A stretch of 64,000 nucleotides of DNA. Source: Paralichthys olivaceus (taxonomy: Eukaryota > Chordata > Actinopteri > Pleuronectiformes > Paralichthyidae). The first letter of the stretch is position 1. Every line of letters starts with the position of its first letter. The notes beneath the pieces were generated by a model. That model was not told where the DNA came from, ran no database searches, and saw nothing but the letters and a program-made list of their open reading frames with translations. The translations under genes were made by a program, and so were the position numbers. This document shows, one piece after another, positions 1 through 64,000 of this stretch. Location: contig NC_091102.1 of the NCBI RefSeq assembly GCF_024713975.1, positions 18,635,001-18,699,000 on the forward strand, given 5' to 3'.

Positions 1-3000
1 TGCGAATGATTGTTTTCATTAAATCAGGATAATCTCCATTGAAGATGGGATGTGCAAACCAGCCAATGAAGAACTGCAGCATAAATCACATGGTCAATGA
101 TTATTACAAGTCAACAGGTTTTTTTCTGAGCTTTAATTTACCTGACACCTAATTAACCTTATTTTTTGTAAAGATGTAAAAATCATTAAAAAGTGGCAGA
201 AATATTTCCTATGTCTACTTGTCTACCTGCAAGTAGCGCTTGGTTGAGTCCACGTCCTCCTGTTTATATGGGTTCCGTGGCTCCACCCAATCAGAATTAA
301 TGGTAATGGAGATGACGCCTCCATGTGCTGCGCGGTACTTGTCATTGTAGAGGTGCCAAGCCTCAGCATGGGCCTTGATCAGGTTGTGAGCCGCAACATA
401 CTGCTTACCCACAATGCCTGAAACAGTTGAAGCATTATTAACTGTATACTTTTAAGAACATTCAACATCATACAGAGTAAAACTAAAACAGCTAGCTTCT
501 TATTTCAAGCTTATACACATTTCTGTAGGGAGAGTTTCTCACATTCACTTCACAAGTTTAAATTAAACTATGTTGTATCTGTCTAAAACTACTTTTGTGT
601 ATACATAAAACCTTACTTTTATTAAAGATGTTTCACCGGTTTTGTCACAGTCACTGCCCATGTATTTCAAAACAATGTTGTTTTATTACCTGGAGCAAAG
701 GTACCATATCCATAGCCAAGGTTTGCGACAATGTATGGTTCATTCAGAGTGATCCAGAACTTCACTCTGTTTCCAAGTCGTCTGAATAAAACATCAGCAT
801 AATCTCTAAATCTGTTTACAATTGTTGCATTCTGCCATCCCCCTACTTTCTGCAAAGCCAATGGAAGGTCCCAGTGGTATAGGGTCAACTGAAAAATAAA
901 AGAAAGAATATGATTACTGTATTACAGTGCACTTCTTACACAGGGGATTTTTTTCTCTTTGGCACAACATTTAATTTTTTTACAATTACTTCAAGCCAAT
1001 CAACGCCAGAAATGAGCAAGTCCTAAACATGGTAAATATCAGTGTTAAAGTCAGGGACCTAATTCAATAATATCAACTGCAACACTGCTTACCTGTGGCT
1101 GAATGTTAGCAGCTTCCAAGGCATCCAGTAATCTATGGTAGTAGTTCAGTCCAGCTTCATTGATGTAGTTGTTGGTTCCATCAGGAAGCACCCTGGGCCA
1201 GGATACGGAAAAGCGGTAGTGGGATACCTTTAACTTCTTCAGCACCGCCACATCCTCATTAATCTTATTATAACTATCACAAGCAATATCCCCATTGTCA
1301 CTATTGCTCACTCTCAAAGGAGTATGGGCAAACTTGTCCCAGATACTCAATCCCTTTCCATGTGCTCTCCAGCTCCCTTCAATCTGAAAGGCAAAAAAGT
1401 GTTATTGTAGCACTGCAAAATACCTCAAAGTTGCTTAATTAATATTAAGAACATATACATCAGTGTGAAGCAATCTTCAACAATGTACTGGCATTTCCTA
1501 CCTGGTAGGAAGCACTAGCAGTGCTCCAGTTAAAATGTGTGGGAAACGTTCCATATAGCATCTTTTCATCATCTGGTAATGGGAAACCATTGTCCCTCAT
1601 GACCTGGTAATAATAGTGAGCTGATCGTTTGGGTATCCTTGGACGGTTTTGATTGGTGAAGTCCACATAGTGCAGCCCGAATCCAACTTTGTATCCATTA
1701 AGCCACTCAAAAGAATCCATGAGAGATGTTGCTATATATCCATTCACCTTCACACCATCAAGATTATGGGCTGCAGACAGTACAAGTACAGGTAAAGACA
1801 ACATTATTAGCTATGAAAAAAAGTTGATGTTTGTGGAAGGGTGGCCTACATTTTGTACTATATGATTCCAAAGAATAAGGTGACTGCTGCACAGACCAAC
1901 CATATGGCATTCAGCATTTGTCATTTCATTCAGGAGGACAGAGACACAGATTATATCCTCAAAATGCTTGATTATCGGATTAACAAATTTAATTTTCTGA
2001 AAATCTAGAAACTGATGTGTGTACTTACCCTTCAAAGCCTCATCAATGTAAGTTTTGTGGAAAAATACCCTATCTATGTCATCAACTGTGATCGTATTGT
2101 CTGTGGCTGCTCCATTCTCAGTAATGTAAATCTCTGGATCTCCATACTCTTCTTTGATCCAGTTGAGGAGTCTTCTCAAACCCCAGGCAACAGCTCTCTG
2201 GTTACCGATGGCTGTAGTTGGTGAATCACTTTCCTCTGCTTCTGACAAATCTCTGTCATATTCATAAGAATGAGGTGTGAGCCTCAATGTAGCGTGGCTT
2301 GCAATCCTTGTGGTGTAGTGATTTATGCAGAACATGTCAGCAGTTCCCCTGATGAAGCTCTTTTCTTCTTCAGTAAAGGAAGGAAGTCTTGACTCTGAAA
2401 GACCTTGGAGTTCACTTTTGTTTCCAACTTGCCACTTCATTGCATCAGGATAGTCACCATTCTTGAAAATAGGGTGCGCAAACCAGCCCAGTTGGAACTG
2501 CAGAGCACGGTCAGCTGCCACCACTTCTCTGGGAACCGTAACATCTTGAGGCTCTATCCAATCAGCATTGAGGGCAATGGACACTAGACCACCTTGGGAT
2601 GTCCGATACTTATCATCATATGTGTGGTAGGCCTTGGCATGAGCTTTAATCAGGTTGTGTGCAACTCTGTATGGTGCAATTCCTGGATTTTTAACATTTG
2701 GCGGAATCTGTCCAAGTCCATATCCTGACCATGCAATTGTTTGAGGCTGGTTGAAGGTCATCCAAAACTTTACTCTGTCTCCAAACGTGTTAAAGCAGAA
2801 GTCACAAAAGTCATTAAATATATTAATCATGTTTACATTGTCCCATCCACCAATGTCCTGCAAAGCTTGAGGGAGGTCCCAGTGATAGAGTGTCACCATG
2901 GGGGTAATGTTATAGGCTAAGAGACCATCAATGAGTCTATTGTAGTAATCAACACCATTCTGGTTCAGGGAGGTACGCCGACCATCAGGAAAGATCCTGG

Positions 3001-6000
3001 ACCAGGACAGAGAGAATCTGTATGACTTCACCATCAGAGCTCGCAGCATGTAGAGGTCTTCATCAAGTCTGTGGTAACTGTCACAGGCCACATCTCCATT
3101 AGGATTACCAGGAATATTGCCAGGTTTGTGGGTGAATGTATCCCAGATGCTGGGCTTCTTTCCATCTGCATTCCAGCCACCTTCAATCTGATAAGCTGAT
3201 GATGACACTCCCCACCTGAAGCCTTGTGGGAAGACACCATAGTGGTAGAGTTTTCTCTGAAAATTGGTTTGATTAGAGAATTTCCTCCAGACACCCTTGG
3301 CTTGTGACGGGACTGTGGAAGGTGGCATTGAGGAAACTTTATTTGACTTCGTATTTGCATTATCTGGTGCATGAAAGAACGTTTTTTTGGAAGCAAAACC
3401 ATTTTTCTCGATAACTTCAGAGTAAAAGTAGGCGGACTGCTTTGGAGTCCTGGGTCTGTCGGGTAGATCAAAGTTGACATGGTGGAGTCCAAACCGTTCA
3501 CTGTAGCCTTGTGGACCCTCAAAACCATCCATGAGTGACTGGACAGTAAACCGCTGAACATTTACGCCATCCAGTTGTATAGCTGTTGAGAGAATAGAGA
3601 CACTGAGCCACAAAACCATTTAAAATGTTTTCTTCTTATCATTATTATTAATATTTACAGGGTACAAGACACAAACAATATTTTTATAATTTATCTATCA
3701 CTTAACCATTGATTTGTACAAAAGATGTATCTAAATCACTAACAACACAGGTGACAGTATCCACTACTACCAACAGCATACCTTTCAGGGCCTCATTGAT
3801 GTAACTCCTCATGTACTCTATCCTGCTGGTATCATTGAGAGTGTCCCCACTGTACTCGCTAGGCATCCCATTCCCAGTTATGTGGATAGGCACTTTAGTA
3901 ACATTCAAGTATTCTGTGGAAATGTAGTTTAGAAGCCTTCGAAGGCCCCATGGTGTTGAATATATCCAGTCAGAAGCTGTAGAGGACCATGATGGATCCA
4001 CATGAGCATGGAAATCACCAACTCCCTGAGGACCAGGGGTGCAGCCACCATCACTGTTGTTGACCAACCGGGAGGTATAATGGTTTAACCCTAAAAAGTC
4101 TGCTGTTCCATGGATCCTCTTTCTGTCTTGAAGAGTGAAAACTGGAAGCCTTGCAGGCTCAGAATTGGGACACACTTTTCTTTTCTCTTCAATTTGAGTC
4201 CTGAGTGTTGCAGGATAATCTCCATCTACAAATATGGGATGTGCAAACCAGCCCAGCATGAACTGCAGGTAGCGATCTGCAGCTGCTATGTCTTCAGGTC
4301 TGGAGGGGTCCATGGGCTCAGCCCAGTCAGAATTCAATGCAATGCCCACTTTCCCTCCTTGTTTCATTCGGTACTTGTCATTGTAGACATGCCAGGCCTC
4401 AGCATGAGACTTGAGTATATTGTGAGTGGCCTGCAGAGATGGAAACAACTGTCAGGTAAATGTCATGTGACATATATTTACATGTATTTATAGTATAGTA
4501 ATGACTGTACATTCACCTGATAGGAGGCAACCACATAATCCTTTACTCCAGGGGGGTGCTCACCAGTGCCATAGCCAGCATGGCTCACCACCCAGGGGCT
4601 ACTGAATGTGTTCCAAGTCTTGACCCTGTCTCCAAACCTGGAGAAGCAGAAGTCTGCATAGTCCTTGAAGGCTTCAACAATGGAAGTGTTGGTCCATCCA
4701 CCATGATCCTGGAGTGCTTGAGGCAGATCCCAGTGGTAGAGAGTGACAACAGGTTGTATGCCAGACTCATTGAGTGCATTGATCAGCTTGTCATAGTAGA
4801 GAGCCCCTTTCTCTGATTGGCTGCCTCTGTGGCCTGAGGGGAAAATACGGGCCCAGGAGATAGAGAACTGGTAGGTGTTGACATGGAGACCTCGCAGGAG
4901 GTAGACATCATAGTCCACCTTGTAGAAACTGTCACAGGCTAGATCAGCTGTCTGATTAGCAAAGGCCAGGCCTTCATGACCAAAGCGATCCCAAATGGTC
5001 TCCCCCTTCCCCCCTTCTGACCAGCCGCCTTCAACCTTGAAGGACTCACTGGAGGTGGCCCATTGGAAGTCTGCAGGGAAGGATTCGCTCAGGAAAGCAT
5101 CTCGCTGGGCTGAGTTCATTGTGGCAAAATTGCTCAGAGTTTTGGAGTAGGTTTTGAAACTTGATGAAGTTTGGAGATCATTTCTATTGTAGGTTTCCTC
5201 CCCTTGATGTTGTTTTCTTAATATTGAGAACATAAGACATTAAAAAAAAATTAGATGGAGAAATGTTGATGCACTTCCTATTTAACTTAAATTGTGAATT
5301 CTATACACTACGTTCCAAATATCTCAAAAAAATGAATTTGCTTTCATTTTGTATCTGAACATATTGTTTGGTGTTTTGTGCTTCACAAATCAAACAATGA
5401 CACATTTACTCACACATTTTCAATGTGGAATAAATACTTCACTGTCTAATTGAACTACATACCTGTTTGGGACAGAGTCAGCAGGACGTAACAGATCCAC
5501 CATGTCCAACCCAAGAACACTTTGTTCTGCATTTCTCAGCACTGTGAAAGTATAATGATAATATATTACACAGAATAAATCATATATCATATTCATGTGT
5601 CCTTCATTGCCATAAAAATAATGACAGAATCCTTGAACCATTTGCATTTTTCACAAGATGATAGAAATAATGTGCCATCAGTTTTATTTATGAATAAAAA
5701 AATGTCTAAACTATGACTGAGGCAAATAAAAGTGTTCATCTCTTATATAATTCTGTTTTCAACTTAGAGTTTGAAGGGAACTAAAGCAAACAATATAATT
5801 AACTTATCTCTGTTCAGGACTCTTCAAATGAAAGATTACCTTCTAATATTTTGGTATCAGACAGGAAGTGATAAGGAGAACAGCCATGGATGTTCAACTC
5901 GTAAATGAGAACCGGTTTCTTTCCACACTTTCCCTGAGAAAACAGACACATTCAGTTCAGGTGAATGCAGCACAGATACCAGATTAAAACTGTGAGGGCG

Positions 6001-7558
6001 GACGTACCATGACATTTTTCAGTTCTTCAGCCAGGTTGTGCTCAGCGGTGCAGTCATACTGAACTTTAACAGACAGGAAATCTAAGTATTTCTGAAAAAG
6101 ATGCATGTGTGAGTGTCGGGGTGCGGAACTCTTTTCTCACATATAAAGATTAACTTCACACATTTATCAAACACCTTTATCTATTAGGAGGCACCTTGAA
6201 ATATGCGTTATATTAGAATGATTGCTGTGTGTTTTATGTGACTGTGAGATCGTACCTGTTGTTGGGTTTCACAGATGATTGGGATTTTACTGCCCTTTAC
6301 CCCAACTGATACTTTTCCTTCTGCAACAAATTACAAATTAATTCTGTTGTCAGTTTACTGCGTCCAAATCACATTCTCCTTCCCATTGCATTAGCACTCT
6401 CCTTATCATGACCTTAGGCACATACGGATAACAGATATGAAGGGGCAGTATCTCAATAAACATTGCCATAATCATTGTGCATATAATAAAACTGGACAAC
6501 TGCAGCACAGCAGAATATCAACGCTCTCGCAATATGATTAAATATCAAAGGAATAGTGCTTTGTCACTGATACAGTCATGGGGATTGATAAACACTGTAT
6601 TAAAGAATGAAAATACAGATTAACTGGACTTGAACTAAACTTAATTGGTGTTTAGGTGTCAAATAACCAGTAAAACTACCTAAATAATTCTCTATGCAAA
6701 GATAAAGAATCTCAGTTTCTCCAGCCACATGTGGTTTCTTGGCTTTGTATGTTTGGAACAGGCACAAGAGTGGAGGGAAACAATAAAGGCACATAAATAT
6801 TTTTATCAATTGCAAGCCCTCTTTTTTGAACAATGACTGACCAAATATTTCCCCTTTTCAATATTTTTCCTCCTTCTATACAAACTACAAGTTTTACACA
6901 AGAACTCAGAACATTAATGCTCTCAACTAAACACTGATCTCTTACCTCTCCCGGGAAACATCAGGTGGTAACGGCGATAGATTCTGCTGTGTACATCAAG
7001 AGCGTTTTGCAGCTCAGCACCTGTTAGTTCATCCAAGCTGCTTAGTGTCACCCATGAGTCTACCAGCTCTCCAAACTCCCCAAACACAAACTCTGCGTAC
7101 TGCTGAAACATGTCCACCAGCTCCTGGCTCTCCCAGCCTCCATACCCTGACCTCAGAGCCTCTGGCACAGTGGAGCCATGAAGAACAACCAGAGGCTGAA
7201 GGCCTGACTCCAGCAGCTGGCTCAGCAGGGTCTGGTAACAGGTCACCACAGCCTGGTGGGGCTGGCTGGGGAGGCCTGTAGGAAGAAGCTGAGCCCATGA
7301 CAGTGGCATCTTGAAGTGGGTCACCCCTCTGCTCTGGAGGTACTCAAAGTACTGTCTAGAACCAGGAGGTATGGGCTGACCGCAGTCAAAAGTGTCTAGC
7401 AATTGTCCTTCAAATACTTCTTCATTCAGTCCTTTCACCTGTTCACTAGTCATGGGACCTGCAAGGAACATGGCCTGCTGTTGATCGTCATGTCTCTGAC
7501 ACATGCACCCATACAGAGCTATCAAACACAGAAAGAGCAGTCTCCCCGGTGATGACAT
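1..7558 (-). CDS. lct: Lactase-phlorizin hydrolase paralogue, copy A (exons 1-13, 3' end beyond window)
   Basis: Multidomain brush-border glycoside hydrolase family 1 (GH1) protein. Exons by GT/AG sites and phase (minus strand): 6946-7558, 6256-6320, 6008-6091, 5840-5933, 5463-5541, 4517-5216, 3782-4430, 2029-3582, 1502-1770, 1093-1383, 690-888, 227-417, and 1-73 (cut). All phases join without a stop, giving about 1,620 codons. Start chosen at 7558 ([20 protein letters not shown], a signal peptide) because a TATAAA lies 47-52 bp upstream; an in-frame ATG at 7576 is less likely. Order: signal peptide, truncated GH1 domain I (exons 1-5), domain II (exons 6-8), domain III (exon 8), domain IV (exons 9-13, incomplete). 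Domain II has FSSP and ITGNG where GH1 enzymes have NEP and ITENG; domain III has TFNQP plus intact ITENG; domain IV has intact TLNEP. Exon count and the 1,554-bp exon 8 match the vertebrate LCT layout. The domain IV nucleophile and membrane anchor lie outside the window, so an intact 3' end cannot be shown. Confidence 0.93.
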
Positions 7559-7604
7559 ATTGTCGATGGGAGGCAAAGTGTTTGAGCCCTTGGCTAGCTT
7601 ACAA

Positions 7605-7610
7605 TTTATA
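7605..7610 (-). promoter_or_regulatory. TATA box of lct copy A
   Basis: TATAAA on the minus strand, 47-52 bp upstream of the ATG at 7558. It places transcription start near 7575-7580, which favours the ATG at 7558 over the in-frame ATG at 7576. A TGTTTAC forkhead-like motif lies just upstream (about 7617-7623). Position and sequence are seen directly; function is inferred. Confidence 0.5.
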
Positions 7611-7623
7611 GTTGTGCTGTTTA

Positions 7624-9135
7624 CAAGCTTGAACTTTCAGTCAAGCCAGAGTTTCATAACGTTCACTAGTGTAAGCTGCTGTTGGTATATGAGTGGTCGC
7701 AGCCTTGACTGCTCCTGATAAAATGCAAAGGGTCAAACAGGGAGAAGAGATTTATGAGGGAAGGGAACAAATATCTGTGCAGAGGTCAAAGAGAAAAATC
7801 TGGATACAAATATTATGAGAAAATGCGGATCTTATAAAGCATTCTTGGAGGCAGGGATTGTGTTTGGGGAGTCCCTGCAGGTAAACACTATATAATCATC
7901 ATATTATTAAGAGTAATCACTGTTGTTGGTTTGGATTTGAATTGTTCGGACATTGTGGCCTCTTTATAGGACTCATCTGTCAACAGCCTCATCTGCAGTG
8001 ACACCTTGTATATCTCTGTATTATTTTTTAAAGAAACAGCAGCACAAGTGATAAAACAAGTAATCGCACCTGTGAATTCAACAGCTTGATAGGAGTTTTG
8101 TATTTTGTATTGTTACATTTATTAGAGATAGACTATATTATATGTAGAAAAAATGTTTTGAAAATTGTAGAGATTGTTATTGTCAACCAAGGTGAGCCCC
8201 ATGGTTGTGAATTTAAGAGGACATAATAATCCTAGGACAAAGGTTTCAGGATCAGGTAAATCTGACAGTGACAGATGTTGGGTGTACTTTACTGACTGAT
8301 TGTATTTTAATTTGACAGGAGAGAATGTTATAATGTACACAAATCGGAATTTAAAATGTTTTTTTTTAAATATTTACATCTGTGCATGACACAGCATGGA
8401 TTAGAGAGATATTGATAACCATCTATCATTTTTTTATCATTGTAATTTGAATGGAGGCTGAGTTTATTATTTCCAAGGAGGGGGTTAATTTGAGTCTGTT
8501 GTTGTTGAGGCAAAAGCTGCTTCATCATTTTGGAAAATACATACTCAAAAGACCTGTTGAAAAATCTATAAGAAATTTTCACAACTGCTGATTTAATTTG
8601 GAAAGATCTTCATTAATTACACATGCAAATCAAATCACAAAGAATGTAAACATTTGTGTAGGATGAATAGGTGTTCCTCTCTCAGCCAGCTTTGTGTGCA
8701 TGCAAATATATTAGATTACAATTTATATACAAATAAAAATATATATTTTCAAATTAGCGATTTTACTTTACTGTACTTGAGTTTGTCTGAAACAAAGAGA
8801 AATACAAAACAGCTAGGGAGACAAATGCAGGCTCCACTTGAATGAAATTGTCACTAAACTTAACTTTTAAATTGTCTCTCACCCTTTAAATTTAAACTAC
8901 TAAAACCGTCTAAAACATTTGTACAAATTGCAACAGCATATTTCATGGTCTTCAGACGCGAGTACATGTGAGTCCAGAGTCTTTCTGACTATCACAAAGC
9001 TGCAATAAAATTAGTTGCACCACGTGGATGTGATATCGATCTTGATTGTCTAACGTTGCGATAAGGAGAAAACATTATTGCTTTAAAGATCTTGGCTATC
9101 AGTGGATAATATCAGTCCATCCTTTTCCAGCCACA
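7624..9135. other. Intergenic spacer between the divergent lct copies
   Basis: About 1.5 kb, AT-rich, with no convincing coding exon. It must contain the promoters of both lct copies, since their start codons face away from each other. Short reading frames here show no recognisable domain. No inverted-repeat similarity between its two halves is evident by eye, so the two promoters appear to have diverged even though parts of the coding regions are nearly identical. Confidence 0.7.
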
Positions 9136-12100
9136 ATGGAGAACCTGTTGTGGCTTCTGTGTCTGTTTGTCGTGTGTGTGTGCGAGTGTTGGAGCAGTGG
9201 GGTGAATGGACAGGAGGACTTCATGCTCCTTGCTGGCCCCCTGAACAAACAGCTGGCGAAGAACGCGGACAGTGAGGTGAATGATGCTTTTGACTGCAGT
9301 CAGCCCATACCTCCTGGTTCTAGACAGTACTTTGAGTACCTCCAGAGCAGAGGGGTGACCCACTTCAAGATGCCACTGTCATGGGCTCAGCTTCTTCCTA
9401 CAGGCCTCCCCAGCCAGCCCCACCAGGCTGTGGTGACCTGTTACCAGACCCTGCTGAGACAGCTGCTGGAGTCAGGCCTTCAGCCTCTGGTTGTTCTTCA
9501 TGGCTCCACTGTGCCAGAGGCTCTGAGGTTACGGTATGGAGGCTGGGAGAGCCAGGAGCTGGTGGACATGTTTCAGCAGTACGCAGAGTTTGTGTTTGGG
9601 GAGTTTGGAATGCTGGCACACTCATGGGTGACACTGAGTGACTTAGGTGACGCTCGGCGTGATTGGGAGCCTGTGGCTGATCCCCGGCCTCTGCAAAATA
9701 TCCTGCAGCTCCACAGGAACATTTACAAGATCTACCATCAACATTTTGGTGCAGAAGGTAAGAAGATATGATTTACTGACATAGTTTGTATATATTTTTT
9801 CGATGCTTGAATTTATATTTGAATTTATTTACAGGAAAGCCCCTTGAGGTATTGCATCTCAAATAAACTAGCAAAGAAAAACAGCATAGCAGAAAAAATA
9901 GACATTACACATTACAAATCAGTTACAGTATTGAAGCACTTTTCAAAGCATTAACAGGTTGTTAATATTAAGCCATACTAAATAAGCTATGTGATTCATT
10001 TCATTTTAAATGTGTCTTGAAAATCCTCTAAATTAAAATAATTGTTTTTTGGCCAACTGATACTCATACCATTCACCTCATTACATTGCTGTGTGCTCAG
10101 ATTCCATGTGTAGACTATCACGCCCGTGTCAGTAATCAGTTGAGCTCAATAAAAGAAAAAGGACTATTTATGCAACGCTGAAAAGAGATTGAAGTCTACC
10201 ACGTGACTCAGCAGGTGCAAATCCAATATGTGTCTGCATAAATTATACTGATGTTAACATAAGGCTCATATGTTCACAGGGGGACGTCTGTCAATTGGTT
10301 TGAGAGCTAGTGATGTGGAAATGATTCCTCAGATTAAAGATTCAACGATAGTAAGCTGCACCTTTTATCTTCCAGCACATACTGTATTACCTGACCATTA
10401 CCTTTTATATTTCCATCTTCTTAAGGTGCTGTTCTATTGTATTTTGACAGTTTTGAATCAAAATAAGATACATGTTTTCAATACATGTACAAAAACATGT
10501 AACTAAGAGAAATATCACTATATTTTTAATGGATATTATGTCAATCCTGAATTTTACCCGCATTAATGGGAGAAAAATAATTGATAATAAAATATATTGT
10601 TGCTTAAGAATAAACTTCTGTATTGGAAGAAGATAGATACTTCATTGCAATTTATATTTATAAAAGATTTCAGGTCAAGACAGCTTAACTGCACGGAGAC
10701 TCCCAAGGGAACTTCATCCTATCCACATGTAGTCAGAGTCATGTCAGAGTCCTTATTTCAAGATAACACTTTTAAAAAGAAACAGTGGTTAATGTATTAT
10801 AGTTTTTTTTTCTCATTCCTTTTCACATAACTTTACTGCTACTACTCATGTAAAGCTTCCATCACCACATACCTTCCCACTAACCAGTATCAGTATTGTA
10901 CTTGGTAGGTCTGACAGTGTATCTGTAACAGTGTTTAGAGTAAGTCACTAATGTGTTACCTGTACAAGCAGTTTTTCATTAAGGGACAAGAGTGTAATAA
11001 CATACTGTTGTGTGTCTCAGATGGATTTCTTGTCAGTCCACACTGAATATAACTGTGCCTCAACATCCAATTTTGCAGATGAGATGAGGAGTTTACAGGT
11101 ACAGTGATCAACACAAGCTGTTTCTCTTCAGTTTGCATTTCACATTACTCTACAACCACATGCATGTTACGTTATGTTGTAGATGTCCAGTGGGAACTTG
11201 CCTGTACTGATATACAAGATGACAGCTCATGATTGTTCTTACAGTCAGTTCCAGCTCCTTGGCAATTTCCTGCAAGGTAATGCCATTACAGCTCAACTAA
11301 TAGGCCTATTACTTTGTTATTTAATTTTCCACTTGTGCTTATCTTTAGAAACAGAAACCAAGAACATGTAGAGGAGAATATGCCTTCATATGGGTATAAG
11401 TAAAATTACTATGGCTTACTCTTATCTCCCTTATTCGATTAGTATAAATATATAAATAAATCCTGACTAATACTCGCTTTTTACTACCTTTTTCTCTATT
11501 CTGCCCCTCCAACAGGATCATATTAGGTCAAATCAGACAAAGTCTGTGACAATTTTTTTGTTTTTTTGAATTTATATCTGTAACTGCAGTTCTAATACCA
11601 CTGTGGGCAGCTGCATACATGCATACATGTTATCAAAACAATAAAGCTCCAGTAAAAACATTCTGCTTCAGGTTGAAATCAGTTTAAACTTTAAACATAG
11701 TCATAACACAATTTGCATTAAAAGATTATAAGTAACAATCAAAACTAGTGTCAAAACTATTTTCATCAAGGCATTTTCAATAAGCAAATAAGATAAACAG
11801 GGCAACTAGATGAGGCTGTACTGTTGTAAACTGTAACATTGTAAACCTTTATTGTACAATAATCATAAAAGTTTACTTTCTTGGGCTCTAACAGAGTGTT
11901 ATCATATGACAGTGATTTGTGTAAATTGTTCATGCTATAGACCAGTAAAAGATTTACAAGGAAAATCATGACCAGCCTTTGGACTTTCTATTTATTAGTT
12001 CATTCATTAAGCTACACACAAACAGCTAGAGTACACAATCTGTCTGACAGTCATTGTTTAATTTAAAAATTGTCATTACAACTGAACTGTGGTTAGATGA

Positions 12101-15100
12101 AGTATTAGGCATTATGTGTTTGTTGTAGATTTTTCTTTTGGCAAAAAAATTAATATTTGAGCAACTTTATCAATTTAAATGTCAATGCCTTAAAAAAATT
12201 GTAGATACAATAGTTTCATATTTTATTCATTAATGTCTGTTGTGAACGCCTCACAGTCCTGAACAACAATGACCTGAACATTGTGGGATGTGACATGATG
12301 GACATTCTGGGTAAGCTGGGCATGCAGGAGGATCAATTCAGGTAAGAGTTTGTCTCTAGAAATTTAATTATGCTTATCTACTGACAAAGTTTCTTTGTTG
12401 GTATTTAAGTTGTTCTATCTTGATCTCTTTTCCAAAAATGACAGCGTTGCCGAATACACAGAGATGATAGAGTCCAGAAACAGTTATCAGAATGTGTGGC
12501 ACAAGTTTGAGGCCCAGACTACATTGGAGCGTGACCTTTTCCTCAAAGACTCTTTCCCTACAAACTTCCAATGGGCCACCTCCAGTGAGTCCTTCAAGGT
12601 TGAAGGAGGCTGGTCAGAAGGGGGGAAGGGGGAGACCATTTGGGATCGCTTTGGTCATGAAGGCCTGGCCTTTGCTAATCAGACAGCTGATCTAGCCTGT
12701 GACAGTTTCTACAAGGTGGACTATGATGTCTACCTCCTGCGAGGTCTCCATGTCAACACCTACCAGTTCTCCATCTCCTGGGCCCGTATTTTCCCCTCAG
12801 GCCACAGAGGCAGCCAATCAGAGAAAGGGGCTCTCTACTATGACAAGCTGATCAATGCACTCATTGAGTCTGGCATACAACCTGTTGTCACTCTCTACCA
12901 CTGGGATCTGCCTCAAGCACTCCAGGATCATGGTGGATGGACCAACACTTCCATTGTTGAAGCCTTCAAGGACTATGCAGACTTCTGCTTCTCCAGGTTT
13001 GGAGACAGGGTCAAGACTTGGAACACATTCAGTAGCCCCTGGGTGGTGAGCCATGCTGGCTATGGCACTGGTGAGCACCCCCCTGGAGTAAAGGATTATG
13101 TGGTTGCCTCCTATCAGGTGAATGTACAGTCATTACTATACTATAAATACATGTAAATATATGTCATATGACATTTACCTGACAGTTGTTTCCATCTCTG
13201 CAGGCCACTCACAATATACTCAAGTCTCATGCTGAGGCCTGGCATGTCTACAATGACAAGTACCGAATGAAACAAGGAGGGAAAGTGGGCATTGCATTGA
13301 ATTCTGACTGGGCTGAGCCCATGGACCCCTCCAGACCTGAAGACATAGCGGCTGCAGATCGCTACCTGCAGTTCATGCTGGGCTGGTTTGCACATCCCAT
13401 ATTTGTAGATGGAGATTATCCTGCAACACTCAGGACTCAAATTGAAGAGAAAAGAAGAGTGTGTCCCAATTCTGAGCCTGCAAGGCTTCCAGTTTTCACT
13501 CCTCAAGACAGAAAGAGGATCCATGGAACAGCAGACTTTTTAGGGTTAAACCATTATACCTCCCGGTTGGTCAACAACAGTGGTGGTGGCTGCACCCCTG
13601 GTCCTCAGGGAGTTGGTGATTTCCAGGCTCATGTGGATCCATCATGGTCCTCTACAGCTTCTGACTGGATATATTCAACACCATGGGGCCTTCGAAGGCT
13701 TCTAAACTACATTTCCACAGAATACTTGAATGTTACTAAAGTGCCTATCCACATAACTGGGAATGGGATGCCTAGCGAGTACAGTGGGGACACTCTCAAT
13801 GATACCAGCAGGATAGAGTACATGAGGAGTTACATCAATGAGGCCCTGAAAGGTATGCTGTTGGTAGTAGTGGATACTGTCACCTGTGTTGTTAGTGATT
13901 TAGATACATCTTTTGTACAAATCAATGGTTAAGTGATAGATAAATTATAAAAATATTGTTTGTGTCTTGTACCCTGTAAATATTAATAATAATGATAAGA
14001 AGAAAACATTTTAAATGGGTTTTGTGGCTCAGTGTCTCTATTCTCTCAACAGCTATACAACTGGATGGCGTAAATGTTCAGCGGTTTACTGTCCAGTCAC
14101 TCATGGATGGTTTTGAGGGTCCACAAGGCTACAGTGAACGGTTTGGACTCCACCATGTCAACTTTGATCTACCCGACAGACCCAGGACTCCAAAGCAGTC
14201 CGCCTACTTTTACTCTGAAGTTATCGAGAAAAATGGTTTTGCTTCCAAAAAATCGTTCTTTCATGCACCAGATAATGCAAATACGAAGTCAAATAAAGTT
14301 TCCTCAATGCCACCTTCCACAGTCCCTTCACAAGCCAAGGGTGTCTGGAGGAAATTCTCTAAACAAACCAATTTTCAGAGAAAACTCTACCACTATGGTG
14401 TCTTCCCACAAGGCTTCAGGTGGGGAGTGTCATCATCAGCTTATCAGATTGAAGGTGGCTGGAATGCAGATGGAAAGAAGCCCAGCATCTGGGATACATT
14501 CACCCACAAACCTGGCAATATTCCTGATAATTCTAATGGAGATGTGGCCTGTGACAGTTACCACAGACTTGATGAAGACCTCTACATGCTGCGAGCTCTG
14601 ATGGTGAAGTCATACAGATTCTCTCTGTCCTGGTCCAGGATATTTCCTGATGGTCGGCGTACCTCCCTGAACCAGAATGGTGTTGATTACTACAATAGAC
14701 TCATTGATGGTCTCTTAGCCTATAACATTACCCCCATGGTGACACTCTATCACTGGGACCTCCCTCAAGCTTTGCAGGACATTGGTGGATGGGACAATGT
14801 AAACATGATTGATATATTTAATGACTTTTGTGACTTCTGCTTTAACAAGTTTGGAGACAGAGTAAAGTTTTGGATGACCTTCAACCAGCCTCAAACAATT
14901 GCATGGTCAGGATATGGACTTGGACAGATTCCGCCAAATGTTAAAAATCCAGGAATTGCACCATACAGAGTTGCACACAACCTGATTAAAGCTCATGCCA
15001 AGGCCTACCACACATATGATGATAAGTATCGGACATCCCAAGGTGGTCTAGTGTCCATTGCCCTCAATGCTGATTGGATAGAACCTCAAGATGTTACGGT

Positions 15101-18100
15101 TCCCAGAGAAGTGGTGGCTGCTGACCGTGCTCTGCAGTTCCAACTGGGCTGGTTTGCGCACCCTATTTTCAAGAATGGTGACTATCCTGATGCAATGAAG
15201 TGGCAAGTTGGAAACAAAAGTGAACTCCAAGGTCTTTCAGAGTCAAGACTTCCTTCCTTCACTGAAGAAGAAAAGAGCTTCATCAGGGGAACTGCTGACA
15301 TGTTCTGCGTAAATCACTACACCACAAGGATTGCAAGCCACGCTACATTGAGGCTCACACCTCATTCTTATGAATATGACAGAGATTTGTCAGAAGCAGA
15401 GGAAAGTGATTCACCAACTACAGCCATCGGTAACCAGAGAGCTGTTGCCTGGGGTTTGAGAAGACTCCTCAACTGGATCAAAGAAGAGTATGGAGATCCA
15501 GAGATTTACATTACTGAGAATGGAGCAGCTACGGGATCAACGACAACTTGGGATGACTCTGCTAGAGTATTTTATTTCAAGACCTATATTGACGAGGCTC
15601 TTAAAGGTGCACGGACATTAACAAAGTTCTTAAGATTAATATTAATGATTGTCATGACTGTTAAGGTTTTTTGCTAATTTGTTGTGCTTGTGTATATTTT
15701 GACAATAGCCCATGACCTAGATGGTGTGAAGGTGAAAGGATATGTAGCAACATCTCTCATGGATTCTTTTGAGTGGCTTTATGGGTACAGAATTGGATTT
15801 GGGTTACACCATGTGGACTTCACCAACCCAAACCGGCCAAGGACACCCAAGTACTCAGCTCATTTCTACTACCAAGTCATTAAGGACAATGGTTTTCCTA
15901 CGCCAGATGATGATAAGATGATTTATGGACATTTCCGCAAGGATTTCATTTGGAGTACTGCAACAGCATCGTACCAGGTAACTTTTAAGCTGAATCCCCC
16001 TCATTAATGCTTCATCAAGGAGGTGCATACACATCCCTTATTCAGCTTTTGTCTACTTAAATTTCTGTTTAACATCTACCCTTTCCAGATTGAAGGGGGG
16101 TGGAGAGCACATGGAAAAGGCCTCAGCATTTGGGACAAGTTTGCTCACACTCCTCTCCGAGTGTTTAATGATGACAATGGGGACATAGCATGCAACAGTT
16201 ACAATAAAGTTGAAGAGGATGTTGCTATATTGAGGGAACTTAAAGTGACTCATTATCGGTTCTCCATATCATGGTCAAGGGTGCTTCCTGATGGCACCAC
16301 CAAGCACATCAATGAGGCTGGACTCAACTACTACCATAGACTGGTGGATGCACTGCTTGCTGCAAACATCCAACCTCATGTATGTGTTATTATAACCAAT
16401 ATCTCAAGAATGTTTTCAATACAAAATAGTAAAAAATAAATATTTTCTGTTGTCAGATCACTCTCTTCCACTGGGACCTTCCACAAGCACTGCAGGATAT
16501 TGGGGGCTGGGAGAACGAAACTATTATTGTCAAATTCAGAGACTATGCAGACCTCATCTTCAGTCGTCTTGGTCACAAAGTAAAATTTTGGATCACTATA
16601 AATGAGCCATACAATGTCGCCAATGTAGGCCATGGCTATGGAGCAGCTGCCCCAGGTATGTCTTAATGTAATGCTCTCCATCTTACATACAACCTCGCAC
16701 CAATATTTGTATTTTTATTTGGTGAGGAAAAGTTCTTTAAATCAGGGAATTTTATCAAAATAGTATGGCACACTTGCATTTAACTTAACAAACTTGTATT
16801 ACTCTGTGTCCAGGGATCAGTTTCCGACCAGGTACTTTGCCCTATATTGTGGGTCACAACCTGCTTAAAGCTCATGCTGAAGCCTGGCACCTCTACAATG
16901 ACAAGTACCGAGCCAAACAGAAAGGAATTATCTCTATCACTATAAACTCTGACTGGTCAGAACCCAGAAATCCCTACAAGCAGGAGGATATTGATGCTGC
17001 AAGACGCGTGGTGCAGGTACAATTATTTCAAAATGTTATACATTTCAACATGTGTAAAGTCTCTAATAGCTCTGTCTCTCTTTGCAGTTTTACATTGGCT
17101 GGTTTGCCCATCCTGTATTTAATGGAGACTACAGCAATATGATGAAGACAATCATTCGAGAGCGAAGCTTAGCAGCTGGTCTGCCAAAATCACGGTATTA
17201 TAAACACTAATGTAAATTCTGAAGAGAAATAACGTAAAATTATAATCTGTAGCAAAATTAGATAAAATAGGAAATTAGGGGGGACCTAAAATTAGCCACG
17301 GTCATTCTTTATTGTGGTGGTTACCATTTTTCAGTCATCAAGTAAATTCTACTATTTCACTTAATTTTCTCTAGGCTACCTGAGTTCTCTCCTGAGGAGA
17401 TTAAGAGAATTAAGGGTACCTATGATTATTTTGGGTTAAACCATTACACCACTGTGCTGGCGTTCCCTGTGGATTATGGAAACCTTCAGCACTATGATGC
17501 TGATAGGTAAGCAGTACCCACAGTTGCACTGCACTCTCACTCTGCCACATAAGTAATATTCACAAGATGGTTCAATGAAAATGATTCATCATCTTATTGT
17601 GTGCTATATTCAATGTTCACTGCATAAATAAAAGAAAAATAATGGTTGATCTTCACAGGGGTGCAGGGACAATCGCTGATCGCACCTGGCTGGATTCAGG
17701 TTCATCTTGGCTGAAGGTGTCACCATTTGGATTTAGGAGGATTTTAAACTTTATTAAGGAGGAGTATGGGAATCCACCTATTATCATTACTGAGAATGGC
17801 ATTTCAGAGCGAGGGCCTATTGACCTGAATGATATTCACAGGAGCTACTACTATGAAAAATACATCAATCAGGTGCTGAAAGGTATAAAACTACGACTTT
17901 AATGAAATACATTTAGGATGAAGTGAAACAGAGGGAAACAGTTACCAATGATTTACCAATAAGGTTGTTTGTATTTTTTTAAATACGTGTCTAATTTGAC
18001 CCTCTTTAAGCCAACTTGCTGGATGGTGTGGATATCCGGGGTTACACAGCTTGGTCGCTGATGGACAACCTAGAATGGGCAACTGGCTTTTCAGAGAGAT

Positions 18101-19392
18101 TTGGCCTTTTCTATGTCAATCAGTCAGACCCTGAGCTTTCTCGTGTGGCCAAGTCCTCTGTTGCCGTCTATTCCACTATCATCAACTGCAACGGATTCCC
18201 TGACCCAACCTCAGGGCCCCATGAGTGTTTGAACCCTGTGCCTGAAGGTAAACTGATGCACAATTGCTCAGATACCAGTTGTGATTGATTACTTCTACAT
18301 ACATTGCACCTTTTATTCATCCTGAGATATTTGTATTCTTTTTTTTCTAGTTTTGTGTCTGTGTGTTACTGTCAATGTGCCCACTCACTCCCAACATAAT
18401 CTTTCTGTATTCTCTCATGGGCTCACTCAGACATTCTTCGTAGTTTTTATCAGGGGACGGGCAGGAAAAAGTCCAGAGAATGTCCAGAGCCTGTGACTCA
18501 GTGATTTGCATTCTCACATACAGCCTCTCCAGATAATTTTAGGAGATTATCTGAAGTACAGTGATTATATTAATGGAGCTAAACTGAAACATACTGCAGG
18601 AGCTGTATGTATATTGTCAATCTTAAATTAATTGACAATACACAGTATCTACTTTGTATTGTATTGTTGTAAAATAGTGTGACATTGAGTTTTCAGAATT
18701 TAAAATCAATATAATTAATCTATAAGTATCAAGCTGGATCTATTGGACTGATAGCTTAGCATAGTAGGCACAAATGCAATTCCTGTCCCTGTCCACAGGT
18801 AAAAAATAAAAACACGAGTTATGCTGCTTAAAAGCTTCTGTACAAAAACAAGTTACCGTTTTATAGACGAATGTGATGTTCCTAGACAAGAGCACTGACC
18901 TGAAATCTTGTCTTGAGTTAGTTTCTTACCTTTAGACAAAGCCAGCGGAGCTGCTTCCTCATGCTTTCAGACTATATCCTAAGCTAAAGCTAAGTGTCTG
19001 CTGGCTGTATAGTTTCATATTTAACTGAGCAAGTGAGTGAGCAGTACTGGTCTGCTCCTCTAACTCTTAGTGAGACAACAGAAAGGTGGTTTTCTTTGAC
19101 GGAACATAACATGAAGTGATAGTACAGCCTTAGATTTTTCTTTATGTAGACCAAATATAGAATCACACTTACTGTCCAGCAATATATTCAAAATGACCAT
19201 AATAACCTTGGTGTCTTTTCTGCAGGGACGAGTGCTCCGATCACTGATGACACGGTGAAATTCCTGGGTATGAATCTTTCTACCAGTGACGCTGAGACGG
19301 GACTCAATGTCACATTTGCTCTCCTGGTTGTTGCAGTTTTTGGAGCTATGTGTTCATCTTTTTGCTTCTTTAGGGCAAAAAAAACAATCTAA
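9136..19392 (+). CDS. lct: Lactase-phlorizin hydrolase paralogue, copy B (complete, 17 exons)
   Basis: Exons: 9136-9757, 10280-10350, 11021-11098, 11183-11276, 12257-12341, 12445-13117, 13204-13852, 14053-15606, 15709-15977, 16089-16379, 16457-16655, 16814-17016, 17088-17194, 17375-17506, 17659-17882, 18011-18247, 19226-19392. Total 5,655 nt, 1,884 aa (human LPH is about 1,927), with all phases consistent. Signal peptide [21 protein letters not shown]1 domain I truncated (about 50-316); II about 354-825; III about 871-1338; IV about 1348-1812; transmembrane anchor about 1858-1877 (ending [16 protein letters not shown]-type) and a short basic tail, as expected for an apical intestinal membrane enzyme that hydrolyses lactose and beta-glucosides. 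Active sites: domain II S514 and G727 replace both catalytic Glu; domain III has Q1036 for the acid/base and keeps nucleophile E1246; domain IV keeps E1512 and E1721. Seventeen exons equals the mammalian LCT count. Substrate in fish is inference. Confidence 0.95.
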
Positions 19393-19418
19393 GACAATTG
19401 TCAAAATACCTGCATGTT

Positions 19419-19424
19419 AATAAA
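19419..19424 (+). terminator. Poly(A) signal of lct copy B
   Basis: AATAAA 27 bp after the stop codon of lct copy B, implying a very short 3' UTR. Confidence 0.6.
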
Positions 19425-21098
19425 GTAGAAGTTGAAATATGTTTAGATATTTATAGCAGGCTTTTAAAAGGCTATGATCTTGTCATGAAAACATGATTAA
19501 ACAAATGTATTTTATTTTGCTGTAATTCAATTATATATCTAATATCTTACTGCTGCTCTCACTACTCAATTATGAATCTCCAATTATTTGACTCTCTGCT
19601 AAACTGATCCTGAACACACTGAATCTCATAACATCTGGCTGTGAGTCTGTTTTTATGGCAGCTCGGTTAAAAATATTTTGTATCCATCGTTTGTGGATGA
19701 TTCAATCATTTAAGAAATAAATGGCTGCAACGTCAGGCTCAGACTCACCTTTTAATTTTTTTCTACCAGGAGCAGATGCAATACAACACATTTTTCACTT
19801 TACATGCCCTTTGACTTTCTAGCCCCCCTGTTAGAACCAGAAGAAACACAACCACTGTAACACCTGCAGGCTGCAGGTATTGGTTCCTTTCTTGTTGCCA
19901 ACTCTATTTGTAGTGACTTCAAGAAAACAAACTTGTCGTTGAGAGGCTGAGGTCGGGCCTAATATTCTGTATGACGCACTAATCAAAAAATCACTGAAGT
20001 GCGTAAATATGCGTTTGAATTTTTATTAAGAAAAAAAGATCAACTTGGAACATGCACAATAGATTAAAGCAATCAAATGGCAATGTTAGCAAAGCTTAGC
20101 ATAGCGGTCAACAAAAAATAGTGTCCCAGGTGCTCATATAAACTATAACCCCCGCCCATATCCTACTTCCTGCCAAATCAATATGATCACTAATTAACAA
20201 TCAATAACAAATAATACTTCCAAAATACAAACCCAATATATAATGTATTCAAGGCTCCTACACTATTATTCCCAAAATATACTCACCATACATCACACAA
20301 CAAAAACCCTTTTTTTCTCCTAATAACTTACCTACTGAAATATTCCAAGCTGGATTTAAAAGCAGATATTAAACACAACAGCACATTCTTGCCCACTCGA
20401 ACACATCGCTCATTGTAAAACCAAAGATATTGCAGCACAAACTAGGATTAAAAAGCGGGACATGTGCTGTGGAGACGAGATGTTGAATGTTATGTGCAAA
20501 GAAAATTCAAGCTATATGTTTATGGGCTGTGCACTTGGTAAAGTTGTTTTGACCTGTAGGATTCACTAACATCCACTAGAGCTCACTGTAGATTCAAATT
20601 GGTTTAGGAGAGGCTGCAGGTCTGAATACAAGTCTTTCAATATGTTCCTGTCAAGAAACTATATTACAGCCCAGAAAGTGATGCCAGGAAAAAGATGCAT
20701 CTTTATCCGACAAAATCAAATAGTTAAATCATGGCAAGCATTTATTATTTACCATAAACTGTTGAACAATCACAAGTTATGTAGCTGAAACATGTGCAAA
20801 GGTTGTCCGTCAGGCTGTCTGGCACTTGGGCTACATATGACAAGTCCCTTGATTCTTTTTATAAGTCTATTTTTATTTAATAATTTTGAGTCTGAGAATT
20901 TGTCACTAATAGTGTAGTGTTTAAGCAACTCCAATGTATGAAAACCCCTTACTCTATAGAAATGATTCTATTCCTTTCACTTAACGTTTACTTTATTCTA
21001 CATGAATTAAAAATTTAAATGACTGGACCTGGACAATTGTCAAGCAAGTAAAGAAATGATACTGACACCATTTGAAAACTGGTATTTGCTGAAAAAAA
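19425..21098. other. Intergenic region between convergent lct copy B and connexin gene
   Basis: About 1.7 kb of AT-rich sequence with no supported coding exon, RNA gene or recognisable transposon end. Bounded by the lct poly(A) signal on the left and the presumed connexin poly(A) signal on the right. Confidence 0.6.
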
Positions 21099-22513
21099 TT
21101 TATTTAAAAATTTCTAACCACAAAGTACTATCAATACAAAACGTATAAAAAGTACAAAAAGCATAGCTCAAAAATAAGTTGAGATGACAATATTGGAGTT
21201 GGCACCGATGGTACTGTGGGTATGATTCAGAATAGAAAAGATGGCAGCTTGGAGCGCATTCAAGCAACTGAATTCACATTGAAATGATTGCATCATTTAC
21301 CACCCTTCCTTCTTGAGACTCTGGAACAGTCATAACACTAATCCAAACATCAGCACTTTCAGACATAGAACACGACACACAGCATTATCCCTTATTTAAC
21401 GATTACATTTGGGTCTGGAATCAAAAAGGAAGCACTTGCTGGTCAATGATGTAAACTTATTAAAATAAATTGCATGTTATTGAGTTTTTAAAGACATCGT
21501 TACAAAAATGACAGAAACTGTTGCAGTGAAACTTGCACTGAGCCTTTAGAGTGCACTAGTCCATTGATTGAATAACACTTTGGGGAGCTAAGATGGCCAT
21601 CAATTGTGATTCCTTGACCAAAAGAAGAGAAAAAATGTTGGCCACAGTGACAAGAGCCTATTTTCATTACCACAATATTCTAAACTAATACAAAAATAAA
21701 GAACAGCATCAAATACAAAGTTTAAAACAATACAATATCAAGAGTTACATGTTTTTCAAGCATTACCCAGGTTTGTTTATTCCTTTGGAGAAAGGCACCC
21801 CAAGTGTGTTCCAGTTTCTATACCAGGCACCAGACTTTGGGAATGTTGACTGGCGCAGTACCATCATTGTGGAAGAAAAACAAAAAAAGATGACACACTT
21901 GAAAGAAACCTTTGTATGAACATCTCAAAGACTTCATCAGCATGACAAACATCCAGTACCTTTCATTTTTACAGGTGGTGCCTTGAACATTTAACCTTTT
22001 TTTTTTTTTGCATCTACAAGCACTCGCTGATTCAGTTCCTCACAAAATCCTACAATTTAAACATGTTTTGCACTACAACTGGCTTGGCCTTACAAAATGC
22101 CATCATATGGAGTTCTAGTTTCGGTCTAAGGCAAACTTGAGATGCGCTCACTGTGAACTTCCAACAGAGAAGAAACTCTTAAAAAAGGACTAATAGCTCT
22201 AAGTCTCAATATAAAAACTATAAAAAAGAGGAATAGCTGCCCTGAGGGAGAAGTTAACCTTAACCATTCTTGTTGCACGACGGTAGTTTGTTAGCACTTT
22301 GGATCTTCAGACAGGCTGGTGTCTCAAGTATTGCTGAGCTGAGACAACCATTCTCCTCCTCGTTCGACCACGGCTGGCCCGTAACACTGGAAGGCTTGAG
22401 CTGACTTCATCCACCTCAAGCAAGTTCATGACATCACACATACACACATGCTCCATTCGATTCCCTTGTGTGCTCTCACTGCTCCTGATGTGAAGTGTTC
22501 AGCGGATGATAAC
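21099..22513 (-). other. Presumed 3' UTR of the cx43.4-like connexin gene
   Basis: Stretch between the predicted stop codon (22514-22516) and a minus-strand AATAAA at 21099-21104 (TTTATT on the plus strand). It has no open frame, several A/T homopolymers and no obvious transposon. The extent is inferred from the first clear downstream poly(A) signal; transcript data are not available. Confidence 0.45.
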
Positions 22514-23798
22514 CTATGCACGGAGACCTGTGAACATAGTGATGGTGTCAGTTTAAGTAAAGCATTTAGTTTGAGGGTTTAACACAATCAAGATACAAGC
22601 TTACTGCTGATTGGACCGATAGAAAAAAGAATGAAAAGGTAGAAACCATACCTTTCTCACATGTGCTGCTCTGCTTCTCCTGGGCAAAGTTTAATCTGTT
22701 CTGCTCGACTGCAGTGCCATTGGACTCCGGGCTGCTGCTGCGTGACGGGCTGTTCTCCTCGTTCTGGTAAGCCATATCCAGATGTTGCTGGGCAAGTTTT
22801 AGGTGTCTGCGCAGCCTCTCCAGCTCCCGTGACGAAGCCTCGTCCCCAAACGACTCACGGCCCGAGTCCCCCAAGTTGTCCCTAAAGCCTATTTTTCCTG
22901 TTGGGTCCTTCTTCAGAGCTGTGTGGTAGCCTGGAGGCGCAGAGGGCTGGCGGCAGATGGAGGACCTCTGGCTAGCTAAAGCTGGGTGACGGGGTGTGGG
23001 AGGCCGAGACCTTGGTGCACAAAAGCAGTCGCGAATACCACTGATGCCAAGGTGGAGGATTTCTAACATGGTGAAGAGCAGACACAAAGCACTGACTGCA
23101 TACATGATGAGCAGGAAGATCGTTTTTTCTGTTGGACGTGAGACAAAGCAATCAACTGTGTGCGGGCAAGGAGAGCGTGTGCATACATAGGACGGCACCA
23201 CTTCTATCCCATACAGGATGTACTGTCCAAACAGGAAAGAGACCTCAAAGATGGCACGTGATAGCAGCTGAAACACGTAGACCTTCATCAGGCCATCTCT
23301 CTTGATGCGGCGGCGTCCATCGTGCTTTTTGCTGGGCTTCTCAACAACTTCCTTTTCCTTTTCAGGCTCAATCTCCTCCAGGATCATGGGGTCCTCTTCC
23401 CCGTTATCCTCTGCTTCTTCGTAGTCCCGATTTGCACCGCGGCTAACAATAGGCATCCTCTTCCTGCTCCTGGGCCGGTAGTCATCGTCCTCCATGCGGG
23501 CGATCTTATGCATAGCAAAGCCAAGGTACATGATGGTGGGGGTGGTGATCATAATCACCTGAAAGACCCAAAAGCGAATATGTGACAGTGGTGCAAATGC
23601 GTCATAGCACACATTCTCACAACCGGGTTGCTGTGTGTTGCACACGAATTTACTCTGTTCATCATAGTAGATTGACTCTCCCCCGACTGCCGTCAGCACA
23701 ATGCGAAAGACGATGAGGAGGGTGAGCCAGATTTTTCCCACGAAGGTGGAATGATTGGAAATTTCATCCAGCAGACGTGTGAGGAAGCTCCAGCTCAT
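22514..23798 (-). CDS. cx43.4: Gamma-type connexin (Cx43.4/Cx45-like gap junction protein)
   Basis: Gap-junction channel subunit. Starts [20 protein letters not shown], the GJC1 (Cx45)-clade N-terminus. Four membrane segments; extracellular loop 1 has the C-x6-C-x3-C pattern ([12 protein letters not shown]) and loop 2 the C-x4-C-x5-C pattern ([12 protein letters not shown]). A long acidic cytoplasmic loop ([19 protein letters not shown]) precedes TM3. The C-tail carries Ser/Pro-rich stretches. The exon 22652-23798 runs open to 22566, but a good donor (GAGAAAG|GTATGG at 22651) and an acceptor at 22528-22530 predict a spliced end ...CEKGLRA, with a last coding exon of only 14 nt including the stop (22514-22527), giving 386 aa. 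Read-through would instead add a hydrophobic 28-residue tail unlike connexins. An acceptor at 23832-23834 ends a 5' UTR intron, so the 5' exon lies further right. Assignment to the fish cx43.4 branch rather than gjc1 itself rests on remembered similarity. Confidence 0.9.
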
Positions 23799-23831
23799 TT
23801 TGTCTCTGGAACAGGAGGGAAACTCTCAAAC
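23799..23831 (-). other. 5' UTR part of connexin coding exon
   Basis: Thirty-three bases between a minus-strand acceptor (CCGCACAG, plus 23832-23839) and the ATG. The acceptor implies one or more upstream non-coding exons, as is usual for connexin genes. Confidence 0.55.
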
Positions 23832-24179
23832 CTGTGCGGAGAAAGAAAACACTTATTCAGGTGTTTTAAAGGAGGAAGTCAGTGACAATGAAAAAAAACA
23901 TAAAAGATATAAACACAAAATCAAGTTCAAGGCCCCATGTAGGGTAGAATAGTTTGTAAACAAAGAGATTTAACAAAATCGAAATAAAAGAATAGAATAC
24001 AAATAGAATATCTGGGTCATAAATGTAACCTACATCTCTTATGAAATAAAACGCAAACCATACATTTTCTCTGCAATCTTGCTTTAAGTAAAATTGTATT
24101 GACTAGTTTTAATGTTAGTATGTTCATAAGCAAGATTACACAAAACAACATAACACATATTCACAAAAGTTGGTGAAAG

Positions 24180-24300
24180 GATTCCATTCAGGGGAGAAAA
24201 CATTAAATTTAGGTACAGATCTGGATCGAGGGCCAGATTTAGGATTTCTTTTCAATTTATTTAAGATTGAAATGTTTGTTTCCCATGGAGTAATTCATGG
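24180..24300. repeat. Relic of a teleost dispersed repeat
   Basis: Contains the degenerate phrase ACAGATCTGGATCGAGGG followed by AGATTTAGGATTT, resembling the common fish repeat that also appears near 32.5, 33.1, 35.1, 46.7 and 53.5 kb. Family not classified here. Confidence 0.4.
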
Positions 24301-27300
24301 ATGTTGGTGAGGGAGAAAAAAAAATTCACAATTGGGTAACTAATACATAAATGTGTGTAAAATTCAGTGCAGCTTGATCAGGGCTGCTGCTAAACATCTG
24401 GTTGCCCTTGGCATAATTTCTTTGTGGTGCCAGAGCTTGATTGAATCTAAGTGGACTGTTAGGCCTTGGCAGAGGTATGTGCTGTTGTCAGAGGTATGTG
24501 CCATTCAAGGTATTTTTGTTCTTGTTATTGGACCACCGAGCCACAAGGTGGAGCAGTTGTTTCACTGTTACCTAGAGACATCTCGAACAATCCTCTGCTC
24601 TATGAGGGAATGCAGAGATCCCAGAAGTTTCAGTAGATGCTATCAGTCAGTCACTAAACCACAACAAAGCTAATCTAAGGACTGTGGAATGAGGACATGT
24701 TCTACAAAGACAGTAAAGACGGAGCATGAGACAGAGCTTGTACTCTAATACAGTAATCTTAACCGTAACCAGAATTAGCACTCTTATTCCATTTCAATCA
24801 ATCCATCCATATGATAATTCTAGTCTCACCTGAAGATTTTACATACTCAAATCGTCACATTCATCCTGATTGTCGGGGTTGAAAAAACTGAGTGGGCCAC
24901 AGTAAAGAGCTGACTACACTACAGAGGCAACAAAGAGCGCCTGTGGTTTTACACCAACTGAGATCTGTCTCATAACTTCTGCTGAGTAATTAGCCACTAC
25001 TAATAAAATATACTGCCATGGTTGTGTTAAGTACCAAAACAGTTTACTGGAGAGCTGAAAGCTTATACCATCCCACACCTGAAGGTTTCAGAGCTGTTCT
25101 AGTCCTAGTGGAAATGATTGGCACCTTTTGAAGCTAAAGAACTGTACATAATTAAAATATCTTCAGTCATCAATGCAAATCAACCATTTTTACTTCAACC
25201 TTATCACCATGACAATTAATAGCATCTTTGACTAATATTTGGTTGTGGACAGCAATCTAATAGCTGGTGGTTTCTACCACTCCTCTAATGTCACATGTCC
25301 ATGCTCTGTTTGTTAGGACTCATTTTCCCCCTTGATGGGATTTAGGTCAGGACTTGTGGCTGCTCAGTTTTCTCCTGAATAAGACTTCCTTGATCTTATC
25401 AGTTGACTCACAGCAATGAAACATGCCAGGACTTAATGTCAGTTAACAGTTCCACCTCATTGGTCGAATACAAAATTACCCCTTTTCACCCCTTTTTTTT
25501 GGTTTGTAGTATTTTCTGTAACTAAGCAACCAACTGCAGAGTAGACAATCTCCTTCCTGTTTACTGACACACCAGCCCAGTTTACATGAAGAGTCACGAC
25601 ACGTCCCTTTTCTGGTGCATTTCCATGGACACAGATAAAAGCACACAGAGCTAAAAAGTACCATGTGGAGCAAGATCAGTGTAGTTTTAAAAACAAAACG
25701 TATTCTTGTGGATGTAGCCAGGGAAGAGCATTTTATTCAAAAATGCCTCTGATCCCATCTTCCTGTTGATACAATCAAAGTACCAAGGCAGGAAAGAAGT
25801 CCCACAGCAGGACTGAACCCCAACATGTTTTACAGTGTACTGTTTATTTTCCTTAGTGGTGGATTCACCGTTGTGCAATCTCTTTGTTCAATAAAGACAG
25901 AACATTTCTACAAATATTCTGGTTCCAAAAAATTGGTTTGTTTACATTTTTTTCCTGAGGATATTAATACGAATTACATTCTTAATTTTGACCATGCACA
26001 TTGTCTTTAAGTCCTGAATTTGAAGCAAACGATACCTTTAATTCTTTCAAGCCCTCGCCAAATTATCTACCAAACTGAATCCAAATGACAATTGGTGGCT
26101 GTTTTTTTTTTTACACAACCAGACTTCTGTTCTGAAAACAGTATTTACTTTACTGCAGCCACAGTGTATAGGAAGCACAGTGAACAATATGACACTTTTA
26201 GTTACATCATTTCATTTTGACATCAGGTCACCAGGTCACCAACAGAACTAAAAAGTCCCCCATGGTCAGATTTGCTTTCTGAACTGAATTTAGCAGCAGC
26301 TTTGTCCCCCCATGTCTGTAGATTTCCCAGACGGGCAGTACAAAATCCACACCCACATTTTGCTGTGGCTAGCAAGATGTGCGGACGTGAGCCCAAGCCT
26401 CAGTAATGTCTGTGTAAGCAGCGCAAAGATGTGCTGGACAAGTAACCCTCACATTATTAAACTTTTCCCAGGACTTGAGCAACCTTACAATTTTTACAAT
26501 ATTGCTCTTTGGTCTAACGATTAAAAATTACAGAGGAATACACAATCTACTCATCCTTTTTTATAATAAGTTATCTGAAATCATTTTAATGAGACTTTTT
26601 TAATTATGAACTATAATATTCTAATGGATCGAATCAGGCAGAAGTGATTGGGTACTGTTCAGCAGTGTGTGCACAATATTTTCATGTTCAAATTTAATGA
26701 CTTGTAAGACCTTTAAAAGGAAAGAATAATACAATTATTGCAGGCCATAAGTGAAAAGTGCTGAATATGGTCAGATTGGTGGGTTGTCATCTTCCAACAA
26801 CTTCTAGTTAAATGAGCATTTACCTAATGTCCATAGACCATAGGCTACATGACTAGGGGGTCTGTTTTCCCCCCAAAAACAACACACTATGTAGACTGGG
26901 TACAAACTATTTGACATAGCCTTCACACAAAGATGTTGTTGAAATACATATTTATTTGAAAATTCTGGTAAAATAAATCACAAATGAGAAAATATATATA
27001 CACGCTCTGTCATTCTGCCCAGAGATCAAATGTAATGCTTTCCCCCATACAATTATACATTTTGAGATATTTTCAGACTCATTATCGTCAACTAAATGTA
27101 AGACATTTAAGACTTTAAGGATCCACAGAGATAGGGCTGTCACTTTTTATTCGAAATTCCAACCTTCATTCAAACATAGGGGGAAAGTTTGCATTCAAAC
27201 TGTAAAGACCCAATTTCAAAATATGCCATCTAGAGACGCGTCGGATCATCTTAAGTAGTAACAATAGTGTGTCATGTCAATAAGGGGACCCTGGTTCAAA

Positions 27301-27689
27301 GTTCCTGTGACATGGAACCACTGAGAATCCAGCAAGGAGGCTTGATAAAAGCTATATAAAAGCATTGGTGACTCCCAAGTGTGCATGGGGGTTACTGTAT
27401 GAATATCTAAATTCAATGTTAAGTTTGCATGAAACCATCCTTCAATACATAAAGGTTTAGAATGAAGCACAAAGGCTTCCATTGTGCAGCAGCAGTTTAG
27501 GTCCTCCTCACAAACTGACAACTCAAACACCTTCATGACCCAGTGGCTGTCTTACTCTTTGATGAGATCATTGATTTTTATTCTGTGGTGATAAAGAGTT
27601 CACGTTCCGTCTGTAATGTGTGTTTACATGTAAAAACACAGGGATAAGATTGTTTATCAGGCTCTATTATCCCATTGATATGTTGTCTT

Positions 27690-27845
27690 GACCAGGAATG
27701 TCAGTAATGTATGACAGACTTGTGTTTGTCTCTTTACTTTCTACCTCAATATTTTATTCTATTGTATTTTATTGTATTCAAATATACCAGCTGCTATGAT
27801 GACTTAATTTCCCTTCGGGGATGAATAAAGTAATCTATCTACTGC
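27690..27845 (+). mobile_element. L2-type LINE 3' tail fragment
   Basis: Ends TTTCCCTTCGGGGATGAATA followed by AAGTAATCTATCTACT, the well-known 3' terminus of fish L2/Maui-like LINEs with a short ATCT-type tail. No reverse transcriptase remains; a severely 5'-truncated copy. Confidence 0.6.
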
Positions 27846-29924
27846 AAACAGTGGCTACCAAGCACTGACATTATCCTTCCATGTGTGGTTTCTGCACAGC
27901 TGCCTTTATGCAGCTATATCCTGCATGCCAACGGTTCCACCTCAACATATTTCATGTGTGACATCTTTACTGCCAGGTTTCAAAATAAAGTTCAACGACT
28001 AGGCTTAGTGAAGGCTGGTGATTTTGAGCAAAAACTTGAGGAGATCATTAAGCATAAACTCAAATGTATAGGGAGCAAAATCTAAATTTGTGAGCGCCCA
28101 CCAAGCCCATATGAGTATACAGAAGTGGGCAATATAACATTTCTTCACACATGACAGACGTAAAACTCATAGAATAGTAACTTCACTCATGTTGATTTTT
28201 TGAGTGTGTCCAATTGCTTGTAGTTGCCATTTGTTGGCAATGGAAAAATTAAGTGTTTCACAGATTTCCTAAAATCACTCTACTCAGACACTGCCAAAGA
28301 ATGTAAACTTACAGCGTGAATCTATAAGTCGAGCTTTACAATCATTATAATGATTATTTTTATACATTACGTATTTATGTCACCTCTGTAGTCTAGTGTT
28401 CCTGGTAGCAACTCTCTAACTTTCTCTCTGATAACGGACTCAGTTTAAAGTGCAAAGTTTTCCAACATATTTTTTGGTAGATTCACATTATGAAAAACAA
28501 CCCCACAAAATTAACAGTTAACACACTTTGCTAGCTCATATTTCAACTTGCGCAATAACTTGCTCAAATAAGCAGCAGGCTTTGGGTGTATGTGTGTATA
28601 TGCCATGTTTGGTCTTGGGTTAGCTGCTCAACCACACCTGACAACAAATGACTTCAAGGTTTTCCCTTTAATTATAAGGCTTTATAAGACTGGGCATTTT
28701 TGTGCACCGCCTTAACTGAACGAAGGGGGGAGGAACTACACAGAGAGATCTAAGCCTCTCTGGAGGGAGAGCAAGTATACTTCCAATTATAGGACAGTAT
28801 TGTTTCCTGAAACTTGAGTTTAAAAATGAGGATCACCTTGTATTTCACTGTAGTCTTTTACAGAGTGTTGCATTATGGGTCACTTGTAGCAATTAAGTTG
28901 CTGGGCCACTGAGTTTGTCTATAGTGAATCAAACAGCCTGTTTTTAGAAACTTGTTTGTCTGATTTAACCTGAAAACTGCAGGAAAATGTTCTACTGCTC
29001 GTAAGGAGATAAAAGTCCTTCTTAGCATCTCCCTTTATCTCAACTGCAGAAATTTAACTGGCAAAACAAAAACTGCCAAGAATTACATCTGTCACAGATG
29101 CTGAGCTTAGAAAAATGTTAGCCCTCCGAGAAAATGATAATGCAAAGGAATCAACTCGCTACAGTTGCTCAGTCAGCTGACTAGATGGAGGCCCAGTGTT
29201 GGGAAAGTACGCAGACTACAGATGTCCAACCAAACATGTTTTCTTTGCGGCAAACACTATTATATCATAGGATGGTTATGGGGAGGTTTAAATCAGTCAG
29301 TCACTTTTATTTTGAATATTGTAACAATGGTCAAAAATTGAGTGTAAATAAATGCACTAGGATTGGGCTGGAAGGTATAAAGAGAATTTATATCAAGTTT
29401 AGCTGTTACATCAACTATAGTTGTCCTGAAACAGGTCACACACCTTATTTGTTTCAGTGAAAAGGCTGATCTTTGCTCCTGTGACACCAACTGTGAGTAA
29501 AGTTTTTGATTTAAACTCTTTTTTATGAGAGAATGACAAACACTTGATAAAAAGCAAAACATTTCACAAGTCAATGGTGAATCAAAATATATGGAATACC
29601 TCCTAACTTTGCTTACACAATGCATGAGAATTGCATCAATTTAAATCAAACCTTTGCAACATTAATATTATTCTTATTTTTTATTAATGTTGATATTGCG
29701 CAGTCCTAGCACATGCAAGTTCTGTCAGATGGTCAGTTGATGACAGCTCAAACAGAAAAATTGCTGGATTTTAACTAAAAAGGATACAACCTATCAAATT
29801 TGGCAGTTTCATACAAAACAGGCATCTTTTCTTTGCTAGGTGGATTCTTGATTATAGTATACGGGCAGATTTTTTTCTCGTATGGATCCCTAAAGTTTGG
29901 CTATAAAAAAAAAACATAGAATCT

Positions 29925-29955
29925 CTCAAATATATATATATCTATATATATAATA
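29925..29955. repeat. Short (TA)n tract
   Basis: Interrupted TATATA tract of about 30 bp. Confidence 0.7.
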
Positions 29956-30798
29956 AGGTTTTTTTTACTTTCTTGTAACACAAAGGTCTGCATATACAAC
30001 AATACTGCTATGGCTACAATTAACTCTTATTGGTCTGATCAGTTTAACGTAATTCTGAAGACATTATTTAATGTTAACATCTTGAGACTTGTGGATTACC
30101 ACATAAATTAGTTAGTGACAGATATTGATGGATTTCACAACAAACAAACCAGTTAATTAATCACTCTCACTTGTATCTCTCTGGTAAGACACAACTTTCC
30201 ACCCTGAAGAAATGACTGGGCCTTTTCGCCTCCTATCTATCTACTCAGACACTCCCTGTCAATCGAGCCCTGCAGAACAGAGAGGCTTTTGTGGCCCTCT
30301 CACATCTGGGAGGTTATCCCTCATATATCCCACAACCCCTCAGGGCTGAGAGGCCCCAATGTGCCTGAGGGAGAAGCCAAATAAAAACCAGCATGAGCAA
30401 AAATCTGAGGAGTGAGCTCCATTGAATAGAAATGGTGACGCTGGGGGGAAATAAAATTCATCCGGCCCTCACATCCATCAATACAATCAAAACTGAATGC
30501 ACATGTGGCTTTGTCCACTTCTGGAGCAGAAACTAAACATGCACACAAAACATCAGTGATGCTAAAATAAAAAACATATATACGCTATGATATGATATTA
30601 AAATTTTAATATTTAACGTGGAAGCTGAATAAAAACAGTGAAACAGCCTCCTCGTGGCTGAGGGGTCGACGTCACCACGGTGCTGCACATGCTGCCGCCA
30701 ACATAGCGTGGAGGTGCAGCTCATGTCAGCACAGGTGGACACTGAGCCGTTCGGCGGTTCAGTCCCGAGATGGAAGTTAAACTCGTAGAGATACTCAC

Positions 30799-30925
30799 GG
30801 TGTGGAGGTTTAACAGGCGGGTGAGCGAACTTTCAGAAGAAGAGAAAACAACAGCCCTGTACGATCCTCCATCACCGCAGTCAAGAGTCACGCAAACATT
30901 TGAACTACAACCCTTCACACACCTG
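30799..30925 (-). promoter_or_regulatory. Candidate non-coding first exon of the connexin gene
   Basis: GC-richer segment with CpGs and a good minus-strand donor (CACC|GTGAGTATC at 30798-30797). It could be the 5' UTR exon spliced to the acceptor at 23832. The exon's upstream end is not defined by sequence. An alternative first exon lies at 31232-31600. Confidence 0.35.
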
Positions 30926-30959
30926 CGCGTTTAAATTGCGCTAATGACGACACAACGTG

Positions 30960-31610
30960 CGCCGGTGTGAACGGGACCACGCAACGCGACCGATTTGCGT
31001 GCTTTAACGAGCGCCCCCTCCCGGCAGTCTGTGAACGCAGACCCCCGCTGCATGTTGACTGAACATTTTCTGACGCAGCATGTTGTCAGAAATTTGATTT
31101 ACGGGTTAAAAACAAATACTGCGGTACTAAAAAAAAAACCCCTCAAAGTTAAACACGCAAGTTTAGCAGCAATGTTAGCAGAGGCTACGAGATGCTGCCG
31201 CCACGCTCCGTCACTGTGTTGTTTTTTTTACCTTCAGTCGCGATGCTCGTCTCCTCTCTGCTGGAACTTGTTCTCTTATTTCAGGACTCCCCCTCTTCTT
31301 CTTCTTCTCCTTCGTTTCCTCTTGATTAAAAGAAAGCCCTCCCGCTCTGATATCAAGCCATCCAGGGTCTGGGTCTGTCTCCCGGGCGAGGAGCTCCGTG
31401 TCCGGCTCCAGTTGCGTGGTGTACTGCGGGGTGAGGACAAAGACTGTTCCCAAATCCCCCCCTTTTTCCTTTCTCCTCCCAGTTTACAGGCTCCCCCCCT
31501 CCCGTGTCTTCACTGGAGGGAAGCGATCCTCCGCCAGCATTCCTGACGCAATCCCCGCTTCACCCTCTTCTCTGTTAACTTTGCTCCGGACCCGCAGACA
31601 ATAACTCACG
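30960..31610 (-). promoter_or_regulatory. CpG-rich segment with candidate first exon
   Basis: The most GC- and CpG-rich part of the central region. On the minus strand a donor CTGAAG|GTAAAA sits at 31231-31230, so an exon ending at 31232 is possible. Strong polypyrimidine/polypurine bias. Probably a promoter; the nearest coding partner on this strand is the connexin gene. Long reading frames here (183 aa on the plus strand) are a by-product of high GC and show no domain. Confidence 0.4.
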
Positions 31611-31733
31611 AATACTCACACAGTAAATAAAACTGTGTCTGTGCTGGAGAAGAGATGGAGGCCTGTGGATTTATATGTTACATGTTTTTATAAGGAAAAC
31701 ACTTCCAGGCAAAGAAAGAATCACTGGCTTTAT

Positions 31734-31824
31734 GCTTGAAGGAGGATCACGCTGCAGTCAGTGCCACGGTGTCATTTCCAAGATAGGCATCAGATGTGCC
31801 ACATTTCAAACTGGAGTGAATACA
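31734..31824. repeat. Dispersed repeat, left part (copy 1), interrupted by a foldback element
   Basis: GAAGGAGGATCACGCTGCAG to GCCACATTTCAAACTGGAG matches 34868-34948 (GAAGGAGGATCACAGTGCGG to GCCACATTTCAAACTGGAG). The match resumes right of the foldback element at 32450-32700, where it parallels 35015-35210. Confidence 0.6.
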
Positions 31825-31830
31825 TGTTAA

Positions 31831-32430
31831 GGGGATAGTTCACCCCAAAATGTAAATTCCCTCAGAATTCACTCACCGCTAAGCTGATGGAGGGGTGGGT
31901 GAAGTGTTGGAGTCCATAAAACACCTTTGGAGTTTCAGGGGTACACAGCGTTGCAGTCAAATCCAACACAATTAAAGTAACTGATGACCACTTCTTCAAC
32001 CGCAAAAAAATACATTAAATGCCTCCATACTGGTCCTCAATGTCCTCGGATATCCTCCTCTGGAACCGCGTTTATGTTCGCACACACACACACAAACTCT
32101 CACCCAAGCGTGCACACCAACATCACTAGTTGCAGTAAGGAGCATTTTAGCTTAAAACTTGGCATAAATGACACTGTTTTGAGTTGAATTTGAGCGTCGA
32201 GGCTTACAAACACTTGGATGACGCCACAGGAGCAGTATGGAGGCAATTTATGTTTTTTTCTATTTTTTTTTTACGTTAGAAGGAGTCCCCAGTTACTTCA
32301 ATTGTATTAGATTTGGCTGCAACACTGTTTACCCCTAAAACTCTATAAGTGTGGACTTAAACACCCACCCCTCCATCAGCATAGTGGTGAGTAGATAATA
32401 AGTGAATTTTCATTTTCCGGTGAACAGTTG
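31831..32430. mobile_element. Foldback (long inverted-repeat) MITE-like element, about 600 bp
   Basis: Left arm (about 31831-32050) begins GGGGATAGTTCACCCC and contains GCTGATGGAGGGGTGGGTG. The reverse complement of the right arm (about 32215-32430) contains TATGCTGATGGAGGGGTGGG and matches the left arm along roughly 200 bp with scattered differences, through GCCTCCATACTG. The loop holds a short (CA)n run. No transposase frame. Arms are directly visible; superfamily is not determinable without the exact termini. Confidence 0.7.
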
Positions 32431-32449
32431 GTTGGGATAAGATGAATGT

Positions 32450-32760
32450 AATGGCACTCAGTACAGCTCCTACCTCTGCCAATGCCCGGCAGTCACCCTA
32501 AGAAACCTCATTTAAATCCACTAGACCTGGTTTTTCATTTGGATCTGCACCAAATTGCACACACTTAGAAATATCAGGCCTCTACAAATGCCAGATTTTT
32601 TCCCTTAAGATCCATAAATTATTCCCAGAGGAATCAGTGAATATCTAAGCAAACCCAACCCTATCCCAAAGCTAAAGAAATAAAAAAAAGAGTTTACAGA
32701 TCCACCCATTAATCCAGATTCACACCAAAATGTATGTCTTCACTGCACTGTCTTGTTATT
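32450..32760. repeat. Dispersed repeat, right part (copy 1)
   Basis: TACCTCTGCCAATGCCCGGC through AAATCCACTAGACC and TTTGGATCTGCACCAAATTG parallels 35015-35260. Part of a common fish repeat family with the CCTCTGCCAAGG opening also seen at 46690 and 53450. Confidence 0.55.
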
Positions 32761-33019
32761 TGTAGGCCTGCATGAGAAGAAGAAGTAGAGATACTTTATT
32801 ATATAAACCAATACTGCCATAGCTACAATAAGCTGATATTGGCCTGGTCAGTCTACCAGATGTCCAAACAAAATATTTCAAACTTAATATTTCAAACTTA
32901 TTCAATGATAACATCTTGATGCTTGTGCATTGTCAACTTAGATTTTAATTTGTTTAATATTTATGAATCGCACAAAAAAAGAAACATGTCAGATTTTTCT
33001 CCATCGAGATCCATGAATG

Positions 33020-33190
33020 ATTCCCTGAAAAAAATGGTGAATATGCAAAATACACCCTATCTCACAATGTTTTATGAATTATTTGTTGACACATGTCCCA
33101 CCCTTCCACAACTTTCATGAAAATCTGTTCCGCAGTTTTTGGATTATTCAGCTAACAAACCCAACTAACCTACAAATAAACCCTTGTTTT
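33020..33190. repeat. Dispersed repeat fragment
   Basis: Contains CCCACCCTTCCACAACTTTC, ATGAAAATCTGTTCC and CAGTTTTTGGATTATTC, a degenerate copy of the fish repeat that elsewhere in the window reads CTTCCACCAAGTTTTGCC (minus orientation near 46.9 kb). Confidence 0.4.
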
Positions 33191-33204
33191 CTATAAGTAT
33201 GCAA

Positions 33205-33565
33205 GCAAGGTTTATTTAATATACCACCTTTCACAGAGTGCTTCACAATAAAACTTCAGTAGTATTTGCACACATAAGGAATGCCATTTTGAATAAATTA
33301 CTTTTTTAGTTTCTTCTTAAGGCGCTCATAGGAGGCATTTCATAATGTCTGAGCCATGAAATGCTCTATATGTTACAGTGAGAAGCTTGAATGAATTCTG
33401 AATTTAATGGGAAGCCAATGTAAAGAATGTAGAATGAGTGTGATGTGGGTCACATGCTGGAACCAGCCAATAGCCTTTCAGCAGGACCATTTGTATAGGC
33501 TGCCCAGAGGTGTTTTGCTGGGGCAGGTCAAAAGGGAATTACAGTAATCGAGTTTGGACATGTGA
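33205..33565. repeat. Dispersed repeat fragment (GGGAAGCCAATG family)
   Basis: Contains GAATTTAATGGGAAGCCAAT, GAGTGTGATGTGGGTCACAT and GGAATTACAGTAATCGAGTT, phrases typical of an abundant fish interspersed repeat. No protein-coding potential. Family call from memory only. Confidence 0.45.
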
Positions 33566-34867
33566 ATTGTTATCTCAAATAGGCTTCAGTTTTGTGATGT
33601 TTCTTAAATGGAATGGAACAAGATGTTCGATGTATTACTCCAAATGCATAGTCAGATCAAAACTGTTGGGGATGTGTGGAACAGCACAAACCCCCGCTGA
33701 TAGTGGCACGTTCCTTCTTCCTGCTCATGCAGATGTTCGGAAGTTGTAGGCATTGTGAGGCCCCTTCCTCCGTGTCACACTTTCTTTGCCAAAGCCGCAC
33801 GTGCATTTCCTCCGCCCCCGCCACCCCCATTTAGCATTTCTTTGAAGCTCTATCCTACACTTCATATTGTTCATTATAGAAAACAAAAGGGGAGTGTGCA
33901 CTATTTATGTCCCACATTAGTGCTAAAAGGGGTCTGGAGCAGCTACGGCCATGAATCACAGAGTGAGGGGTCTAAACTCAGCACAATGTCGATTCATTAC
34001 TCTGAGGAAATAAAGTGGTATTATTATCTGTGGTATTAACCTCACACTCAGTCAAAGGTGACACAAAGCACTTGTATTTTCAACAGCCTTGCGCTGCACT
34101 TTCCCCAGAAGTGACTGAAATGAGATGTGTGCGGTTACCCAGATTAAATATGGCAGACGTCCAGTCAGAATTAGTTTCCTGAGGTATCCACTCAGATTGA
34201 ATGATCACATTGTTATCCCCAGATCTCCAGAAGTCGCAGTCTCCACGTCTTTTCTCTGCAAATGAAAACAGACTGACCAACAAGATCACCTTCACTACCA
34301 CTCGTTGAGAACGAAGTGCCAAGATCACGGGACTGCCATGCTTTGTCCCCTGAACTTTTTTCAGTGGTTGGCAAAAGAGCATTCAAAGCAGCGGTTATTG
34401 CTTAATATCTGCCACAAACAGCAGGTCAGTGAAGGAATGCAATGCCCTTCCCCCTTCTCAGGGAGCAGTGGAGCTCTATTGTGAACCACAAGCATGCTTG
34501 TATTCATTGGGGGCAAAGCGGGGAGCCCTGGTAAACCAGAGCCCAAATGACTGAGCAAAATAATCTGGAGACTGAGCAGCCCCAGCCTCGTGGCTCCTTC
34601 AGAGTAAAGTCAGTTCTCTAGATGCTAACACAGAATAAGTCTATGTGTTTGCATGTGGACTCACTCCACAGGCATTCTTGACTTTTGGTCTGGATTGTGA
34701 GAGTGCATTTCTTCAGTATGTGTTTATTCTGAATACACTCACTTATGAATAAGCACTGGGATAAACATCACAAGGTATCTTGTCTAGTTTGCAAAAGACT
34801 CCAATATTCTAACTGTGAACGTACTGTAACAGCCTCTTTAACCACGGCTGTTCTTCCTTGCCTTAAT

Positions 34868-35270
34868 ATTGAAGGAGGATCACAGTGCGGACAATGCTAT
34901 GGGGTTGTTTCCAGGATATTCTGAGGTGCCACATTTCAAACTGGAGAGTTACTGGATCTCTTGACAGATATACAATATATTGACACTGTACCCAGATGCT
35001 TGGATGGGTTGAGATGAACAGTGCCTATCTCTGCCAACACCCAGCAGTCTCCTTTAGTAACCTCATATAAATCCACTAGACCGGGACTTCTATTTGGATC
35101 TGCACTAAATTGCACACAGTCATAGATAACAGTCCTTTAAACAGTCTGATGTTTCATCAAGATTCATAAATTATCCCTGGGTAATTGGTGAATATGTAAA
35201 AAAGAAGAAGTTAAAGAAAATTATAAAATAAAATCAGGGTTTGCTCATTTGTCTGAATCCATACCAATAT
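34868..35270. repeat. Dispersed repeat, copy 2 (lacks the foldback insertion)
   Basis: Parallels 31734-31824 plus 32450-32760. Between the two homologous parts this copy has about 60 bp of unrelated sequence where copy 1 carries the 600-bp foldback element. Confidence 0.55.
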
Positions 35271-37047
35271 TTAAAGGGTTCTTTCTTGGTCCATGGTAAA
35301 ATAGTTTAGCGTAATCCTGCTGACAGGCAAACAAGCCAACGGACAGATGAGCAACAAAACATCCTTGGATCATTTGTTTGTCTTTTTTGACCCAAACTAT
35401 ACCATTCCAAACTAAAATAGCATAGAATAGTAGAGCATGTACACATTTACTGATACAGATCAGATACATCTTACTCTGTTGAGTTATCTTGTTTATTTGG
35501 TGTTATAGTGTTGAAGACAGAACTGGTCTTTGTGTAAATGCTGACGCATGACACACAATCTGGCTCAAAGCTGCTTTCTCAAGTTGTCTCTGATTGCCCA
35601 ACGGAGGAGATTTAAACCGTTTTTCTGTTGTAATTTTGTTAATCTGTGCGTCAAAGTGTATAAAAACGTATAAACAGCACTTTGTGATTCATCCACATGA
35701 GTGTGGACATGGAAACTGTCTGTTACTGTTTTGATGATCCCCGTCTCTATAGAGCTGTGGCCTTTAATACTCCCTTCTAACTGACTAACAGTTACATTTT
35801 CCCTGAAGCTCAGAAATGACATTGCAACATTTCCAAGGAGGTGAAAGGGCTTTGCTCGAGAGTTGCCCTCCTGTCTGCTTCCTGAACCTGTCCCATTGTG
35901 AATCATCCCCTTGTGATGTTTGCTTTCCTGCCACAGATACACAGGTACACACACACACACATGTACAGACACACACACTCATACACTTTTGTCTAAAGAG
36001 TCTGCCTGCAACTGGTTTTGTGCCTGAATGCAACTGCAAGTTCTACAGGGAGAGCCTTAATGTTCCCCTTCTGGCAGTTGTGGCAGTTCCTTTGTCAGCA
36101 GAAGGAGCTGAAATGCTTGAGAGGGTTATGAAGATGGAAAAAATATGGCTCCGGCTCCAGAACTCTTTCTCTGACAGGGACTGTTTCCTAAACTGGGACA
36201 TGATGAGTTTATTCATCACCACTTTTCTCTCTGTATTAATATGAGAATGTATGAACCACACAGGCACATGAACGAAAAGCTACAATCACATTAGGGTGTT
36301 TGAGTTGGCAGAAATTTTTGCTGTACGTTGTTGCTGGTTTTAATCTTTTAACTTGCATTCTTTAGGCCGTCTCCCTGCCAACACACCCATGAAAAAGCAC
36401 GAGGGTCCAAGGCATCTTATTAAATGGCATTAGCACAAGGTTGACCTGGCAACTGTCCAACATGACTTTAATAAAATGACCAGCCCTGTTTTCACTATGG
36501 GACAAAGAAGGAATTTGTTTCTCTTGCAGTCTGGTTGTCAGTTGTGTCATTATGTGCACTCATCGTGCCTGTTTTCTATCCTTTACTCTTCCTTTCTACA
36601 GCCATCAACACCCATGTGAATGTGAACCTTAATTATTAAAAGACGACAGAATTAATGTCAAGGTAGCACATCGACCTCCACCTGTATGTTTTTGGCAGAT
36701 ATTTACAGGACAGAGAGCGATGAAGTTCAGCAGTAAACCTAGACCGCACTGTTAGATTTTTATGCACAGTACAGCTGAAAAGTAGAGTTTTCTCGCCAGC
36801 ACGACTAATGCTTTCCATGTGTGTGTTGTTTAGGAGTCTGTGAATCCCAAATAGAGCCTAATAAGGTTCTGCCTCACATCAGGGTTACTCACTTCAACTT
36901 AACCCGAAAATACAATTGATACAGAAGGGCTTCCGATGCCAGAGATGAATTTTGGACTGCAGGATCTCGGGAGGGCCTATATCACAGCAGAGTAAAATAG
37001 TTCCGAAAATAAACATAGTCTCATACATAGCAAAGCCACATATCTAG

Positions 37048-37114
37048 TTATATGAGCAAAACTCATATATGCCAGAGTTTGGAGTATATGAGCAAAACTC
37101 ATATATAACACCAC
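37048..37114. repeat. Two copies of a short hairpin-forming motif
   Basis: TATATGAGCAAAACTCATATA occurs twice about 44 bp apart; each copy is an inverted repeat (TATATGAG/CTCATATA) around a CAAAA loop. Confidence 0.6.
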
Positions 37115-37371
37115 CAAAAGAGGTGGCATTACCCAAGAAACTCTGTAATTACAGTACTGTGGCCACAAATTGCTTTTTGGAATGATAAAAAAGTTTTGAT
37201 CTCGAAGTGTTTCCCAGATGCAATCAGTCCTCAGTGTATATTTATAATGAGTCATGGCTCATAAAGAAGGCCTGATATGATATTTTTAATGCAACTTTGC
37301 AGACTCTGAATAGTTGGCTTCTAGTTTACTACCACTTCCTTCACTTCCTTACCAGTTAACAGCTTTTCCCT

Positions 37372-37393
37372 CCTTTTTTTTGGGGGGGGGGGG
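37372..37393 (+). repeat. Homopolymer junction T8-G13
   Basis: Run of about eight T followed by about thirteen G. Prone to sequencing error. Confidence 0.8.
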
Positions 37394-39059
37394 TCTAACG
37401 CTGACAAGGCACCGGGTAAAAGGGGGTGGGCAGGCCTAATTTGCAAGGTCACCTTGTTTTTTGTGGGGGAGGGGGGGTGCTCTCAACAGTGAGGCTTCTT
37501 GAGTTTTTTATGTGTATAATAAATAAAATATATATAATAAAACAAAGAGAGCCTGTCTGTAGCACCATCCTTGATTCATATGATAGTGGACTAACAGCTA
37601 CTTTTCTTGTTTATGGGTGCAGATCTTTTTACTGCTCTCGGTCATACAGTTAACACTAGCACCCCTCGGGTAGCATGGTCGAGTTACAGATGGAACAGCC
37701 TGCACGTGGGACACACAAAAGAAGCCTGCTTATAGGGAGGAGGGGTACAGGGTTACCATGGAAACAGACAGCCCTACCCCCGTAGCAGATGGTGGTGGTG
37801 GTGGTGAGGGTATCGGGGGCTGGGTGTAGCAGTGGCGGGACGCAGAGATGATTATCTGTCCCAGGTTTATGTCCTGAAACAGCTTCTGTGTGTCTTCCTG
37901 ACAAAACAGGTGGCTTCAGTCAGTGTTTAACTGCATGTTAACGCAGGAGGCAAGCTTTGACTGGAAGGGTGGGTTACAGAAAGAGATATAAATAAATATG
38001 AATACATTAAATGATTACTACTGCGAATTGCAGTCATTCATTTTGTTTCATTTAGTTAGAAATTGTTGGCTCTGAAATTATAACAAAATGGTCTATATTT
38101 AAAAAAAAAAATCACAATAGTTGCTGCAATCATTCCTCCTACCCTTTCTAGTCCTGGTGTTTTGTGATGTCATGGCAGAGCAATCAGAACTGGATTAATT
38201 GAACCGCAAAGGGATGTGACGTGATGGATGGATGACGTGTCTCAGCCCACCATTCAGAAATAAAGCCAAAATATTCCAGATATGAACGCTGCCATAATGT
38301 GCTGAGGACGTCATATGGAGCCTGAATCAGCACTGTGGAGATTGAGAAATGGAGCTGTGGTATCAAGGTCATGCTGATATCAAATACATATTTAAAATCA
38401 AACTTATTGGAGCACATAAGCACTTAAATCAGTGTGATGAGAACAACAACAAAAAACTTTTTCAAAAGATATATATGACACATACATTGACTTTTTAGTC
38501 TGCCCCATGTCCCATCCACTAACATGGATGAGGCAGGTTTTATGACCTACCACCAGATGGCTAATGAGACATTGTGACTTACCTTTTGGGGAGTAGTTAT
38601 TTCATCCATCATCCAACAGTTGGTTTTCCATGTTTTTTTTCTCCATTTTTTCCCCGACTTTCCTTTTGCACGCTATCAAACCAGACATGACTCATTACTT
38701 CATACTTTGAATGTGGTAGACAAGGGGCCACTCTCTTCATCTGAGCCCAGCACAATACTCCAGCACATATAGTCCAAAATCTCTTTCAGCGAGTGGGTAG
38801 GAACTGTGTAAACATGGTATTGAATTGAAAAAACCCAATCCTATCCTCCTGTGTGTGCAAATTTTTAGGGAGCGACTAAATGAGTCTTCAGCTCTGTGTA
38901 GTCTACACACTTAGATTGTTGCAGTTTTACGTCAATTCACATTACAACAGAGTTTAGCACCAGCAAAAGAGCAGCAGTCCTTGATACCCAGGAGCAAACA
39001 TACTTGAGACAGAAGAGCAAAGGGGCCCTTTGAAAAGACACACTTCAAGGCACAGGAAG

Positions 39060-39156
39060 TGTGGATATATAGGATGGGCTCTGTGCTCTGCTGCCGCCCT
39101 GTCTCTGCTGCCTACAACTCATCTCTGAGCAGCACATTCTTCCTTATACTTGCAGA
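39060..39156 (+). promoter_or_regulatory. Candidate TATA promoter and non-coding first exon
   Basis: GGATATATAGGATGG (TATA box about 39064-39071) followed about 30 bp later by a pyrimidine-rich start region and then a strong donor GCAGA|GTAAGTAC at 39157. This is the classic layout of a TATA-driven gene with a short first exon. The closest plausible next exon starts at 43351. No product recognised. Confidence 0.3.
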
Positions 39157-39159
39157 GTA

Positions 39160-42060
39160 AGTACACATAAAACTTCTTTAATATGACATGTTTTTCACTC
39201 GAATTTTGGTGCATGGAAAACTACGTTGCACTAAATCTCAACACTTTTAAAGTGAACGTTTTCAGCTTCATGTTGGAACCTCCAAAAGCAGCAGTGACGT
39301 GCAATTGAGAGATGTAATTGTGACGTGTAATTGAGAGATAAATGTTATTTTTCTTAACATCAGTGATAACTGAGTGTGTGGAAGTATCAACTCCCACACA
39401 CTTATCTCTGTGTTCATGTGGACGCGCTCGCTTTCGAGGATCCTTGTGTAACACAACTCTCCAGCTGCCCACATCTGGTCTGGAGGTTTTGTAACTCCCT
39501 GCTCGCTCAAGCTCGCTTCCCTTTCGCAGTCACTGTCCAAATCTAGTGAGACCCTATCTTATGTCTGTTGTATCTCTATACAGAACGCCAACTTATTAGC
39601 ATTCATTGAAGTTATAACAATCACACATAAGCTGAAGTATAAAAGTAATTTCCCCTAATTCAGTTAAACCTCTGTCTCTTTGTCATAAACACACTGCTCT
39701 GGTGATGTCAGCATGACTGCTCCAAAGACTCATAAATGCGTAAAAGACTTGGCAGCCATACTGGCAAGAGTGAAGCTGGACAGAGAGGAATTATGGGGTG
39801 AGCAAAAGTGCTAAGATCACCATTGATTCAGCATGTACAGCACCTCTCCTCTGGATGATGGGAAAATTAGATAATCCATCAAAGTGGCGGCGAGAGACCG
39901 CAGTGGAAAAGATGATTTGTGTGCCGGGGAGTCCTGAGAATACAAAGTAAAAGCCAAACTTCAGTATCAACTCTACAGTGGAATCATTTGAATTTAAAAA
40001 CTTCAGTTCTGTTGTGAATCTTTTCATCCATTCATCATCTTACACATTTGTCTCTATAAGCAATGAGAGACATGGGTGGGGAGTGGTAGGTCCTTACACT
40101 TGTGTGGGCAGTGTGGACATGGTTCTTGTCCTGCACATGTGTTTATTCCATCTGGCCCTGCCCTCTCATGTCTGAGTGGTGATGTCATGAAATGAGAGGG
40201 TTTCTTGGGTCTCAAAGCTTCTCTTTGCACCACGGTTTATGCACTGGGTGAAAGTTAGACTTTTGATATACTGGATGTTAATGTGTGGGCTGGACGGGAC
40301 ATATTACACACTGTCACCTCATGGACAAAATGATCATCCTGTCAGACGCCCATGACGACAATTATGAGACATGGATTTACAACATTTCAAAATAATGATG
40401 ACTTATTTAAAATCAGTTGACCATAGGGAAATAGTTTGATCAACGGTCAGGGGATATGACTAGTGACTGACTCTACAACACATGTGCTCATTAGAATTCA
40501 AGGGCTGACCAGCTACTACAAACTAAACAAAGGAACACTAAATGGTCTGTTACTTCTCATAGTCATGTCTCACACTTCTGGAAGGGGTAGCTCTTCATTA
40601 TCCCCTCGCTGTAACTTTATACATGGAAATAAAGAGAGCAGGGTGTAAAGAGGCAAACCTCATGAAATGCAAACGTCTCTCGTTCTCATTCACATGTGAA
40701 TCCAGACTTAACACCACCCCCATTCAAAATGCAAACTGAAACATATAACTTCTTTATTAAAGATGGTGATAGTAGACATTGTTGATAGTAATTATTAAAA
40801 TAACTTTCATTAATGTGGCACCATTGAAAACAGCCAATGAGGATAAACCAAACTTTAAAGGCAATCGCATGTAGACTCAAAGGCAGCAAATTATATGACA
40901 CAAAATCTAAAATTGAGGACAGCAAATAAAATAATATTATAGTATCAATAAAAGTAATGGCAAAAGAAAAGGATATAATGAGACATAAGTAATAGCTCAA
41001 AACAATCAAGTAAAAGCCATTTTGTAAAAGTAAGTTTCTAATGAGTCTGTGCTGGCAAGCAGATGTTGAGCTGAGATTATTTGTCACAATAAGAGTTATA
41101 AGAGTTGGCAGGTGAGGGTTAAATACTGCTAATACTCATCGTCTACTGGCTGTAGGGGAGCGAGCAATAAACATCATCATTTAAAATTTAGGACCATACC
41201 AGCAAGGACATTGGGACTTTAACTTCAGATCAGGACAGGAAGCATTTGTAGCTTTCTTTACAGCTTTTTTATCCTGTATATCCATTGTGTAGCAAAGTCA
41301 GACATCCTGAAAGGAAGGTCTGACTTTGCTCTTTAAAACTTGACACAGACATTTTATGCTTTAACTGGAGGAAACTGCCCATAAACTGTCAGAAAGTGTT
41401 AAAGGGGTGACAGGCTCAGCAGCATTTTGTGACTCAACAAAGTCTCTCCTTTTTCTTATTAGATGAAAAGTTTGTGAACTTGTTTCCCTTTAGTTGTTCC
41501 AAGTGCATCCTGTCCACCGGTGTTCTGAACTTCCGGACATCCCATGGGCACAGGGCAGTGAAGATAGCATGTTACCATGGCCTTTCTTTTGCATTTTGAC
41601 CTCTGCTTTAGAGCATTAACTGACCTATACTTGCTCCTTTGTCACCAGAGTCACATAACGAACCATAACAACAAACAAGTTGACCTGACAGAAAACTGTA
41701 CAAATTAGTCTTTCTTGTTTTAACAGTAACAGGTGTGTTTGCAATGTGTGTTCTCTGGAAGATTCCACACAGTGAAAAAAAAGGGGGGCGGGAATTTGGG
41801 TGTCCACCAGGGTGTCGTGTTTGGGCTTTATGGACGTGTGATGGGCCAGTGGGTTTAAGTTCCGACCAGCCACCAAAAGAAAGAGGAGAGAAGCTTGCAC
41901 CACAACACGCACTGAGGGAGTGTGACTTGATTCTCTGCCATTAGGAAGCCATTACGCCACATCCATCCTACGTGATCTGACGCAAGTAGACAGCACTAAA
42001 TATAAGTGTGAACACACCCAAGACGCACTGTCGCAACTGAGATGTGATCAGAAGTAGTCA
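39160..42060. other. Non-coding region
   Basis: No supported exon. Partial tandem duplication near 39290-39345 (GACGTGCAATTGAGAGAT then GACGTGTAATTGAGAGAT). Otherwise nothing recognised. Confidence 0.6.
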
Positions 42061-42063
42061 AAG

Positions 42064-42350
42064 GCCCCCGTACACACGTCATATTAACATGTGGTTTTTT
42101 AAAATGTGTCCACATTTATTTATCCGATAGTGACCTCAGACTTGGTCAAAATAAAATAATTTAGTCTTAACCAAAACAAGTCAAATACATGTTAATTTGC
42201 ATGTAGAGCGGGGAAGTGGCCAAGTGATCGCAGGGGACATATTCAGGACCCATTTTAATATAAAGTGTGTATTTCAGTTTTTAGAGCTGTCCACTTGTGA
42301 GTGACTCTCTCAGGATGGATATTACCAGGTCTGAACAGGGGCCTGCATCT
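42064..42350. mobile_element. MITE fragment (AGGTCTGAACAGGG-ended family)
   Basis: Right end reads CTCTCAGGATGGATATTACC then AGGTCTGAACAGGG, matching the right ends at 45130-45170 and 62160-62210. The left limit is approximate. Confidence 0.5.
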
Positions 42351-42652
42351 TTAAATAGGAAATAGTTGTTGGCTGCTGTATTCATGTTCAAATATTGTAT
42401 ATAAGACCTGTTAAATGAACTTGAGACAGGATCTTTAAACAAAGCAAAGTTTCATTATCATGTTGAGATAGCAAAAAAATGTATCAGCCATTGCTACAAC
42501 AAGTGGGCCTACATACTTAACATAGTGCACAAAGTGAGTCAGGTACAGATTTAAATCTTTTTAAATAATCTTTGAACTTTGAACGTGAATAATCTTGGGT
42601 CATTTTAATAACCAGTAGATTGTTATTAGAGAAATTGAACCAATAAACACTA

Positions 42653-42968
42653 ACTTAAATGTCCAGTGTGTAAGATTGAGGTAAAAGGGAACTATTGGCA
42701 GAAATTCAATGTAGAATAATCCTCATGATGTTTTCACTAGATCATTTCATCCAAATTTTATGAATTGTAGTTTTCTTTACCCCAGAAAAGCCCCTTTATA
42801 TTTAAATACTTAAATACTACTAAACACCTTTTGAGTTTTTATGACAGCTGAAGGCTACCACAGGTTCTTTTTCATATTTGGAAGGGGAGGGTGAGGTGAG
42901 GGGTGTTCAGCTGCAACATGCAACTTCAACACTAGATATCACAAAATTCTACACACTGTAACTTTAAC
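42653..42968. mobile_element. Short non-autonomous DNA transposon (MITE), about 310 bp
   Basis: Terminal inverted repeats GTCCAGTGTGTAAGATT (left) and AATTCTACACACTGTAAC (right). Interior contains ACCTTTTGAGTTTTTATGAC and GGGGAGGGTGAGGTGAGGGG, phrases of an abundant percomorph MITE. No coding capacity. Exact target-site duplication not certain. Confidence 0.7.
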
Positions 42969-43350
42969 TTTACTATACTCGTCTCTTGTTTTTATTCAAT
43001 TATTATGGTTTGTGGACTGTAACCTGAACATGCAGGTGAACATGCCAAACACAAACTAACCTGGGATCGTACGTGTTTGCTAGTTGCAAATTAAGGTGAT
43101 ATCATGGTTTAAACAAACAATGAGCACACACTGAATATAAAAAAGAATCTTTTGATTCCTAATAGCAAAATAACACTTCAACTACATATATTTTTTCTTG
43201 CTTGATTGAAAAGGTATTTAAAAAAGAATTATTTACAACAAGAAGAATGTCTTACTTCCTTGACTTCTGACTCTGTAAAATGATCTTGTGAATCCTTACC
43301 GGTTGGGAAACTGTTGTATGTACTGTTGTGGTGTGATGGTGTTCTTGCAG

Positions 43351-43461
43351 GAATATGACATTGGATTTCTGTTTGTGATTCACAATGCCTTATGAAAAGA
43401 CAGATGTTCAGACAGTGACAACGACGAATGGAATCCCTGCGGTGGAAAGGAGTGTACGAGT
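43351..43461 (+). other. Candidate coding exon of an unrecognised gene
   Basis: Strong acceptor TGTTCTTGCAG at 43340-43350, then a short leader and an ATG at 43385 opening MPYEKTDVQTVTTTNGIPAV. The frame runs about 40 codons to a stop at about 43505. No good donor follows, so this could be the start of a small protein or spurious. It pairs plausibly with the TATA/first-exon candidate at 39060-39156. I do not recognise the protein. Confidence 0.22.
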
Positions 43462-44267
43462 TGACAAGCTGTTATCTGTATCTGATGAATGTGACATTTC
43501 TCTCTGATATGTAACAGTGGAGCTTTATGACTTGATATGTTCTCTTTTTTCTTGAGCATCACTTCAGGCAGCTCTGGTGGTTTGGCACAAGGACCAAAAC
43601 ATGAAAGACGAGCCTCCCGCCGCTGAGCCAGTTCCATGGGAGTTCACACAGTCAGAGCATCAAACCTCCTCCCACCAGCTGAGTAAGTGGTTCTTAACAA
43701 GTCATCCTTCCATTTAGCCACGAGGAGATTTTTAACTTGTGCTGTATAAAAAAGCCAGAATGGTTGTTTATAGATTTATTGTAACAGCTGTGTCTTTTCC
43801 ATTAGAATTTAAGCACTTGATTTTTACCAGAGAGGAAACAAAACAGGGGTAGGGTTTAAGATGGTGGGACTTTTTGTCCAATCAGCCATGAAAGAATCCA
43901 CAATGACTTTCAACTGTGTGAAAAATTGTCTCCTCACCAGCCTTTGTGTCTTCAACCATTAGTTAAGAGCACAAAAATAGTTAAACACATTTAATCATTT
44001 TGTCAGTCTACACATCCGAGTGCAGGTGCAGAATGTGTCACTATCAGACCTGGTTTTTAAAATTCCTTCCGAAAAGAACAAAATCTCAAGTTCCCATCAG
44101 TTGTTAAAAAGCATCCTGAATGTGAATGTGTCTCCTGCTATATATGCAAACATATATGTGTATTCATTAAGACCAAATTATTTTTTTTACCCAGCCTGTG
44201 TCCAATGACAGTGTGAGTATACAGGGACTGAATGAATGAACGTGCAGGGCTAAGCTCTGCTATTAAC

Positions 44268-44270
<3 letters not shown>

Positions 44271-44322
<52 letters not shown>
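44271..44322. repeat. (TA)n microsatellite
   Basis: Uninterrupted TA dinucleotides over about 50 bp. The 98-aa reading frame through it is an artefact. Confidence 0.95.
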
Positions 44323-44326
<4 letters not shown>

Positions 44327-45009
44327 TTATTATATTATAGAATCTATGAAAAAGATCAATTATTACATGGTGTGTCACATCAACTCAGCGCACGCACGCA
44401 CAAAATTGCAGTCTCACCGCAAGCTGGCAAAACCTCTCTACCCCTCTTCACTACTAACTGGAATTTACCTTTATAGCCTCACCTGCCTGGAACCTACCAC
44501 CTGCGCTGGTAGGTATAAGGTGAGCTAAACAGAAAGACAAATAGAAATCACACTCAAGACAAGAACAAGTTTGGACTCTGGGTTACTGCTGACCTCACAA
44601 TTCAACCTATCTGCACAAATACAGGAGATATATGCAATAGGTTGACTAAAATGTAATTCAATGCAGCACACTTCACCCATTCTCTGTCACCTTGAGTGTG
44701 CCCAGCCCCTCCTCTCTCTGAGCCCTGATCATACACACCTTTTATCACTCTCTCTGAACGACCTGCTGATCTGAGCCCACATACCTGCAAAGCAACCTAA
44801 CAACCAAACAGAGTAACATCCCAAACATAACAGAATAAACTTTGAACACAAACTTGCTGGAAAACAATACAACACACAACCCAAAAAAGATTATCTACAT
44901 TATCTAATTGATAATCAAAATTCAAATATTAATCAACTGATCAAATGTTACTGTAGGGAGACAGAGCAGAGTGAAAAAGGGGGGAGAAAGCATCATTTTC
45001 ACAGTGGCC

Positions 45010-45175
45010 AAGGACTGATTTGCATTCATACAAAAAAGAATGTGGCCAAATGCGTCCCAGACCACCTACAAATGTGGTCTGAAAGACCGAATTACACCTG
45101 AACATCGAGCTGGCCACTTGGGATCAGATTTCTCAGGACAGATGCTAATACCAGGTCTGAACAGAATCTTTAACT
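45010..45175. mobile_element. MITE fragment (AGGTCTGAACAG-ended family)
   Basis: GATCAGATTTCTCAGGACAG then ATGCTAATACCAGGTCTGAA matches the right ends at 42300-42345 and 62160-62205. Left part degenerate. Confidence 0.5.
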
Positions 45176-45560
45176 GTTTTCAGACATGACCTTCAGAGGA
45201 TGTCTGAAGAATTGGATCCAGACTTTCTGCAGAGGTTGCCTCTCACACATGCACAACGCAGCTGGAGAATCTCCACATTCACAACAACAAAGAAGTCTCC
45301 AGAGCGGAGACAGGATGTAATGTATTCATTCTTATGTGGAGATCATGTTTTTATTTACAGCACATCAACGTCTTCGTCTGACCTTATCACCAAAAGGTCC
45401 GTGTGTTCTTTACACAGGCTCCTTCGGGCTTTCTGCAGACTTTTTACTGGGGGACTTGCTGGAAAAACTGTCTGCAGTAAATCAGAAGGCTCTCACTCAG
45501 ACATTTGCGTTCACACATACAGCTCCCTCCAGGAGAATGTCCAGATGTGTTTTAGAGTTT
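45176..45560. repeat. Probable dispersed repeat, unclassified
   Basis: Sequence with phrases such as GGATGTCTGAAGAATTGGAT and TCTGCAGAGGTTGCCTCTCA that look like a fish interspersed element abutting the MITE fragment on its left. Reading frames of 120 and 92 aa cross it but show no protein domain. Confidence 0.3.
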
Positions 45561-46660
45561 AGAGCATGTTTCTTCAGTGAAATAACTTGTATTTGTGAAT
45601 GCATGTGTCTCTAGAATGTCTTTGCGCATGACTCTGTGCCGGTGGGATTTGCTGTCTCGAGTAAAACTAATGCAGAGTGTGAATGAACAATGAAGAGGTG
45701 ACAATAAACTGAAGTCACATGTGAAATCAAAAGCCTCCTGTCAACAGGTATAGTCTGTGCACACTCACTTGCACATTGTGTGCAATGGCTGTTGTTGAGT
45801 CATGAACTGCTGATGTAGAGGCCAGGACATGTATTCACTGCATGCATTCACCCAGTGCTCACAGTAACTGAATTGTGATTCGATGTGTTGAAACTCCTGT
45901 CTGTTATGACACTTTCCCTGTACATGCAGGCACTGTGTAAGTAGTCACTGTAACTCCAGCTCTTTTATAATGCCCGGTGCACAGCGTTGTGCACATTCTT
46001 GTTTGGTTTTATGAAATAGGGTGGGGCTGAACCGGTTCCACTGGGGACAGAAACTGAAGTTTCCAGGTCAATGAATGAATCTTGGTGTTTGTTGATCTTT
46101 GATAGGCCTTGTCATTGTCCTTGGCCTCTGGCGCATTGGACTGTTGCCTTATGGGATTTACCCAAGTCTATTATGTGAATGAATTATTCTCCTGAAGATG
46201 AAAAGAGCCAGTCCCTTAGGTGACTTTGGTATTCTGTCAATAACACAATCACTGTTCATCATAATGCACTTGACCACAGGCATACAGAACATACTCAGCT
46301 CATTGAGAATACAAGCATTTCTGGTGACCTGTTAGGCTGATGTGGTTTGTGCACTTAGTTCACTCACGTCCATACAAAGCCCCCACTAGCACCAGCATCC
46401 TATGCTGTGAATGCCCTGATTGTGGTCCTTAGGGTGAATTATACATTTTCAAACTCAACCTTCTCATCCTGAGTAGCTCACTGGCTAAAACCTTTTCAAA
46501 CACTGCCACTCCTTTTGAGTAGCTTGGCTCGAGGCATGTGTGAGGTACAGGGGATTTTCAGACACACTTCAGGTGTACCTCATAGACAACTGCCGCAGTC
46601 AGGAGGACACCCATTTTACCCTGTACCTAGTGGAATACAAGGGAAGCAGTGATTTAAAAT
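45561..46660. other. Non-coding region
   Basis: No gene, RNA or repeat recognised. Confidence 0.55.
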
Positions 46661-46689
46661 AAATATGTTTTACACATTTGTGAAATTAG

Positions 46690-46995
46690 AAGGAGCACTT
46701 ACCTCTGCCAAGGCCCAAATGTACCATATTTCAGATATCAATTCCCTACACGCGTCTCATTTCTGTCATCAAAATACATGAGAAAACCTGTAAAAATGTT
46801 GAAGAGTACTTTCTTGAGATAAAAAAATTATTCCTGGATCCACCCCTAATGCGGCTCTTCACCAAAATTTTAAAAGTTCTTTTTTGACTTGTACTGCATC
46901 CTTCCACCAAGTTTTGCCAGAAAGTGATGTAGTTTTTCTGTTATTATGCTAACAATAAAAAGAGATAAACAGAAAGGTGTGAAAACATAACCTCC
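46690..46995. repeat. Dispersed repeat (CCTCTGCCAAGG family)
   Basis: TTACCTCTGCCAAGGCCCAA through TTATTCCTGGATCCACCCCT and CTTCCACCAAGTTTTGCCAG: an old copy of the family seen at 32450, 33020, 35015 and 53450. Confidence 0.5.
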
Positions 46996-46999
46996 TCGG

Positions 47000-49900
47000 T
47001 GGAGGACAGTGTGATTGCTCAAGATTCATTCTTATCACTTATCACACTTGGCTCAAAACATTTGTGACTCATTTTAACGTGCCAGTGTCTTGATATCTTC
47101 AAATCTGTTGTCTCTTTATTTATCTCCTCTCCGTGACCACTTGTTAGGAAGGAAAGACCTTTAGCTTCTCATGTGAACTTCTCAACAACTTTATAAAGAC
47201 AAAAAACGGTTGATGAACATGGAACACTTTGTCCAGTCTTCATTTTCACCGTTGGATTTGGACTTGCATTCATCCCCAGCCCTGGCTCTGTGGGCACATT
47301 CAGTGTTCAGTCAAAACCTAAAGGTCTGAAGGGTCATTCTGTTAGAGAAACCCAGATACCTTGAGCCTTTCTCAGCCATTTAAACACACAGACTTCCTTC
47401 TGTTTCAGGCAAAAAACACACACCACCAGTGTGTGGGTTGGCAAAACATTTCCATGGCTCCTTTCTGCTCTGTGAGAGAACAGACATGCTATTTTAAACT
47501 TGACTCGGATGCTTGAAAATATCTTAAATGGCACAGTGGTGGACGCTGATTAAGGCTTGGTTTTGGAACATACATGCTGTGGTTCAGCTTTTTTGTGAGT
47601 AATTCCCAGTGTCATTTAAACCTTGACATACTACCCAGAGACTCTGGCTCCTGATGTGAAGACCAGTAGACACGCCCTCCACTGAATGAAAGAGGTTTTT
47701 TCCATCTTATGTCACCTTTAATCAAAAAAACTGATTGCCAGTCCACACAATGTGTCCTTTTGTTCTGCCAACATACACACGAGGATAGAATAGATTACAG
47801 AGCCCACAGAGGAAGGAGTAAACAGATATGGCTGAAAAAACTTTATACAGCTTTCCAAGGTTATTGTAACTAACCTGCACATATAAGTTTCCCTCATTGT
47901 GAATGTCTGTAACCTCTGATGTATGTTGTCATTCAAATTGATTCTCATACTACAGTAATTATTACATACTGTATCAAAGATACAAGTATCAGTAAGACTA
48001 ATGCATCTACCACAGCACAGATTTTTCAAGAAAAGTACAATTTGTGCAACATTTTTTTTTTCAGATCAGTCTTTTTTATAATATAACACATTTCAATAAA
48101 ACTGAGAAAAAGCTGATAAATACATAGAAAAATTACTGAAATAAATCAAAATGTCAGCAAAGGAGTTCAGGGCCACAGTAATATGAAGCCCCTATATTAT
48201 GAATACAGGTCAGTAGTATATAAAAGGACTGTGAGAGGCTTCAAGGGCTTTTAATGTTGTACCATTTCAAACTATGTATTTCCATCTGATCATTTATCCC
48301 GGAAAAAAGATCAGATCTCATCGGCTGCTACAACTCCCAGCTGAGAGAACCATACATGTTCTGAAGGTAAATCACCAGACTATCTTAACAATAATCCTCC
48401 AAGCACACATCTATTCTTTTCAGAACTCTTTCTTCTTTAGAACTCAACTAACTTTCTTCTTTTTATTTGAAGAAGTGCGTGCATTGTACCTCACTGTACA
48501 ACAGACATCACTCTGTAAAGTTCCATGAAACCAGCTATGTAAACTGACCTATAAGAGGGGAGATTGTTATGGAGGCAAAAGTAAACATACAACAGCCAAA
48601 TAAAATATTTGCACTGCAGTCTATAGGCCGGCCGGGCGTCACTGTTGCCCTTTCTCTCTGTTTCTTGTCCAGTAAAAAAAATGAGAGAAAGAGGGATGTG
48701 ACATTAATGAAAGTGCTGAGTCAGAGTTTTTATCAGAACCCAGATATCATTTTGAGGACAAAAAGCACTTGTCCTTGTGCATGTCCTTAAATAGTCTAAG
48801 AAGAATGGTTTATGAACTATAAAAAGCACTTTTTAGCTGCAGGGTCAGATGACAACACGTAAAGGAACCGAAAGTAACAGGCGTACATTTTGGAGGAAGT
48901 TAGTCACTGATTCATTGAATATTTCTTAACTATACAGCCGATGACCTGCGTCTCAACGGGCACACGGCAAAGGCTAAAGGGAGTCGCCACTGTCACAACA
49001 ATAAAGATCTTCAGTGACAAGCACGGGTGCATTCGGGCTACTGTTTTCTCATCCAGCTTAACCCCCCAGTAAAATAGACAGGAGCTATCAGCACTGTGTC
49101 CACAACCTAATCTCCAGCCATCAAGCTCACAAAAACTAAAACAAACAGTGAACACCCGGTAGATTAAAGGGTTGTATGGGTGGTCCCATTTCAAACTGAC
49201 GTGTTCGAGGGATAAAAAAAAGGCTTCTCTTTGAGTTGGATTCTTATTTGTAATTGTATTTTTGAATTTTTGAATTGTTATGTGAGAAGGAGGAAGTGCC
49301 CAATTAGATCTTGTATGGAAGCCAGAAGAAAGAGTGTTTAGTTTGAAAAGTTTATTACAGGCTAAGACAGCACATTCTTTTTAAGCCTTTTTTTCTCTTT
49401 CCTCTTTTGAAAAACTATAATTTGGTCACAACATGCTATTTTGAAATTGTAGCTTTTGAGCCGACGTAGGTCTGCTCCCAGTTTTGACTGATGATTCCAA
49501 ATTATTCAGAAGCTGAAGTGGCTAAAATCTGTGCTCGCAGAAATGGCTCATCAGTGCATACCTCTTCTGAGTAGTGACAAAGCTTTATTAAAATTAATTT
49601 AATTAACATTGATGATATTGTAGAATACTAAAAAAATCTAACATTACATTGCTTTAACAGTACATCAGGCAATTCATTTCATTTGTCTGAACAGGGATGG
49701 TAAAGGATTGAAAAGAACATTTGTTATCAGTGTGCTTGACCTTTGCTTCACTCCTTTAAAATGAACAATGTTTGAATCAACACCAAAAAAGCAAGTTTCG
49801 TAGCTTTCCTGGTTATGGGAGGGATTGCACTGCTGTTTCAGGAAGGTGTGACGAATAAACTGATGACTGAATTTATTTTAAACTCACTTTACGGCTCTCT

Positions 49901-50235
49901 GTGTGTTGCAACTGTTTCTCAGAGATGTGGTTTTCTGTGTGGGAAGCTCCAGCATCTGGATATGTTCATCTTGTGATGTGGCTTGCAGACAGGTGAGGAC
50001 ATTACTTTGAGACTAACCCTCAGGAGAAATGTGTCTTGTAGAAATGGTGGTGGACAGCAGCACATCAGTTACATCCCACTGAAGGTCTTGACAGAACTAT
50101 ACATCCCTTATTGTATTTTATACTCATCTAGTGTTTTTTTATTGTTGGTCCCTTGGTATATTTGCACAGAGAGAGAGGCCCCTTGTGCATTTGACAAATA
50201 ATGTGAATCATCAATGTAATGTGTGGTCAGTTTGC
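47000..50235. other. Non-coding region
   Basis: About 3.2 kb without a supported exon. Many short frames, none with recognisable domains or plausible flanking splice sites. Confidence 0.6.
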
Positions 50236-50246
50236 ACTCAGCTGAA

Positions 50247-50391
<145 letters not shown>

Positions 50392-51194
50392 AGCTCTCTC
50401 TCTCTCTCTCTATATAAATATATATGTAACTGTCACTAGAATTGCCAGGAAACATGCACTGAGTGTTTGATTGAATAAAGAGAGGCCTTGTAGTCTACTC
50501 TTCTTATCCAAGTCCTGTGCAACAACATGCTTCCACAGAGAGGAACACAAATCACCCTCGGACCCTGGAGTTTATTACTATTTTCAGTGTTTCCCAAGTT
50601 TAACCACCAATGACGTACTTTGCTTTCCTCCAGATACAACCAAGGTTGGCTAGTTTGCCTGTGTGGCTGTGCTATTCAAATATTTTATTGTGTTGGTTAA
50701 TTGGAGCACATGGAATGGCTGAGGGACAAGGAATGTCCGAGTGCTGATTAGATCCGTCTGTGGTGGGACAGATGGGGAAAGACAACAGTCTTTAAATGGA
50801 CGTGGCTGAGTTATATTGGGAAAAGTTTCCTTTTAGATGGGTGCTGAGAGCAGGTAGAAGGGTGGTGTGGGATCAGCAGGATTCACTAGAGAGGGAGCCT
50901 TTGTGGTGTGATGTCAGCTGAGCAGTTTAACGTCTGTGGTGGGAGGTGCTGACATTCCTGCTCCCTTGTTTGTGTCAATCCTACACACTCTGTCTATGAA
51001 GACACAAATCCATAATCAATAATCACAAACTGGGAAAAAATTAATCTGAAAAACACAAATACAAGTTCCAGTCAGACTCCATTCTTTGCTATTAGTATTA
51101 ATCTCTGTTTTTTATTATTCATTTCAGGAGAGAAAATATTCCAAGTAGTAGGATTTCTTTTTACTTTTGGAAGTGCAACACTGGAATATAAATC

Positions 51195-51590
51195 TAAATC
51201 TATAAATATTTTGGATCTTTTCTTGATTAATTTATGGCCCATGAAGACAGGTTAAATTCTTGGCAGATGCAGCTGGGAGAGTCTGTTGCCAACAAATTTA
51301 AAATATGTAAAGATCTGAGGTATTTTACTTACTCACAAATTTATGATGCTTGTGTCTCTCCTCTTTTGAATTATGCTTCAGGGATATGGCGATTTAACGA
51401 AAGTAAGATAGCAGGCTCTGTACAGAAGAGTTGCACGCTGTTCTTAAGTGTAGATAAGTTTGCTTCTATTTTGGTTGTTCAGGTTGATACGATTCATGGA
51501 TCAGTAAGTGTGAGAATGTGGAATCTTTGCCTAATATGTCAGAAACCAGGGTCAGTAAGAAAGTTTTTCTTGGAGTAGACAGCTGAATGA
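51195..51590 (+). mobile_element. LINE reverse-transcriptase C-terminal relic
   Basis: Translates to a 114-aa open stretch with YDACVSPLLNYASGIWRF and SVRMWNLCLICQKPGSVRK, typical of the region after the reverse-transcriptase thumb in fish non-LTR retrotransposons. The fragment lacks the catalytic part and the rest of the element; flanks are decayed. Subfamily not assigned. Confidence 0.65.
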
Positions 51591-52639
51591 ACTGTAATGT
51601 ATATATAGAAATAATTTATCGGGCAGCCTGAACCAATTTAAGGAAAGTTACCATCTACATAAAAAAATGGATAAAAGAATCCTAAACCTCTAAACTTAAC
51701 CTCATATGTGGAGGTGATGATCATTTTATAATCGCCTCAGCGTATCTGTGTCATTGCTCAAGATTCACTCTTAAAAAAACTGCCTTTAGCATGGTTAGCC
51801 TATGGTTAAAAGATGTTGTCTGATATTGTAAAAATAAAAATATATTCAAATCAAGCACATTTATGTTACAGCAAAAAAAAAATCAATCAATCAATCAAAA
51901 CTCTTATTGATCAGAAAATTTTTCAGGCATTTGTTTTTCCATTCTAACTCCAGGATGTCCCACAAAAGGTCCTCTCACAGATATCAAGAATGCTGCTGTC
52001 CCCTATTGGACAAATACTTAATGATAATGTTATTGTACAAAAAAGAAGTTGATGTTGTTGGAGTAGAAATCAATTCAAAATTTAACAAATAAAATTAAAC
52101 TCCTTTTGAAAATCGTGTACATTTATGTTGCCATGATTATAGTCAGAAATATGAATACATTTAGAAGCCAAATCTAAGGCAGTCACATTATGAGGGATTC
52201 AGAAGCATTGTACAGTACAGACAGTCAGATCGACCCCTGTGTATCCCCCCTGGTAAAAGTTTGTACGTTTTAATCATATTTAGTTTAGTCCTCTTTTTAA
52301 AATACAAACAAAAAAGGCAGAAAAAAGACACAAAGGATTCAATTGTGGCACACTGTACAATCAAGTTGTGTTGTCGATGTATTATTATAATAAGAACACT
52401 GGTCTTCTGGCACTTGGTAGATTGTTGTAAAATTAAATAAAGGTTAGGATGAGATCTCCTGAAGTGGAAGTTTGGTTAAAAATTCAGAAGATCATCAAAT
52501 AAGCTCTGCATGAGATGTAATGCTGTTTTGCCATGTGAACATGGATAAATGTGAATAAGTGTAATTCCATTGAAATGAGGGGGTTTCAGCAGGTTCTCCA
52601 TGTCTGTGTGTTTCTGAACATTGGTGTCTTTGTGTCTGT

Positions 52640-52880
52640 TTCATGTGTGTGTGTGTGTGTCTGTAATAAGCTACGTTTGGGGACTAAATCCCAGTTAATT
52701 GGGGACAGATTGTCCGTGTGGAAACAAAAGCTGTGTCCCGAACTGGGAAAAAGCATTTTTGGGTCAATGGTTAAGGTTAGCTTAAGGGTTAGGGTCAGAC
52801 AAGTCGTGGTTATGGTATTAACAAAAAAAAAGGCAACAACAGTTCTTGCAGCTTGGTCCAAATACCTCATCTAATTGCCT
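52640..52880 (+). repeat. Dispersed repeat with GT-rich head and GGGTTAGGG-like interior
   Basis: Begins with (GT)n, then CTACGTTTGGGGACTAAATC, CCAGTTAATTGGGGACAG, GCATTTTTGGGTCAATGGTT and TAAGGGTTAGGGTCAGACAA, a phrase order I recognise from an abundant percomorph repeat. Non-coding. Confidence 0.55.
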
Positions 52881-53009
52881 CTGGAATGTCCTGAGCTAGA
52901 GATAAAATGTGAACATTTGGTGGCTGCCAGCTATTTCCTGGTATTCTGTAACTGAACCCCACTCATTGCCTCCAGTGATTGTACCCTCTGTCCCTTTTCC
53001 CTTGTCTCA

Positions 53010-53865
53010 CCTCAGCTGCCAGGCTTTGAACCAGAACTAAAAGATCTACATCACCCTACACTGGCTCCCAGTCTGTTTTAGAATAGATCTTTAAGATTTT
53101 ACTGATGACTTTTAAGGCTCTCCATGGCCTCTGTCCAAGCTATAGCTCTGACCTTTTACTACCATATGCCCCAACATGCTCTTTGTGATCCTAAGGCAGG
53201 TATTTTGTCCGTTTAAGGCTTTTGCAATCAGGGCCCAGGGGCTCTGCAATGACCTGACTGAGGAGATCAGGTCAGCAGTGATATCTTTAAGTCACCCTTA
53301 AGACATACTTTTACTGGGATTGCAATCACTAATCTCATGCTCCCAAATACAAGAATGCCTATCATAAGACATTCTTCCAAGTGTAGTAGTATATAAATGT
53401 GGTATAAGAATATATTTTTTTTTATATAAATATAAAATTAATATATTAACTCTGCCAAGGGGTTGTGTTTTCACCCGTTTGTTTTATTGATTGTAAGAAA
53501 GATGACATCCGAACTGCCTGATGGATTACTATACCAGGATTTGGTATGGGTCAAGGAAAAACCTATTAGATGTTTGGGTGAAATTTTCTCTTTCCTTAAC
53601 ACTGTGGAATAACACTGTCATTATTATTTAAAATTGTTATAATTATACCTATACTTTTTCTAATGTCTGATTATTTTATTTCTTTTAATTATGTTTTTAT
53701 CATTATCTTATCTAGGTTTTTATCTTGTCTTTTATGTATCTTGCAATCTTGTCACGTATGATCTTTCCTGTGTTTTTTGTTTTATTTTATTTTAGGCACA
53801 TTGAGTTTACGGTCGTTTTATGAAATGTGCTATATGAATAAATTTGACTTGACTTTGTGTTTGAT
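53010..53865 (+). mobile_element. 5'-truncated L2-like LINE with 3' end
   Basis: Decayed C-terminal coding region: CACCCTACACTGGCTCCCAG corresponds to the HWLPV motif, and later AAGGCTCTCCATGGCCTCTG to KALHGL, both hallmarks of fish L2-type elements. The 3' end reads TTTTATGAAATGTGCTATAT then GAATAAATTTGACTTGACTT, the usual L2 tail. About 130 bp of another dispersed repeat (TCTGCCAAGGGGTTGTGTTT) sits at 53450-53590 inside it. Confidence 0.65.
53450..53590 (+). repeat. Dispersed repeat fragment within LINE relic
   Basis: CTCTGCCAAGGGGTTGTGTT then TCACCCGTTTGTTT and GGTATGGGTCAAGG, same family as 46690 and 32450. It splits the LINE coding relic from its 3' tail, so it inserted later. Confidence 0.45.
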
Positions 53866-54103
53866 CAAATGATAATGATTATCAAATGATAAAAAGCTCA
53901 CATATGATGTCTATGGCTTTTATTATCTGTATCTTTATTTTTTCTTTTACTTTACTTTTAGTCTTATATGTATGTCTATACATAGATGTATATATAATTC
54001 AACATATATTTTACTTCATCTTCCTTGTTTTTATTGTTTGTCACAATTGTTGTGATTATTAACTTTTATATGTTGTATTAGTACAAATACAGATATTTTT
54101 ACA

Positions 54104-54105
<2 letters not shown>

Positions 54106-54146
<41 letters not shown>
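54106..54146. repeat. (TA)n microsatellite
   Basis: About 40 bp of uninterrupted TA. Confidence 0.95.
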
Positions 54147-54148
<2 letters not shown>

Positions 54149-54318
54149 GTTATTAAACTAACAAACATAAAGTAAGTGTCAATTTTGTCAATATTTAGGT
54201 AGATGTTTAAAAAATTATATAAAACCTGAAAATTGAATTAAGTGGTTTCTGGGAGTCTGAGTAAAATGGCGTTGAGGTGAACAGCTTCTTTGCCCTGCAG
54301 CCTGTTAGTGTGTCCGTC

Positions 54319-54410
54319 CAGACCTGGTCTCTGGTCTCAGACCTGGTCTCTGCTGGTCTCTGGTCTCAGGTCTCAGACCTGGTCTCTGGTCTCAGACCTG
54401 CGGACCTGCC
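54319..54410 (+). repeat. Minisatellite, GACCTGGTCTCTGGTCTCA-type units
   Basis: Four to five imperfect tandem units built of GACCTGGTCTCT and GGTCTCA modules, about 300 bp upstream of the faim promoter region. Confidence 0.75.
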
Positions 54411-54619
54411 ATTGGGCCAGTTCAGGTGCCATGCATCTTTCCTTACTCTAACACTAACCCCCTTACTCAAACTCCTGAATCATTGGCCCAGGTTCGATTT
54501 CGGCTTTGCTGGGTCTCCCTCCCTCTGCCCCCTTTCAGCCCGGACCCTCTGTCCTGTCACAGAAAGACCAGAAAGACCCAAAAATATACTTTCAACAAAA
54601 CTAAACAAAAGGCTAAGTG

Positions 54620-54930
54620 CACTTCCTCTGGTGGGCGCGGCTCAGTCTGTACGTAGGCGGATTTTCACGTCGCTATGGTAACGGCGTAGCCACAGCTCGT
54701 CTGTTGACTGTCTGCGTTATCTGAGCTAACAGTGGCTAACATTAGCTGTGAGTAAATTGAGCTGAAGTCGCCCTCTCCTCATCCATCGACCACAGACCCA
54801 GAGAGACCTGCTCCAGGACCGTTCAGGTAACCCCGGTGCGCAGTGGTGGAGGAGATCCGGAGCCAGACTTTACGATTCTATCCTCTATTAGCAGAGAGGC
54901 TAACGTTAGCAGCGAGAGCTACTGTGAAGG
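54620..54930 (+). promoter_or_regulatory. faim promoter region and candidate 5' UTR exon
   Basis: GC-richer stretch with CpGs upstream of faim. Contains an RFX X-box (54669-54682). Plausible first-exon donors at 54827 (GTTCAG|GTAACC) and 54930 (GTGAAG|GTACAT). The faim coding exon has an acceptor-like CCCAGCAG just before 55501. Start site is inferred. Confidence 0.5.
54669..54682. promoter_or_regulatory. X-box (RFX-binding site)
   Basis: GTCGCTATGGTAAC, close to the RFX consensus GTNRCC-N(0-3)-RGYAAC and symmetrical. X-boxes mark promoters of ciliary and centrosomal genes. Confidence 0.55.
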
Positions 54931-55515
54931 TACATAGCATGTTGCACGACGGGTGTAGCAATGCTCCCGTTCTTTTCAAAATAAAATGTCTGTTCTGTTG
55001 CTCAAGTGCAATTAGGCCTACGTCTTGAAACAGTGTTGGAACCATAGACTGTATATAAGGTTGGAACGTGATACTACTTGTAAGATTATACGTACAAGTA
55101 TTTTGTCTGTCACGAAAACCTCATTGTTTCTGTAAGGTGTTAATTTACACTGTTGAACATTTGTGACATTCATTTGTGATTTGCTAAAATAAACTATTTT
55201 TCAGTAACGCTTGATTGTTGATGTTGTTCAAGCGCGCCCAGCTTTTACTTTGAAAGTGAATCCCTGACACCAGAAGTTGTAACGTAAGAAACAGCGCCAC
55301 CTTACTGACTTGTTGTCTTTAGCCACGTTTCTTCCACCAGTGAAGTAAATGTGGATGTTTTAACATTGCCCGGTGCTGTGACCGTTGTCCTGCAGCAGCG
55401 TGTACCCGTGGACACTCATTGTTTAGTCGCTCTTCTCTGTGATGATGAGCCAGGGCTTCATGAGCCTGATCGTTCACTGGTGCGGTTCGTGTCCCAGCAG
55501 TCTTATGAGGTCAGG

Positions 55516-58026
55516 ATGTCCAGTGATCTCGCTGGTGTGTGGGAGGTGGCGCTGAGCGACGGAGTCCACAGGATAGAGTTCGAACACGGCACGACCACCG
55601 GGAAGAGGGTCATCTACGTTGATGGACAGGTATGCACCGTGATCTTAAAGTGAGACCAGACCAGGAGGACCTGACCTCCTCCATCATTCACAGTGTCCCT
55701 CCACAAAATCTGTTGATAATCAAATGTTAAAAACGCCAGAAAACATTGCAGCATACTATACAGACCATTTGCATAGTAGAGGATGACTCTCCATTAACAT
55801 CAAATGAGATAAATTAAAATAAAGCTGGGGACACTTTGGTGTATTGGGATTAATTAACGTAGACTTTACACATTTTATTATAGTATCAGCTTGACATGAA
55901 TCTACAAGTGTTTCCATGTCTCGATTACATTTCTCCCATATATCACGAAATCTGCCTTGTTTATGAATTGCTGATTCTTATATTGTGCCTCATGCGCAGG
56001 AGATCCTGAGACGGGACTGGATGTTCAAGCTGGTGGGCAAGGAGACATTCAGTGTGGGTAAATCGGACACCAAAGCCACCATCAACATCGATGCGGTCAG
56101 CGGGTTCGCCTACGAGTACACGCTGGAGATCAACGGCAAGAGCTTGAAGAAGTACATGGAGAACAGGTCAAAGGTCACCAGCACCTGGGTGCTCAACCTG
56201 GATGGCACTGACTGCAGGGTGGTCCTGGGTGAGTGTTAACACCTGCTTTTCTCATCACCGTATTAATATGATGTGTGTCTGTTGTTTTCATAAAGGCAAG
56301 ACACATTTTCTAAAATACAAAGTGCTGCACAACAAGCAAACAATTGATTTAAATATATAAGTACATTAATAATAATTGTAGAAATAATAATAGAGATTAA
56401 AGTCAAAAATAGCCTGGCACCCAAAGTAAATTCAGGAATATACCTTCTGAACAAGTATAATTTTAGCCGAGATTTAGAAGAATACACCGTCACAGTCTGT
56501 ATTTCCTCATGCAATTCAGTCCATAGTCGTGGGGCCCTGACGGCAAAAGCTCTGTCCAATAGTTTTCAGCCTAGATTCAGGAAGTGACAGCAGATATAAA
56601 CAGTGATTTAAAAGATCACAGATATTGCCTTAATCCAGGCCATGAAGAGCCTTATAAGTAATCCATACATTTAAAAACTTAATTAGAAAGTAAAAAGGAG
56701 GCCAATGTAAAACTGATAAAACAGGTGTGATGTGATCATATCTCTTTAGTTGTAGTTAAAAAGCAGAGATCTGAGCTTTGTAGAGACTGCAATCGTTCCA
56801 TGGTTCTCTGATCAAGACCATTGCAAAAAGCCATGTGGTGTGATAGTCAACCCATTTGAAAATGTCATGAATCTCTTGGTTTATTCATGTAATCAATCAG
56901 AATAGACATTGGATTCTAATTTAGCATTGTTTGATCTCTGCCCCCTCATGACTTCCTACTAATATTATGACAGAGCCGAGGCTAAGCTCTTTAACCGCTT
57001 TAAGCCCCACGCCATCTTCAGCCACCTCTGTCGTCTGGGCAGGTTAATCCCTCTTCTAATTATAGTGCTTACTGTTTTACAGGAGGCAAACCAACCTGCA
57101 CAACACAACAGGGTGCAGTCAGTAAGGATTTCTAAATCTGAGCAGTAAAACGATCTTGATAATTCACCAAGCTGGCTGAAAATATGAAGGTGTGGTCAGC
57201 AGTTGCTGGCTCACACATGAAGTCTGAGGGCAGTTAGTCGTGGTCACGTGGAGTACAGTTGTTCATAGTTACACTATGTCCCCAAGAGGTAAATTGTAAC
57301 ATGTCAAAATAGAGCCTACAATATTCAAATTAACATTTCAGCGCTATCCACGTCATATATGACTTTCACAAGCTGAAGAAAATGCATCTTAATTGTCTAA
57401 CCTAACAACGACATCTGGCAGCGCACACACACACACACACACACAAATATAACTCATTAAACAAGGTGCAGTCACATCATATACTTTTGTTGTCCAACAG
57501 TTGGATGTTCCATTGATTCAGTGCGTTTCCTTTCCTTTAGAGAAAGACACTATGGACGTTTGGTGCAATGGACAAAATATTGAAACTGCAGTAAGTATAA
57601 CACCAGTTAGAACGTTTTGAAAAGGGACATACAACCTCATTTAAGAAGTCATCAGATAAATCAAAAGTCCTCATCTGTAAATTCCTGTCTCCATATGATG
57701 GTTGGCCCATAACTCCTGATGTAATCCATACTCCTTGTAACTGATGTAACTGTACATCCTTTATGGGAAGAAACTGTCTGTGCCTCTGCAGTTATCTGTT
57801 TCTAAAGCAGCTCAGGAGCCGATGACATTAAACTGACCTGCTTGTCTTTGTCCCCGTGTGTGACTGCTGCCTGCAGGGCGAGTTTGTGGACGATGGCACA
57901 GAGACGCATTTCACACTCGGGGACCATAACTGCTGTGTGAAGGCCGTGAGCAGCGGCAAGAGAAGAGACGGGATCATTCACACGCTGCTTGTGGACGGCA
58001 CAGAGATAGCGGAGTGCACGGAGTGA
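55516..58026 (+). CDS. faim: Fas apoptotic inhibitory molecule 1 (FAIM)
   Basis: Small cytosolic all-beta protein that protects cells from Fas- and stress-induced death and limits protein aggregation. Exons: 55516-55629, 56000-56228, 57541-57590, 57877-58026; phases join exactly, 543 nt, 180 aa (human FAIM-S is 179). The start MSSDLAGVWEVALSDGVHRI aligns with the FAIM-S start. Hallmark motifs include IEFEHGTTTGKRVIYVDG, DWMFKLVGKETFSVG, TKATINIDAVSGFAYEYTLE, MDVWCNGQNIETAGEFVDDG and VSSGKRRDGIIHTLLVD. The same frame stays open 55 codons upstream to an ATG at 55351, which is not conserved-looking, so the internal ATG is preferred. Intron 2 carries a minus-strand LINE relic. It is convergent with the parp9-like gene. 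The X-box promoter is unusual for an apoptosis gene (see findings). Confidence 0.95.
56263..56930 (-). mobile_element. L2-like LINE relic in faim intron 2
   Basis: Minus-strand translation gives DRAFAVRAPRLWTELHEEIQ and then SSKSRLKLYLFRRYI, the conserved tail of fish L2-type ORF2 proteins; upstream the degenerate KALHGL region (AAGGCTCTTCATGGCCTGG) is visible. The 3' side ends in GCAGCACTTTGTATTTTAGA. Inserted antisense to faim; frames are broken. Confidence 0.7.
57422..57446. repeat. (CA)n microsatellite
   Basis: About 12 CA units in faim intron 2. Confidence 0.9.
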
Positions 58027-58357
58027 CAGTGTGTGCGTCTGCATTTTGGGCGAAGGCCAGGTCTGGTTTGTATGTGTGACAATAAGGGGGGGGCGTGAGG
58101 ATTGTCACTTAAGCTGTTGGAGTCGGGGACCAGCTGAGAGAAGTTTGTGCTCCTGTTTTGATGACTGCGATGCAGAGGGTATTTTAGCCATATTGGTAGG
58201 ATGTTAATTATCTGGTGGCAGTTATAAACAGGGCAATGTGTGGGCAGATTTAGAAGATGCAGACATTTCAATCACAAAAGGGATTTACTCTGGTCGTTTA
58301 CAGTTGTCATTTTGTAGGAAACACACACACTTGACCCAGTGAACCTCAGACTCCATC

Positions 58358-59229
58358 GGGGGCCTGTACTACGAAACAGGATCTGTAGTAGAGATTATTT
58401 ATTGAAGTCAGAGTTTTCAGTACTACAAAGCTGGTTCACTTCACTCTACTGTGTCCTCACAGGGGCAAAAGAGCTGAGAAATAATAGATGTCAGTAGACT
58501 TCATAGAATATGAGTGAAAAAGTGTTTCTGTTCTAGACTCTAGATGTGTGTGGTTTTAAAACAGAACTGCTAACAAACAAAGAGAGTTTATCACAATATA
58601 TGAATGAATCAAACTATTATTGCTTCATTTGAATTGAACAAAGATCTTCTTATCTCCAACATAATTCCTGACTGTGTCAGAGCAGAAAACAAAAGGAGAA
58701 ATAAAAACTAAAGATTAAAAATGAGACATTGTTCATTATTTTTCTTGATAAATGAACATTTCAGTCAGACTGAGCTCATCTCACATCTTCATAATAGTTT
58801 GTTAATCACCAGACGTAATAACCTTAATAAAATTCCTTTGCTTAATTACAGTTTCTTATTAGTTTCAATCTTTAAAGTATATCTACAGTTTCTATTATTT
58901 TCTAGTCATGAGGTCATCCTTTACATCTCACTTTGTTGAGTGTCTGTTTTAGAGGCAGCTGTAACCGATTCTACCAACAGATACTTAGTGTTTCCTCTCA
59001 TATCACATCAGGTACTTCAGTCATGTCTCTGACAATGTCACTCTTAATTACTGAATCTGCTTCAGTGACATGATCACGCTTGTAGCCAGATATGTAAACT
59101 CAGGCTTAACTGAGACTGTTGATAACCAGCGTCATAGTTCAGGATATCAGGCTGATGTTAGCTTAAATTAAGCTGGATAACAAAAACATATCCTGGATAT
59201 GTTGAACTCACCTCTTACTACAGGCCCCT
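58358..59229. mobile_element. MITE-like DNA transposon, about 870 bp, in the faim 3' region
   Basis: Left end GGGGGCCTGTACTACGAAAC; right end reads ACCTCTTACTACAGGCCCCT, whose reverse complement AGGGGCCTGTAGTAAGAGGT matches the left end. An internal TACTACAAAGCTGGTTCAC near 58420 repeats the motif. Only short, domain-free reading frames. GGCCTGTACTACGAA ends are typical of an abundant fish element. Confidence 0.6.
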
Positions 59230-59889
59230 GTTGTCATTTAGTTGGAAACACAAAGACACCTGAATCCTGTGACCCCCAGACTCAACCTGCTCTCACTGTG
59301 CTTCATGCCCACTTTTCTTGTATTTTTCATTATTGCACAGTAGAGTTAAGTATCAGTGGACAGGAATATTTCTTGAATGTAGCGTCATTCCAGTGTGCAC
59401 AGTCCAGGAGTGATATTTAGTTTCGTTCTATGTTGAGCCGATCAATGATCTCTTTTTGTTTGGTTCAGCCAAGTGATGTTTTGTAGTAGTGTGCAATCTA
59501 ATGGCTGTAATTGTGTCAAAAGACAATCATTCAGACGTCACATTATTGCCAGAATTATATACGTAACATTCTTAGAGATGTGTGGAATTCTGCGGTCAAA
59601 TCATTTGTCTCTTTGTTAATGTAAAGGCCAAATGTTGTGTTAGACAGATTAAACTCAACTTTTAGGTTTCAAACTAAGGTTTGACATTTTTACAGTGTAC
59701 AGTGTAAATGTTTGTTTACATTTTACAAACAGAGATTCACTATTCATTAAGGACTGGTGGAAATACCTTGCAATAGTTTTGGATTTTGATCAATAATAAT
59801 AAAGAAATAACTTAATTCTAGCTCTGCTCCACTGTTAGGGTCTCCATGACATGAGTTAATATTAATAGTACTTAATATGTTGTGTACTT

Positions 59890-60005
59890 TTATGTTCTGT
59901 TTTTGCGTACTTATGTTTACACCAGGGATCAGAAAGATACGGCATTTCATTCTCGTCTATGTCCTGTACATATGGCAGAATTGACAATAAAGTTGACTTT
60001 GACAT
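59890..60005 (+). repeat. Retroelement-type 3' tail
   Basis: GGCATTTCATTCTCG followed by CTGTACATATGGCAGAATTG and ACAATAAAGTTGACTTTGAC, the pattern seen at 3' ends of fish non-LTR elements or of 3' UTRs derived from them. It also supplies an AATAAA that may serve faim. Confidence 0.4.
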
Positions 60006-60290
60006 GTCACCAGCTTAAAGCTCCAGTAAAAGATAAATGGATCGTTAATTTATTTTTGCGTCAAACTATTTCCAAAGTCAGAGGTGGGCTTTTATGCTCG
60101 ATACTGATTTCTGTTACTGTATCATTAAGAATATGAGATGTAATTTCATGTCTTTTGTACAAGGCTTTATGTTAAGTGTGTATTGCATTTTATTTACAGC
60201 TCTGCTACATGTTTGTAAAATGTAAATTGTGTTTATTTCATTATATCCATACAGCTGAATAGGTTGTTGGCCTTAATCAAATGACCCTTT

Positions 60291-60296
60291 AATAAA
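60291..60296 (+). terminator. Candidate poly(A) signal of faim
   Basis: AATAAA in CCTTTAATAAAAATGG, 2.3 kb after the faim stop. The earlier AATAAA near 59985 is an alternative; the long distance reflects the MITE at 58358-59229. Confidence 0.3.
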
Positions 60297-60675
60297 AATG
60301 GAAATTATTTGTAAGCCAAACTGTGAAGCCTGGATTTGTGTTAAAACAAGCAGTGTTATCCCTGATCTGTGAAGTGGTGAAAACAAACCATCTTCAAAAT
60401 AAACAAAGAGGACGAGTAAAATGTTTTTAAATTTGTTTAATTTTGAAATCACTGTCGGGCACATTACATCTCCCCCTCAGGGTCCATCCAAATATTGTTG
60501 ATTTTCTTCTTCCTGATTTTTGAAAGTCACCACCATTAGTCCATGAGCATTTTACAATTAGGTTACAATTTTCTTTGTTGTTTGTAATAAGACAACAAAC
60601 TACTTCCCTTTACACTTGATGTTAGAGTGTTTCTCAAATCGAAGTGGAATAAGATCTATGTCAGTATATAATCAT

Positions 60676-60952
60676 GGTAACACTTTACATTAGGGAACAC
60701 ATATCAACCATTAACACATTCCTTATAAGCATGGATATTAGAGGCATATTGGCTCTTTATTAGTCATTATAAAGCACTTATTAATGCCTTATTTTTAATG
60801 ACCTTATTCTGCAACTACTCCATTAATTAACAGTTTTCCCTTAATAACCTCCTAATTACTGCTTATTGATAGTAAGTAAGGAAGTTGTTGTACATGAATT
60901 ACAATTGCTTGGATATGTTCACTTTGTGTGTTCCCTAATATAAAGTGTTACT
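60676..60952. mobile_element. hAT-type MITE with 8-bp target-site duplication
   Basis: Terminal inverted repeats GGTAACACTTTACATTAGGG (left) and, reversed, AGTAACACTTTATATTAGGG (right), both followed by AACACA. Flanked on both sides by the perfect 8-bp direct repeat ATAATCAT (60668-60675 and 60953-60960). Eight-bp duplications are the hAT signature. No coding capacity. Confidence 0.88.
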
Positions 60953-61426
60953 ATAATCATTACTAATATTTTTGTATATATGGTACAATGAGTTATCACT
61001 AAAGGAAAATGACGAGATGATTTAAGGTCAATATTTCTGCCATAACACAGTGCATTTTTAAATCAGAGTCAGTGATTGTTTTACAGATGATTGTGCTATA
61101 TAGTAATATAACTGATGCTGTGAAGAATACATGCAAATCCCACAAAAAGATACAAACTTCAACTGGAAAGAATTAAACACTTAACTTCAAACTTTCAAGC
61201 TGCAGTTCAGCTTCAACATTGACAAACCTGTAATTCCTCTGTGATATTGTGGCACTGGTCTTGTTTATATAGTTTCAAAGAGAAGTGCGAACCGAATTAT
61301 TTTCTCAGAGTGTTAACATTCGTTAAGAGAGTACTTCAGATCTAGATTAACACTGGAATGATTCTTAAATGTGTAATAGTATCACAGCCCACAGTACATC
61401 TGAGGAAAGAGTGGAGAAGTGGTTCT

Positions 61427-64000
61427 TTAGCCCACCACACAGGTCAGGATGTACTTGGGCAGAGCCTGGTAACCACTGAATATGACAGAGATGTCAGGTC
61501 CTCCACTCACACTGCTGATCATTTGGGAGTTTGTCCCCATAACTGGTAGAATGAGACCTGGTCTGCCAGGGGTGGAGTTTCCTGTCAGCACTTCGGCCTC
61601 CACCAAGTACACGTACTTCTCATTGTGATTCTTCCACACTTCCATGGCTTTCCTCGCGGTGCCAGCAAAGTAGATACCCTCTCCATAAGCTGGGTCTGTT
61701 TACAGAGGAACACAAAAAACTGGTTATAATCTATGACCACATTCAGACCTGCTTCTACCGTCCATCCTGAGAGATCTGATTACAAGTGGTCAGCGCTAGG
61801 TACAGGTCTGATTGAACTAAAAAGCATTCAGAGATGCCATCACTCAAACTGCATTTGTTGATGGTCTGAGATGTATGTGGCAACAATCTTTTAGTTGTGT
61901 GAACGCAAATGCATCCTGGGCCACCAGCTGACGTCCTCTGACCTGCTACAGTTTAAACATACTGTAACACTTCTCAGTGTCCATATGTGGATGTTTGTAG
62001 CCACAGCCACAAAGTCTACTTTGATCACACTGATCACCATGGAATGACCTTTATTCAGTCAGTCCGCTCGTTCTCCCTCGCTCGCAGACACGCGTGTTGA
62101 CACAAAAGACTTTATGATTTGCCAGGTGTGAGCACAAGCACTCTGAGCTGTGCACTTGTGATCTGGTCCCTCAGGACAGATGTTAATAAGAGGTCTGAAC
62201 AGGGCTTTTGTCTTAATTTATATCCTTTCTTCTCTACATTTGATGTTCTGAATCCATAAAAGCATAGTTCCACTCAGCATCATTTACCTAAAAGGCAATT
62301 CAAATTGGGTTACAGAGTCAAATGCGTCATACCTGCAGGTGGTGCGTACTCTGCATGGAATCCAACATGGCTGACCATCTCGCAGAACTGTGCAGGTATG
62401 CACTGAAACATGGTTTGAGGAGTGAAGCATTGTAGCTGTTTTTTCTTCTCTTCAAACATCATCTTCAGCGTCGGGTTCGCCACTTTCTCCAACTAGATAC
62501 AATAAAATCTACCTGAGTCAAGCAGTGGTGAACAAGAAGACATAAGATATGAGGCACTTCCAGCAGAGACAGTAACACATACTGTACCTTCAACATGTGC
62601 AGCCCCTCCTTTTTGAGAACAGACGATTTTTTTGAGAACGTATCATTGAAATTATCAACTGGCGTTCTTTCAAAGGTCACCTTCTCGGTGGAGAATGGGA
62701 GCATGGCGCGCTCTTCCTCTCGGACGAATTCCCTCTGGATGTTACAGAGCATGGCCTCCACCTGCAAGGCTGCCACGACAATATCCTCACATGAATCCCC
62801 GTACACTGTTATGTCTGCATGACCTTTGTCAAAGGACTCCTCGATGTCGATGGTCTTTTGGCTCGACAAATGGGCCAGCTTTAGATGTTCCTGCTCGCCA
62901 AAGTGCTGAATGAAGTTGTTACGGATGGTGACGGTGTCAGAGGATTTGAAAAGGCCGCGGAGCCATTGTTCAGCCTCGAAAATCGACTCAGAGCTGCCAT
63001 GCAGGCTGATCTGCGGAGCGGCAGGTTTGCCGTCCGGGAGGTTATCTCTATGCTCCAACTCTGATGGAGAAGACATACAGGTAACAATCACTGCCACAAT
63101 TCAGGATCGGCTGCTTTTTTAGTGATACAGAAATAGGATTAATCAAACATGCATCCTCACTGTACGGATGATTTTTACATTTGCTGTCCTACACTAGCAT
63201 AACCCCAGTCTTATTCAAGAACAAAGTCAATTTATCAATCTAGTGAAAAGAAAAACCCCACAGAAGCAAATCTTTGTATGACTTTAATTACTGCAAATAT
63301 GGGAAGTACATTTCTTCTTCTATTACTCTCGGCAAAATACATGAATACTTGTGATGTCACCTTTTTGTGCAGGTAGTGTTAATATAAATATGGTGTTGTT
63401 ACCCTGTGTAAAGCCAGGTTTCGATGCTTTTTGAGGGAGAGATCTCATCGCTTCCTCAAAAGCCTGGAAAGACAAAGTCATCAAGTCATCTTTCTATCAC
63501 CATTACTGTCAAGGCGTCTCTATTCAAGCCGCCTTCAGGGACACACATACACGCAGTAATATTGTTCTAATATCAGGAAAGCATTTTTTGCAATACAACC
63601 TTATATGTGTCTTTGTCCAATGGAAATATGACAAAGTGAACTTCCAAGGCTTGGGGGGACTTCTTGGCAAAGTCCTCCACTGCAGCTGACATGATCTGGG
63701 CAACTTCTGTTTTACTAAAGCCGAGGCCTCCAGTGCCGATGGCGGGGAAGGAAATCGACCTGTGATTATTTGAGACTGCGATATATAGGCAGTCCAGGAC
63801 TGACTTGAAAAGGACCTGTAATTAATGAACAAAGAGACAGACAAATATTACAGAAGAATCTTAACAGTTTATATGCAGTATATTAATATTTTCCTGCTCA
63901 CCAGAACATATATTTATCTCTCAGTTCAGCTATTGTTTTGATATCACCCTTTTAGCGAGCTGTTTTTAATGCTACTTAGACTATGTGCTCTCTGGATATA
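61427..64000 (-). CDS. parp9: PARP9-like protein, C-terminal part (5' end beyond window)
   Basis: Macro-domain PARP of the BAL family. Visible exons (minus): 63600-63815, 63403-63463, 62588-63060, 62333-62492, 61427-61695; all phases join, stop at 61427-61429. Order: end of a macro domain with the ADP-ribose loop SISFPAIGTGGLGF and VIFPLDKDTYK; KH/WWE-like linker region (AEQWLRGLFKSSDTVTIRNN); then a PARP catalytic fold with YGEGIYFAGTARKAMEVWK, YVYLVEAEVLTGNSTPGRPG and SVIFSGYQALPKYILTC. The H-Y-E triad reads Q-Y-I (FQCIPAQF, GIYFAG, DISVIF), as expected for PARP9 and not PARP14, so polymer formation is not expected. PARP9 normally acts with DTX3L in interferon and DNA-damage responses. The N-terminus and first macro domain lie beyond the right edge. 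Another macro-PARP is possible. Confidence 0.8.
61742..62206. mobile_element. MITE in the last intron of the parp9-like gene
   Basis: Left end TTCAGACCTGCTTCTACCG, then CATCCTGAGAGATCTGATTA; the right end GATCTGGTCCCTCAGGACAG then AGAGGTCTGAA is its inverted counterpart over about 50 bp. Related right ends occur at 42300-42345 and 45130-45170. Confidence 0.65.

Follow-up and report, generated by a model that had tools for sequence, protein, structure and literature searches.

Two neighbouring genes of Paralichthys olivaceus, inverted relative to each other, are nearly identical in their middles, introns included, and strongly diverged over most of their remaining length. How did this mosaic arise? 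We examined a stretch of 64,000 nucleotides (the window, to which all coordinates refer) from a genome of 588 Mb in 25 contigs, and modelled genes in the window together with the 20 kb to its left. This yielded two genes of the lactase-phlorizin hydrolase type (LPH, GH1), each with 17 exons in the predicted model. Copy A is encoded on the minus strand, starting at 7558 and ending at coordinate -1812, 1.8 kb beyond the left edge of the window; window positions 1-7558 hold its exons 1-12 and a portion of exon 13, and everything downstream, to exon 17, lies to the left of the window. Copy B, with exons 1-17, occupies 9136-19392 on the plus strand. The start codons are separated by 1577 bp, placing the genes head to head. 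Splice sites were picked by visual inspection, guided by the other copy, and the models, of 1915 amino acids for A and 1884 for B, are predictions from sequence. Both are open, with no internal stop, with GT-AG boundaries at internal introns and with identical phases. Elsewhere in the window we noted a 419-codon open frame (22566-23825, minus strand) that we take to resemble a connexin, an open frame at 55309-55653 (plus strand) that presumably resembles part of a Fas apoptotic inhibitory molecule (FAIM) gene, and another at 50092-50439 (plus strand) containing a long simple repeat in which SIYL is reiterated.

The identity of the genes was examined through their GH1 repeats, using PMC7658089 as a source for LPH domains. 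All four scanned pieces of copy B matched Pfam PF00232: exon 1, which covers profile positions 67-165 and was assigned to a partial repeat I, exons 6 and 7 (repeat II) and exon 8 (repeat III). The repeat-IV exons of both copies gave further PF00232 matches among the 50 best candidates of a genome search, and each protein carries several GH1 repeats, as expected of lactase-phlorizin hydrolase (LCT). No chain named lactase was present among the 60 of 193 PDB sequences listed, and the name LCT, as against LCTL or klotho, is thus putative for both genes; it is based on the number of repeats, a hydrophobic C-terminal exon and the 17 exons, which we take to equal the exon count of human LCT. The 50 best candidates of the genome search included no third lct locus; on the contig of the window, C10, PF00232 was matched at this locus only, and the other matches fell on C1, C7, C9, C15 and C22. 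These are presumably LCTL-like, klotho-like and cytosolic-type genes, and they proved too distant to serve as an outgroup for the direction of transfer. A scan of one collection of viral contigs likewise yielded no orthologue.

Two motifs, one of the NEP and one of the TENG type, are found in active GH1 enzymes. In repeat IV these are TLNEP and VTENG in copy A and TINEP and ITENG in copy B, and repeat II reads TFSSP and ITGNG in both models. In repeat III, both models have TFNQP and ITENG, with Q at the position where the acid/base glutamate is expected. This site lies inside the main tract described below (2747-2749 on the minus strand in A, 14886-14888 on the plus strand in B), and the nucleophile motif ITENG is retained. 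The residues aligned to the Q in 8in1_A are E (second repeat) and D (first repeat); in beta-klotho they are N in one repeat and E in the other.

Over most of their length the two genes have diverged almost as far as silent sites can record. Across the 860 codons outside both young tracts, pS is 0.675 and dS 1.73 (NG86), which is near saturation. Exon identity outside the tracts ranges from 46% (exon 2) to 80.3% (exon 9), with exons 2-5 at 46-56%; the exons that mix tract and non-tract sequence stand at 77.4% (exon 1), 90.6% (exon 6) and 97.4% (exon 8). The 14 introns outside the main tract are 43-53% identical, compared with means of 44-49% after shuffling (8 shuffles each), and two of them (introns 8 and 12) beat all 8 of their own shuffles, by 0.9 and 3.7 points. 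These introns look unrelated between the copies, or nearly so. A first-pass annotation of this DNA had described the genes as clearly diverged beyond the tract, with exon 9 about 77% identical by eye, and our figures agree. The profile across exons also excludes a smooth course of identity, which that annotation had named as evidence against exchange.

The middles of the genes are different in kind. Using blastn, window positions 2027-5096 (minus strand) matched 12538-15608 at 98.1% over 3071 columns. A two-state HMM with hand-set parameters (match 0.992 inside; 0.60, 0.70 or 0.78 outside) delimited a core at 5070-2106 in A (minus strand) and 12564-15529 in B (plus strand), and these limits were unchanged across the three background-identity settings. 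Set against the exon models, this main young tract begins in exon 6, crosses introns 6 and 7 with the exon between them and ends in exon 8; it takes in GH1 repeat II and the greater part of repeat III. When a 601-bp piece of it (window 3000-3600) was used as a probe, the genome gave two matches, both at this locus. The core contains 22 differences in 2966 columns, namely 21 substitutions (12 transitions) and 1 indel. Of its 892 codons, 20 differ, 8 silently and 12 with a change of amino acid, and the remaining two differences fall one in each intron. Intron 6 has 1 difference in 86 sites (98.8% identical), exactly the density that had been estimated in the first reading; in intron 7 all 199 aligned sites are identical (100%), and a single 1-base indel is the one difference. 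Silent divergence is correspondingly small, with a pS of 0.016 across 12563-15531 (895 codons, NG86). The near-identical tract had thus been correctly recognized, introns 6 and 7 included, to within 7 bases of the HMM limits at each end. Among the 12 replacement differences, two affect N-glycosylation sequons found in A but lacking in B: NES versus IES (A 4771, B 12863) and NQT versus KQT (A 3274, B 14361).

Strong selection on the proteins could in principle keep the middles of the genes alike with no exchange at all, and the tract is indeed mainly coding, with both predicted models open. The introns, however, match as well as the exons, while the other 14 introns do not, and silent sites have barely diverged. 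Moreover, more than half of the changed core codons alter the amino acid, which is the opposite of what extreme constraint would produce. Identity is also unusually continuous: the longest identical run among 5616 aligned coding columns measures 426, whereas no run exceeded 76 in 1000 shuffles of the columns, and the longest run of same-amino-acid codons free of silent change is 253, compared with at most 66 in 1000 shuffles. Such shuffles of columns or codons ignore local variation in constraint, and the intron comparison is independent of them. We concur with the first-pass annotation that protein selection alone is insufficient, and consider the chance that it accounts for the pattern to be negligible.

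The limits of the main tract are as informative as its content. At each edge, 35 of the 60 columns outside are identical, and the 60 contain no gap, whereas inside the figures are 59 of 60 and 60 of 60. The left edge falls in exon 6 (FPADFQW versus FPTNFQW) and the right edge directly past ITENG in exon 8, both as previously annotated. An abrupt change of identity at gap-free, homologous positions indicates an exchange in exact register, as expected when repair uses a homologous template. A recent inverted duplication of exons 6-8, joined non-homologously into the other gene in place of its own, would likewise be predicted to give sharp edges and identical introns. Both edges, however, lie at homologous positions with no gap within 60 columns on either side, and end-joining would arrive at such edges only by luck; we therefore regard a misplaced duplication as highly improbable. 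Within the core, the differences are evenly scattered (largest gap 391, P 0.75), fitting a single event or a single age, a pattern that several events of the same age would equally produce. Sub-structure within the tract was rejected on the same grounds.

A second young tract, absent from the first-pass annotation, lies in exon 1, within the partial GH1 repeat I. The HMM placed it at 7070-7392 (minus strand) in A and 9287-9609 (plus strand) in B, where exon 1 matches PF00232. It shows 4 differences in 323 columns, or 3 in 311 when the strictest of the three settings is applied, and the second inverted blastn match spans 352 columns at 97.4%. Its flanks within the same exon are strongly diverged, with a dS of about 1.8 before the tract and saturated silent sites after it. 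The tract is entirely coding, making the main tract the only one of the two with non-coding sites, and gaps occur in both of its flanks, in 15 and 3 of the columns counted. Its divergence does not differ from that of the main tract (4/323 versus 22/2966, Fisher p 0.32). The diverged exons 2-5 separate the two tracts, and one continuous event therefore cannot explain both. GC3 in the exon-1 tract reaches 0.64-0.65, higher than in all tabulated segments except the 5' end of exon 1 in copy B (0.71), but is 0.47 in the main tract, inside the range of its neighbours (0.39-0.56), and we make no claim of GC-biased conversion. Long open frames also occur in other frames of the exon-1 tract, on both strands (7029-7343 minus, 6931-7281 plus, 9336-9641 plus and 9398-9772 minus); these are perhaps a by-product of composition.

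The second tract also bears on the quality of the assembly. Long, near-identical inverted arms are difficult for assemblers, our judgement is drawn from assembled sequence, and reads of one copy could have been used to build the middle of both. Neither the window nor the 20 kb to its left contains an N, however, and the 22 differences scattered along the arms would not be expected of a collapsed copy. The edges lie within exons, with both frames open, and the same pattern recurs at another place, in exon 1. An assembly artefact, another contrary outcome that had been named at the outset, is thus very unlikely.

Exon 9 (1502-1770, minus strand, in A; 15709-15977, plus strand, in B) shows a milder excess of silent identity, again beyond what had been annotated. 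Of the 4-fold sites, 23 of 30 are identical in exon 9; the corresponding count for exons 10-17 is 68 of 156 (Fisher p 0.0012, post hoc and uncorrected), and the best 30-site block there retains 15. The flanking introns 8 and 9 are not alike (52.9% and 47.7%). Exon 9 may possibly be an older, eroded conversion patch, and the silent sites hint at this without proving it.

Taken together, the copies show low silent and intronic divergence within sharp, gap-free, homologous limits and old divergence beyond them, and we conclude, with the first-pass annotation, that recent interlocus gene conversion between old inverted lct paralogues very probably explains the mosaic. From this pattern we infer the mechanism of repair, the number of events and their age. 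An old inverted duplication would have given rise to two LPH genes, whose silent sites then diverged until they were close to saturated. Long afterwards, one gene may have suffered a break that was repaired from the other, in inverted orientation, with the template on the same chromosome, the sister or the homologue. Inverted neighbours 7.5 kb apart may pair within or between chromatids, with a non-crossover outcome giving conversion and a crossover giving inversion of the spacer. Repair would have copied about 3 kb, from exon 6 to exon 8 with introns 6 and 7, either without crossover or with a crossover that left the present arrangement. Some 0.3 kb of exon 1 would have been copied as well, at a time indistinguishable from that of the main tract, and exon 9 perhaps much earlier. 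Silent and intronic divergence in the main tract is about 1% (8 silent changes in approximately 620 silent sites and 1 in 285 intron sites). The mutation rate of fish is about 3e-9 per site and generation, which would roughly place the last exchange one to two million generations ago.

As a consequence, the two predicted proteins are almost identical in the core of repeat I, throughout repeat II and in most of repeat III, but still differ in the signal region, in exons 2-5 and in repeat IV, the catalytic one. Patchwork concerted evolution would be seen here in a clean case, between two old duplicates: a gene tree of exons 6-8 is predicted to make the duplication look recent, and a tree of exons 10-17 to make it look ancient. 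The geometry of the alignment raises a further prospect. The 7.5-kb spacer between the inverted arms (5071-12563) contains the 5' ends of both genes, and any arm-to-arm crossover would invert it. The homogenized arms might then act as a recurrent inversion hinge at which crossovers flip the spacer and swap promoters and exons 1-5 between the genes, an idea that we consider improbable. If it were true, natural haplotypes with exchanged 5' ends should exist, with the proteins still in frame; that is, an inversion polymorphism would swap the 5' ends of two genes for digestive-type enzymes.

Our search of titles and the beginnings of abstracts, among open-licence papers and thus no proof that none has been published, found no report of conversion between fish lct genes; the term gene conversion is applied to AMY1 in PMC4607523. 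Conversion between inverted paralogues has precedents. In Caenorhabditis, according to PMC1803023, divergent or convergent paralogous gene pairs likewise share long, near-identical inverted segments, and gene conversion is one mechanism that could maintain them. Those repeats take in the complete intergenic sequence, with a spacer of 126 bp at F44E5.4, and a case for selection on structure is made as well, whereas the lct pair has gene-internal patches, a 7.5-kb spacer and a remainder near saturation. The arms of the human Y palindrome P6 are also inverted and exchange tracts of kilobase size: PMC3723533 gives a mean of 2068 bp and a maximum of over 9 kb, which makes 3 kb an ordinary tract size, and reports inversions as detected but rare. 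P6, however, is a sex-chromosome palindrome, and such arms are >99.9% similar, whereas the lct copies are old and alike in patches only. A parallel in fish is conversion between lws opsin duplicates of anabantoid fishes (PMC11291592), in which Ks likewise approaches zero across portions of the coding sequence; the lct pair, by contrast, encodes a large multi-domain enzyme, and it lies in inverted orientation with introns included in the tract. Against these systems, the lct pair is a well-delimited new case of a known process.
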